Source: an uncultured Ectothiorhodospiraceae bacterium (lineage in GTDB: Bacteria > Pseudomonadota > Gammaproteobacteria > Nitrococcales > Nitrococcaceae). From it: a DNA stretch of 51,284 bases. A model generated the notes under the pieces. That model had not been told where the DNA came from. It ran no database searches and worked only from the letters and a program-made list of their open reading frames with translations. Of the stretch, positions 1 through 51,284 are shown piece by piece. The stretch is from the NCBI GenBank assembly GCA_913056385.1, contig CAJXND010000010.1, positions 1 through 51,284 of the forward strand. Direction: 5' to 3'. The translations under genes and the position numbers were made by a program. How positions within the stretch are numbered: the stretch's first letter is position 1; each line of letters begins with the position of its first letter.

Positions 1-489
1 CGCTCGAGGCCGTAGGTGATCTCGCCCATCACCGGCCGGCAATCCAGTCCTCCGGCCTGCTGGAAGTAGGTGAACTGGGTAATCTCCATACCGTTGAGCC
101 AGACCTCCCAGCCCAGGCCCCAGGCACCCAGCGTGGGTGACTCCCAGTTGTCTTCCACGAAACGGATGTCATGGACGAGCGGATCAATGCCCAGCGCCTC
201 CAGCGATCCCAGATATTGCTCCTGGAAGTCTGCCGGGGAGGGTTTCAGGACCACCTGGAACTGGTAGTAGTGCTGCAGGCGGTTGGGGTTTTCGCCGTAA
301 CGTCCATCGGTGGGACGACGCGACGGCTGCACATAGGCGGCCCGCCAGGGCTCCGGTCCGATGGCGCGCAGGAAGGTGGCGGGGTGGAATGTCCCGGCCC
401 CCACTTCCATATCCAGCGGCTGCATCAACACGCAACCCCGCTCCGCCCAGTATTTCTGCAGGGCGAGGATCAGGTCCTGAAAGGTCATT
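1..489 (-). CDS. glyQ: Glycyl-tRNA synthetase alpha subunit, 5' part (window edge)
   Basis: This is the N-terminal 163 residues of the catalytic alpha subunit of the tetrameric (alpha2beta2) bacterial glycyl-tRNA synthetase, which charges tRNA-Gly in the cytoplasm. The family is about 300 residues long, so the C-terminal half lies beyond base 1. The start [20 protein letters not shown] and the later stretches [20 protein letters not shown] and [20 protein letters not shown] are typical of GlyQ. The reading frame is open to base 1, ending [10 protein letters not shown] sigma-70-like promoter lies about 33-61 bp upstream. The beta subunit gene glyS would be expected next, outside the window. 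Identification is near certain. Confidence 0.97.
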
Positions 490-521
490 GATTCTCCAGC
501 GAATCCGCGAAATGCCGCGCA

Positions 522-550
522 GTATAGCCCGGCCAGGCCGGCGCTGTCAG
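522..550 (-). promoter_or_regulatory. Sigma-70-like promoter of glyQ
   Basis: Reading the minus strand, a -35-like CTGACA (545-550) and a -10-like TATACT (522-527) are separated by 18 bp. The predicted transcription start is near base 515, giving a leader of about 25 nt before the glyQ ATG at 489. This was called by eye from the hexamers. Confidence 0.55.
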
Positions 551-565
551 GCGGGCGGTCGCGAA

Positions 566-590
566 CCAATGCACCGTGACGGTGCATTGG
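566..590. promoter_or_regulatory. NtrC (NRI) binding site 1 upstream of glnA
   Basis: The core TGCACCGTGACGGTGCA (570-586) matches the enterobacterial NtrC pattern TGCACC-N5-GGTGCA at all 12 fixed positions. The dyad extends by CCAA/TTGG to 25 bp. Its centre (578) lies 117 bp upstream of the GC of the sigma-54 -12 element, the distance expected of an enhancer for glnA. Confidence 0.85.
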
Positions 591-600
591 CTGTTCGCTG

Positions 601-617
601 TGCACAATATTGGTTCG
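601..617. promoter_or_regulatory. NtrC binding site 2 upstream of glnA (imperfect)
   Basis: TGCACAATATTGGTTCG matches 9 of the 12 fixed NtrC positions and resembles the weaker site of E. coli glnAp2. Its centre (609) is 31 bp, about three helical turns, from the perfect site centred at 578. That spacing suits cooperative binding of two dimers on one face of the DNA. Confidence 0.65.
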
Positions 618-681
618 GCTATTGCCATTAGGGTGCCGTAGCGGCGAAGGTAAGGCCTGTTTTGGTGCGCTTCGCCCAGGT

Positions 682-697
682 TGGCATGGAAACTGCT
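682..697 (+). promoter_or_regulatory. Sigma-54 (RpoN) promoter of glnA
   Basis: TGGCATGGAAACTGCT matches the consensus TGGCACG-N4-TTGCT with two mismatches, and the essential GG (683-684) and GC (695-696) have the required 12-bp pitch. The transcription start is predicted near 708, and the glnA ATG at 747 is preceded by GGAGG (735-739). The NtrC sites would lie at about -99 and -130. Confidence 0.75.
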
Positions 698-746
698 TCC
701 TCCACGGGAGCAAAACTTTTGATTCGATATCACTGGAGGCCGAGTA

Positions 747-2162
747 ATGGCTAAGACCGCCGATGACGTGCTTGCGATGATCAAGGAGAACGAAGTCCGC
801 TTTGTGGATCTCCGGTTCACCGACCCGAAGGGCAAGCAGCAGCATGTGACCCTGCCCGCTCACGCCGTGGATGCGGACTTCTTCACCGAGGGCAAGATGT
901 TCGACGGTTCCTCAATCGAGGGCTGGAAGGGTATCAACGAGTCCGACATGATCATGATGCCCGATCCCGAGACGGCGGTTGTCGACCCGTTTTTCGATGA
1001 TTCGACCCTGATCCTGGTCTGTCAGATCATCGAGCCCAACACCATGCAGGGCTACGGACGCGATCCGCGTTCCATTGCGCAGCGGGCGGAGGCCTACCTG
1101 CAGTCCACCGGTATCGGAGACGTGGCCTATTTCGGCCCCGAGAACGAATTCTTCGTTTTCGATGACGTGCGCTGGGGTACCGACATGAGCGGGTCGTTCT
1201 ACAAGATCGACTCCGAGGAGGCCGGCTGGAACACCGAGAAGGTCTATCCGGACGGCAACATGGGCCACCGCCCGGGCGTCAAGGGCGGCTACTTCCCCGT
1301 CCCGCCGGTGGACAGCCTGCATGACATGCGTTCCGCGATGCTGGAATGCCTGACGGACATGGGTATGGAGACCGAGGTGCATCATCACGAGGTCGCCACG
1401 GCCGGCCAGTGCGAGATCGGCGTCGGTTTCAACACGCTGGTCAAGAAGGCCGACGAGGTCCAGACCCTGAAGTATGTCGTGCACAATGTGGCCGCCGCGT
1501 ATGGCAAGACCGCCACATTCATGCCCAAGCCTGTCGTCGGCGATAATGGCAGCGGCATGCATGTCCATCAGTCCATCGGCAAGACCGGCGAGATGCTGTT
1601 TGCCGGCGATCAGTACGGTGGTCTGTCGGAGACAGCGCTCTACTACATCGGGGGCATCATCAAGCACGCCAAGGCGATCAATGCCTTCGCCAATGCCTCG
1701 ACGAACAGCTACAAGCGGCTTGTCCCCGGCTTTGAGGCTCCGGTTCTGCTGGCCTACTCTGCCCGCAATCGTTCGGCGTCCGTGCGTATTCCGTGGGTCT
1801 CTAACCCCAAGGCACGCCGGATCGAGGTCCGTTTCCCGGACAGCACCGCCAACCCGTATCTCTGCTTCGCGGCCATGCTGATGGCCGGCCTGGACGGCAT
1901 CCAGAACAAGATCCATCCCGGCGATGCCATGGACAAGGATCTCTACGATCTGCCGCCCGAGGAAGAGGCCGAGATCGACAAGGTCGCCTTCTCGCTGGAG
2001 GAAGCGCTGGACGGCCTCGACAAGGATCGCGAGTTCCTCAAGGTCGGCGGTGTCTTCACCGATGACGCCATTGACGGCTACATCGATATCAAGCGCGAGG
2101 AAGTCCAGCAGTTGCGGATGACCACTCATCCGGTGGAGTTCGACCTCTACTACAGCGTCTGA
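747..2162 (+). CDS. glnA: Glutamine synthetase, type I
   Basis: It makes glutamine from glutamate, ammonium and ATP as a cytoplasmic dodecamer, the main entry of ammonium into metabolism. The protein has 471 residues, the usual GSI length. It contains [17 protein letters not shown] near the N-terminus, the ATP-binding stretch [11 protein letters not shown] and [10 protein letters not shown]. Tyr400 in [10 protein letters not shown] matches the adenylylation site (Tyr397 in E. coli), so control by GlnE is expected. It has a Shine-Dalgarno GGAGG 7 nt before the ATG. NtrC sites and a sigma-54 promoter lie upstream, a strong terminator follows, and ntrBC lies downstream in the same direction. Confidence 0.98.
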
Positions 2163-2196
2163 TCCTTGCCGAGGCATTCCGCCAGTCGATCATGGA

Positions 2197-2220
2197 CCCC
2201 CGCTTCGGCGGGGGTTTTTT
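2197..2220 (+). terminator. Rho-independent terminator of glnA
   Basis: A perfect 7-bp GC stem (CCCCCGC, 2197-2203, with GCGGGGG, 2208-2214) closes a TTCG tetraloop and is followed by six T residues (2215-2220). It begins 34 bp after the glnA stop codon. It should sharply reduce read-through from glnA into ntrBC. Confidence 0.92.
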
Positions 2221-2266
2221 GTGGCCAACACACCGATCCGCCGCGCCTGATCCGTGGCCGTGCTCC

Positions 2267-2378
2267 GTCGCTCCCGTCTCCTTGTCCCGGGCTCGCGCGG
2301 TGCGCGGAGCTCTTCAAGCGGCGGATAACACACAGAAACGCGCACCGAGGTCCCCCGGGACAAGGAGACAGGATCGAC
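2267..2378. repeat. 112-bp element with 25-bp terminal inverted repeats
   Basis: The left arm (2267-2291) and right arm (2354-2378) are reverse complements over 25 bp with two mismatches. The inner 16 bp, GTCTCCTTGTCCCGGG (2276-2291) against CCCGGGACAAGGAGAC (2354-2369), match perfectly. The 62-bp interior contains a further GC-rich imperfect hairpin near 2290-2312. It has no coding capacity. It could be a small non-autonomous mobile element, a REP-like repeat or a structured RNA end; no second copy was seen in the window. Confidence 0.6.
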
Positions 2379-2487
2379 AAAGGATTGATCGGGCACCGGC
2401 CCCTCACCTATCGGATACAACCACCGGATCCCGGCACAGCACCCCGCCCGAGGGCCGGTCAGGGAACCGATACGCCCCGAGGAGAGT

Positions 2488-2504
2488 CGCACCAAACTGG
2501 TGCG
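2488..2504. promoter_or_regulatory. NtrC binding site upstream of ntrB
   Basis: CGCACCAAACTGGTGCG is a perfect dyad and matches 10 of the 12 fixed positions of the NtrC pattern TGCACC-N5-GGTGCA. Its centre (2496) is 86 bp upstream of the GC of the -12 element at 2582, exactly the distance found for the proximal site at glnA. This suggests autoregulation of ntrBC by NtrC. Confidence 0.72.
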
Positions 2505-2568
2505 TTGTCCTGCCATAGCGCCTACACTGGATCCACCTTTGAACCCGTATCCGATGGGCCTAACGGGC

Positions 2569-2584
2569 TGGCGTGTTTCTTGCT
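2569..2584 (+). promoter_or_regulatory. Sigma-54-like promoter abutting ntrB
   Basis: TGGCGTGTTTCTTGCT carries GG (2570-2571) and GC (2582-2583) at the correct 12-bp pitch and a perfect TTGCT -12 box. The expected transcription start (about 2595) is only a few bases before the ntrB ATG at 2598, so this transcript would be nearly leaderless. That is the main reason for caution. Confidence 0.55.
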
Positions 2585-2597
2585 TTAAGCGAGTGCG

Positions 2598-3656
2598 ATG
2601 ATGATTGAAGCCCCAACTGCCGATGCCAGCGATATCCTCGACAACCTTACCCGCGCGGTAGTGGTTATCGACGGAGAGCGGCGGATCATGCGGATGAATG
2701 CGGCCGCGGAGTCGCTGCTGCATGTCAGTACGCGTCAGGCGGTCGGTGAGCGACTCACACAGTTGGTGCCCGCGTTGGCTGTACTGGCGGATCCGGTTGG
2801 ACAGGCGTTCGCCGAGGGCGCGAGCTATACCGAGCGCGAGATGCGTCTGGTGCTCGGGCCGGAGCGCACCATTACGGTCGACTGCGCGATCACGCCCCTC
2901 GATGGTGCGACCAGTCTGCTCCTCGAATTCGAGCAGCTTGACCGCCATCTGCGAATTTCCCGCGAAAACCGCCTCATTGCCCAGAATCAGGCGATCCGGG
3001 AGCTGATCCGCGGCCTCGCTCACGAGATCAAGAATCCGCTGGGCGGGCTGCGCGGTGCGGCACAGCTGCTCGAGTCGGAGCTCTCGGGCGATGATCAGAA
3101 GGAATACACCCGCATCATCATCAGCGAAGCGGATCGTCTGCGAACGCTGGTGAACGGTCTGCTGGGACCGGAGTCGCGGATCGAGCATGCGCCGACCAAT
3201 CTGCATGAAGTGCTGGAGCGCGTCCGACATCTGGCGGTGGCCGAGGCGCCGGCTGGGGTCGAGATCCAGCGGGATTATGACCCGAGTATTCCCCTGTTGC
3301 CGGCGGCCGGTGACCAGTTGATCCAGGCCCTGCTCAATCTGGTCCGCAATGCCATGCAGGCCGTGGGTGATTCAGGGTGCATCACCCTGCAGACCCGCAG
3401 TCACAGGCGTTTCACTATCGGCGATCGGCAACATCGGCTGGTGGCACGCGTGGACGTCATCGATAACGGCCCCGGCATCGCAGCCGAGCTACAGGATCAG
3501 ATCTTCTACCCGATGGTCACGGGTCGCGCCGAGGGGAGCGGTATCGGCTTGCCGATCGCCCAGAACCTGGTCAATCAGCATGGCGGTCTGATTGAGTGCA
3601 CCAGTGAGCCCGGCCATACCGTATTTACCGTCTGGTTACCGCTGGAGGAAGCTTGA
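2598..3656 (+). CDS. ntrB: Nitrogen regulation sensor kinase/phosphatase NtrB (NRII)
   Basis: This cytoplasmic sensor histidine kinase phosphorylates NtrC under nitrogen limitation and dephosphorylates it when signalled by PII. It has 352 residues. A PAS domain occupies roughly residues 10-110. The H-box GLAHEIKNPLGGLRGAAQLL carries phospho-acceptor His142. The N-box NLVRNAMQAV has Asn251, and the G-box DNGPGI leads to a GSGIGLPIAQ stretch. No membrane segment is visible, as expected. Its TGA overlaps the ntrC ATG by one base, so the two are cotranscribed. The start could be either of two adjacent ATGs (2598 or 2601); the Shine-Dalgarno sequence is poor. Confidence 0.96.
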   Translation: MMIEAPTADASDILDNLTRAVVVIDGERRIMRMNAAAESLLHVSTRQAVGERLTQLVPALAVLADPVGQAFAEGASYTEREMRLVLGPERTITVDCAITPLDGATSLLLEFEQLDRHLRISRENRLIAQNQAIRELIRGLAHEIKNPLGGLRGAAQLLESELSGDDQKEYTRIIISEADRLRTLVNGLLGPESRIEHAPTNLHEVLERVRHLAVAEAPAGVEIQRDYDPSIPLLPAAGDQLIQALLNLVRNAMQAVGDSGCITLQTRSHRRFTIGDRQHRLVARVDVIDNGPGIAAELQDQIFYPMVTGRAEGSGIGLPIAQNLVNQHGGLIECTSEPGHTVFTVWLPLEEA

Positions 3657-5059
3657 TGGCCGATTCGACGAGTGTCTGGATAGTCGATGACGATCGCTCC
3701 ATTCGCTGGGTTCTGAAGAAGGCGCTGGAACGGGACGGATTGAGTGCCGTCGACTTCGAGACCGGCGAAGAGGCCCTCATGGCCCTGGAGCGTGATCAGC
3801 CCAATGTGCTGATCACCGACATCCGTATGCCGCGACTCGACGGACTGACCCTGATGGGCCGCTTCCATGAGCACGACCCGGAGCTGCCGGTGATCGTGAT
3901 GACCGCGCATTCCGATCTGGATGCGGCGGTGTCCGCCTACGAGGGCGGGGCATTCGAGTATCTGCCCAAGCCGTTTGACGTGGAGGAGGCGGTTGACTTG
4001 GTGCGCCGTGCTGCCGCCGCCGCGCGCAGCAGTGGGCCGCCCGAGAGCAGTCGCGAGGATATGCCGGAGATCATCGGCGAGGCACCGGCAATGCAGGAGG
4101 TATTCCGGGCCATCGGCCGGCTGTCACGCTCGAACATCACGGTGTTGATCAACGGCGAGTCCGGTACCGGCAAGGAGCTGGTCGCCGGTTCCCTGCATCG
4201 CCATAGCCCCCGCGCAGGCAAGCCCTTCATCGCACTGAACATGGCGGCCATCCCCCGGGATTTGATGGAATCCGAGCTTTTCGGTCATGAAAAGGGTGCA
4301 TTCACCGGGGCCCATCAGGTCCGTCGTGGCCGTTTCGAGCAGGCCGATGGCGGCACCCTCTTCCTGGATGAAATCGGCGACATGCCGGCGGAGCTCCAGA
4401 CGCGGCTGTTGCGCGTTCTGGCGGACGGTGAGTTTTATCGGGTAGGAGCACATACGCCGATGCGGGTCGATGTGCGGATCATTGCGGCAACGCATCAGAA
4501 TCTCGAACAGCGCGTCGCGGAAGGACGTTTCCGCGAGGATCTCTTTCACCGTCTCAATGTCATTCGGATCCACTGCCCGGCGCTGCGGGAGCGATGGGCC
4601 GACATCCCCGCCCTGGCGGACCATTTCCTGCACCGGGCGGCCCGCGAACTCAATGTCGAACCGAAACAACTCACCCGCGAGGTCGAGCATTGTTTCCAGA
4701 CACTGCCCTGGCCGGGCAATGTCCGCGAGCTCGAGAACACCTGTCGCTGGCTGACCGTTATGGCCAGCGGCCGTGAGGTGCAAATGGAGGATCTGCCCCC
4801 GGAACTCGCCGGCATCGACCCGTCCGCCGGTGAGGAACCGGCGGTGGACTGGGAGACGGCGCTGGCCCGCTGGGCCGAGCGTCAGGCCGAGAACCAGGGC
4901 GATGGCGCGCTGGCCGCGGCCCAGAGTCGTCTGGAGCGGGTGTTGATCGAGGCAGCACTGAAGCGCACCGGTGGACGTCGCCAGGATGCCGCGCGTCTGC
5001 TCGGCTGGGGCCGCAATACCCTGACGCGAAAGATCCGGGACCTCCAGATGCAGGTATGA
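3656..5059 (+). CDS. ntrC: Nitrogen regulation response regulator NtrC (NRI)
   Basis: This is a sigma-54 enhancer-binding activator of nitrogen genes, including glnA. It has 467 residues from the ATG at 3656; a TTG three bases earlier is less likely. The receiver domain contains the acidic cluster DDD at 11-13 and phospho-acceptor Asp55 in [12 protein letters not shown]. The AAA+ domain has Walker A GESGTGKE (167-174), the sigma-54 contact loop GAFTGAH (214-220) and Walker [14 protein letters not shown]. The C-terminal Fis-type helix-turn-helix ends in [20 protein letters not shown]. Its own probable binding sites are at 566-617 and 2488-2504. Confidence 0.97.
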
Positions 5060-5066
5060 TGCGCGG

Positions 5067-5534
5067 ATGCCGCTGCATGTCGTTCTGCATAGCCCGGAGA
5101 TTCCGCCGAATACCGGCAACGTTATCCGCCTCTGCGCCAACAGTGGCGCGCGTCTTCATCTGATCCGGCCGCTGGGCTTCGTACTCGATGACCGGCGGTT
5201 GCGTCGAGCCGGTCTGGACTATCACGAGTTCGCCACCATGCAGGTGCACGCCGATCTCGAGGCCTTCATCGGCGCCGTGGCGCCGGCGCGCCTCTGGGCA
5301 TTGACCACCCGGGGCCGGGTCCGTTTCGATCAGCCGGACTACGGACCGGAAGACGCACTGCTGTTCGGTAGCGAGACCGCCGGTCTGCCGGATCGGGTCA
5401 TGGAATCGATTCCGCCGGCACGGCGAGTCAGGTTGCCGATGCAGCCGGGTAATCGCAGTCTGAATCTCTCCAACAGCGTGGCCGTCACCGTCTACGAGGC
5501 ATGGCGGCAGATGGGGTATGCCGGTAGCGTCTAG
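5067..5534 (+). CDS. trmL: tRNA (cytidine/uridine-34 2'-O)-methyltransferase TrmL
   Basis: This SPOUT-class enzyme methylates the ribose of the wobble base of tRNA-Leu isoacceptors, using S-adenosylmethionine. The 155 residues match the short single-domain TrmL/YibK family (about 157). The N-terminal [17 protein letters not shown] and the knot motifs [11 protein letters not shown] and [17 protein letters not shown] are diagnostic. It starts 7 bp after ntrC in the same direction and may be read with it, though no functional link is known. It converges on gpsA, with a short inverted repeat between them. Confidence 0.94.
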
Positions 5535-5540
5535 CCCGGG

Positions 5541-5557
5541 CTGATCATTCTGATCAG
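5541..5557. repeat. Inverted repeat between trmL and gpsA
   Basis: CTGATCA (5541-5547) and TGATCAG (5551-5557) form a perfect 7-bp stem with a 3-nt loop. It overlaps the gpsA stop codon. It lies between two convergent genes, so it may help end both transcripts, but there is no T-tract on either strand. Confidence 0.35.
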
Positions 5558-6555
5558 TCGCCGAATTCGGCTCCCGGCTGTCGCTCCATCAGGTTTTTCG
5601 CGGCCGCCATGGGGGTCTCCCGGCCCAGCATGATGGCCTCGACGGCCTGACAGATAGGTAGCTCGACCATCAGTCGGCGGGCCAGAGCACCCACCTCACC
5701 AGCGGTGCGAACCCCCTCCACGACTTCACCGATGGCTTCGGCCGCCGCGGCGATGGACTCTCCCTTGCCCAGGGCGAGCCCCATGCGCCGGTTGCGTGAC
5801 TGGTCATCGGTACAGGTGAGGATGAGATCACCCATCCCGGCCAGGCCGGTGAGGGTTCTATCCTCGGCACCAAGCGATGCCCCGAGGCGGCGGACCTCGG
5901 CCAGCCCCCGGGTGATGAGGCCCGCGCGGGCATTGGCACCAAAGCCCAGGCCGTCGGCGATTCCCGTGGCGATGGCGAGCACGTTCTTGACGGCACCGCC
6001 CAGTTCAACGCCGACAAGGTCTTCACTGACGTAGACCCGAAAGCGCTCATCATGGAAATCACGGCCGAGCGCCCGGACGATGGCCCGGTCGTGACCGGCG
6101 AGTACCACGGCAGTGGGTAGCCCCCGGGCAACCTCCCTCGCAAACGTTGGCCCGGAGAGAACCGCGAGCGGGTGATCCGGCAGCGCCTGTCCGGCGAGCT
6201 CATGCAACAGCCCGCCGCTGGCGGCGTCCAGACCCTTGGTTGCCCAGATGACCGGGATCCTGGCCGGCAGCTGGCCGGACAGCTTCTGCAGTGTTTCCGC
6301 GAAGGCGTGACTGGGTACGGCGATGAGCAGAGCGTCGATGCCCTGCAGTGCCGACGGCAGATCGATTCGCGGCTCGATGGCTGCAACAAGCGGGATATCG
6401 GTGAGGTAGCGGGGGTTGTATCCGGTCACGCCCATCGACCGGATGGCCTGCGGGTCATGCCCCCAGAGCTGCACATGATGACCGTTGCGAGCCAGCACGA
6501 GGGCAAGGGCCGTTCCCCACGACCCTGCCCCGAGCACGGCGTAACGGCGGTTCAC
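5554..6555 (-). CDS. gpsA: Glycerol-3-phosphate dehydrogenase [NAD(P)+]
   Basis: It reduces dihydroxyacetone phosphate to sn-glycerol-3-phosphate for phospholipid synthesis in the cytoplasm. The preferred GTG start at 6555 gives 333 residues (the family is about 335). It lies 4 bp after the secB stop. An ATG at 6630 would add 25 arginine-rich residues that only shadow the secB tail. The Rossmann motif GAGSWG is at 9-14, the nucleotide-contacting stretch SGPTFAREVARG at 134-145, and the catalytic Lys190 sits in GGAVKNVLAIATG. It is cotranscribed after secB, a conserved gammaproteobacterial arrangement. No clear Shine-Dalgarno is visible, so translational coupling is likely. Confidence 0.95.
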   Translation of the reverse strand: MNRRYAVLGAGSWGTALALVLARNGHHVQLWGHDPQAIRSMGVTGYNPRYLTDIPLVAAIEPRIDLPSALQGIDALLIAVPSHAFAETLQKLSGQLPARIPVIWATKGLDAASGGLLHELAGQALPDHPLAVLSGPTFAREVARGLPTAVVLAGHDRAIVRALGRDFHDERFRVYVSEDLVGVELGGAVKNVLAIATGIADGLGFGANARAGLITRGLAEVRRLGASLGAEDRTLTGLAGMGDLILTCTDDQSRNRRMGLALGKGESIAAAAEAIGEVVEGVRTAGEVGALARRLMVELPICQAVEAIMLGRETPMAAAKNLMERQPGAEFGD

Positions 6556-6559
6556 CGCT

Positions 6560-7084
6560 TCAGCCGGTGGTGTCGCTGGCCTGACCCGCGGCCTCGGCGC
6601 CTTCCGCCTCCTGCTGCCGCTGGCGCGCATAAAGGGCGTCGAAGTTGACCGGTGAGAGGGTCATCGGCGGGAAACCGGCCTTGCCGGTGAGATCGCTGAT
6701 CGCCTCGCGGGCGTACGGAAAGAGCACGCCCGGACAGTAGGCGCCCAGCAGCTGGTCGGCGGCGTTGTCCTCAAAGCCATTGACCGTGAAGATTCCGGCC
6801 TGATGGACTTCGCACAGATAGGACGGCTTTTCCTCTGCGGTGGCGGTCACCGTCACCGTGAGCACCACCTCGTGCAGGCCCTGGCCAAGCGGGGTGCGGC
6901 GGGTGTTGAGTTCCACCCGGGCTTCCGGTTTCCAGGCCTGGGTAAAGACTTCCGGGGCGCCGGGCGTCTCCACCGAGCAGTCCTTGAGATACACTTTCTG
7001 GATCGCGAATTGCTGCTGGTTTTCGCCCTGTGCAGCGGCTTCTCCGGGAACACCGGCGGCATTTCCGTTCGGCGTGTCGGCCAT
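6560..7084 (-). CDS. secB: Protein-export chaperone SecB
   Basis: SecB is a homotetrameric cytosolic chaperone that holds preproteins unfolded and delivers them to SecA. The 174-residue protein is slightly longer than E. coli SecB (155). The extra length is a polar N-terminal leader (about residues 1-22, Ala/Gly/Gln rich) and an Ala/Glu-rich tail. The core includes QQFAIQKVYLKDCSVE, AGIFTVNGF and LGAYCPGVLFPYAREAISDL. It sits between the rhodanese gene (38 bp upstream) and gpsA, as in E. coli. The glutaredoxin gene grxC, often found between yibN and secB, is absent. Confidence 0.96.
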   Translation of the reverse strand: MADTPNGNAAGVPGEAAAQGENQQQFAIQKVYLKDCSVETPGAPEVFTQAWKPEARVELNTRRTPLGQGLHEVVLTVTVTATAEEKPSYLCEVHQAGIFTVNGFEDNAADQLLGAYCPGVLFPYAREAISDLTGKAGFPPMTLSPVNFDALYARQRQQEAEGAEAAGQASDTTG

Positions 7085-7122
7085 GTTGACTCCTTGACGG
7101 TAAATCGACTGTTGGATCGGGC

Positions 7123-7551
7123 TCAGCTGCGTCCCTCGGTCGGCAGGCTTGCCTCACGCCAGGCGTTGATTCCGCCGCGCAGCTGCCGGACATCGGACCA
7201 GCCCAGGCCCTGGAGCGCCTGGACGGCCTTGAGCGTCCGCTGGCCGCTATCGCAGTACACCACGATCGTCCGGTCGCTGAATCGCTTCAGCCGATCCTGG
7301 CGTTTACCGATATGCTCCATCGGGATGTTGATCGCCCCGGGCAGATGACTGGTCTGATAGGCGTTTTCGTTGCGCACGTCGACGAATACCGCGGCATCAT
7401 GGTTGTAGAGCCGCGTTGCATCGGCCGTGTCGATGGCGTGACGACTGCGCCGGAAGTTCATGACCTCACTGGCGATCAATGCCGCCACCACGGCGAGCAG
7501 GGCCCCGATGAGCAACGGATGATTAATACTGAACTCTATGACTCTATCCAT
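7123..7551 (-). CDS. yibN: Membrane-anchored rhodanese-like protein (YibN type)
   Basis: This is a single rhodanese domain tethered to the inner membrane. An N-terminal hydrophobic segment (about residues 12-30, LLIGALLAVVAALIASEV) is followed by the domain at about 45-135. The active-site Cys100 lies in VVYCDSGQRT, and the CDSGQR loop fits a sulfurtransferase-type pocket. The 142-residue length matches E. coli YibN, and the gene precedes secB as there. Its substrate is not established for the family. It is divergent from envC. Confidence 0.88.
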   Translation of the reverse strand: MDRVIEFSINHPLLIGALLAVVAALIASEVMNFRRSRHAIDTADATRLYNHDAAVFVDVRNENAYQTSHLPGAINIPMEHIGKRQDRLKRFSDRTIVVYCDSGQRTLKAVQALQGLGWSDVRQLRGGINAWREASLPTEGRS

Positions 7552-7586
7552 GACCCGGCGCTGTTAGCATGAGTGAACGCTGCGGG

Positions 7587-7595
7587 AGTATACCA
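7587..7595 (-). promoter_or_regulatory. Extended -10 promoter upstream of the rhodanese gene
   Basis: The minus strand reads TGGTATACT, an extended -10 (TGn plus TATACT). It lies 36 bp before the ATG at 7551. No convincing -35 hexamer is present. It sits in the 61-bp space divergent to envC and would serve the rhodanese-secB-gpsA unit. Confidence 0.4.
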
Positions 7596-7612
7596 GCCGA
7601 GATGGCCTGCCG

Positions 7613-8761
7613 ATGACACGATTCCTGCCAGTCCTCTGCCTGGCGCTTCCCGCCCTTGCTTTCGGAGCCACCGACGGCGAGCTGGCGGAGCGTCAGGAGC
7701 GACTCGAAACCCTGCGCGCCGAGATGGATGCGCTTGGTGAGCAGCTGGCGGCCGACCGCGAGCGGGCCGGCGGGCTGGAGGCCGAGCTGGCGAGGCTGGA
7801 GCGGCGCATTGGCGAGGAGCGGGCGGATTTGCAGGCACTGGATGAATCGATTGCGGCCCGAACCCGGCGAGTGGACGAACTGCAGGCCGCCCTGGAGGCC
7901 GAGATGGCCCGCAGCGAGCGGCACCGGGACTACCTGGCGGAGACCGTGCGCTCGGCCTATCGGCGCGGGGCGCTGGCCCCGCTCGGTTTGATTCTTGGCG
8001 AGGACGATCCCGCCAGGATCCAGCGCTTGCTGGTCTATCAGCAGCGCCTGGGTGAGGCGCGAGCCGAGCGGGTGAGCGCTGCGGAAGCGGCCATGCGGCG
8101 GCTGGGTGAGCAGCGTGCCGAGTTGCAGACGTTGCTGGCGGAACAGCAGACGGCGCGGGAGACGCGGGCCTCCCGGCTGGCGGAGCTGCAGGGCAGTCTG
8201 GGTGAGCGGGATGCACTGCTCGCCAGGCTGCGCCAGAGAATTCACGAGAACGACGCGCGCCTGGCCGTGTCACGCGAGGAGGCAGACTCGCTCAGCGACC
8301 TCATCGAGGATCTCCAGGCTCGGTTGGCTGCGACGGGACCGGCAGTCGGCGAGTGGCCGTCATTGTCGGAAGGGGCGCTGGCCTGGCCGGTTCGTGGCCC
8401 CCTGCTGGCGAATTACGGGAGTGAGCGGGCCGCCGGTCTGCGCTGGACAGGGTTGCTCATTGGCGGTGAGGAAGGCGAGCCGGTCAGGCCCGTGGCGCCG
8501 GGGCAGGTGGTATTCGCCGACTGGTTGCGTGGTCTGGGGTTGCTGCTCATTATTGATCATGGAGATGGTTACCTCAGTCTCTATGGACGCAACCAGGCCC
8601 TTTATTCCGATGTCGGAGACTGGGTGGAAGCAGATGATGTGATTGCCACCGTCGGTCGCAGTGGCGGTCGTGCCGAGACTGCGCTTTATTTTGAGTTGCG
8701 GGCCGACGGCGAGCCGGTGAACCCACTGGCATGGCTGCGCGCGGAAGGTAACCAGGGTTGA
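7613..8761 (+). CDS. envC: Murein hydrolase activator EnvC (degenerate LytM)
   Basis: This periplasmic protein is recruited to the divisome, where EnvC-type proteins activate the amidases AmiA/AmiB for daughter-cell separation. It has 382 residues (E. coli 419). A signal peptide occupies about 1-19 (MTRFLPVLCLALPALAFGA). A long Glu/Arg/Leu-rich coiled coil follows (about 22-235), then a C-terminal LytM/M23 domain (about 265-375). The LytM domain keeps IIDHGDGYLSLYGR but lacks the HxH of active metallopeptidases, as in activator-type EnvC. It is followed after 7 bp by ctpA, a common pairing. Confidence 0.92.
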   Translation: MTRFLPVLCLALPALAFGATDGELAERQERLETLRAEMDALGEQLAADRERAGGLEAELARLERRIGEERADLQALDESIAARTRRVDELQAALEAEMARSERHRDYLAETVRSAYRRGALAPLGLILGEDDPARIQRLLVYQQRLGEARAERVSAAEAAMRRLGEQRAELQTLLAEQQTARETRASRLAELQGSLGERDALLARLRQRIHENDARLAVSREEADSLSDLIEDLQARLAATGPAVGEWPSLSEGALAWPVRGPLLANYGSERAAGLRWTGLLIGGEEGEPVRPVAPGQVVFADWLRGLGLLLIIDHGDGYLSLYGRNQALYSDVGDWVEADDVIATVGRSGGRAETALYFELRADGEPVNPLAWLRAEGNQG

Positions 8762-8768
8762 GGATGGC

Positions 8769-10061
8769 ATGATGCGTATTCCCGGAATGCTCAAGGGGCT
8801 GACAGCCGGCACGCTGATCGCGCTGCTGCTCGCGAACGTGCAGGGCGTGACGGCGCAGTCGCAGAGCACGGACGACCTGCCGCTCGAGGAGCTGCGCGTT
8901 TTCACCGAGGTCTATGAGCGGATTCAGAGCGATCACGTCGAATCGGTGGATGACGAGGAGCTTGTCCGTAACGCCATCCGCGGCATGCTTCAGGGCCTGG
9001 ATCCGCATTCCGCCTACCTGGCTGCCTCCGAGTATCAGCAGCTCAGAGAGGGTACCCGGGGAGAGTTTGGCGGACTGGGCATCGAGGTGGGCATGGAGGA
9101 TGGCTTCATCAAGGTCATTGCGCCCATTGACGGGACGCCGGCGGATGCCGCCGGCATCGAGCCGGGGGATCTGATCATCCGTATCGACGCGCAGTCGGTG
9201 AAGGGCCTGGATCTGCAGGAGGCCGTGGAGCGGATGCGTGGCGATCCGGGCACGGAGATTGGCCTGAGCATTCTGCGGGAGGGCGAAGACGCCCCGATCG
9301 AGATCACGCTGGAGCGCGACATTATTCAGGTGGAAAGCGTTCGCGCGCGGATGCTGGAGCCCGGGTTCGGATATCTGCGCATCAGCCAGTTCCAGTCGCG
9401 CACCGGCGAGGATGTGCTTGAGGCGGTGGATGAGCTTCGTCATGAATCGGGATCGCTGGACGGGCTCGTGCTGGACCTGCGCAACAATCCGGGCGGGGTG
9501 CTGGATGCCGCGGTGGGCGTGGCCGATGCCTTTATCAGCAACGGGGTCATTGTCTCCACGGACGGACGCGTGGAGAGTGCCCGCAACGAGTTCACGGCAA
9601 CCCCCAATGACGTTCTGAACGGGGCGCCGCTGGTGGTACTGGTCAATGCCGGGTCGGCCTCGGCCGCGGAAATCGTTGCCGGCGCACTCCAGGATCAGCG
9701 GCGGGCAGTCATCATGGGAGAGCCGACGTTCGGCAAGGGCTCGGTGCAGACCATCCTGCCGTTGCGCAACGGCAATGCGGTCAAGTTGACCACTGCCCGC
9801 TACTACACACCGGATGGCCGATCGATACAGGCCGAGGGCATCATCCCCGATGTCGAGATTGCCAATCTGCGGGTCAGCGACCGTGAGCGCACCGCCGAGG
9901 TGTTACGCGAGTCGAATCTGCCGCGACATCTGCAGAGTAACGGCGTGCCTTCCAATGCCAACGATCAGCAGGCTCCCCCGCAGTCGAGCCTTGCTACGCG
10001 GGACTATGCGCTGGCCGAGGCGCTGAACCTGCTCAAGGGACTGAACATCCTCGGTAATTGA
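8769..10061 (+). CDS. ctpA: Carboxy-terminal processing protease, S41 family
   Basis: This periplasmic serine protease cleaves substrates near their C-termini, typically cell-wall hydrolases or lipoproteins. It has 430 residues. It has an N-terminal signal sequence (about 1-30), a helical domain with RGMLQGLDPHSAYL, a PDZ domain (about 95-180) and the S41 catalytic core. The dyad is Ser298 in NAGSASAAEIVAGAL and Lys323 in EPTFGKGSVQT, 25 residues apart as in Prc (430/455). Two ATGs (8769 and 8772) are possible starts. It forms a probable two-gene unit with envC and converges on ubiB. Confidence 0.95.
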   Translation: MMRIPGMLKGLTAGTLIALLLANVQGVTAQSQSTDDLPLEELRVFTEVYERIQSDHVESVDDEELVRNAIRGMLQGLDPHSAYLAASEYQQLREGTRGEFGGLGIEVGMEDGFIKVIAPIDGTPADAAGIEPGDLIIRIDAQSVKGLDLQEAVERMRGDPGTEIGLSILREGEDAPIEITLERDIIQVESVRARMLEPGFGYLRISQFQSRTGEDVLEAVDELRHESGSLDGLVLDLRNNPGGVLDAAVGVADAFISNGVIVSTDGRVESARNEFTATPNDVLNGAPLVVLVNAGSASAAEIVAGALQDQRRAVIMGEPTFGKGSVQTILPLRNGNAVKLTTARYYTPDGRSIQAEGIIPDVEIANLRVSDRERTAEVLRESNLPRHLQSNGVPSNANDQQAPPQSSLATRDYALAEALNLLKGLNILGN

Positions 10062-10079
10062 TGCGCTGGGTGGGCATGG

Positions 10080-11747
10080 TTATCGGCGCGGCCAGGCGGC
10101 CAGCCAGATGATCGCGCCAAGGCTCCCGACGACCCAGCTCACCAGCGGTGCATCGCCGAGCATCATCGGACTGCGCCCGTCGAGTCCTGCGACGATGAAT
10201 GCCGAGATCACCAGCGCGGCGCCCACACCGGTGGCGAAACCACGCCGGCCATTCTGTCGGACCTCTTCACGGAGAGCCGTGAGCTGATCCTGCTGGCGGT
10301 CGAGCTGCTCCCGGGTCTTCGTGACCTCGCCCAGCGCCTCATCCACACGCCGCGGCAGAGCCGGCAGCGTCTCGGCGAGATGCGGGAGTTCACGGCGGAG
10401 GTGTTTGAACACGGCCTGGGCGCCGACCTGCTCGCGCATCCAGCGCTCGAGGTACGGCTTGCCGGTATCCCATAGATCGAGTTCGGGGTAGAGCTGCCGG
10501 CCGAGGCCCTCGATGGCGAGCAGTGTCTTCTGCAGCAGCACCAGCTGGGGCTGGATTTCCATGTTGAATCGGCGGCCGGTCTGGAACAGCCGCATGAGCA
10601 ACGCACCCAGCGAGATCTCGCCCAGTGGACGTTCGAAAATCGGTTCGCAGACCGTCCGCATGGCGGCCTCGAACTCATCGACCCGGGTATCCGGTGGGAC
10701 CCAGCCCGACTCTACGTGGAGTTCGGCGACCCGACGGTAGTCCCGATTGAAGAAGGCGAGGAAGTTATCGGCCAGATAGCGGTGATCGACGGGGCTGAGT
10801 GAACCCATGATGCCGAAGTCGACCGCGACATAGCGTGGATCGGCGGGGTTGCTGACATCGACGAAGATGTTGCCCGGATGCATGTCGGCGTGGAAGAAGC
10901 TGTCGCGAAAGACCTGGGTGAAGAAAATCTCCGTGCCCCGTTCGGCGAGCGCCTTCATGTCGACGCCAGCGTTCTTCAGGCCCTCGATATCACTGATCTG
11001 GAGTCCGTGGATGCGCTCCATGACCATGACGCGCTGACGCGTGCCCGGCCAGTACACCTCCGGGACATACAACAGGGACGAGTCCTGGAAATTGCGTTTG
11101 AGCTGGGAGGCGTTCGCCGCCTCGCGCATCAGATCCAGCTCGTCGTGCAGGGTGGTGTCGAACTCCCGCACGACCTCCACCGGCCGCAGGCGGTAGCCTT
11201 CGCTCCAGTAGCGTTGGGCCAGGCGGGCAAAGAGGTAGAGGACGCCGAGATCCCGGGCGATGGCCCGCTCGATGCCGGGCCGGACCACCTTGACCACGAC
11301 ATCACGCCCGTCGTGCAAACGCGCAGGATGGACCTGGGCGATCGAGGCCGACGCCATCGGTTCGGTGTCAAAATGGGCGAACCAGGCATCGATGGGTTGC
11401 TGATACTCCGCCTCGACGATCCCACGGGCCTGATGCCCGGGAAACGGGGGGACATTGTCCTGCAGCCTTGCCAGCTCGGCGGCGATATCCGGTGGCAGCA
11501 GATCGCGCCGGGTGGAGATGATCTGGCCGAACTTGACGAAGATCGGGCCCAGATCCTCAAGCGCCAGGCGGATGCGTTCGCCACGTGGCTGCTGCCGCCG
11601 CTGGAACCAGGCCCATGGCATGAACAGGCGCAGGAACCGGAAGGGTCGAAACCACCGGGTGGCGAAAAGCACCTCATCCAGCCCGTGGCGCAACAGCACC
11701 ACATTGATCTGGACCAGGCGCAGCAGCAGGCGGGGCCGGGGGATCAT
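10080..11747 (-). CDS. ubiB: Ubiquinone biosynthesis regulatory ATPase UbiB
   Basis: This is an atypical protein-kinase-like (ABC1/ADCK/COQ8) ATPase needed for aerobic ubiquinone synthesis; it acts at the inner membrane with UbiJ and UbiK. It has 555 residues (E. coli 546) with the start ATG at 11747, which overlaps the ubiJ TGA by 4 bp. The signature KFGQ motif is in [20 protein letters not shown]. The [12 protein letters not shown] stretch replaces the usual kinase catalytic loop, and DFGIMGSL follows. Two hydrophobic segments near the C-terminus (about 510-550) are the membrane anchor. It is the last gene of the ubiE-ubiJ-ubiB set. Confidence 0.96.
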
Positions 11748-12361
11748 CCTCTCTCTCCGCGGTGTTCCAGCCGCCGAATTCGTGCCTCGAGGCGATCGAC
11801 ATCCTCGCGGAGCACGTCGACATCCCCCAGGAAATGCTGAACCTCCAGGGCCACTGGAAGCCAACGGCGCTCTTCGGTGGCGAGCTCGCCGGCGTTGTGC
11901 AGCAGGGTGTCCAGACCCCGGCGGCCCCATTCGCTCCCGTCGCGCAGGCCTGCGCTCACTCGCGCCGCCGAGGCCTCACCGACGAGTCGGGCCATTTGCG
12001 CCTCAAGATCCACATCAAGGTCGCTGAACAGGGTACGGACCTCCTGGATGGTGCCGATATCGCCCCGGAAAGCGACATCACGACTGCGCCGCCCGCGCGA
12101 CAGCACGAGCCCGGTAAGCCCGGCCAGGGAGGCCTCGAGCAGCGCATCGCAGTCGCTCATGTCGGTGTCGTCGCTGATCAGGGTCAGGCCCTCTGCCCCG
12201 AAGACCAGGCGCAGGCTCAGCGCCGGATCAGTCAGTCTGAGGCCGAGCTCCCGCCCGTCCAGGGGGGCGAGCCGATGAGCCGTCTCCGGATCCAGGTGCA
12301 GGATCCGGTTGATGCCCTGCTCGATCAGGCCGAGCGGCAGCCAGTCAGTAGACATGGCCAT
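11744..12361 (-). CDS. ubiJ: Ubiquinone biosynthesis accessory factor UbiJ
   Basis: UbiJ binds isoprenoid quinone intermediates in the soluble Ubi complex through its SCP2-like domain. The start is uncertain: ATGs at 12361 (205 residues) and 12355 both overlap the end of ubiE, and an upstream TTG (12373) is less likely. The N-terminal half ([20 protein letters not shown], then [20 protein letters not shown]) fits the SCP2 fold. The C-terminal quarter is a charged coiled coil ([20 protein letters not shown]), typical of UbiJ. Family sequences vary, so the call leans on the ubiE-ubiB context as well. Confidence 0.9.
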
Positions 12362-13109
12362 GGTGGAGGGCAACGATCCCCCCGCTCAGGTTGATGTAGT
12401 CGACGTCCTCGAAGCCGGCCTCCTCCATCATCGTCTTCAGGGTCTCCTGATCGGGGTGCAGACGAATGGATTCGGCGAGATAACGGTAGCTGTCCGCGTC
12501 GTTTGCCACCAGTTTTCCCATGAGGGGGAGCATCCGGAAGGAGTAGAGATCATAGAGGGGCTGAAGCGGCGTGAGATAGAGCGAGGAGAACTCCAGTATC
12601 ACCAGTCGGCCGCCCGGCCGGAGCGCCTCGCGCATGGCGCGCAGGGCCCGCGGAATCCGGGTGACGTTGCGCAGCCCGAAGCCGATGCTGATGCGATCGA
12701 ACTGGCGGGGCGGGAACGGCAGCTGTTCGGCGTTGGCGATGACATAATCGAGATTGCCGGTATGGCCGTCGTCGAGCAGCCGATCGCGACCGGTCTCCAG
12801 CATGGCCTGATTGATGTCGGAGACGATCACCCGCCCCTCGCGACCGACCTGCCGGGTCATCCCCTCGCTGAGATCGCCCGTACCGGCCGCCAGATCCAGG
12901 ACCCGCTGCCCGGGCCGGGCATCGATCAGTCGCAGCGCCTGGCTTTTCCAGAAACGGTGCAGGCCCGCCGACATCAGATCGTTCATCAGGTCGTAGCGCC
13001 GGGCCACCGAGCTGAATACCTCACCGACACGGCGCGCCTTCTCCTCCACCGGTACGCGCTGGAATCCGAAATCGGTCTCTTCGCTATGCTGGCGGTCGAC
13101 TGTGGTCAT
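12345..13109 (-). CDS. ubiE: Ubiquinone/menaquinone C-methyltransferase UbiE
   Basis: This SAM-dependent methyltransferase adds the C-methyl group of demethoxyubiquinol (and of demethylmenaquinol where present). It has 254 residues (E. coli 251). [20 protein letters not shown] leads into [21 protein letters not shown] motif I is [11 protein letters not shown] and motif II includes [10 protein letters not shown]; the C-terminus [11 protein letters not shown] is typical. Its ATG overlaps the stop of the DUF971 gene (ATGA), and its end overlaps the start of ubiJ, so the genes are translationally linked. Confidence 0.97.
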
Positions 13110-13498
13110 GCGCCCTTACCCCCGTTGCGCTGATGGCCGGCATCGGCCAGGGCATCCAGATAGTCCTGCCAGTAGGTTGCCTGATTTTCGCCCAGATCGT
13201 AGAGCAGATCCCATGAGTACAGCCCGGTATTGTGACCGTCATCAAAATCGATTCGCAGGGCGTACTGGCCCACGGGTTCAATCCCGACGATGCCCACCGA
13301 CTCCTTGCCGACCTGCAGGATGGCCTGCCCCGGGCCGTGGCCGCGTACCTCGGCAGATGGCGAGTAGACCCGGAGATATTCCGCGCCCAGTTCGAAATGC
13401 TGGCCATTGTCGAAGTGGACCTCCAGCATTCGGGAACGGCGGTGGAGGCGGATATCCGTCGGCACATGGCCGGTCTCGCGGCGTGCGGGGCGTTTCAT
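13106..13498 (-). CDS. DUF971 protein (gamma-butyrobetaine hydroxylase N-terminal-like)
   Basis: This 130-residue single-domain protein starts at the ATG at 13498. The domain is the small beta-rich module found at the N-terminus of gamma-butyrobetaine hydroxylase and, as here, alone in many proteobacteria. Recognisable stretches are [34 protein letters not shown] and [19 protein letters not shown]. Its biochemical role when alone is not established; related domains occur with iron-sulfur proteins. It lies 7 bp after hslU and overlaps ubiE by 4 bp. The context does not identify its function. Confidence 0.88.
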
Positions 13499-13505
13499 GT
13501 CGACC

Positions 13506-14828
13506 TCAGAGAATGTACCGGCTGAGGTCTTCATCGCCCGCGAGGTCCGCGAGCTGTGCGTCCACGTATTCGGCGTCGATGGTGACCGCCCCGCCGCTCT
13601 GATCCGGTGCGCCGTAGGAGATGGCCTCCAGCAGTCGCTCCATGATGGTGTGGAGCCTTCGCGCACCAATGTTCTCGGTCCGCTCGTTGACCTCCCAGGC
13701 CACGCGGGCGATCCGGTCGACACCCTCCGCGGTAAAGGCGAGCTCCATCCCTTCGGTGGCGAGGAGGGCCTGGTACTGCCGTACGAGGGAGGCGTCCGGC
13801 TCGGTGAGGATGCACACGAAATCCTCCACCGAGAGGGAGTCGAGCTCCACGCGGATGGGCAATCGGCCCTGCAGTTCCGGGATCAGGTCGGAGGGCTTGG
13901 AGACGTGGAATGCACCGGAGGCGATGAACAGGATATGGTCGGTATTGACCATGCCGTGCCGTGTCGAGACCGTACTGCCCTCGACCAGAGGCAGCAGGTC
14001 GCGCTGGACGCCCTCGCGGGAGATATCGCCGCCGCTGCCCTGCTCGCTGCGACGCGCGACCTTGTCGATTTCGTCGATGAACACGATGCCGCTCTGCTCC
14101 ACGGCCTCGATGGCCTTCTGCTTGATCTCCTCCTCGTTGACCAGCCGGGCCGCCTCTTCATCGCGCAGCACCCGCCAGGCGTCGGCGATGCGCATGCGCT
14201 GGCGCTCGCTGCGCTGGTTGCCGAGATTCTGGAACATGCCCTGGAGCTGACTGGTGAGCTGCTCCATTCCCGGCGGCGCCATGATGTCCAGGCCCGGTTG
14301 CTGTCCGCGGACATCGATCTCGATTTCGCGATCGTCCAGTTCGCCCTCGCGCAGCTTCTTGCGCATCTTCTGCCGGGTGCTGTCCAGGCTTTCGTCGGCC
14401 TCTCCACCGCGGGCCTGGGGCAGGAGCGCGTCGAGAATACGATCCTCCGCCGCGTCCTCTGCCCGGTTCGCCTGACGGGCCATCTCCTGCTGGCGGATCA
14501 TCTTCACGGCGTTGTCCGTGAGATCGCGAATGACCGACTCCACGTCGCGGCCGACATATCCCACCTCGGTAAACTTGGTCGCCTCGATCTTGATGAACGG
14601 TGCGTTGGCCAGCCGCGCCAGACGTCGCGCGATCTCCGTCTTGCCAACGCCGGTGGGACCGATCATCAGGATATTCTTGGGGGTGATCTCGGGCCGCAGC
14701 TCGGCATCCACCTGGAGTCGCCGCCAGCGGTTGCGCAGGGCATTGGCGACGGCCCGCTTGGCGTCGCCCTGGCCAACAATATGCTTATCCAGCTCCTGGA
14801 CGATTTCGCGGGGTGTCATTTCGCTCAT
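13506..14828 (-). CDS. hslU: ATP-dependent protease ATPase subunit HslU (ClpY)
   Basis: This AAA+ hexameric unfoldase feeds proteins into the HslV peptidase. It has 440 residues (E. coli 443). The start [20 protein letters not shown] is typical. Walker A GPTGVGKT is at 57-64, and Walker B is in [12 protein letters not shown]. The intermediate (I) domain lies at about residues 110-240, and the C-terminus LSRYIL is the tail that docks into HslV. Its ATG overlaps the hslV stop by one base (TGATG). Confidence 0.98.
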
Positions 14829-15376
14829 CAGGCTGTCCCGTCGCCGAGGGTTTCAATGGTCAGGTTATGGTTCGTATAGATGCAGATGTCAGCGGCAATG
14901 CCGAGCGCCCGCCGCACAATGGTCGCGGCATCCAGATCCGTCTCGGCCATCAGCGCCTGGGCTGCCGCCTGGGCGAAACCCGAGCCGGAGCCAATGGCCA
15001 TGAGATCGCGCTCGGGCTCAACGACATCGCCGTTGCCCGAAATCATCAGCAGGCTTTCCCGGTCGGCCACCATCAGCAGCGCCTCGAGTCGCCGCAGGGC
15101 CCGATCCGAGCGCCAGTCCTTGGCCATTTCCACCGCCGCCCGGGTCAGCTGACCCCGATAGCGCTCGAGCTGGCCCTCGAAGCGCTCGAATAGCGTGAAG
15201 GCATCGGCGGTGCCCCCGGCGAATCCGGCCAGTACCCGATCGTGGAAGAGCCGACGCACCTTGCGTGCGTTGCCCTTCATGACGGTGTCACCCAGTGTCA
15301 CCTGGCCGTCACCACCGACGGCGGTCTGGCCATTGCGGCGCACGGCGAGAATGGTGGTGCCATCAAACTGCTGCAA
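14828..15376 (-). CDS. hslV: ATP-dependent protease peptidase subunit HslV (ClpQ)
   Basis: This proteasome-beta-like threonine peptidase forms the core of HslUV. The frame has no ATG before the conserved region. The best start is TTG at 15376, with GGAGA five bases upstream, giving 182 residues (E. coli 176). The protein begins [16 protein letters not shown], so the nucleophilic Thr would be Thr7, exposed after removal of a six-residue leader. [16 protein letters not shown] and [18 protein letters not shown] are highly conserved. It lies 71 bp after xerC and is translationally linked to hslU. Confidence 0.96.
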
Positions 15377-15447
15377 AACGGTTCTCCGGGCGTTGCTGTA
15401 CTGGCGTTCAGGACCCGTCATGGTAACGCAGCCGCGCCGAATCCGGG

Positions 15448-16371
15448 CTACTTCCGTTTGCGTCGTGCCCGGGGATGGGCGCGGTCGTAGACCTCGGCCA
15501 GATGCTGGAAATCCAGATGAGTATAGATCTGCGTGGTACCGATATCGGCATGGCCCAGAAGTTCCTGCACGGCGCGCAAATCGCCGCTGGATTCCAGGAG
15601 GTGTGTGGCGAATGCGTGTCGCAGCATATGGGGGTGGACCGGCTGATCCAGCCCCCGGGTACGGGCCAGTTCGGCGAGGCGGGTCTGTATGGCGCGATGG
15701 GAGAGACGGCCACCCCGGCGGCTGACGAACAGGGCCGATTCCCCCGGCCGGGCCAGTTCGTCCCGCACGGCGAGCCAGCCTCCGAGTGCCTCCCGGGCCT
15801 TGCGACCCACCGGGACGATACGCGTTCGGGCGCCCTTGCCGATGACCCGGAGCTCGCTGGGCTGACCCGCGGCATCGGTGATGTCGAGGGCGGCGACTTC
15901 GGCGAGGCGCAGGCCGGCGCCGTAGACAAGCTCGAAAATGGCCTGATCGCGCTGCGTGAGCGGATTGTTCTGCGGCGCTGCCGTGTCCGGCGCATCGAGC
16001 AGTCGGGTCATGGCGTCCACGTCCAGTGTCTCGGGCAGTCTCCGGCGCTCCCGGGGCGCCCGGATATCCGCGCCGGGGTCGTTCTGCGCGAGCCCCTCCC
16101 TCTGGAGGTAGCGATAGAACCCGCGCACTGCCGAAAGTTGCCTCTGCAGAGAGCGCGGTGAGAGTCCGCGGCGGTGGCCGGCGCTGATCCACGCCCGGAC
16201 ATGAGCGCTGCTCACGGCCCGCCAGTCATGGGCATCCGTGCCGTCCAGGAAATCGGCGAACGACTCGAGATCGCGGCGGTAGTGTCGGCAGGTCAGCGTC
16301 GAGAGACGACGCTCATCCCGGAGATGGGCGAGGTAGGTATCGAGAGCCGGCTGCAGCCCGGCCGCGGTCAA
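15448..16371 (-). CDS. xerC: Site-specific tyrosine recombinase XerC
   Basis: XerC acts with XerD at dif to resolve chromosome dimers. It has 307 residues (E. coli 298) from a TTG start at 16371, preceded by GGGGAG and overlapping the DUF484 stop (TTGA). The N-terminal SAM-like DNA-binding domain covers about residues 8-95. All catalytic residues are present: Arg155, Lys179, His248, Arg251, His274 and Tyr283 ([16 protein letters not shown] and [16 protein letters not shown]). The dapF-DUF484-xerC order favours a chromosomal XerC rather than a phage or integron integrase. Confidence 0.95.
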
Positions 16372-17075
16372 CCGGACTCCCCGTTGAGGGAACGGCGCAG
16401 CACCCGCGCCACCAGTGATCCCAGCTGGCCGAGAAACACCGTGCCCTGGTCATCATGGTAGCGGTCGGGATCGCGGCTGCCGATGGCGATAAAGCCCCGC
16501 AGGGGCGTCTCGTCCATCGGGATCACGGCAGCTGATGCCAGTGTCTCTGCCTGATCGCCAAAGATCAGTGCCAGGCGCTCGGCGTCGAGGCTGCCCAGAA
16601 CCGGTGTGGTGCCGGGGAAATGCTCTTCGAGTTGCACGGCTTCGGCGTCATCGGGGGCAAGCACTGGAACACCCCCACCGGGGAGGCCATTGCCGATCAG
16701 CAGCACCTGCACGACATCGGCGCGGAAGTCCTGTCGCAGGCCGTCCCGCAGTGCCACCAGGACGCTCTCGAGGTCTTCCGCGGCCAGCAACTCCAGGGTA
16801 AAGCGATGCAGCTGCTCGGCCAGCCTGTCGTTGTCCCGGGCGATGTAGAGCAGTTGATCGAGCCGCTGGGACAGTTCGCGGGCCTCCTCGCGCAGGATGG
16901 ATACCTGGTACTCGATAAGGGAGACCGCGCCACCGCTCTCGTGGGGGATGTCCAGATCAACCAGCACGTCCCGATGACGCCGGAGCAGATCCGGGTGTTC
17001 GCGCAGGTAATCGAGCACCTGGCGTTCGTCGAGATCGTTGCCCGTCTCCGCAGATTCCGTGGTTTGCCTGCTCAT
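16368..17075 (-). CDS. DUF484 family GAF-like protein
   Basis: This 235-residue protein corresponds to E. coli YigA and related DUF484 proteins. It has a GAF-like C-terminal half and an N-terminal helical region. ERQVLDYLREHPDLLRRHRD near the N-terminus is the family hallmark. A coiled-coil stretch follows (REEARELSQRLDQLLYIARD), and PLRGFIAIGSRDPDRYHDDQ is in the GAF-like part. It shows no catalytic motif. Its role is unknown; it is consistently placed between dapF and xerC. The ATG at 17075 overlaps the dapF stop by 4 bp. Confidence 0.9.
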   Translation of the reverse strand: MSRQTTESAETGNDLDERQVLDYLREHPDLLRRHRDVLVDLDIPHESGGAVSLIEYQVSILREEARELSQRLDQLLYIARDNDRLAEQLHRFTLELLAAEDLESVLVALRDGLRQDFRADVVQVLLIGNGLPGGGVPVLAPDDAEAVQLEEHFPGTTPVLGSLDAERLALIFGDQAETLASAAVIPMDETPLRGFIAIGSRDPDRYHDDQGTVFLGQLGSLVARVLRRSLNGESG

Positions 17076-17911
17076 TCCGCCCCCGCCGCCATTGTGCCCT
17101 CGAATACGGGTACCGCCGGGCCGGTCATCCACACCGGTTCCCCCATGCCGCCCCAGTGTATCACCAGCCTGCCGCCGGGCAGGTCCACTGTGACCCGAGG
17201 GTCGAACCAGCCGTTGAGAATGCCGGCGACCACGGCGGCACAGGCGCCCGTGCCACAGGCGAGGGTCTCGCCGACACCGCGCTCGTAGACGCGAAGCCTG
17301 GCGCTGTCGCGATCGAGGACCTGGAGGAACCCGGCGTTGACCCGGTTGGGGAAGTCGGGATGTCGCTCCAGCAGAGGCCCGAGGCTTGCCACCGGTGCGT
17401 TGTCCACGTTGTCCACCCGCAGCACCAGGTGCGGGTTTCCCATGGACACGGCGGCCACCTCGAACGCCTGCTGCTGGACTTCGAGCGGATAGAGCGCCTG
17501 CCATTCTGACGCCCGGAAAGGGATATCCGCCGGCGTCAGCACGGGTGGGCCCATATCGACCCGGACCATGTCACCGGCGAGCAACTCCACCCGGGTGAGC
17601 CCGTTGACGGTCTCGAGTGTCATCCGCTCGTCTGCCGAGAGACCGTGATCCTTGAGGAAACGGGCCATGCAGCGCACGCCATTGCCACAGTGTTCGACCT
17701 CACCGCCGTCGGCGTTCCAGATCCGGTAGCGGAAATCGGCTTCCGGAGCCCGCGCCGGCTCGGCAAGGAGCACCTGGTCACAGCCGATGCCGTAGCGGCG
17801 GTCGGCCATGCGACGGACCCGCTCCGGTGTGATGTCCAGCGGGTTGGTGATGCCGTCGAGCACGACAAAGTCGTTGCCCAGCCCCTGCATCTTGGTAAAC
17901 CCGAGGCTCAT
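17072..17911 (-). CDS. dapF: Diaminopimelate epimerase
   Basis: It interconverts LL- and meso-diaminopimelate for peptidoglycan and lysine, a cofactor-independent two-cysteine racemisation. It has 279 residues (E. coli 274). The catalytic pair is Cys75 in EVEHCGNGVRC and Cys219 in ETLACGTGACAAV. The N-terminal FTKMQGLGNDFVVLDG is diagnostic. It directly follows lysA, the next enzyme of the pathway, and overlaps it by 4 bp. Confidence 0.98.
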   Translation of the reverse strand: MSLGFTKMQGLGNDFVVLDGITNPLDITPERVRRMADRRYGIGCDQVLLAEPARAPEADFRYRIWNADGGEVEHCGNGVRCMARFLKDHGLSADERMTLETVNGLTRVELLAGDMVRVDMGPPVLTPADIPFRASEWQALYPLEVQQQAFEVAAVSMGNPHLVLRVDNVDNAPVASLGPLLERHPDFPNRVNAGFLQVLDRDSARLRVYERGVGETLACGTGACAAVVAGILNGWFDPRVTVDLPGGRLVIHWGGMGEPVWMTGPAVPVFEGTMAAGAE

Positions 17912-19152
17912 GGCATCTCCAGCAGTCGCTCGCCCTGCCAGAGGGCCTCGAGGGGTTCACGCTCGCGGATGAGATGGGCCCGGTCGCCGTCGACCAGTAT
18001 CTCTGCCGGCCGGGGGCGGGCGTTGTACTGCGAGGCCATGACAAAGCCGTAGGCCCCGGCCCCGTGGATGGCGAGCAGCGCGCCGGGGACCAGGGCGAGA
18101 GAACGGGCCTTGCCCAGGGTATCCGCGCTTTCGCAGACCGGCCCGACGATATCGTAGAGGCGCGGCTCGGCGTCTACCGGCTCGGCATTCTCGATGCGCT
18201 GCCACGCGTCATACAGCGCCGGCCGGAGCAGATCCGTCATCGCGGCATCGACAATCGCGAAATCCCGATGACCGGGCTTGAGGTATTCCACCCGGGTCAG
18301 CAGCAGCCCGGCCTCGCCCACCAGCGCGCGGCCGGGCTCCATGAGCAGACGCTGCGGGCGACCCGCGAGCAGGGGGGCAAGGCGCGCGGCAAGATCTCCG
18401 GGTGTCGGTGGCTGTTCGTCCTCGTAGCGAATCCCCAGGCCTCCCCCGATATCCAGATGCGACAGACTGATCCCGGTATCGCCGAGGCGGTCGACCAGCG
18501 AGAGGCTTCTCGACAGTGCGTCCGCCAGAGGGTCGAGTTCGGTGAGTTGCGAGCCGATGTGGAAATCGAGTCCCGTGACGCGGATACCGGGCATTGCCGC
18601 CGCCTGGCGGTAGATGGCCTCGGCCCGGTGGATGTCGATACCGAACTTGTTCTCCTTCAGTCCGGTCGAGATGTAGGGATGAGTGCGGGCATCGACATCG
18701 GGGTTGACGCGCAGTGACACAGGCGCCTCGAGCCCCTTGCGAAGGGCGATCGTGGCGATGCGCTCGAGCTCCGCTTCCGACTCCACGTTGAAGGCAAGGA
18801 TGCCCACGTCCAGCGCCCGGATGATCTCCGCCTCGGTCTTCCCAACGCCGGAGAACACCACTTTGCCGGGGTCGCCGCCGACCTCCATCACGCGGGCCAG
18901 TTCGCCGCCGGAGACGATGTCGAAACCACTGCCGAGGCGAGCCAGGAGCTGGAGAATGGCGAGGCTCCCGTTCGCTTTTACCGCGTAGCAGATCAGATGG
19001 TCGCGGTCGGCGAAGGCCTCGTCGTAGGCTCGCCACGCGGACTCGATGGCGGCTCGGGAGTAGACATACAGGGGCGTGCCGAACTGCTCGGCAAGGGCCG
19101 GGACCTCGCAATCCTCGATGCGCAGGACGCCATTGTCACGGGAGAGGCTCAT
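17908..19152 (-). CDS. lysA: Diaminopimelate decarboxylase
   Basis: This PLP-dependent decarboxylase converts meso-diaminopimelate to lysine, the last step of the pathway. The ATG at 19152 gives 414 residues and overlaps the lptM stop by 4 bp. Lys59 in CYAVKANGSL is the PLP Schiff-base lysine. HIGSQLTELDPLADAL, a glycine-rich DIGGGLGI loop and the active-site CESADTLG motif are all present. It lies between lptM and dapF in a conserved order. Confidence 0.98.
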   Translation of the reverse strand: MSLSRDNGVLRIEDCEVPALAEQFGTPLYVYSRAAIESAWRAYDEAFADRDHLICYAVKANGSLAILQLLARLGSGFDIVSGGELARVMEVGGDPGKVVFSGVGKTEAEIIRALDVGILAFNVESEAELERIATIALRKGLEAPVSLRVNPDVDARTHPYISTGLKENKFGIDIHRAEAIYRQAAAMPGIRVTGLDFHIGSQLTELDPLADALSRSLSLVDRLGDTGISLSHLDIGGGLGIRYEDEQPPTPGDLAARLAPLLAGRPQRLLMEPGRALVGEAGLLLTRVEYLKPGHRDFAIVDAAMTDLLRPALYDAWQRIENAEPVDAEPRLYDIVGPVCESADTLGKARSLALVPGALLAIHGAGAYGFVMASQYNARPRPAEILVDGDRAHLIREREPLEALWQGERLLEMP

Positions 19153-19268
19153 GCCGTGTCCTCCGGGCCGGCGTACGCGCGGGCCTCGGGCAGATGGAGA
19201 TCGCCCTTTACGCCGCATCCGGTCAGCAGTATCAGCAGTACGAGCAGCAGGCAGGACAGGATGCGCAT
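19149..19268 (-). CDS. lptM: Small lipoprotein LptM (YifL family)
   Basis: This 39-residue lipoprotein has a hydrophobic signal (about 1-16) and lipobox LLTGC with the acylated Cys at residue 18. It is followed by GVKGDLHLPEA, close to the family's GxKGPLYLP signature. LptM binds and helps mature the outer-membrane LPS translocon LptDE in E. coli. It sits upstream of lysA-dapF as in many gammaproteobacteria. It is the first gene of the long minus-strand run ending at ubiB, with a TATACT -10-like element 35 bp upstream of its ATG. Confidence 0.87.
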   Translation of the reverse strand: MRILSCLLLVLLILLTGCGVKGDLHLPEARAYAGPEDTA

Positions 19269-19302
19269 GATGATCCGGGCTCGGCGTTTGGAGTGGCGCG
19301 AT

Positions 19303-19308
19303 AGTATA
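19303..19308 (-). promoter_or_regulatory. Possible -10 element for lptM-lysA
   Basis: The minus strand reads TATACT here, giving a predicted start near 19296 and a leader of about 28 nt before the lptM ATG. The -35 region (TTCGGA, about 18 bp away) is weak. The plus strand overlaps it with TATAAA, which could serve the divergent esterase gene. Confidence 0.35.
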
Positions 19309-19358
19309 AAGCCGGTAGCCTGCGATTCCGAATACACGCGACGCTGAGGGAGAGGAAT

Positions 19359-20036
19359 ATGGCGGATGAGCTGCTCAGGACGGTCGAACTGGGGCCAGCG
19401 GACGCGCGCCACAGCGTGATCTGGCTGCACGGGCTGGGCGCCAGCGGGCACGATTTTGAACCGATCGTCCCCGAGCTGGGCCTGCCGGCAGACAGTTCAG
19501 TGCGGTTCGTTTTCCCGCATGCCCCGGAGCAGCCCGTCACGCTGAATGGTGGTCTGTCGATGCCGGCCTGGTATGACATCTACGGACTGACGGCAGGGAC
19601 GCCTGCCGATGAGCGGGGCCTTGACCGCGGGGCCGGCTGGATCGAGCTGCTGATCGATCGAGAGGGCCGGCGGGGTGTCCCGCCGGAACGCCTGGTCCTG
19701 GCAGGGTTTTCCCAGGGAGGCGCTCTGGCGCTGCATACCGGGCTGCGCTACGCCTCAGGACTGGCCGGGATCATGGGCCTGTCAACCTATCTGCCGCTGC
19801 CGGATCACTTGGCGCAGGCGCGAGCGGCAGCCAACCGCGATACGCCGGTTTTCCTTGCCCACGGCCATTACGATCCGGTGCTCTCCCATGCGTTGGGCAT
19901 CGCCTCGCGGGATGCCCTGATGGCTCTCGGTTATCCGGTCGACTGGCATGACTATCCGATGGAGCATCAGGTGTGTCGAGAGGAGATTGATGACATCGGC
20001 CACTGGCTGCGCCGGGTTCTGGCGCTTTCGTCTTAG
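19359..20036 (+). CDS. Carboxylesterase / lysophospholipase-like hydrolase
   Basis: This 225-residue alpha/beta hydrolase belongs to the phospholipase/carboxylesterase (acyl-protein thioesterase-like) family, comparable to Pseudomonas EstB. The catalytic triad is Ser118 in VLAGFSQGGALALHTG, Asp172 in HGHYDPVLSHALG and His203 in YPMEHQVC. The N-terminal VIWLHGLGASGHDFEP forms the oxyanion region. It has no signal peptide, so it is cytoplasmic. GAGGGAGAGG-type purine-rich sequence lies before the ATG. The natural substrate cannot be read from the sequence. It converges on argH. Confidence 0.9.
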   Translation: MADELLRTVELGPADARHSVIWLHGLGASGHDFEPIVPELGLPADSSVRFVFPHAPEQPVTLNGGLSMPAWYDIYGLTAGTPADERGLDRGAGWIELLIDREGRRGVPPERLVLAGFSQGGALALHTGLRYASGLAGIMGLSTYLPLPDHLAQARAAANRDTPVFLAHGHYDPVLSHALGIASRDALMALGYPVDWHDYPMEHQVCREEIDDIGHWLRRVLALSS

Positions 20037-20056
20037 GGCGCCGGGGGGGCAGCGGC

Positions 20057-21451
20057 TCAGCCTGTTGCGAGCCGCTGCCGCGCCGCTCTCACCTGGATGC
20101 GCACCTGAGCCGGGGCCGTACCCCCAACATGGTCCCGGGCGGCCAGCGATCCGTCCAGCGTCAGGACCTCGAAGACGTCCCCGTCAATGACCTTCGAGAA
20201 CTGCTGCAGCTCGGCAAGCGACATCTCGGCCAGATCGCGCCCCTCGGCCGCGCCGTAGGCGACCGCCTTGCCAACGATTTCGTGCGCGTCCCGAAAGGCG
20301 ACGCCCTGCCGGACCAGGTAATCGGCCAGGTCTGTGGCGGTGGCAAAGCCTTCACGGGCCGCGGCACGGGTACGGTCGCGGTTCACGGTCAGGGCGGGGA
20401 CCATGTCGGCGAAGGCATGCAGGCTGTCACGAAGCGCATCCGCGGCATCGAACAGTGGTTCCTTGTCTTCCTGGTTGTCGCGGTTGTAGGCGAGCGGCTG
20501 GCCCTTCATGAGGGTGAGCAATGCCTGTAGCGCGCCATGAACCCGGGCGCTCTTGCCACGGACCAGCTCGGCGACATCGGGATTTTTCTTCTGCGGCATG
20601 ATCGAGCTGCCGGTGCAGAAGCGATCGGGTAGCTCGATGAAACCGGTCAGTGGCGAGGCCCAGATCACCAGTTCCTCTGCCATCCGCGACAGGTGCGTCA
20701 TGGTCAGTGCCGCCGCCGAGACGAATTCGATGGCGAAGTCCCGGTCGGAGACAGCATCCAGCGAGTTGCGGGTCGGTGTGTCGAAGCCCAGTTCGGCGCA
20801 GGTCTGATGGCGATCGATGGGGAAGGTCGTACCCGCCAGGGCCGCTGATCCCAGCGGCATCTGGTTAAGCCGCTGTCGGGCGTCGGCAAACCTCGCCTGA
20901 TCCCGCACCAGCATTTCATACCACGCCAGCATGTGGTGCCCGAAACTGACGGGCTGTGCGACCTGAAGATGGGTGAATCCGGGCATGACCGTGTCCGCCT
21001 CGCGTTCGGCGAGATCCACCAGCCCGGTCTGGAACCGGAGCAACAGACCGATTGACTCATCCATTACGGTGCGCAGCCACAGCCGCACGTCAGTGGCAAT
21101 CTGGTCATTCCGCGAGCGGCCCGTATGGAGCCGCTTGCCGGCCTCCCCGATACGCTCGGTGAGCCGCGCCTCGATGTTCATGTGAACGTCTTCAAGGGCC
21201 GGATCCCAGGGGAAGTCGCCGGCCTCGATCTCGGCGGCGATCGCATCCAGCCCCTCCATGATGGCGGTGGCGTCGGCTTGGCTGATGACGCCGCAGTCCG
21301 CCAACATGCGCGCATGGGCTCTCGAGCCCTGGATATCCTCGCGGTAGAGCCGTCGGTCATAGTGTTCGGAGGCACTGAAAGCGGCGACGAACGCATCCGT
21401 TGCCTCGCTGAATCGACCGCTCCACATGCCCTTTGCGTCTGACTTGCTCAT
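20057..21451 (-). CDS. argH: Argininosuccinate lyase
   Basis: It cleaves argininosuccinate to arginine and fumarate, the last step of arginine synthesis. It has 464 residues (E. coli 457), in the fumarase/aspartase superfamily. The signature [16 protein letters not shown], near residue 280, carries the catalytic Ser loop. [19 protein letters not shown] and [20 protein letters not shown] are the other conserved regions. It is divergent from an AlgR-like regulator, the arrangement seen in Pseudomonas (argH-algZ-algR-hemC), but without algZ. Confidence 0.97.
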
Positions 21452-21481
21452 GCCCTTTCTTCCCCGTCAACTGAGCCGGGC

Positions 21482-21490
21482 AGTATAGCA
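21482..21490 (-). promoter_or_regulatory. Extended -10 promoter of argH
   Basis: The minus strand reads TGCTATACT, an extended -10 element. It lies 31 bp before the argH ATG at 21451, and a purine-rich GGGGAAGAAAGGG stretch precedes the ATG. No good -35 was found. Confidence 0.5.
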
Positions 21491-21573
21491 GCCGGCCGGC
21501 ACTGAACGCCGGATGCGCGGTTCTGTGAACCGGTTGGCGGCGTCGCTCCGACAGCTCGAGCAAGCTTGATCAA

Positions 21574-21598
21574 GCCGTCCGTCGTCCTGTCGGGCGGC
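21574..21598 (+). promoter_or_regulatory. Hairpin in the leader of the algR-like gene
   Basis: GCCGTCCG (21574-21581) pairs with CGGGCGGC (21591-21598), one T-G wobble, around a 9-nt loop, followed by GTTT. It lies 37 bp upstream of the ATG at 21636. The short T-run makes it a poor terminator; it could be a leader structure. The Shine-Dalgarno GGGAGGA follows. Confidence 0.35.
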
Positions 21599-21635
21599 GT
21601 TTCAAGCCACCAATGCCTTCGGGAGGACGTAATTG

Positions 21636-22373
21636 ATGAAGATTGTTATTGCCTGCGAACAGTCATCATTGCGCCGGCGACTCGCCCGCCTGGTCGCATC
21701 CACACCCGCCTGCGCAGTGAGCGCCGTGCTAGAAGACCCGGCCGGGGTGCCGGATGCCCATCGTAATGATCCGGTCGACGTCGTCGTGCTCGGGATTCGA
21801 CAGGAGGCCGACCTGCGGGTCGCCGTGGCACTGACCAATGAGCGCCCGGCGCCGGCCGTGTTGCTGACCAGTTCGTTGACCGACCCCATGCTGCCCCGGC
21901 TCGAGCAAAGCGGGGTTGACTACGTCCTGGAGTATGTCCAGCCGGCACGGCTCAAATCGGCCATCCAGAATGCGCGACCGCTCAGTGCCGAGCAGATTGC
22001 CCGAATCCAGGCGCCCGGTTCCGGCGGTGAACGACGACATATCCTCTGCCGCCGACGCAATGGGCTGAGCCTGATCCCGGTGGACGGGGTGCGCTGTTTC
22101 GTGGCCGACCAGAAATACGTCACGGTCCAGCACGACGAGGGCGAGGATCTCATCGAGGATTCACTATGCCGGCTGGAGGCGGAATTCGGCCCCCGGTTCC
22201 TGCGCGTCCATCGCAGTGCCCTGATTGCCCGGGGTGCCCTGCGCGGGCTGGAGAAGGATCTGGAGGGACGCACACAAGCGCTCGTCGATGGGAGTGACGA
22301 GCGCCTGCCGGTGAGCCGGCGGCGCCTGCCGCAGGTCAGGCAATGGCTCAGGTCCGCGGCCGGTCCGGGCTGA
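21636..22373 (+). CDS. AlgR-like LytTR regulator with degenerate receiver
   Basis: The protein has 245 residues. The C-terminal LytTR DNA-binding domain (about 130-243) is well kept: GLSLIPVDGVRCFVADQKYV, RFLRVHRSALIAR and LPVSRRRLPQVRQWL resemble AlgR. The N-terminal 120 residues align to the AlgR receiver, but the key residues are changed. Phospho-acceptor Asp54 corresponds to Gly53 (VVVLGIRQ), the DDE acidic cluster is Cys7-Glu8-Gln9, the switch Thr is Ser, and the conserved Lys is Glu. Phosphorylation is therefore unlikely. It stands at the AlgR locus, before hemC, but no AlgZ kinase gene is present. The ATG at 21636 follows GGGAGGA. Confidence 0.88.
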   Translation: MKIVIACEQSSLRRRLARLVASTPACAVSAVLEDPAGVPDAHRNDPVDVVVLGIRQEADLRVAVALTNERPAPAVLLTSSLTDPMLPRLEQSGVDYVLEYVQPARLKSAIQNARPLSAEQIARIQAPGSGGERRHILCRRRNGLSLIPVDGVRCFVADQKYVTVQHDEGEDLIEDSLCRLEAEFGPRFLRVHRSALIARGALRGLEKDLEGRTQALVDGSDERLPVSRRRLPQVRQWLRSAAGPG

Positions 22374-22452
22374 CGGTTTGCCTGATGACGATCTGGCGGT
22401 ATGGTTGCGGCTGACCGATTCCGGCCGCCGCGGCCGCCGCCAGGCCTTTTTT

Positions 22453-23376
22453 ATGTCCTTAGATCATCTTCGTATCGCCACCCGCCGCAGCCCGCTTGCC
22501 GTCTGGCAGGCCGAACATGTCGCCGACCGTCTGAAAGCCCGATACCCAGGGCTCGGCGTCGAACTGGTGCGCCTGTCCACGCGCGGTGATGAGATCACCG
22601 ACCGGCCCTTGATGGCCGTTGGTGGCAAGGCGCTTTTCGTCAAGGCGCTCGAGGAGGGCATGCTCGCCGGCAAGGCGGATATTGCCGTGCATTCCATGAA
22701 GGACGTGCCCGCGGTGGTGCCGGAGGCCTTCCGGTTGCCCGTCATCCTCGACCGCGAAGACCCCTGCGATGCCCTGGTATCCCGCCATTACGGCGATATC
22801 GCGGAGCTTCCTGCGGGAGGCCGCGTGGGCACGGCCAGCCTGCGCCGCGAGTGCCAGATCCGGGCGCGGCGTCCCGATCTGGTCGTCGAGTCGCTACGGG
22901 GCAACGTCCAGACCCGGCTCGCGAAGCTGGATGCCGGTGAGTTCGATGTCATCGTGCTGGCGGCATCGGGATTGCGGCGACTGGGGATGGTCGACCAGAT
23001 CACCCGGGTTATGCCGCCGGAAGAGAGCCTGCCCGCGGTGGGTCAGGGGGCGCTCGGTATCGAGTGTCGCGCCGACGATTCGGAGGTCGAGGCCCTGATT
23101 GCCGGTCTGGATGACCGTGATACGCATGACCGGGTTGCCGCCGAGCGTGCGGTCAACGCCAGGCTGGATGGCAGCTGCCATGTACCGCTTGCGGCCTATG
23201 CCGTGCTCGAGGGGGACAGTCTTTGGTTGCGGGCACTGGTGGCCAGCCGGGACGGGCGTCGGGTCCTGCGCGCCGAAGGCCGTGCGCCCCGGACCGAGGG
23301 TGTCGAGCTGGGCGGCGCCGTTGCCGAGGATCTGCTCTCCCAGGGCGCCGCTGAAATACTGGCCGAGGTCCATTGA
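22453..23376 (+). CDS. hemC: Porphobilinogen deaminase (hydroxymethylbilane synthase)
   Basis: It polymerises four porphobilinogens to hydroxymethylbilane for tetrapyrrole synthesis. The ATG at 22453 gives 307 residues (E. coli 313) starting MSLDHLRIATRRSPLAVWQA. Cys242 in LDGSCHVPLAAYA carries the dipyrromethane cofactor. Arg-rich GTASLRRECQIRARRPDL and KADIAVHSMKDVP are conserved. A TTG start at 22378 would add 25 residues with no family similarity. The ATG has no Shine-Dalgarno and directly follows GGCC plus six T. It heads the hemCDXY series after the algR-like gene. Confidence 0.97.
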   Translation: MSLDHLRIATRRSPLAVWQAEHVADRLKARYPGLGVELVRLSTRGDEITDRPLMAVGGKALFVKALEEGMLAGKADIAVHSMKDVPAVVPEAFRLPVILDREDPCDALVSRHYGDIAELPAGGRVGTASLRRECQIRARRPDLVVESLRGNVQTRLAKLDAGEFDVIVLAASGLRRLGMVDQITRVMPPEESLPAVGQGALGIECRADDSEVEALIAGLDDRDTHDRVAAERAVNARLDGSCHVPLAAYAVLEGDSLWLRALVASRDGRRVLRAEGRAPRTEGVELGGAVAEDLLSQGAAEILAEVH

Positions 23377-24128
23377 GCGCCCCCCTCGGTGGATGCCGCA
23401 TCCTGGTCACCCGACCGGCGGGCCAGGCCGAGGGATTGATCCGGCAGCTGGAAGCCGCCGGGGCGACGGTGTTACACCGTCCGACGCTCGCGATCGTTCC
23501 CTGTGATCCCGAATCCACGATCGACGGACACTGTCCTGACTGGCTTGTCTTTACCAGCCCTAATGCCGTGCATCACGGACTGGTGCATCTGCCTCTGGCG
23601 CATTGTCGCTCGACAAGGCTGGCCGCGGTGGGACCTGGCACCGCGGCCAGCCTGCGCCATGCGGGACGACCGGTGACCGTGGCCCCGGTTGCCGGCGGTG
23701 GCGCCGATGCATTGCTTGCGGAGCCGGCGTTTGATCCCGACCCGGGTGAGACCGTCGTGATCGTTCGTGGCCGGGGTGGACGTCGGCGTCTTCAGTGCGC
23801 CCTTCTGATGCAGGATGTCGACCTCTGCGAGATGGTGGTCTACGAGCGCATCAAGCCCGCCGACACCCTGGCGATTCCCCGGGACTGGCAGGCCAGGCGA
23901 CTCGACTGCACAATCGTGACAAGTCAAACGGGACTCGAGCATTTGCTCGGCATGGCGGAACCAGGCGCGATAGAGTGGGTCAGGCAGGGACGGCTGGTCA
24001 CGGTAAGCGATCGTATCGCGCAGGCCGCGACAGCCGCCGGATTTGATCGGCCGCTGGTGGCCGATGGGGCGGACGATGACGCCATCACCCGCGCCGTCTG
24101 CGCAGCGCTGCAGAGAGAAAACCAATGA
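23373..24128 (+). CDS. hemD: Uroporphyrinogen-III synthase
   Basis: It cyclises and inverts ring D of hydroxymethylbilane to give uroporphyrinogen III. It has 251 residues, from a TTG start (23373) that overlaps the hemC stop (TTGA) and is preceded by GAGG. HemD is weakly conserved, but the N-terminal GCRILVTRPAGQAEGLIRQL, the central DWLVFTSPNAVHHGLVHL, AAVGPGTAASLRHAG and YERIKPAD fit, and the position between hemC and hemX settles it. Confidence 0.93.
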   Translation: MSAPLGGCRILVTRPAGQAEGLIRQLEAAGATVLHRPTLAIVPCDPESTIDGHCPDWLVFTSPNAVHHGLVHLPLAHCRSTRLAAVGPGTAASLRHAGRPVTVAPVAGGGADALLAEPAFDPDPGETVVIVRGRGGRRRLQCALLMQDVDLCEMVVYERIKPADTLAIPRDWQARRLDCTIVTSQTGLEHLLGMAEPGAIEWVRQGRLVTVSDRIAQAATAAGFDRPLVADGADDDAITRAVCAALQRENQ

Positions 24129-25345
24129 CTGAAAAGGACAAGGATCCCGAGGAGCCGACGACGGGCAACGGCCCGCTCAGCGACAAAGGCGGGGAACAGC
24201 GGCCGGCCGACGATTCGCGGCCTGCCTCCGTGTCGGTGGATAACGGCGCCAGCGATAATGGCGAGGATCCAGGGGAGAAGACCGAGCCGGCCCCGACGCC
24301 TCCGCCCAGGGGCCGCTCCGCGGGTCGCGGCGCCCTGGTGATGGCGGTATTCGTTGCCGCGCTGGCTGCCGCCGGTGGTGGCTATCTGTACCTCCAGGTG
24401 CAGTCACTGGCCGACGCCCAGTCACGTCTTGCCGAACGCAGCGAACTGCAGGCACTGGCTGACAGGCAGCAGAGCGATATCGGTGAACTCAACGGGCGGA
24501 TCACCAACCTGAATGAGGCCCTGGAGTCTCGCCTGCAATCGCTCGCGCGACTCGAGAATCGCATGGCGGATCAGGTGTCCGCCCGCAAGGAGCTGGCCGA
24601 TCGGGTCGATCAGCTCTATCGGCGCATGCAGTCGGAAACCGATGACTGGCGCGTGGCCGAGGCGAGTTACCTGGCCCGAATGGCCCTGCACCGGGCCCGC
24701 TTCAATGGCGATATCGCGGGTGCGCTCGAGGCGCTTGAGTCGGCCGATATCCTGCTGTCAGGCCTGGGGGGGACGGGCATTGACCGCCGCGAGGCCATCA
24801 GCGAGGCCGTGGATCGTCTGCTCGCGGTGGACCGGGTGGACATGGTCGCCATCAACCGCGGCCTGGACCGTGTCGCCGATCAACTCGATGATCTTCCCCT
24901 GGCCGCCGGTGTCAGCGACTTTGAGCAGGATGCGGCGGATGACGCCGGAAAAGGGGTGGAGACATCGGCCAACGGCGATTGGCAGAGCCGCCTCGAGCGG
25001 GCCCGTGACCGCCTGCTGGAAGGCCTGGGCGGACTGGTGACGGTGAGCCGCGACCGCCAGGTGGAACCCCTGCCGGAACCCGAGTCGCGATTCCTTCTCC
25101 AGCAGAACCTCCTGCTGCAGATCGAGTCGGCAAGACTGGCGGCCCTGCGCGGGGAGCCGGAAACCTACCGCGATGCACTGCAGCGGGTGGATGACTGGGT
25201 GGCCGCCTATTTCGACTCCGCCTCGCCGGTGGTCTCGGCGGTCCGGGAGCGACTGGCCGGGCTCATGGAAGAGCCGGTGAAAGTGGAGGCGCCCGACATT
25301 GCCGGCGTGCTGTCACCCGTGCTGGACGGGAGCCGTGAGCCATGA
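24125..25345 (+). CDS. hemX: HemX family membrane protein
   Basis: This 406-residue protein is of the HemX family, sometimes annotated as uroporphyrin-III C-methyltransferase although it lacks a methyltransferase domain. An acidic, Pro-rich cytoplasmic N-terminus (1-66) precedes one membrane segment (about 69-91). A periplasmic coiled coil follows (about 92-165), then a helical domain with AEASYLARMALHRARFNGD and LLLQIESARLAALRGEPETY. Its precise role in haem metabolism is not known. The ATG overlaps the hemD stop (ATGA). Confidence 0.9.
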   Translation: MTEKDKDPEEPTTGNGPLSDKGGEQRPADDSRPASVSVDNGASDNGEDPGEKTEPAPTPPPRGRSAGRGALVMAVFVAALAAAGGGYLYLQVQSLADAQSRLAERSELQALADRQQSDIGELNGRITNLNEALESRLQSLARLENRMADQVSARKELADRVDQLYRRMQSETDDWRVAEASYLARMALHRARFNGDIAGALEALESADILLSGLGGTGIDRREAISEAVDRLLAVDRVDMVAINRGLDRVADQLDDLPLAAGVSDFEQDAADDAGKGVETSANGDWQSRLERARDRLLEGLGGLVTVSRDRQVEPLPEPESRFLLQQNLLLQIESARLAALRGEPETYRDALQRVDDWVAAYFDSASPVVSAVRERLAGLMEEPVKVEAPDIAGVLSPVLDGSREP

Positions 25346-26562
25346 TGGGCCGGCTGTTACTGCTGGTCGTCCTGCTGCTCGCAAGCGTTACCGCGGCACT
25401 GTGGTTTGCCAACCAGGGCGGTTTCCTGATGCTCCGCGTCGGCGAGGTCACGGTGCAGACGAGCCTGTTCGTGGCGGTCGTTGCATTCATCGCCGCCTGG
25501 GTGGTGGTCACCCTGCTCTTTGGGCTGGCGCGGCGCCTGCTGCTGGCACCGGGGCGAATCCGCGTGCGCTGGGCGAGTCGGCGCACGCACAAGGCGCAGC
25601 GCGAGCTGGTGGACGGGCTGATCGAACTGGCCGAGGGCCGGTATGCCGAGGCCGAGCGCCATCTGGAGGGAACCAGCCGGGCGGCCGTCCAGCCGCTCAT
25701 GCATCATCTGCTGGCGGCCATCGCCGCGCAGCGACGGGGTGAGTGGCAGCGGCGGGATGACCTGCTGGCAGCGGCGGATGCCGCCAATCCCCGGGCGCGG
25801 GTCGCCGTGGGGCTGCTCCAGGCCCAGTTGCAGGTGGAGGCCGAACAGTGGGAGCAGGCCCTGGCCACGCTGGGTTGGTTGAGGGAGAAGGCGCCACGCA
25901 ACCATCGCGTTCTCATGTTTCTGGCGAGGGCCATGCAGGCGGTGGATGACCACGCCGGGCTCGCGGATCTCCTGCCGGATCTGCGCCGGGAAAAGGCGTT
26001 GCCCGAGCAGGAGCTTGCCGAAATCGAGTACCGGGCGCTGGGTCAACGGGTCGACGCGCTTGGCGTCGAGGCCAATGCCGACAGCCTGGGCCGTATCTGG
26101 AAGTCTCTGCCCAAGGTGCGCCGGCGCGATCCGGCATTGCAGGCCCGCTATGCCCGTGCGCTGGTTGATGCGGATTGCCCGGTGACCGCCGAGCAGCAGC
26201 TTCGTCGCTGGTTGCGCCAGCACTGGGCGCCGGAGCTGGTCGAGGTTTATGGCGAACTGCCGGTCGACCCGCCCCAGCGGGTCTACGACCGGATCACCGG
26301 ATGGCTGCGGGAGCGGCCGGAGGACCCGGCACTGCTATACGCCGCTGCGCGCCAGGCTGCCCGCTGCGAGCTCTGGGGACAGGCCCGGGGTTATCTGGAG
26401 GCAGCCGTCGGGCGCAGCAACAATCCGGCCATGGCCCGCATGCTCGCCGAACTCTATGAACGGCTTGGCGAGGAGGAGCAGGCCCGCCGCACCTACCGCC
26501 AGGCGCTGGGACTCGACCCGCTGGGCAATAGTCTGCCGCGGATCGAGTCCAGTGGTCACTAG
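25342..26562 (+). CDS. hemY: HemY family TPR membrane protein
   Basis: This 406-residue inner-membrane protein of the proteobacterial HemY family is not the protoporphyrinogen oxidase of the same name. Two membrane segments (about 4-22 and 38-60) are followed by TPR-like helices. The family's NRVLMFLARA-type repeat region appears as NHRVLMFLARAMQAVDDHAG, and PALLYAAARQAARCELWGQA lies in the C-terminal TPR. It is the last gene of the hem series. Its TAG overlaps the stop of the convergent qor gene in a CTAG tetranucleotide. Confidence 0.9.
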   Translation: MMGRLLLLVVLLLASVTAALWFANQGGFLMLRVGEVTVQTSLFVAVVAFIAAWVVVTLLFGLARRLLLAPGRIRVRWASRRTHKAQRELVDGLIELAEGRYAEAERHLEGTSRAAVQPLMHHLLAAIAAQRRGEWQRRDDLLAAADAANPRARVAVGLLQAQLQVEAEQWEQALATLGWLREKAPRNHRVLMFLARAMQAVDDHAGLADLLPDLRREKALPEQELAEIEYRALGQRVDALGVEANADSLGRIWKSLPKVRRRDPALQARYARALVDADCPVTAEQQLRRWLRQHWAPELVEVYGELPVDPPQRVYDRITGWLRERPEDPALLYAAARQAARCELWGQARGYLEAAVGRSNNPAMARMLAELYERLGEEEQARRTYRQALGLDPLGNSLPRIESSGH

Positions 26563-27536
26563 ACGGTGAGAATGGTCGAACCGGTGCTCTGCCGCGATTC
26601 CAGCCTCCGGTGGGCGGTGGCCGCATCGGCGAGGGGCAGGCGCTGACCGATCCGCACGTTCAGCCTGCCCTGTCCAATCATCTCGAAAACGGCCGCAGCG
26701 GCCGATTGCAGCTCTTCCGCCGTGGCGATGTAGTCGAATAGTGACGGCCGGGTCAGGAAGAGCGAACCGCCGGCTGCCAGCTGACCCACCTCGATGGCGG
26801 GTGGTTTGCCCGAGGACTGCCCGAAGCTCACCAGCATGCCACGGCGGGCCAGACAGGCCAGCGAAACCATCAGTGTATCGGCGCCGACGGAGTCATAGGC
26901 GATCTGGACGCCGTCGCCCCCGGTCAGTGCTCTTACCCGCTCCAGGACGTCCTCCTCGCGGTAGAGGACGGGATGGTGGCAGCCATTGGCTTTTGCCAGC
27001 TCGGCCTTTTCGGGGCTGCCCACGGTTCCGATGACGGTCGCGCCCAGATGGCTGGCCCACTGGCAGAGGAGTAGCCCGACGCCACCCGCCGCGGCGTGGA
27101 TCAGTACCCGGTCGCCCGGGCGCACGGCATGGACCTGTTGCAGAAGGACATGCGCCGTCATGCCCTTGAGCATGACGGCTGCTGCCTGTTCGTTGCTGAT
27201 GGACGCCGGCAGTGGCACGAGCCGGTCTGCCGGCATGACCCGCTCGGCGGCATAGGCCCCCAGCGGCCCGCCGGCATAGGCCACCCGCCGGCCCGGCCGG
27301 AGCGTTTTGACGCCCTCGCCGGCGGCAACAACCTCACCTGCGCCTTCCAGGCCGGGCGTAAACGGCAGATTGCCGGCCGGGTAAAGCCCGGTACGGAAGT
27401 AGACGTCGATGTAATTCACGCCGATGTGCGTCTGACGCACGAGAACCTCGCCGGGTCCGGGCGCGCGGACCTCGATCGACTCGTGCCGCAGCTGCTCGGG
27501 ACCGCCGACTTCGTGGACACGGATGGCTTCAGTCAT
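26559..27536 (-). CDS. qor: NADPH:quinone oxidoreductase (zinc-independent MDR)
   Basis: This is a medium-chain dehydrogenase/reductase of the quinone oxidoreductase type, which uses NADPH to reduce quinones. The ATG at 27536 gives 325 residues (E. coli QorA 327). HIGVNYIDVYFRTGLYP is the family N-terminal signature, and AAAGGVGLLLCQWASHLGA is the Rossmann NADPH-binding motif. The catalytic zinc ligands of alcohol dehydrogenases are absent. It overlaps the end of maeB by 8 bp and ends the long minus-strand run. Confidence 0.92.
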   Translation of the reverse strand: MTEAIRVHEVGGPEQLRHESIEVRAPGPGEVLVRQTHIGVNYIDVYFRTGLYPAGNLPFTPGLEGAGEVVAAGEGVKTLRPGRRVAYAGGPLGAYAAERVMPADRLVPLPASISNEQAAAVMLKGMTAHVLLQQVHAVRPGDRVLIHAAAGGVGLLLCQWASHLGATVIGTVGSPEKAELAKANGCHHPVLYREEDVLERVRALTGGDGVQIAYDSVGADTLMVSLACLARRGMLVSFGQSSGKPPAIEVGQLAAGGSLFLTRPSLFDYIATAEELQSAAAAVFEMIGQGRLNVRIGQRLPLADAATAHRRLESRQSTGSTILTV

Positions 27537-29823
27537 CTCTCTCCTCCGATTTTCCGGCGGCCATGACCGCCTCGACGCCGGCAAGTGCCGTCAGATTGAC
27601 GACACCGCGGACAGTGACCGACGGCGTGAGGATATGCGCGGGCTTGGACATGCCGAGAACGATCGGCCCGATGGAGACCGCATCGGTCACCGTCTTCAGC
27701 AGATTGAAGGCGATATTGGCGGCATCCAGTGTGGGCATGATCAACAGGTTGGCCTCGCCGTCCAGTCGCGAGTTGGGGAAGATCCGACGGCGGATTTCCT
27801 CGTTGAGTGCGGCGTCGCCGTGCATTTCGCCCTCGACCTCGAGCGCCGGGTCGCGATCCTCGATCAACTGCAGGGCCTCTCGCATCTTGATCGCTTCCGG
27901 CGCCTCCGACGTGCCGAAGTTGCTGTGGGAGAGCAGGGCCACCTTGGGAACCATGCCGAAGCGACGGATCTCATCGGCGGCCAGTACCGTCATCTCGGCG
28001 AGCTGATGGGCCGAAGGGTTCTGGTTGACGTAGGTATCGCAGAGGAAAAGCGTGCCCTTGGGGGTGATGATGGCATTCATGGCCGCCAGATTGCGGACGC
28101 CGGTGCGCCGGCCCAGGACCTCGTTCACGTAATCCAGCTGGCGATGGTATTTACCCACGGCGCCCGAGAGCATGGCATCGGCCTCGCCGCGGCGGACCAT
28201 GAGTGCCGCGATCACCGTGTTGCGGGTGCGCACAATCTGCCGTGCCCGGTCGGGTGTGATACCACGGCGCTCCATCAGTGAGTGGTAGAGGCGCCAGTAT
28301 TCCTTGAAGCGGGGGTCGTCCTCGGGGTCCACGAGCTCGAAATCGGTATCGATGCCGAGGCGCAGACCGAGACGCTCGATACGCATTTTCACGACGCGGC
28401 GGCGGCCAATGATGATCGGGCGAGCCAGCCCGTCGTCCACCACCAGCTGGACGGCCTGGAGGATGCGCTCGTCCTCGCCATCGCCGTAGACCACGCGCTG
28501 CGGGTTCTGGGTGGCCCGTTCGAAGATCGGTTTCATCAGCAGGCCCGACTGGAACACGTAGGTCGACAGCCGGCGCCGATAGGCGGCGAAGTCCTCGATC
28601 GGGCGGGTGGCGACGCCGCTCTCCATGGCCGAGCGGGCAACCTCGGGCGCAATCCGGGTGATCAGCCGGGGATCGAAGGGCTTGGGAATCAGGTATTCGG
28701 GTCCGAAGGACAGCGGTTTGCCGCCGTAGGCCGCCCGGACTACATCCGATGACTCCATCGTGGCGAGATCGGCGATGGCCCGCACGCAGGCCTTTTTCAT
28801 CTCGTCGTTGATGGTGGTGGCGCCGACATCCAGCGCCCCGCGGAAGATGAACGGGAAGCACAGGACATTATTGACCTGATTGGGATAGTCGGAGCGCCCG
28901 GTGGAGATGATCGCATCGGGGCGGGCCTCCAGTGCTTCCTCTGGCCAGATTTCCGGCGTCGGATTGGCCAGCGCCATGATCAGCGGTTTATCGGCCATGC
29001 GCTTGACCATCTCCGGCGAGAGAACCCCGGGTGCCGAGAGCCCGAGGAAGATATCCGCATTCTCGATGGCCTCGCCCAGCGTTCGCGCCGGCGAGTCGGT
29101 CGCGTAGATGCCCTTGCGGTCATCCATGTACTCGGTCCGGCCCTTGTAGATAACCCCCTCACGATCGGTGGCGATCACGTTTTCCGGACGCAGTCCCATC
29201 GAGACCAGCAGGTCGAGACAGGCAACGGCCGAGGCGCCGGCCCCGGAAGTGACCAGCTTGACATCCTCGAAGCGCTTGTCGACCAGTCGGAGTCCGTTGT
29301 AGATCGCCGCCGCCGCGGTAATGGCCGTACCGTGCTGATCGTCATGGAACACGGGGATGTTCATCCGTTCGCGGAGCTTTTCTTCCACCTCGAAGCATTC
29401 CGGTGCCTTGATGTCCTCGAGGTTGATCCCGCCGAATGTCGGCTCGAGTCGCGCAATGGTCTCGACCAGCTGATCGGCGCCTGTCTCGGCGATTTCGATA
29501 TCGAAGACATCAATACCGGCGAATTTCTTGAAGAGCACCCCCTTGCCCTCCATGACCGGTTTTGATGCCAGTGGCCCAATGGCGCCAAGCCCGAGTACCG
29601 CGCTGCCGTTGGTGATCACCCCGACGAGGTTGCCCCGGGCGGTCATCGTCGCCGCTTCGCGTTCATCCTCGACGATGGCCTCGCAGGCCGCTGCAACGCC
29701 CGGACTGTAGGCGAGGGCCAGGTCACGCTGATTGGCGAGCGGTTTGGTGGGCGCGACCTCTATTTTCCCCGGCGTGGGGTAGCGGTGGTAATCGAGTGCG
29801 TTCTGTTTGAAGTCCTCGGCCAT
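27529..29823 (-). CDS. maeB: NADP-dependent malic enzyme with phosphotransacetylase-like domain
   Basis: It oxidatively decarboxylates malate to pyruvate with NADP. It has 764 residues (E. coli MaeB 759). The malic-enzyme half (about 1-425) contains [36 protein letters not shown] and [20 protein letters not shown]. The C-terminal half (about 430-760) is phosphotransacetylase-like, with [20 protein letters not shown]; in E. coli this domain gives acetyl-CoA regulation rather than catalysis. It lies 18 bp after the hydrolase gene in the run with pyruvate dehydrogenase, which uses its product. Confidence 0.96.
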
Positions 29824-29841
29824 GGTTCTTCCTCGGGGTGC

Positions 29842-30636
29842 TCACGGGTTGTTTTTATCGCTCAAGAAGGTCTGCAGATCGGTACCGAATCGCTCGGGGT
29901 CCTCGGCATGGACCCAGTGCCCGACGCCTGCATAGGACATGATCGTGGCGTCGGGGAAGTGCCTTGCGATGGCGGCACGGCCGCGATCATCGACATAGCC
30001 GGATACCTCGCCGTGGATGAACTCGACGGGTGCATCGCGGAATGTGCCGAGCCCGGCGGGCCACCCCTGAATGACCGGCAGCTGGTCGGCAAGGATGTCC
30101 AACGGGATGCGCCACTGCCACTGTTCGCCCTGACGCTGGAGATTGGTGAGCAGGAACTGGCGCACGGCGGCATGCGGAATGGATTCGGCCAGGGCTGAAT
30201 CAACATCCTCGCGGCGGCGTATCGTGCCCGGGTCCACCTCGCGCATGGCCCGGATGATGCGGCCGTGCTCGGCGGAGTGGTCGTACGCCATCGGCGCAAT
30301 GTCCACCACCATCAGACGCTCGACCCGCGGGGGAGCCGTCAGTGCCAGTGCCATGGCCACCTTGCCCCCCATGCTGTGTCCGACCAGGCTGGCCCGGTCA
30401 ATGCCTTCCCGGTCGAGCAGGGCCAGCACATCGGCGGCCATCCGCCGATAGTCCATATCCGGATGACTCGGTGAGCGGCCATGGTTTCTCAGGTCGGGCA
30501 GCAGGGTTCGGTGGTCTGCCCCGAACGGACGGGCGATACCGCGCCAGTTGTTTCCCGAGCCGTAGAGGCCATGCAGCATGACCAGCGCCGGCCCGGTCCC
30601 CGAAGACTGGCAGGCGAGTTCGACGGTCCCGCTCAT
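29842..30636 (-). CDS. Alpha/beta-fold hydrolase (YbfF-like)
   Basis: This 264-residue cytoplasmic hydrolase resembles E. coli YbfF, an acyl-CoA-active esterase. LVMLHGLYGSGNNWRGIAR forms the oxyanion region, DLRNHGRSPSHPDMDY follows it, and the nucleophile Ser88 is in LVGHSMGGKVAMALAL. The C-terminal catalytic His is in GVGHWVHAEDPERF. The true substrate is unknown. Its ATG overlaps the gdhB stop by 4 bp. Confidence 0.9.
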   Translation of the reverse strand: MSGTVELACQSSGTGPALVMLHGLYGSGNNWRGIARPFGADHRTLLPDLRNHGRSPSHPDMDYRRMAADVLALLDREGIDRASLVGHSMGGKVAMALALTAPPRVERLMVVDIAPMAYDHSAEHGRIIRAMREVDPGTIRRREDVDSALAESIPHAAVRQFLLTNLQRQGEQWQWRIPLDILADQLPVIQGWPAGLGTFRDAPVEFIHGEVSGYVDDRGRAAIARHFPDATIMSYAGVGHWVHAEDPERFGTDLQTFLSDKNNP

Positions 30637-33600
30637 GCATTCTGCTCCTGCGGATTGGCGGCGACATGGCGGAGTTCCTGCATCGCGACGCCGAGCATGG
30701 CCGGGTCGGCCTGTGCCGTGCCCGTGACCTGTTCGATGGTCTCACGCAGGTAGTCGATACGATTGCCCCGGGTGGCCAGCCACTCCGCCACCCGGCCATC
30801 GGCGTCAGTCGGCGCCGTGCTGCAGAGGATGGCCTCGGTCAGCCGACGATGTTCGCGGTGCAGGGACTCCATCAGGCCGATGCGATACCTCGCTTCCCAA
30901 TCGCTGTCGGGGGTGAAGTCGGCGATGGCCTCGTTGAGGTCGCCGAGGCCAAGCTGATCCGCTGCCCGGAAGTGGATACGCGCCGTCTCCGCCAGATCGG
31001 CGCCCGCCATCGCCGCGGCGGCACTGATGTCCAACGCCGGGTAGAGCCGCGGCAGACGGCTCATGCGATCGGCCAGTTCGCCGGGAATGCCGGCATCCAG
31101 GTGTCGCTGGCGATCGCGCGCCAGGCGCTCCAGCGCCGGCTCGGGAAGCAGCTCCGGCAGGGCGTCGTCGAGGGTGCGGATCGCGGTGTGCATCCGATCG
31201 ATGGCAATCCCGGTGCTGCTCATGGCCGGCTGATGGCGAAGCAGCCAGCGGGTGGCACGCTCCTGCAGGTCACAGATGCGGTGGAGGAGGCGTTGCTGCT
31301 CGGCGGTGGCCACCTGATTGTCTAGGCCGTCGATTTCCCGCCACAGGCTGCGCAGGCCGTAGATATCGCGGGCGGCGATGTAGGCCCGGACCGTCTCGGG
31401 CAGATCGGCTCCGGTTGCCTCTGTCACCCGCATTAGGAACGTCGCGCCCATGCGGTTCAGAACATGATTGGCGAGATTGGTGGCGATGATCTCGCGACGC
31501 AGCGGATGCCGGTCGATGCGTGCGGAAAAGCGCTCCCGTAGCGGCTTCGGGAAGTAATCCAGCAGTTCGTCGAGGTTCTCTTCCCCCTCCACCAGCGGCG
31601 AATCGAGTAGCTGTTCGAAGCTGCGGATCTTGCTATAGGCGAGCAGGATGGCCAGCTCGGGCCGAGTCAGACCGCGGCCCTGCTGCTCGCGCTCTGCGAG
31701 CATCTCGTCATCGGGCAGCTGCTCCACCGCGCGATCGAGTCGCCCCTCGCGCTCCAGTCGCCGCATGCAGCGGCCCTGTTCGGGCAGTCTGCCCGGGGCC
31801 CGGTCGAGCATCAGGCTCAATGCCTGGGTCTGGCGGTAATTATTGGCCAGGACATGCGTGGCGACGGCATCGGTCATTTCCTCGAGCAGGGCGTTGCGCT
31901 GCTTCATGGTGAGGTCGCCGTCATCGACAACGCCGTTCATCAGGACCTTGATGTTGACCTCGTGGTCGGAGCAGTCCACGCCGCCGGAGTTATCGATGGC
32001 GTCGTTGTTGATACGCCCGCCCGCCAGCGCGAAAACGACTCGTCCCAGGGGGGTCACGCCCAGATTGCCGCCCTCGCCGATGACCCGGCAGCGCAGATCT
32101 TCGGCATCGACCCGCAATGCGTCGTTACCCTTGTCGCCCACCTCGGCATGGCTCTCTGAGGCGGCCTTGATGTAGGTCCCGATGCCCCCGTTCCAGAGCA
32201 GGTCCACCGGGGCCCGCAGGATCGCGGAAATCAGGTCGTTGGGCGTCAGTTTCTCGGCATCAATGCCCAGTGCCCGCCGCGCCGGCGCTGCCAGACGGAT
32301 GGATTTGGCGCTGCGGGGCCAGATGCCCCCACCCTCGGAGAGCAGGGATTCGTCATAGTCGGCCCAGCTCGAACGCGACAGGGCGAACAGTCGCTCACGC
32401 TCGGCGTAGCTGCCTGCCGGATCGGGATCAGGATCGATGAATATGTGCCGGTGATCGAAGGCCGCGATCAGCCGGGTGGTGTCTGACTGGAGCATGCCAT
32501 TGCCGAATACGTCCCCGGACATGTCACCAATACCGACGACACTGAAGGGCTCGGTCTGGATATCGCGGCCCAGCTCCCGAAAATGCCGCTGCACTGCAAC
32601 CCATGCGCCCCGCGCCGTGATGCCCATCCGCTTGTGGTCATAGCCGGTGGAGCCGCCGGAGGCAAAGGCGTCGTGGAGCCAGAAGTCGTAGGCTTCGGCG
32701 ATCGCATTGGCTTCGTCCGAGAAGCTGGCCGTTCCCTTGTCCGCGGCCACCACCAGATAGGGGTCGTCGTCGTCATGCCGGATCACCTCCGCTGGCGGCG
32801 CCACCCGGCCGTCGACGATGTTGTCGGTGACATCCAGCAGGCCACGAATGAACAGCCGGTAACAGGCGAGCACCTCCTTCTGTCGGGCACTGCGCTCCCG
32901 GGGAAGCTGCTTGCAGACGAAACCCCCCTTTGCTCCGACCGGAACGATCAGGGCGTTCTTCACCATCTGCGCCTTCATCAGTCCGAGGATTTCGGTGCGA
33001 TAGTCCTCGGGGCGCTCCGACCAGCGCAACCCGCCCCGGGCCACCTTGCCGCCGCGCAGGTGGACGCCTTCAACGCGGGGTGAACTGACGAAGATCTCGA
33101 AGGCGGGGACCGGCTTCGGGAGGCCCGGAATCGTCTCGGGCTGGAGTTTGAAGGCCAGGTTGTCGCGATACTGACCCTGCTCGTCCGTGCGGAAGAAATT
33201 GGTTCTGACGGTGGCCAGTATCGCCGCGAGCATGCGCCGGAGAATGCGATCCTCGTCGAGACTCGCGACGGACTCCAGGCGGTCATCGATATCCCCGGCC
33301 AGGCGTTCCGCCTGCTTCGCGTCAGCCGCGCCGGGGGCGAAGCGTGCATGGAAAAGCCGGACGAGCCGAGCGGCCAGTCCGGGGTGGGCAGCGAGCGTGG
33401 CTTCCACGTAGGGCTGACTGTAGGCGGTACCCGCCTGCCGCAGATACTGCGCGTAGGCCCGGAGGATGACGATATCGCGCCAGCTCAGCCCGGCCAGCAG
33501 GATCAGGCGATTGAAGCCGTCATCGTCGGCCTGATGGCGCCAGATTGCCGCGAATCCGTTCTGGAAGGCATCCCGCAGCGTCCCCGTGTCGAGTTCCAGG

Positions 33601-35465
33601 CCGGGGTCGTGGCTCAACCCGAAGTCATGGATCCAGCATCTTTCCGCCTGCAGCGGACGAATGCCGTACGGGCGTTCGTCGATGACCCGGACGCCCATGT
33701 GTTCAAGAACCGGCAGTACGTCGGACAGGCTGATGGGTTCGCCGGCATGATAGAGCTTGAGGCGCAGGACGCCGGCGGGTGCCTCGAGGGGGCGATAGAG
33801 ACTGATTACCAGGCCCTCATTATCGCTCAGGGTCTCGAGGCGCTCGATATCCTGTGCCGCGGTCCGCGCACCGGTATCCTCGCGGTAGGCGGCGCTGAAT
33901 GCCTCGCCGTAGCGATGATGGAGCCGGGTACCCCGCGCCTCGCCGCAGTGATCCAGCAGGGCCTGGGCCAGATCGTCGGACCAGGATCGGGTGGTGGCAG
34001 CCAGTCGCGCCTCCAGGGCATCGGCGTCGACATCACGGTCGGTGGCGCTACCGAAATGGATAATGAAGTGAATACGCGCCAGAACGGCTTCTGATAGCTG
34101 GACGGTGAACTCCGAATGCGCGCCATCGAACGCTTCCATGAGGATTTTCTGCATGCGCTGGCGCACCGCCGTGTCATAGCGATCGCGCGGCGCATAGACC
34201 AGGCAGGAGACGAAACGCCCGAAACGGTCGTGGCGCAGGAAGAGCCTGACACGCTGTCGTTCCTGCAGCTGCAGAATGCCGTGGGCCGTCTCGTAGAGCT
34301 TGTCGACGCTGATCTGGAAGAGCTCGTCCCGCGGATAGGTCTCGAGTATGTGCACCAGCGCCTTGCCGGCATGGCTGTTGCTTCTCAGGCCGGCATGGTG
34401 GAGTACTGCATCCAGCTTACGCCGCAAAAGCGGGATGTTGCGGGGGTTGCGGCTGTAGGCCGAGGAAGTATAGAGCCCCAGAAAGCGGTGTTCGCCAATG
34501 ACCTCGCCACGGGCGTTGAAACGCTTGATGCCGATGGTGTCCATGTAGCCATGGCGGTGCACGGTGGCCCGATGGCTGGATTTGGTGAGGATAAGCGGGT
34601 CGGGGTCCGTCGCCTGCTCGCGAAGCGCCTGCGGCAGGGCCTCGAAACTCTGCGACAACCGCCCGGCATCATGACCATCGCGCAGGAGGCCGAGCCCGGA
34701 GTCCCGGACGGCCCGGAGCTGCACCGCGTCATGCACTCTGCGCAGGTCGTAGCGACGATAGCCGAGAAACGTGAAGTGATCGTCGAGGATCCAGGCGAGG
34801 AAGTCGTCCACCTCATCCAGATAATCATCGTTGCTGGCGGGGGCGCGGCGCCTGAGTGCCGCCCGGGTGCGCTGTGCCTGCTGGCGCATGGCCTGCCAGT
34901 CGCCTACCGCCACCTCGACATCCTGAAGGGCGGAGCGAATCGCCCCGTCCAGCGCCTGCAGCTGCTGACGCTCCGCCTGGCGGTCGACCTCGATATGGAT
35001 CCAAGCCTCCGTTTCGCCGTCGCTTGCCGAACTTTCCCCCACCGAGGTCGCCCATCCCTCGGTGTCGCGGGCGATTTCCAGCACGGGATGAACGATCAGG
35101 TGGATCATGAGGCCCTGTTCGTTGATGGCCATGGACAGCGAGTCCACCAGGAACGGTCGATCATCGGTGACAATCTGGATGACGGTATGAGTGGATTCCC
35201 AGCCGTTCTGCTCGGGATCGGGGTTGTAGATGGCAAGCGCGGTATGGCCAGGCTGCCGATCGGCGCCGAGACGCCAGTGTGATACGGCTGCCCCATAAAC
35301 CATGGGGATACCGCGGTAGGTCAGATCCTCCGTGGCCATGCCGCCGTGGTAGTGACGCAGGAAGTCCTCGATCAGGGCGCGGTCGGTATCATCCCAGCGG
35401 CGGGCGGCATGGGCCATCAGCCCTTCAAGCTGTTGTCGGCGAATGGTCGCGGCATCATCCGTCAT
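30633..35465 (-). CDS. gdhB: NAD-specific glutamate dehydrogenase, large (GDH-180) type
   Basis: It oxidatively deaminates glutamate to 2-oxoglutarate and ammonium with NAD, a catabolic enzyme. It has 1610 residues from the ATG at 35465 (Pseudomonas GdhB is about 1620). The long N-terminal half contains regulatory ACT/PAS-like domains. The catalytic core (about 780-1200) contains KVARGGLRWSERPEDYRTEI, LMKAQMVKNALIVPVGAKGG, GSTGYDHKRMGITARGAWVA and GDMSGDVFGNGMLQS. The frame extends further upstream (to 35777), but that part lies on the KASIII-like gene and has no family similarity. It overlaps that gene's stop by 4 bp. Confidence 0.97.
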   Translation of the reverse strand: MTDDAATIRRQQLEGLMAHAARRWDDTDRALIEDFLRHYHGGMATEDLTYRGIPMVYGAAVSHWRLGADRQPGHTALAIYNPDPEQNGWESTHTVIQIVTDDRPFLVDSLSMAINEQGLMIHLIVHPVLEIARDTEGWATSVGESSASDGETEAWIHIEVDRQAERQQLQALDGAIRSALQDVEVAVGDWQAMRQQAQRTRAALRRRAPASNDDYLDEVDDFLAWILDDHFTFLGYRRYDLRRVHDAVQLRAVRDSGLGLLRDGHDAGRLSQSFEALPQALREQATDPDPLILTKSSHRATVHRHGYMDTIGIKRFNARGEVIGEHRFLGLYTSSAYSRNPRNIPLLRRKLDAVLHHAGLRSNSHAGKALVHILETYPRDELFQISVDKLYETAHGILQLQERQRVRLFLRHDRFGRFVSCLVYAPRDRYDTAVRQRMQKILMEAFDGAHSEFTVQLSEAVLARIHFIIHFGSATDRDVDADALEARLAATTRSWSDDLAQALLDHCGEARGTRLHHRYGEAFSAAYREDTGARTAAQDIERLETLSDNEGLVISLYRPLEAPAGVLRLKLYHAGEPISLSDVLPVLEHMGVRVIDERPYGIRPLQAERCWIHDFGLSHDPGLELDTGTLRDAFQNGFAAIWRHQADDDGFNRLILLAGLSWRDIVILRAYAQYLRQAGTAYSQPYVEATLAAHPGLAARLVRLFHARFAPGAADAKQAERLAGDIDDRLESVASLDEDRILRRMLAAILATVRTNFFRTDEQGQYRDNLAFKLQPETIPGLPKPVPAFEIFVSSPRVEGVHLRGGKVARGGLRWSERPEDYRTEILGLMKAQMVKNALIVPVGAKGGFVCKQLPRERSARQKEVLACYRLFIRGLLDVTDNIVDGRVAPPAEVIRHDDDDPYLVVAADKGTASFSDEANAIAEAYDFWLHDAFASGGSTGYDHKRMGITARGAWVAVQRHFRELGRDIQTEPFSVVGIGDMSGDVFGNGMLQSDTTRLIAAFDHRHIFIDPDPDPAGSYAERERLFALSRSSWADYDESLLSEGGGIWPRSAKSIRLAAPARRALGIDAEKLTPNDLISAILRAPVDLLWNGGIGTYIKAASESHAEVGDKGNDALRVDAEDLRCRVIGEGGNLGVTPLGRVVFALAGGRINNDAIDNSGGVDCSDHEVNIKVLMNGVVDDGDLTMKQRNALLEEMTDAVATHVLANNYRQTQALSLMLDRAPGRLPEQGRCMRRLEREGRLDRAVEQLPDDEMLAEREQQGRGLTRPELAILLAYSKIRSFEQLLDSPLVEGEENLDELLDYFPKPLRERFSARIDRHPLRREIIATNLANHVLNRMGATFLMRVTEATGADLPETVRAYIAARDIYGLRSLWREIDGLDNQVATAEQQRLLHRICDLQERATRWLLRHQPAMSSTGIAIDRMHTAIRTLDDALPELLPEPALERLARDRQRHLDAGIPGELADRMSRLPRLYPALDISAAAAMAGADLAETARIHFRAADQLGLGDLNEAIADFTPDSDWEARYRIGLMESLHREHRRLTEAILCSTAPTDADGRVAEWLATRGNRIDYLRETIEQVTGTAQADPAMLGVAMQELRHVAANPQEQNA

Positions 35466-36475
35466 GCGGGAAAATTCTCCTCCAGTCTCAGGGCCACGCC
35501 TGCCATGTTGTAGCCCACGCCCGAGCCAAGCAGGGTGACCAGATCGCCCGGGCGGACCCGCCCGTGTTCGATCGCATGGTCCAGTGCAATTGGAACACAG
35601 GCGGAGCCTGTATACCCGTACCGATCCATGAGTTTGGGCGCTCGATCGCGGGCCAGGTTCACCCGGTCGCATGCTTTGTCGATGCTTGCTGCGTTGACCT
35701 GGGTAAAAACCGCCAGGTCCACTGCATCCATGGTAAACCCGCCCTGCGCGGCCAGTCGGCCCATGAGTCGGGGCCATCCCTCCTCGTTGATCTCCGGCGG
35801 GTAGCGCTCATTGAGCCGAACGCGGGTGCGGCCCGCGTCCACCGCCGCGTGACTGGCCGGTTCCGCCGTCCCGCCGGCAGCGATGTTCCAGTGGCCGGCG
35901 TACCGACCGTCGGCCAGAAAGGCGCTGGCCAGTAGTCCCGGCCCTCGGGTGGGCTCGACAATCGCGGCCCCTGCGCCGTCCCCGTAGAAGAAGCTCATCG
36001 GGTCATCGGGGTCGGCGAGCCGTTGCATCAGATAGGCGCCGATCACCAGCACCCGCCGGATGCTCGGGTTGACGGTCACCAGACCGACCGCCGTGGCGAG
36101 TGCCGTGGGGAAGGAGGCACAGGCGCAGCCGATGTCGAAAGTCCCGGCATTGGAGGCGCCGAGCTTGGTCTGGACGATGACGCTGGTGGCCGGGGTGATC
36201 TGATCGGGTGTGTCGGTACCGAGGATGATCAGGTCAAGGTCGGCAGGCTGGCACTCTGCCCGGGCCATGGCCTGTCGGGCAGCCTCCACCGCCAGGTCGG
36301 AAGTCGCCTGGCCGGGGTCGGCGCGGTAACGCTGCAGGATGCCCGAGCGGGCCTCGAAGCCGTCGATGATCTCTGCACGGTCGGACGGGGCAAACCGCGA
36401 CCGCAGCTCGTCGTTGGTCACCAGGCGCTCCGGCAGGTAGCGCCCCGTGGCAACGACGGTGGCGGTCCGAGTCAT
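35462..36475 (-). CDS. KASIII-like thiolase-fold protein with altered active site
   Basis: This 337-residue protein has the FabH/KASIII fold, clear throughout (start MTRTATVVATGRYLPERLVT; FFYGDGAGAAIVEP; PGDLVTLLGSGVGYNMAGVA). The nucleophile is kept: Cys119 in IGCACASF. The other two catalytic residues are not. FabH His244 (PHQAN) corresponds to Thr258 in VFTQVN, and Asn274 (GNTS) to Tyr288 in RYGYTGSACVPIAL. Normal decarboxylative condensation is therefore doubtful; an acyltransferase, thioesterase-like or binding role is possible. It lies 6 bp after lpdA and overlaps gdhB, so it is cotranscribed with central metabolism genes, not with fab genes. Confidence 0.85.
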   Translation of the reverse strand: MTRTATVVATGRYLPERLVTNDELRSRFAPSDRAEIIDGFEARSGILQRYRADPGQATSDLAVEAARQAMARAECQPADLDLIILGTDTPDQITPATSVIVQTKLGASNAGTFDIGCACASFPTALATAVGLVTVNPSIRRVLVIGAYLMQRLADPDDPMSFFYGDGAGAAIVEPTRGPGLLASAFLADGRYAGHWNIAAGGTAEPASHAAVDAGRTRVRLNERYPPEINEEGWPRLMGRLAAQGGFTMDAVDLAVFTQVNAASIDKACDRVNLARDRAPKLMDRYGYTGSACVPIALDHAIEHGRVRPGDLVTLLGSGVGYNMAGVALRLEENFPA

Positions 36476-36481
36476 GGGCGG

Positions 36482-38260
36482 TCAGCGTTTCTTCTTGGGT
36501 ATGTAGAGATCCGTTAGTGTTCCGGCGGCGGCCTCGGCAGCCATGCCGACCGTCTCCGAGATCGTTGGATGCGGGTGAATCGTCAGGCCGATATCGTGCA
36601 TGTCCGCGCCCATTTCGATGGCCAGACCCGCCTCGGCGATCAGATCACCGGCGTTGGGTCCCACGATGCCGGCCCCGACAATGCGCTCGGTGCCCCTCTC
36701 GAAAATGAGCTTGGTAATGCCCTCGTCCCGGCCCAGGGATAGCGATCGGCCATTGGCGGCCCATGGGAAGCTGCCAACCTCCACATCGAGGCCCTCGGCC
36801 TTCGCCTGCTCCTGGGTCACACCCACCCAGGCCACTTCCGGATCGGTGTAGGCCACCGAAGGGATGACGCGGGCATCGAAGGCGCTTTTCTCGCCGGCAG
36901 CCACTTCAGCGGCGACCTTGCCCTCGTGGACGGCCTTGTGGGCCAGCATGGGCTGGCCGATCAGGTCGCCGATCGCGAAGATGTGCGGCACGCTGGAACG
37001 CATCTGCTCGTCGGCTGCGATGCAGCCGTTGTCGAGTAGCCGGACACCGGTGGCCTCAAGGTTGAGCAGGTCGGTATTGGGTCGCCGGCCGACCGACACC
37101 AGCACCCGGTCGAATCGGTCTTCCGCCGGCGCCTTGTCGCCCTCGAAGTGGACGGTGACCCCCGAATCGTCAGGCTCCAGAGCGCTCACGCGGGTTTTCA
37201 GGAAGATATTGGCATAGCGCTTGTCGATGATTTTCCGGAACGGTTTGACGATGTCCGGATCCGCGCCGGCCATGAGACGGTCGGCCAGTTCGACGACGGT
37301 AATCTCGCTGCCCAGCGCATGATAGACCGAGGCCATCTCCAGCCCGATGATGCCGCCACCCACCACCAGCATGCGCTTCGGCACCTCCTCGAGCTTGAGG
37401 GCGTCGGTGGAGTCCATCACCCGCGGGTGATCGAGGTCGAACCCCGGTGGTGCAATCGGCCGGGACCCGGCGGCAATGATGACGTGGCGGAAGCTGATCG
37501 GACGCTCGCCGTCGGTGGTCTCTACCTTGACGTGATGATCGTCGACGAACTGCGCCGGACCGGTGACCACCTCGACCTTGCGCTGCTTGGCCAGTCCCTC
37601 CAGGCCGCCGGTGAGTTTGCCGACCACGCTGGATTTCCAGGCTTCGAGCTTTTTCAGGTCGATTCTGGGCTTGCCGAACTCGATACCGTTATCGGCGAAG
37701 AACTCGGCCTCATCGATGACCTTGGCGGCATGCAGAAGGGCCTTGGACGGGATGCAGCCGACGTTGAGACAGACGCCGCCAAGGCTGGGATAGCGCTCCA
37801 CCATGATGGTTTTCAGGCCCAGATCGGCGGCCCGGAAGGCAGCGCTGTAGCCACCGGGGCCTGCGCCAATGACCAGTACGTCGCAGTCGGCGTCTGCCGG
37901 CGCTTCCTGCCGGGTGGCAGCGGGCGCCGGCGCCGGCGCGGGTTCTGGCGCTTTGGCGTCACTGCCAGCCTCCGCGGTGTCTCCGTCGCCGGCTTCGGCG
38001 GTATCCGCTGATTCATCCCCGGCGGGAATCGCCATGGCGATGAGATCGCCCTCGGCGACCTTGTCTCCGACGCTCACCGACAGTGATTCGATCCGACCAT
38101 CGAAGGGGGCGGGAACCTCCATGGTGGCCTTGTCGCTCTCCAGGGTGATCAGCGAGCTTTCCGCCTCGACCGTATCCCCCGGGGAGACCAGCACCTCGAT
38201 GATCTCGACGGCATCGAAATCGCCGATATCCGGGACCCGGATTTCCTTGGCTTGTGACAT
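36482..38260 (-). CDS. lpdA: Dihydrolipoyl dehydrogenase (E3) with N-terminal lipoyl domain
   Basis: E3 of the pyruvate dehydrogenase complex reoxidises dihydrolipoamide with FAD and NAD. It has 592 residues. An N-terminal lipoyl domain (1-80) carries Lys44 in [12 protein letters not shown] Pro/Ala/Glu-rich linker (about 81-122) follows, then a full E3 of about 470 residues. FAD motif GAGPGG lies near 132-137, the redox pair Cys164 and Cys169 is in GGVCLNVGCIPSK, and the C-terminal base is in HPHPTISE. E3 with a fused lipoyl domain occurs in some bacteria but not in E. coli. Confidence 0.96.
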   Translation of the reverse strand: MSQAKEIRVPDIGDFDAVEIIEVLVSPGDTVEAESSLITLESDKATMEVPAPFDGRIESLSVSVGDKVAEGDLIAMAIPAGDESADTAEAGDGDTAEAGSDAKAPEPAPAPAPAATRQEAPADADCDVLVIGAGPGGYSAAFRAADLGLKTIMVERYPSLGGVCLNVGCIPSKALLHAAKVIDEAEFFADNGIEFGKPRIDLKKLEAWKSSVVGKLTGGLEGLAKQRKVEVVTGPAQFVDDHHVKVETTDGERPISFRHVIIAAGSRPIAPPGFDLDHPRVMDSTDALKLEEVPKRMLVVGGGIIGLEMASVYHALGSEITVVELADRLMAGADPDIVKPFRKIIDKRYANIFLKTRVSALEPDDSGVTVHFEGDKAPAEDRFDRVLVSVGRRPNTDLLNLEATGVRLLDNGCIAADEQMRSSVPHIFAIGDLIGQPMLAHKAVHEGKVAAEVAAGEKSAFDARVIPSVAYTDPEVAWVGVTQEQAKAEGLDVEVGSFPWAANGRSLSLGRDEGITKLIFERGTERIVGAGIVGPNAGDLIAEAGLAIEMGADMHDIGLTIHPHPTISETVGMAAEAAAGTLTDLYIPKKKR

Positions 38261-38280
38261 GAATCGCGGTCCTTTGAGCG

Positions 38281-39642
38281 TTAGAGGATGAGCCGGCGCA
38301 GGTCGCCGAGCACGCCGGCCAGATAGCTGGTGAAGCGGGCTGCAGACGCACCGTCGATTACCCGATGGTCGTAGGAAAGACTCAGGGGCAGCGTCAGTCG
38401 CGGCGTGAATTCATGACCATTCCAGACCGGTTTCATGTCCGACCTGGAGACGCCGAGAATGGCCACCTCCGGGGCATTGACGATGGGCGTGAAAGCCGTC
38501 CCGCCGATGCCACCCAGGCTCGAGATGCTGAATGTGCCGCCCTGCATGTCCGCTGGCCCCAGCTTCCCGTCGCGGGCCTTGCCGGACAGCTCGGCCATAT
38601 CGCCCGCGATGTCGTAGATTCCCTTGCGGTCGGCATCCCGGATCACCGGGACCACCAGCCCCTGGGGGGTGTCCACGGCAACACCGATGTTGATGTAGTG
38701 CTTGCGGATCAGGGCCGCCCCGTCACCCCGCAGTGAGCTGTTGAAGTCCGGGAACTCCGCCAGCGCCCGTGCCGATGCCTTGACCAGGAATGCCAGCGGC
38801 GTGAGTTTGACACCGGCTTTCTCCGCCGCTGCCTTCTCGGCCTTGCGGAAGGCCTCGAGCTCGGTGATGTCCGCCTCGTCGAACTGGGTGACGTGGGGCA
38901 CGTTCAGCCAGCTGCGATGCAGATGCGGGCCGGAGAGCTTCTTGATACGGGGCAGATCGACTTCCTCGACCTCGCCGAACTTGCTGAAGTCGATCTCGGG
39001 AATCGGCGGGATGCCGGCTCCTCCGGTGCCAGCAGGCGCTCCCGCCGGGGCGGTAGCGGCCCCACCCTCCATGACGGATTTGACGAATGCCTGGACATCC
39101 TCGCGGGTGATGCGCCCCTTGGCACCGCTTCCGGATACCTGGTCCAGCGGGACACCCAGCTCGCGGGCGAAGCGCCGTACCGACGGTCCGGCATGGGCCA
39201 GCCGCTGCGTTTCCGCGTCCAGGGGCTTGTCCGCCGCGGTGGCCGCCGGCTGTTCCGGGCTTGCCGTCGGTGCCGGCGCCTCCGGTTCGGCGGCGACCGG
39301 TGCCGCGCGCTCCTCCGGGGCGCCGACAGTCGATTCAGTCCCGGTGTCCGCCGCCGATTCGCTGTCGCCGGCACTCTCGGGGGCTTCGTTACCGGTGCCG
39401 TCCGTCACCTCGACCCGCGCCACGGGCGTCCCTTCAGCGACCTTGTCACCCACCCCGATGAGCATTTCCTTCACCGTGCCGTCGACGGGTGAGGGAACCT
39501 CCATGGTGGCCTTGTCGCTCTCCAGCGTAATGAGCGAGTCTTCGGCCGACACGCTGTCGCCCGGTCCGACCAGCACTTCGATGACATCCACGGCATCGAA
39601 ATCGCCGATGTCGGGAACCGTGATTTCCTTGACCTCTGCCAC
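38281..39642 (-). CDS. aceF: Pyruvate dehydrogenase E2, dihydrolipoyl acetyltransferase
   Basis: E2 is the structural core of pyruvate dehydrogenase and transfers the acetyl group to CoA. It has 453 residues. A single lipoyl domain (1-75, Lys44) is followed by an Ala/Pro/Glu-rich linker and a peripheral-subunit binding domain ([20 protein letters not shown]). The CoA acetyltransferase domain has the catalytic [16 protein letters not shown] near the C-terminus. E. coli AceF has three lipoyl domains, so this is a one-domain form; the second lipoyl domain of the complex is on lpdA. It lies 29 bp after aceE. Confidence 0.97.
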
Positions 39643-39671
39643 GCAATTTCCTCCTGCGCCCTGAGCGGTCC

Positions 39672-42353
39672 CTAAACCGTGGTCGGGTTAGGGGCTTCGG
39701 TGTCGATGTTGTACTTGGCGATCGCCTTGCTTACCTGCTCGGTCTTGATCGTGCCTTCGTCGGCCAGCGCCTTCAGTGCTGCCACGGTGACGTAGTAGCG
39801 ATCCACCTCGAAGAAGCGACGCAGGTTCTCGCGGGTGTCGGAGCGCCCGTAGCCATCGGTGCCGAGCACCCCATAGTGCCGGTCGAGGTAGGGACGGATC
39901 TGGTCGGCATAGGAGCGCATGTAGTCCGTCGAGGCAACGGCCGGTCCGTGATAGTCGGCGAGACACTGCTGTACATAGGGCGTCCGCGGCTCTTCCTCGG
40001 GGTGGAGGAGGTTCCAGCGCTCGCAGTCGATGCCGTCCCGGCGCAGCTCGGTGAACGACGGGCAGCTCCAGATGTCGCTGTCGATCCCCCAGTCTTCCTT
40101 GAGCAGATCGGCGGCGGCAATGACCTCCATGAGGATGGTGCCCGAGCCCATGAGCTGGACGCGCTTCTTGCCGCGGCCGCCCTTGCGAAGCAGGTACATG
40201 CCGCGACGGATGCCTTCCTCGGCGCCCTCCGGCATGGCCGGCTGATGGTAGTTCTCGTTCATCATGGTGATGTAGTAGAAGACCGATTCCTGGTCCTCGT
40301 ACATCCGCTTCATGCCGTCCTGAATGATCACTGCCATCTCGTAGGCGAAGGTCGGATCGTAGGAGCGGCAGTTGGGCACGGCGGCCGTCATCAGGTGACT
40401 GTGACCATCCTCGTGCTGGAGGCCCTCGCCGTTCAGCGTGGTCCGTCCGGCGGTGCCGCCCATCAGGAAGCCCTTGGCCTGCATGTCGCCGGCGGCCCAC
40501 CACAGATCGCCCACGCGCTGGTAGCCGAACATCGAGTAGTAGGCATAGAAGGGGATCATCTCGACGCCGTGGTTGGCATAGGCCGTGGCCGCGGCGATCC
40601 AGCTCGACATGGCGCCGGCTTCGTTGATGCCTTCCTGGAGGATCTGGCCTTTCTTGTCCTCCCGGTAATACATCAGCTGGTCGGCGTCCTGCGGCTCGTA
40701 GAGCTGGCCCTTGGGCGAGTAGATCCCTACCTGACGGAACAGCCCCTCCATGCCGAAGGTCCGGGCCTCGTCGGGAACGATGGGCACCAGGCGGGACGCC
40801 AGGCTCTTGTCGCGGGCGATGATGGACAGCGCCCGGACGAAGGCCATGGTGGTGGACATCTCGCGGTCGCCGCTGTCCTTGAGCAGGACATCGAACGCCG
40901 AGAGCTCGGGAACCTTCAGCGGTTCGGCCGTTATCCGGCGCTCCGGCAGATAGCCACCCAGCTCCCCGCGGCGCTCGCGCAGGTACTTGATCTCCGGCGA
41001 GTCATCGGCCGGCTTGTAGAACGGCGCGTCCGCCACCTGCTCGTCCGGCACCGGAATATGGAAGCGATCGCGGAAGTCCTTGAGGGCGTTCTCCGCCATC
41101 TTTTTCTGCTGATGGGTGATGTTCTGGCCTTCGCCGGCCTCGCCCATGCCATAACCCTTGACCGTCTTGGCGAGGATGACGGTGGGCTGGCCTTCGTGCT
41201 CGGTGGCGACGCGGTAGGCGTTGAACACCTTGGCGGCGTCATGCCCGCCACGCTTGAGGCCCCAGATATCCTCGTCGGACATGTTGGCGACCATGGCCTT
41301 GAGCTCCGGGTATTTGCCGAAGAAATGCTCCCGGGTATAGGCACCGCCCTTGGCCTTGAAATTCTGGTACTCGCCGTCGACGGCCTCTTCCATACGCTGC
41401 CGGAGCAGGCCCTGATGGTCCCTGGCGAGCAGATTGTCCCAGGCGGCACCCCAGATCACCTTGAGGACGTTCCAGCCGGCGCCACGGAACTCGCCCTCGA
41501 GTTCCTGGATGATCTTGCCGTTGCCCCGCACCGGCCCGTCCAGGCGCTGAAGGTTGCAGTTGACGACAAAGATGAGGTTGTCGAGGCCTTCCCGGGCCGC
41601 CACACCGATGGCGCCCAGGCTCTCGGGCTCGTCCATTTCGCCGTCGCCGCAGAACACCCAGACCTTGCGGTTGGCCGTATCGGCGATGCCACGATTGTGC
41701 AGGTACTTGAGGAATCGCGCCTGGTAGACGCCCATGATCGGGCCAAGACCCATGGAGACCGTCGGCAGCTGCCAGAAATCCGGCATCAGCCAGGGGTGCG
41801 GATAGGATGAGAGCGGTTTGCCCTCCTTGGCGAGGTCGGCGCGGAAGTTGTTCAGGTCCTGCTCGGTCAGACGGCCCTCGAGGAAGGCTCGTGCATAGAT
41901 GCCGGGTGCCGAATGCCCCTGCATGAAGACCAGGTCGCCGCCATGATCCTCGCTCGGTGCCTGCCAGAAGTGGTTGAAACCGACTTCGTAGAGGGTCGCG
42001 GATGAGGCGAAGGAGGCAATGTGACCACCGATCCCGTCCCGGTCCCGGTTGGCCTGTACCACCATGGCCATGGCATTCCAGCGGATGATCGAGCGGATCC
42101 GCGACTCCAGTGCGCGGTCGCCGGGGAAGGGCTGTTCATGGTGCGCCGGGATCGTGTTCTGGTAGGCCGTAGTGGCCTTGAAGGGGAGCTGTCCACCGCT
42201 GCGGCGAGTCGCGTCCACCAGGCGTTCGAGCAGGAACTGTGCGCGCTCCGGACCCTCGTATTCGAGGACCGACTCGATGGCCTCGAGCCATTCCTGGGTT
42301 TCCTGTGGATCCGGGTCGCCGGGGCTCGGCATGGGCTTCATTCGTGCTGCCAT
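39672..42353 (-). CDS. aceE: Pyruvate dehydrogenase E1, homodimeric type
   Basis: This thiamine-diphosphate enzyme decarboxylates pyruvate and acetylates the lipoyl groups of AceF. It has 893 residues (E. coli 887). The ThDP motif is in [16 protein letters not shown], leading to [37 protein letters not shown] at the N-terminus and [19 protein letters not shown] near the C-terminus are typical. It heads the aceE-aceF-lpdA operon, with a 228-bp upstream region shared with no other promoter-proximal gene. No pdhR lies nearby. Confidence 0.98.
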
Positions 42354-42581
42354 CGCTCACCTCTCCAGTCGTCGCTTTCTTCAGCCTAGCGGGAGCATCC
42401 TTCCCTGACCAGACCCTGGTGCAGCGTAGGTTATTGTTGCGCTGCGGAAAATCCCTTCCGTCGGGAGTTGTCACGCTACCCGACCCTCGCGGCCATGTCG
42501 CCCCATGATTTAAGAATCTCAGTCACATTGATATGAATTTTTCCGGTTCGGCGATGGCGGAATGCCGGGTCGGGCGGCGGA
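42354..42581 (-). promoter_or_regulatory. aceE upstream region
   Basis: These 228 bp separate aceE from the stop of hemF and hold no gene. An AT-rich patch near 42507-42545 stands out from the GC-rich background and may carry a promoter, although no clean -35/-10 pair was found. An inverted repeat lies at 42421-42445. I did not see a PdhR, CRP or FNR site. Confidence 0.5.
42421..42445. repeat. Inverted repeat upstream of aceE
   Basis: GCAGCG (42421-42426) and CGCTGC (42440-42445) flank a 13-bp AT-rich spacer. The centre is about 80 bp upstream of the aceE ATG. This shape fits a regulator operator, but short GC arms like these can arise by chance in this genome. Confidence 0.3.
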
Positions 42582-43505
<924 letters not shown>

Positions 43506-43508
43506 TCA

Positions 43509-43529
43509 GGGGTAGAACAATGCTACCCC
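43509..43529. promoter_or_regulatory. Operator-like dyad upstream of hemF
   Basis: GGGGTAG (43509-43515) and CTACCCC (43523-43529) are perfect 7-bp arms around a 7-bp AT-rich centre. The centre is 32 bp before the hemF ATG, the usual place for a promoter or first transcribed bases. It lies in the divergent hemF/moaE region. The cognate regulator is unknown; an RNA hairpin is the alternative. Confidence 0.4.
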
Positions 43530-43649
43530 GACCGGTGTCTGGACAGGCAGGGAGCGCCCCGGCATCTTGTGGGTTGAATCAGGAAAACCTGCCGATAGTC
43601 TGGAGCCTGTTGCCCTGGATGGCCAAACCGACCGCGGAGACGGATCGTG

Positions 43650-44084
43650 ATGACCGAACGTGTGGACAGCGTCGTTATTGATCTGGATGAGCTGCTTGCG
43701 CAGACCGACTCGCCGGATGCCGGCGCGCTGGTGGTTTTCGGCGGTACGGTTCGGCGTCACCACGATGGCAAGGCGGTCACGGCTATCGATTATTCGGCTT
43801 ATGAACCGCTCGCCGAGCGCTCGCTGGCCGAAGTCGAGGCGGAGGCCATGGCCCGGTTCGATATTCTCTCCTGCGCGATCCGGCATCGCACCGGCAAGCT
43901 CGAGGTGGGTGATCTGAGTGTGGTGGTCGTTGTCCGGGCGGTTCATCGTGCCGAGGCCTTCGAGGCCGGTCGCTTCGCCATCGACACCCTCAAGAAAACC
44001 GCCCCGGTATGGAAGCGGGAGGCCTACGCCGACGGAACGGAGGGGTACCTGCAGGGTGAGACGTTGCCCGGCGCAGGTGAATAA
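43650..44084 (+). CDS. moaE: Molybdopterin synthase catalytic subunit MoaE
   Basis: MoaE transfers sulfur from thiocarboxylated MoaD to precursor Z (cPMP) to form molybdopterin. It has 144 residues (E. coli 150) with the start ATG at 43650; a GTG 3 bp earlier is less likely. [56 protein letters not shown] and the active-site Lys stretch [11 protein letters not shown] are present. It starts 5 bp before moaA. The partner moaD, and moaC and moaB, are not in this window. Confidence 0.95.
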
Positions 44085-44089
44085 CCAAG

Positions 44090-45112
44090 ATGACCGCTAC
44101 AGTGACGGATCAGCTACAGCGGCCGCTGCGCGATCTGCGTATTTCCCTGACCGATCGCTGTAATTTCCGTTGCGGCTATTGCATGCCCCGGGCGCTGTTC
44201 GGCGCGGATCATGCATTCATGCCGCGTCGCGAACTGCTGACCTTCGAGGAAATCCAGCGACTGGCCCGAATTTTCACCCCCCTCGGTGTTCGCAAACTCC
44301 GTCTGACCGGCGGCGAACCGCTCATCCGGCGCGACCTGGACAGGCTGATCGGCATGCTGGGTGACGTGGAGGGGATCGAGGATATCAGCCTCACCACCAA
44401 TGCCTCGCTGCTCACCGCGGACAAGGCACGGGCACTGAAGGCGGCGGGGCTGAATCGGGTCACGATCAGCCTCGACGGCATAGACGACGCCACCTTCCGG
44501 GCCATGAACGATGTCGGTTTCCCGGTGGCCAGAGTGCTCCAAGGCATCGAGAATGCCGAGCAGGCCGGGCTGTCACCGATCAAGATCAATATGGTGGTGC
44601 AGCGCGGGGTCAATGATCACGACATCGTCCCCATGGCCGCACATTTTCGCGGCACACCCCATATCGTGCGATTCATCGAATTCATGGATGTCGGCAACAG
44701 CAATGGCTGGCGACTGGATCAGGTGCTGCCCTCGCGGGAGGTGCTGGCACGCATCGATGCCCACTGGCCACTCGAGCCGGTATCGCCGAATTACCGCGGG
44801 GAGGTCGCGGCCCGCTACCGCTACCGGGACGGTGCGGGGGAAGTGGGCCTGATCAGCTCCGTGAGTCAGCCATTCTGCGGCACCTGTACCCGGGTCAGGC
44901 TGTCTGCCGAGGGCAAACTCTTCACCTGTCTGTTTGCCGGTGCCGGCCATGACCTGCGTGAGCGCCTGCGCACCGGTGAGAGCGACGCGGCCATTCGCGA
45001 GGCACTGGTCGACATCTGGTCACGCCGCAGCGACCGCTATTCCGAACGGCGCACCCATGAGACCCGGCCCGTGGACACGCGCCGGATCGAGATGTCCTAC
45101 ATCGGAGGCTGA
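44090..45112 (+). CDS. moaA: GTP 3',8-cyclase MoaA
   Basis: This radical-SAM enzyme starts molybdenum-cofactor synthesis by rearranging GTP to 3',8-cyclo-GTP. It has 340 residues. The N-terminal [4Fe-4S] motif is Cys24, Cys28, Cys31 in [12 protein letters not shown]. The C-terminal cluster motif [20 protein letters not shown] has three Cys. The C-terminus ends in the essential Gly-Gly (SYIGG). It converges on moeA with 17 bp between the stop codons. Confidence 0.97.
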
Positions 45113-45129
45113 GGGGGCGTCGCGCCGCT

Positions 45130-46359
45130 TCAGATCAGTGGGCTGGCGAATGGCTCGACGGTGACCCATTCACCGGCGGTTACGTCTCCGCTGTCCGCCG
45201 GCAAAACGATGAAGCAGTCCGCCGCGCTCATTGATCGGAGCATCCCGGACCCCTGCCGACCAACGCTCTCCACCGCCAGCGAACCGTCTTCCCCGACCAC
45301 GATCCTTCCCCGCTGGAAGTCCTGTCGTCCCGGCTTCTTGCTCAGGTTGCTGCGGCAGGGCAGCCGGAAACGTGCCCGCGGCCGGAGAGTCTCGCCGGCG
45401 AGCTGACGCAGGGCCGGTGCGACGACCTGGGTGAACGTCGCCATCACCGAGACCGGGTTGCCGGGCAGACCGAAGAACCAGGCATCGGCGTAACGACCGA
45501 AGGTGAGGGGGCGCCCGGGCTTCATGGCGAGACTCCAGAAATGCGCCTCGCCCTGTTCCCGCAGGATCTGGCCCACATAATCCGCTTCTCCCACGGAGAC
45601 ACCGCCGGAGGTGACCACCACATCCGCCTGTGCGGCGGCGTTTGCCAGGGCCTCGCGGACAGCGGTCGGCTCGTCGGGGACCACGCCCAGGTCCAGTCGA
45701 TCGACCTGCAGCCGCGTGAGCATGCCGTCGAGACTGTAGCGGTTGCTGTCATAGACGTCGCCTTCGCCGAGCACCTCGCCGATCCCGCGAAGCTCGTCTC
45801 CGGTGGAGAAAAAGGCCACGCGCAGCGGTCGGATGACGTCGACTTCCGCGCGGCCCAGCGAGGCCATCACCCCCAGGTCCGCCGGCGTGATCCGGCGGCC
45901 TGCGGGCAGGATGGTGTCGCCGGCCTGGAGGTCGTCCCCGGCGCGTCGGATGTTCTCGCCCTCGCCGGGCCATCGCCGCAGTGTGACGGTATCGCCCTCG
46001 GCGTCGGTCTGCTCCTGCATGACGACCGCCGTTGCACCGGGCGGGATCACGCCGCCGGTCATGATGCGGACGCATTCGCCGGCAGTGATTTCACCGGGAA
46101 AAGGCTGGCCGGCAAAGGCTGTCCCGACGCAGCGCAGGCTGCCCGCGCCCGCATCCTCACTGCGGACCGCGTAGCCGTCCATGGCGGAGTTGTCATGTGC
46201 CGGAACCGGCTGGTCGGCCACGATTTCCGTGGCCAGCACGTGACCCAGCGCCTCCCGGATGGCGACACGGCGGTGGCCGACGATTGGCGTCAGTGTCTTG
46301 CGCAGGTGGTCCAGTGCGTCGGCGACGGTGAGCGAGGTGGTTGCACAGGGATCAGTCAT
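45130..46359 (-). CDS. moeA: Molybdopterin molybdotransferase MoeA
   Basis: It inserts molybdate into adenylylated molybdopterin to give the cofactor. The ATG at 46359 gives 409 residues (E. coli 411). PVPAHDNSAMDGYAVR is the signature. RIMTGGVIPPGATAVVMQEQ, VVVTSGGVSVGEADYVGQIL and KPGRPLTFGRYADAWFFGLP follow. Its start overlaps the end of mobA by 8 bp. It is the last gene of the minus-strand run from dprA. Confidence 0.96.
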   Translation of the reverse strand: MTDPCATTSLTVADALDHLRKTLTPIVGHRRVAIREALGHVLATEIVADQPVPAHDNSAMDGYAVRSEDAGAGSLRCVGTAFAGQPFPGEITAGECVRIMTGGVIPPGATAVVMQEQTDAEGDTVTLRRWPGEGENIRRAGDDLQAGDTILPAGRRITPADLGVMASLGRAEVDVIRPLRVAFFSTGDELRGIGEVLGEGDVYDSNRYSLDGMLTRLQVDRLDLGVVPDEPTAVREALANAAAQADVVVTSGGVSVGEADYVGQILREQGEAHFWSLAMKPGRPLTFGRYADAWFFGLPGNPVSVMATFTQVVAPALRQLAGETLRPRARFRLPCRSNLSKKPGRQDFQRGRIVVGEDGSLAVESVGRQGSGMLRSMSAADCFIVLPADSGDVTAGEWVTVEPFASPLI

Positions 46360-46918
46360 GAAGCATTTCCGGCGAGTTGATGTTGATGAACATTTCCGGG
46401 TGGTCGGAGCAATCCGCCTGTCGCCAGTCCAGCGTCTGGATCCATTGGTCGACACGCCGCCCGCCCGTCTCGAGAAAATAGTCAAGGCTGTCACGGCAGC
46501 GCTGTCGAACGAGGGCATGGAGTGGTTGAAGCCGCCGGCCGTCGTGGGCCACCGCGATATCCGCCTCCCCCAGTACGCTCAACAGGCGCTCGACACAGTA
46601 TCCCTCAATGCCTGGCGTGTCGCAGGGAATGACCAGCAGGTGCGCCGTCGGGCACCAGGCCAGTCCAGCGGCAATTCCGGCGAGCGGGCCGGGATAGCCC
46701 GCGATCCGATCCTCGACCACCGGATGGCCCAGCCCTGCGTACGCGTCCGTATTCCGGTTGGCGTTGATTGCGATACGGTCCACCCGGGGCGCGATGGCAG
46801 CCAGCACATGCGCCACGAGGGCTCGGCCATCGAATTCCACCAGGCCCTTGTCGCGGTAGCCCATGCGAGACCCGCGTCCGCCGGCGAGGATGATTGCACT
46901 GACCGAGTGGTAGGCCAT
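46352..46918 (-). CDS. mobA: Molybdenum cofactor guanylyltransferase MobA
   Basis: It attaches GMP to the molybdenum cofactor to form the MGD used by DMSO-reductase-family enzymes. It has 188 residues (E. coli 194). The nucleotide-binding N-terminus is AIILAGGRGSRMGYRDKGLV, and VEDRIAGYPGPLAGIAAGL and HLLVIPCDTP follow. A MocA-like cytidylyltransferase was considered, but the DKGLV and GPLAGI motifs favour MobA. It overlaps the yqeC stop by one base (TGATG) and overlaps moeA. Confidence 0.93.
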   Translation of the reverse strand: MAYHSVSAIILAGGRGSRMGYRDKGLVEFDGRALVAHVLAAIAPRVDRIAINANRNTDAYAGLGHPVVEDRIAGYPGPLAGIAAGLAWCPTAHLLVIPCDTPGIEGYCVERLLSVLGEADIAVAHDGRRLQPLHALVRQRCRDSLDYFLETGGRRVDQWIQTLDWRQADCSDHPEMFININSPEMLHD

Positions 46919-47697
46919 CAGATGCCGGCCTCCCTCTCGGCTGATGGTTGGATAATCTCGATAATCGGCTCGGCGGCCGTCATGGACGCCAGCACAACGC
47001 GTTCCGGCGGGGTCGCCGATGAGAGTGCGGTCCGGGCGGCATCGCGGGCCTGCAGCAAACGCGCGGCATCGTCGACCTGGTTGATGACAGCGATATGGCG
47101 GGCAGTGCGGAGGTGCTGTCGGTGTCCATGCGCACTACTGAGGAGGCGTCCAATGTGGGAGGCGGTGATGGGGGTGCCGATCGATATATCCAGCAGTTCG
47201 GCGAGAAGTTCGGCCCGATGGGCGACGTGCTCATCAAGCGCCTGGCCGATGACCGCTGCCGAAACCACACTGATCAGTGTGGTACATCCCGGAACGACCA
47301 CCGGCTCGTCGGCGCGTGGTGCCTTGATGCCGCGCATTCTGGCGCCATCGGCCTTGACCAGCATGACATCGAAGTGGCCGAGCCGATGCAGTTCGGCCGC
47401 CTCGTCGGGGTCGAGGCCGGCAAACCGACCGGGTCTGTGCCCGGGTGCGGCAAAGGCCACACGGTGATGATGCATGGCGACGGATGGCACGCTCTGCCGG
47501 AGCTCGGATGCCGTCGCAATCAGTCGTGTGTCCACGATGCCATGGTCGGGCAGTGTCGACATCACCGTTGCAGTGAGGCCAACGCGGCCGGGATGTTCGG
47601 CGAGGATGCGATACAGGGTGGTTTTCTTGCCTCCCGCCCCGACGGCGCAGACGATGCCGCGACGGGCGTCCAGCGCGTCGATCAGTGAGCAGGCCAT
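46918..47697 (-). CDS. yqeC: YqeC family protein (putative selenium/molybdenum hydroxylase accessory factor)
   Basis: This 259-residue P-loop protein resembles YqeC, which accompanies selenium-dependent molybdenum hydroxylases and is inferred to help mature their cofactor. The N-terminal P-loop-like GAGGKKTTL is at 20-28. LTATVMSTLP, the KADGARMRGIKAPRADEPVV stretch with its Asp/Arg motif, and VVVPGCTTLISVVSAAVIG match the family. It lies within the tsaC-yqeC-mobA-moeA series and overlaps both neighbours. No selD, selA or hydroxylase gene is in the window, so a selenium role is uncertain. Confidence 0.8.
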   Translation of the reverse strand: MACSLIDALDARRGIVCAVGAGGKKTTLYRILAEHPGRVGLTATVMSTLPDHGIVDTRLIATASELRQSVPSVAMHHHRVAFAAPGHRPGRFAGLDPDEAAELHRLGHFDVMLVKADGARMRGIKAPRADEPVVVPGCTTLISVVSAAVIGQALDEHVAHRAELLAELLDISIGTPITASHIGRLLSSAHGHRQHLRTARHIAVINQVDDAARLLQARDAARTALSSATPPERVVLASMTAAEPIIEIIQPSAEREAGI

Positions 47698-48281
47698 GAC
47701 GTCCGTGACTGGCCGGCCGCCGCACGCAGTATCCGGCCTGTGTCGGCCTCGCGGATCTCCGACGGGCCGCGCTGTCCGCCCAGTGGCCCGGGCAGAAACC
47801 AGTCCAGCTGGTTACCGAACACACGGCGAACGCGCCAGCCGCGCCGACAGGCGGAGTGGCCGCTACGGTTGGCGCTGGTGGAGACAAGTGCCATGCCCGT
47901 GGCCCGACACAGGTCAATGACCGGGTGGTGAGCCGTCACGCGCACGGCGATCGTGGAGCGCCCGCCGGTGAGCAACGCCGGCAATTCGGGGGCCGCTTTC
48001 ATGACCCAGGTTACCGGTCCGGGCCAGGACGCCAGCATGGCATCGGCCACCGCTTGCCGTTCGGGCCATTGCACAAGCCCTTCGAGCTGGTCCAGGCCCG
48101 CCGCGATGACGATCAGGCCCTTTTCGCTGCCACGGCCCTTGAGCCGGATCAGCCGGGCGAGGGCCTGCGTATTGAACGGGTCGCAACCAAGGCCCCAGAC
48201 GCCTTCAGTGGGATACGCCCCGACACCGCCGGCCAGCACGCCATCGCGGATCCGGCGCAGACGAGGCGCGTGAGGGGCCAC
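47682..48281 (-). CDS. tsaC: Threonylcarbamoyl-AMP synthase
   Basis: It makes the threonylcarbamoyl-AMP used for t6A37 of ANN-decoding tRNAs. The GTG at 48281, one base after the topA stop, gives 199 residues (E. coli 190). YPTEGVWGLGCDPFN is the family signature. KGRGSEKGLIVIAA carries the substrate-binding Lys and Arg, and STSANRSG is the conserved C-terminal motif. The dprA-smg-topA-tsaC order is common. It overlaps the yqeC start by 16 bp. Confidence 0.93.
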   Translation of the reverse strand: MAPHAPRLRRIRDGVLAGGVGAYPTEGVWGLGCDPFNTQALARLIRLKGRGSEKGLIVIAAGLDQLEGLVQWPERQAVADAMLASWPGPVTWVMKAAPELPALLTGGRSTIAVRVTAHHPVIDLCRATGMALVSTSANRSGHSACRRGWRVRRVFGNQLDWFLPGPLGGQRGPSEIREADTGRILRAAAGQSRTSWPAH

Positions 48282-48282
48282 G

Positions 48283-50688
48283 TCAGCTGCCCGCGGACTG
48301 GCGCCGGCTGCTGGAGCCGCCTTTTCGCTTGGCTGTCGCCTTGCGCTTGCCGCCACGGCCCTTCGGCTCGGGGGCTTCGTCGACCAGTGCCTGGCACTCG
48401 TCGCGGGTCAGGCTCTCGGCCTCGCGATCCTTGGGGACCTTCGCCCGCTTGCGACCGTCGGTCACGTAGGGGCCGAAACGGCCCTTCATGACTGTCAGCG
48501 CACCGTCATCAAAACTCTGGATGGTCCGCCTGGCAATGTTCTCCTTTTTCTCCTCGACCAGCTCGAGGGCGCGATCGCGCTCGATCGTGTAGGGATCGTC
48601 GTCTTTCTTCAGCGAAGCGAATTGATCACCGAAGCGGACGTAGGGTCCGAATCGGCCGATGTTCACGCTCAGCGGCAGACCATCCAGTGTGGTCCCCAGA
48701 TCGCGTGGCAGGGTGAACAGCGCCAGGGCCTCATCAAGGCCAATCGTATCAATGCTCTGTCCGGGCCGCAGACTGGCGAATCGGGGTTTTTCCTCATCTT
48801 CGCGCGTGCCGATCTGTACGAAAGGCCCGTAGCGGCCCAGTCGTGCTGTCACGGGCCGATCACTTTTCGGATCGGTGCCGAGTTCGCGGGCTTTCATGAC
48901 CTCGCCACGCGAGACCTGCTGCTTCTCCTCGACCCGCTCATGGAAGGGGTCCCAGAATTCACGCAGCACCGGGACCCACTCGCTCTCGCCGCGGGAGATC
49001 GCGTCGAGGCGGTCCTCCAGCCGGGCCGTGAATTCGTAGTCGACGTACCGGTCGAAGTGCTCGGTCAGGAACTTGGTGACTACCCGGCCGGTATCCGTCG
49101 GCTTGAACCGCCGGTTCTCGAGCGTGACGTAGTTGCGTGCCTGCAACGTGGAGATGATCGAGGCATAGGTCGACGGCCGGCCGATGCCATACTCCTCCAG
49201 TGTCCGCACGAGGCTGGCTTCCGAGTACCGGGGCGGAGGCTCGGTGAAGTGCTGTTCGGGTCGCAACGAGAGGAGCGGAATCCGATCTCCCTCCTCGAGC
49301 GGTGGGAGAATGCGTTCGCTGGCATCGGCCGCCCGGTCATCACCGTCTTCCTTGTAAACGGCCATGAAGCCCGGGTCCCGGATGGTCGAGCCGGTCGCCC
49401 GGAAGCTTGCCGTGCTGCCGGCCGCCAGGTCCACCGAGACGGTATCAATGGTGGCATGGATCATCTGGCACGCCACCGTGCGCTTCCAGATCAGATCGTA
49501 GAGGCGGTACTGGTCGTCGGACAGGTGACCCTTGAGTGCCTCCGGCTGGCGCTCGGGATCGGTCGGCCGAATACCCTCATGCGCCTCCTGGGCATTCTTG
49601 GCGCGGGTGCGGTACTGGTTGGGCGTTGCCGGCAGCTTGTCCTTGCCGAAACGGGCCTCGATCAGGCTGCGCAGTCCCTGAATGGCCTCCTGGGAGAGGT
49701 TCACCGAGTCGGTTCGCATGTAGGTGATCAGACCGACGGTGCCATTGCCGGTATCCACCCCTTCATAGAGCTGCTGCGCAATGCGCATGGTCTGCTGGGC
49801 CGAGAAGCGCAGCTTCCTGGAAGCCTCCTGCTGCAGCGTGGAGGTGATGAAGGGGGCCGCCGGGTTGCGTCGGCGCTGTTTTTTCTCGACCCGCGTGACC
49901 CGCAGTTCGCCGCGGGCGTCATCGGCCAGAGGCTCGCCGGGCACCGCCGAGGCGTCGGCGCCTGAAGCCGCCAGGATTCGCCGCGAGGCAGACTCCGCCG
50001 TTTCGCCATTGTTGATCGTGAACTGCTCGACCTTCTCGCCATCCAGCTGCTGGAGCCGGCCAGTGAAATCCGCGCCGGCGCGGTTGAGATCCGCCTCTAT
50101 GCTCCAGTATTCCTGAGGGACAAAGGCCTCGATCTCCTTCTCGCGCTCGACGATCATCCGCAGCGCGGGAGACTGGACGCGTCCCGCTGAAAGCCCGCTG
50201 GTGATCTTGCGCCAGAGCAGCGGGGAGAGGTTGAACCCCACCAGGTAGTCCAGGGCCCGTCGCGCCTGCTGGGCATCAACCAGATCGCCCGAGAGGCCGC
50301 GCGGATGATCGATGGCGTCGCGGATCGCGTCCCGGGTGATCTCGTAGAAAACCACCCGGTGGACGGGCTTGTCATCAAGTACGCCACGCTCGCGCAGCAA
50401 CTCCAGCAGGTGCCATGAAATGGCCTCGCCCTCCCGATCGGGGTCAGTGGCGAGGTAGACGGAGTCGGCCTTGCGGGTGGCCTTGGCGATGGCATCGACC
50501 TGCTTGGCGTTGCGCTCCACCAGGCTGTAGTGCATTGCAAAGTCCCGCGACGGGTCGACCGCTCCCTCCTTCGCGATCAGGTCGCGCACATGGCCATACG
50601 ACGCCATGACCTCGAAGTCTTTGCCGAGGTACTTGTTGATGGTGCGCGCCTTCGCTGGCGATTCGACGATAACGAGGTGATGGGCCAT
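48283..50688 (-). CDS. topA: DNA topoisomerase I (type IA)
   Basis: It relaxes negative supercoils. It has 801 residues (E. coli 865). The Toprim domain is at the N-terminus (HLVIVESPAKARTINKYLGK, then DPDREGEAISWHLL). The active-site Tyr323 is in ITYMRTDSVNLS. The C-terminal third has repeated topoisomerase C-repeats (ARLGRYGPFVQIG, VNIGRFGPYVRFG, VMKGRFGPYVTDG) and a Lys/Arg/Ser tail, with no Cys4 zinc ribbons as in E. coli. It lies 6 bp after smg. Confidence 0.97.
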   Translation of the reverse strand: MAHHLVIVESPAKARTINKYLGKDFEVMASYGHVRDLIAKEGAVDPSRDFAMHYSLVERNAKQVDAIAKATRKADSVYLATDPDREGEAISWHLLELLRERGVLDDKPVHRVVFYEITRDAIRDAIDHPRGLSGDLVDAQQARRALDYLVGFNLSPLLWRKITSGLSAGRVQSPALRMIVEREKEIEAFVPQEYWSIEADLNRAGADFTGRLQQLDGEKVEQFTINNGETAESASRRILAASGADASAVPGEPLADDARGELRVTRVEKKQRRRNPAAPFITSTLQQEASRKLRFSAQQTMRIAQQLYEGVDTGNGTVGLITYMRTDSVNLSQEAIQGLRSLIEARFGKDKLPATPNQYRTRAKNAQEAHEGIRPTDPERQPEALKGHLSDDQYRLYDLIWKRTVACQMIHATIDTVSVDLAAGSTASFRATGSTIRDPGFMAVYKEDGDDRAADASERILPPLEEGDRIPLLSLRPEQHFTEPPPRYSEASLVRTLEEYGIGRPSTYASIISTLQARNYVTLENRRFKPTDTGRVVTKFLTEHFDRYVDYEFTARLEDRLDAISRGESEWVPVLREFWDPFHERVEEKQQVSRGEVMKARELGTDPKSDRPVTARLGRYGPFVQIGTREDEEKPRFASLRPGQSIDTIGLDEALALFTLPRDLGTTLDGLPLSVNIGRFGPYVRFGDQFASLKKDDDPYTIERDRALELVEEKKENIARRTIQSFDDGALTVMKGRFGPYVTDGRKRAKVPKDREAESLTRDECQALVDEAPEPKGRGGKRKATAKRKGGSSSRRQSAGS

Positions 50689-50694
50689 GTAGGG

Positions 50695-51168
50695 TTAGTG
50701 TGCAGTGGGATTCGGATGTTCAAAGAGAAGGTTTTCCATCCAGGCACAGGCTTCTTCCTGGCCCGGGCGACTGAAGAGCACCATGAGCACGATCCACTTC
50801 AGCTGATCGAGTTCGATCGCGGCGTCATCCAGCGCCATCAGCTGCTCAATGACCACTTCGCGGTTGCTGGCCGTGAGGATGCCGGTCTGTTCGAGGAACA
50901 TCAGGAAGCCGCGGCATTCCACATCGAGCCTGGCCATCTCCGCCTCGGTGTAGATGCGCAGGGCGCCATGACTGTCGGTGGCGACCGGCAGATCCCGGCT
51001 GTCAGCCAGGGCATCAATCCAGTTGAGTGCCTTGTGAATCTGTGGCTCCGGAAAGCCGGCACCGCGCAGGTCGGACTCGATCTGTACGCGGTTCGGATCA
51101 ACATCGACGGCGTCGTGGAAGTAGTGCTCGAACAGGTACATCAGAATATCGAAGACGTTTTCTTTCAT
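50695..51168 (-). CDS. smg: Smg family protein (DUF494)
   Basis: This 157-residue protein equals E. coli Smg in length. It starts MKENVFDILMYLFEHYF; LRGAGFPEPQIHKALNWIDA and RGFLMFLEQTGILTASNREV match the family. It shows no enzyme motif, and its function is not established. Its ATG overlaps the dprA stop (ATGA), the conserved dprA-smg arrangement. Confidence 0.95.
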   Translation of the reverse strand: MKENVFDILMYLFEHYFHDAVDVDPNRVQIESDLRGAGFPEPQIHKALNWIDALADSRDLPVATDSHGALRIYTEAEMARLDVECRGFLMFLEQTGILTASNREVVIEQLMALDDAAIELDQLKWIVLMVLFSRPGQEEACAWMENLLFEHPNPTAH

Positions 51169-51284
51169 CCGCCTGCCCGATTGCTGATTCGCATGTAATG
51201 GCCACCGTTGCAGGGCGCAACATGGCCCATAAGTTCCAGGCTCAGGAGCATGGAGGAAAGGATATCGGGCGTCAATGAAGTGCG
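51165..51284 (-). CDS. dprA: DNA-processing protein DprA, C-terminal end (window edge)
   Basis: Only the last 39 residues are in the window. They include SLTPDILSSMLLSLELMGHV and APCNGGHYMRI. This is the winged-helix-like DML1 domain that ends DprA, the RecA loader for natural transformation. The TGA at 51165-51167 overlaps the smg ATG. The bulk of the gene lies beyond 51284. Identity rests on this short tail plus the conserved dprA-smg order. Confidence 0.83.
   Translation of the reverse strand, partial: RTSLTPDILSSMLLSLELMGHVAPCNGGHYMRISNRAGG

Follow-up and report, generated by a model that had tools for sequence, protein, structure and literature searches.

The window analysed here (the whole stretch of 51,284 nucleotides) encodes an AlgR orthologue whose receiver domain has lost its phosphotransfer residues and for which the genome holds no LytS/AlgZ-type kinase, a situation that recurs in each of the 14 species sampled from the salt-loving genus Spiribacter. 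The comparisons place on the stem of this genus both the loss of algZ/fimS from between argH and algR and that of the phospho-acceptor, the acidic pair and the Lys of the receiver. The resulting pseudo-receiver/LytTR transcription factor should not be switchable by Asp phosphorylation, since the chemistry of this reaction requires the residues that are gone. We regard it as fairly probable that this protein, named here pseudo-AlgR, is a phosphorylation-independent regulator which would bind DNA constitutively and whose supply would be controlled through a CRP-like promoter element.

Identification of the locus

The gene is located between a divergent argH and the genes hemC, hemD, hemX and hemY (Table 1). 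The classical argH / algR-hemCD locus recognised by a previous reading made from the sequence alone (the sequence-only reading) is confirmed by the equivalog matches of argH and hemC. Profile searches and the gene tree identify a full-length AlgR orthologue, which occupies the argH / (algZ) algR-hemC position, groups with AlgR in the tree and contains a LytTR domain. A sequence search of the PDB with the window protein gave no match. In 13 Spiribacter genomes AlgR is the only LytTR match, and one genome displays a second, weak match (G009:C1:950714-950956).

Table 1. Features of the algR locus in the window (positions are those of the whole stretch).
Feature	Position	Strand	Evidence or remark
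argH, divergent upstream neighbour	20057..21451	-	NCBIfam TIGR00838 equivalog, 612 bits for a cut-off of 279.5
Likely argH -10, TATACT	21482..21487	-	sequence and alignment of 14 congeners; equivalent sequence in most relatives
Promoter footprint TGTGAACCGGTTGGCG	21524..21539	+	CRP/Vfr-like, TGTGA-N6-TGGCG; centred near -41.5 of the putative algR promoter; binding protein putative
Putative algR -10, CAAGCT	21561..21566	+	CA(A/T)NYT in 14/14 Spiribacter
Shine-Dalgarno-like GGGAGGA	21621..21627	+	sequence, 5' of the algR ATG
Pseudo-AlgR gene	21636..22373	+	245 aa, ATG at 21636
Pseudo-receiver domain, residues 1-113	21636..21974	+	alignment, AlphaFold2 model, VIA-align
LytTR DNA-binding domain, residues 135-241	22038..22358	+	PF04397, E 8e-16
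hemC	22453..23376	+	TIGR00212 equivalog; starts 79 bp past algR
hemD	23373..24128	+	uroporphyrinogen-III synthase models, E 4e-32, under their cut-offs; 4-base overlap with hemC
hemX-like	24125..25345	+	HemX half of NF005411, E 1e-40, under cut-off; 4-base overlap with hemD
hemY (TPR protein)	25342..26562	+	TIGR00540 over cut-off; 4-base overlap with hemX

The receiver domain

The alignment with the relatives reveals that the acidic DDE motif is replaced by Cys7-Glu8-Gln9 in the window protein, the phospho-acceptor Asp54 by Gly53, the switch Thr by Ser79 and the conserved Lys by Glu99, all four being substitutions that the sequence-only reading had reported. The acidic pair (DD), the phospho-Asp and the Lys are missing in all 14 Spiribacter species, and the domain therefore departs from the receiver of an AlgZ/AlgR two-component system, which has these three elements. 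The position of the phospho-Asp is occupied by Gly in 12 species and by His in two. The claim for the switch Thr holds for the window protein and does not extend to the genus, where four species keep Thr and the others have Ser, Gly, Cys or Ala. In 11 of the 14 species the second residue of the acidic pair is Glu8. Cys7, Gly53, D45, P103 and R105 are unchanged throughout a main clade of 12 species; in the two species that diverge most, residue 7 is Ser and the position of Gly53 holds His. Only 10 residues are invariant across the 14 receivers and none of them is Asp, His, Ser, Thr, Tyr, Cys or Lys, so that no alternative phospho-site is common to all the species.

Outside the genus, the six positions checked are retained in 73 of 73 AlgR loci of one named genome collection (80 AlgR loci, the other seven belonging to the Spiribacter clade and being dead). 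The sequence-only reading had named the retention of Asp in close relatives as the mark of a sequencing or recent mutation event. The orthologue comparison that it suggested shows that none of the 14 species of the genus retains this residue and that the loss is older than the radiation of the genus.

The profile PF00072 (Response_reg) gave no match to the window protein even at E<=1; one congener scores E 0.025, which is under the cut-off, and the AlgR of an intact relative (L015) reaches 88 bits. The other small pseudo-receiver families of Pfam named in a recent review (PMC12632262) gave no match to the window protein either. The structure prediction, another check that had been suggested, yields a complete (beta-alpha)5 receiver fold despite the lost residues, with all five beta-alpha units and a pLDDT mostly above 90 in the AlphaFold2 model. 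This model aligns with CheY-type receivers with Z scores of 13-15 over about 110 residues (VIA-align). With a predicted receiver fold and without the phospho-Asp and the other catalytic residues, the domain is classified as a pseudo-receiver, an assignment based on homology and fold, recognition by PF00072 being a means of identification and not a property of the domain.

Loss of the kinase

The sequence-only reading had noticed that algZ/fimS is missing from the locus, and the genome search that it called for extends this observation. The family PF06580, to which the LytS/AlgZ/FimS kinases belong, has zero matches in the genome of the window (98.8% complete) and zero in the 13 congeners, and the cognate kinase of an AlgZ/AlgR two-component system is thus absent from these genomes. 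The identical search detects the kinase adjoining algR in relatives. Among 54 genomes of the order, 27 contain AlgR and the kinase, 14 contain AlgR without the kinase and 13 contain neither. The 14 kinase-less genomes all belong to a single genus, formed by Spiribacter and its uncultured kin, and the kinase is present in each of the 27 other genomes with AlgR. According to PMC3832224, Spiribacter has streamlined genomes, lacks motility and possesses very few regulatory systems.

The loss of the type IV pilus was considered as a simple cause of the loss of the kinase and was rejected, PilO-like and PilQ genes persisting in Spiribacter and the diverged PilM being at most suggestive. The PilO-like and PilQ genes stand before aroK-aroB. 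A pilM-like gene is kept and is strongly diverged, the canonical PilM of the relatives being detected with E around 1e-130 (pilus-gene coordinates: L194:2994-5038 and, on contig 40 of the window's own genome, G000:C40:8632-9498).

Conservation of the LytTR domain and evolutionary rates

The LytTR domain is intact, as had been read from the sequence: the window protein obtains 58.5 bits with PF04397 for a cut-off of 22.6, and the model aligns with the LytTR structure 3d6w with a Z score of 15.7 (VIA-align). The mean identity within the genus is 78% for this domain against 49% for the receiver, and some LytTR residues are invariant in Spiribacter and in the outsiders alike. In the AlgR gene tree, Spiribacter forms one clade (support 95) beside Arhodomonas (100), the position expected under vertical descent.

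Branch lengths were estimated for the receiver and the LytTR domain separately on one fixed topology, and the values of the groups were obtained by subtraction. Outside the genus the two domains evolve equally fast, with summed branch lengths of 9.7 (receiver) and 9.5 (LytTR); inside the genus the sums are 6.9 and 1.8, respectively, so that the receiver evolves there about 3-4 times faster. On the stem branch of Spiribacter the values are 1.14 and 0.39. Among the lineages compared, the change of rate of the receiver is limited to Spiribacter, apart from one genome (G158) where the whole protein is fast. In close pairs, the dN/dS of the receiver is comprised between 0.07 and 0.21 (approximate values, Nei-Gojobori), which indicates purifying selection and not free decay.

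A conserved element in the algR promoter

Each of the 14 Spiribacter species has the consensus TGTGAAC-N6-GCG between argH and algR; a scan of relatives did not detect it in front of their algR genes. In Spiribacter the consensus is followed by the motif CA(A/T)NYT at a spacing of 21 bp in 13 species and 22 bp in the remaining one (L007). This motif has A and T where a -10 element needs them most; a consensus sigma-70 -35/-10 pair was not found in the algR promoter region. Where it was measured, the distance from the footprint to the -10 of argH lies anywhere between 26 and 71 bp. Because of this variation, the footprint was rejected as an argH element and assigned to algR. With up to two mismatches, the 16-bp element has only one genus-wide match, the algR promoter. 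A regulon with several targets was discarded, the remaining matches at this threshold being scattered and single.

Class II promoters have CRP centred at about -41.5, and this is the position that the 16-bp element would occupy if CA(A/T)NYT is the -10. The left half and the spacing of the element match a class II CRP site, whereas the right half, TGGCG, shares only two of five bases with TCACA. The genome of the window encodes a CRP equivalog (NF008732, 293 bits vs 266), and a CRP equivalog with the recognition helix REMVGR or REMAGR is detected in all genomes but one (13 of 14), and that one is 74% complete. Nine copies of the palindrome TGTGA-N6-TCACA were counted across the 14 genomes and a single match in the control; five of the nine begin with TGTGAAC. 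In Pseudomonas aeruginosa, the proximal algZR promoter depends wholly on the CRP-type regulator Vfr, which acts through poorly matching sites (PMC8787478). From the conserved element, the CRP equivalog and this precedent we infer that CRP may bind and control the algR promoter.

The autoregulation by AlgR was rejected as the main reading of the footprint, a weight matrix built from ten published AlgR site entries giving modest scores in most species; an exact match to fimU-ABS1 was found in two Spiribacter species. Among the copies of the CRP-consensus palindrome counted above, TGTGAACNNNNTCACA is located at 1501 of L188 and of L193, directly upstream (about 100 bp) of the gene of a MarR-type EPS-associated regulator, and a third copy, at 1501 of L185, is in the equivalent region of another species.

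Kinase-less AlgR outside Spiribacter

A screen of 369 genomes drawn from across the class recovered 216 with an AlgR-like match. Only G000 (the genome of the window), G158, G209 and G368 have this match without PF06580, and G237 has a weak PF06580 match. Most of the sequence of G158, a genome of another family with 2.0 Mb in one contig, was covered. Its algR (L269:7662-8414, at about 987.7 kb of contig 1) is found in an argH / algR-hemC locus with no kinase. The receiver has Glu-Gln as acidic pair and retains the Asp, Thr and Lys, and the entire protein is fast-evolving. G373, listed in the same genus, has the kinase and an intact receiver, and the tree joins the two weakly (48). G158 therefore looks like an independent and partial instance, represented by one genome.

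The absence of the kinase in G209 and G368 could be due to losses or to assembly gaps. G209 equals G319, a genome of the same genus that has the kinase, in the strength of its AlgR-like match.

Regulation by pseudo-AlgR

The joint loss of the kinase and of the phospho-acceptor had been taken by the sequence-only reading as a sign of a phosphorylation-independent regulator, and the losses in 14 of 14 species together with the kept LytTR domain support this proposal. Most probably, pseudo-AlgR forms dimers and occupies LytTR-type sites constitutively. If the binding is constitutive, the output would be set by the amount of pseudo-AlgR that is made: CRP would act on algR (and hemCD), and pseudo-AlgR on LytTR targets, with no sensor kinase involved. 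Constitutive dimers are common among the known pseudo-receiver regulators (PMC12632262), and for the AlgR of P. aeruginosa an effect on alginate production that requires neither phosphorylation nor AlgZ has been described (PMC8787478; also PMC4064291). Against this reading, the sole target suggested is the operon of pseudo-AlgR itself, and it is a putative one.

It had also been proposed that the regulator was kept for another input. This is one possibility; given the promoter evidence, control by supply, through the transcription of algR, is at least as likely. That the pseudo-receiver gained a new direct input replacing the phosphate (a small molecule, a partner protein or a redox reaction at Cys7) appears rather unlikely to us. 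The low dN/dS and the kept predicted fold are in its favour, ligand- and redox-controlled pseudo-receivers have precedents (reviewed in PMC12632262), and the invariance of Cys7 and Gly53 in the 12 species of the main clade, with that of D45, P103 and R105, could be the sign of a specific input. However, the receiver is variable within the genus when compared with the LytTR domain, and Ser7 and His in the two most divergent species imply that no pocket residue is common to all 14.

The receiver could instead be a decaying remnant, the LytTR domain working alone and the receiver serving as a passive platform for dimerisation or folding on its way out. The acceleration confined to the genus agrees with this explanation, as do the catalytic positions lost differently in different species. 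The full-length open frame in 14 of 14 species at about 50% identity, the dN/dS far below 1 and the complete fold predicted oppose it, and we hold it to be unlikely.

In P. aeruginosa, algZR is co-transcribed with hemCD and its disruption lowers the expression of hemC (PMC5790918). A tie of pseudo-AlgR to the downstream haem genes, as suggested previously, finds no support here: the algR-hemC order is ancestral and is also found in relatives with an intact AlgZ/AlgR pair, so that it is uninformative on pseudo-AlgR, and the haem link is purely positional and ancestral. We consider it quite improbable that the pseudo-receiver is a new sensor, for example of redox at Cys7, of haem or of a tetrapyrrole precursor that the products of its operon synthesise. 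If it were one, haem synthesis would be under the feedback control of a one-component regulator derived from a two-component one.

Phosphorylation at another residue, whether from a small donor molecule or from a kinase that is not the cognate one, is very improbable. Spiribacter still has other histidine kinases: genomes at least 90% complete have 10-15 HATPase_c matches each (a count that includes GyrB, MutL and similar ATPases) and Glu8 is frequent at the second acidic position, but the Lys is gone in every species, none of the residues invariant in the 14 receivers is Asp, His, Ser, Thr or Tyr, and no LytS/AlgZ-type kinase is left. Finally, sequencing error and chance are excluded by the loss common to 14 species with 73 of 73 outsiders intact, and an assembly artefact or a recent mutation of a single strain has a negligible probability, the identical losses occurring in 14 species, several of them with genomes assembled into one to three contigs, and the flanking genes being intact.

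Comparison with known systems

The AlgZ(FimS)/AlgR system is that of P. aeruginosa and of most gammaproteobacteria with AlgR. The Spiribacter protein resembles this AlgR in its locus, domain order, vertical descent and LytTR residues, and differs by the absence of AlgZ, of the phospho-Asp, acidic pair and Lys and of recognition by PF00072, and by its own CRP-like element in the algR promoter. LytTR regulators with neither histidine kinase nor receiver, HdrR and BrsR, reportedly exist in streptococci, where they are paired with a membrane inhibitor gene; Spiribacter, in contrast, keeps a domain of receiver fold, and the neighbours are argH and hemC.

Aspartate-less pseudo-receivers such as ChxR, HP1043, GlnR, RitR and FrzS also have a receiver fold without phosphotransfer residues (PMC4395418, PMC12632262). 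They are mostly encoded by orphan genes and often have a DNA-binding output, as here, but the output of the Spiribacter protein is LytTR and its receiver is too divergent for PF00072. Gly at the position of the Asp represents 11% of the aspartate-less receivers, with no characterised example having a structure in 2015 (PMC4395418). Neither LytTR nor AlgR is named in the text of PMC4395418 or PMC12632262. Pseudo-receiver response regulators are thus already known, and we found no report of an AlgR/LytTR-type example in the open-access literature, which is weak evidence of absence. Counts based on Pfam miss proteins such as pseudo-AlgR.

The origin and the control of pseudo-receivers are considered an open question (PMC12632262). 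The transition is caught cleanly in Spiribacter, a streamlined genus in which every sampled species shows it and whose sister genera have retained the ancestral kinase and regulator. For the receiver, the jump in rate is measurable with the LytTR domain of the same protein as reference, and G158 apparently represents a second lineage at a less advanced stage. As for what may have replaced the kinase, the promoter element offers a direct hypothesis.
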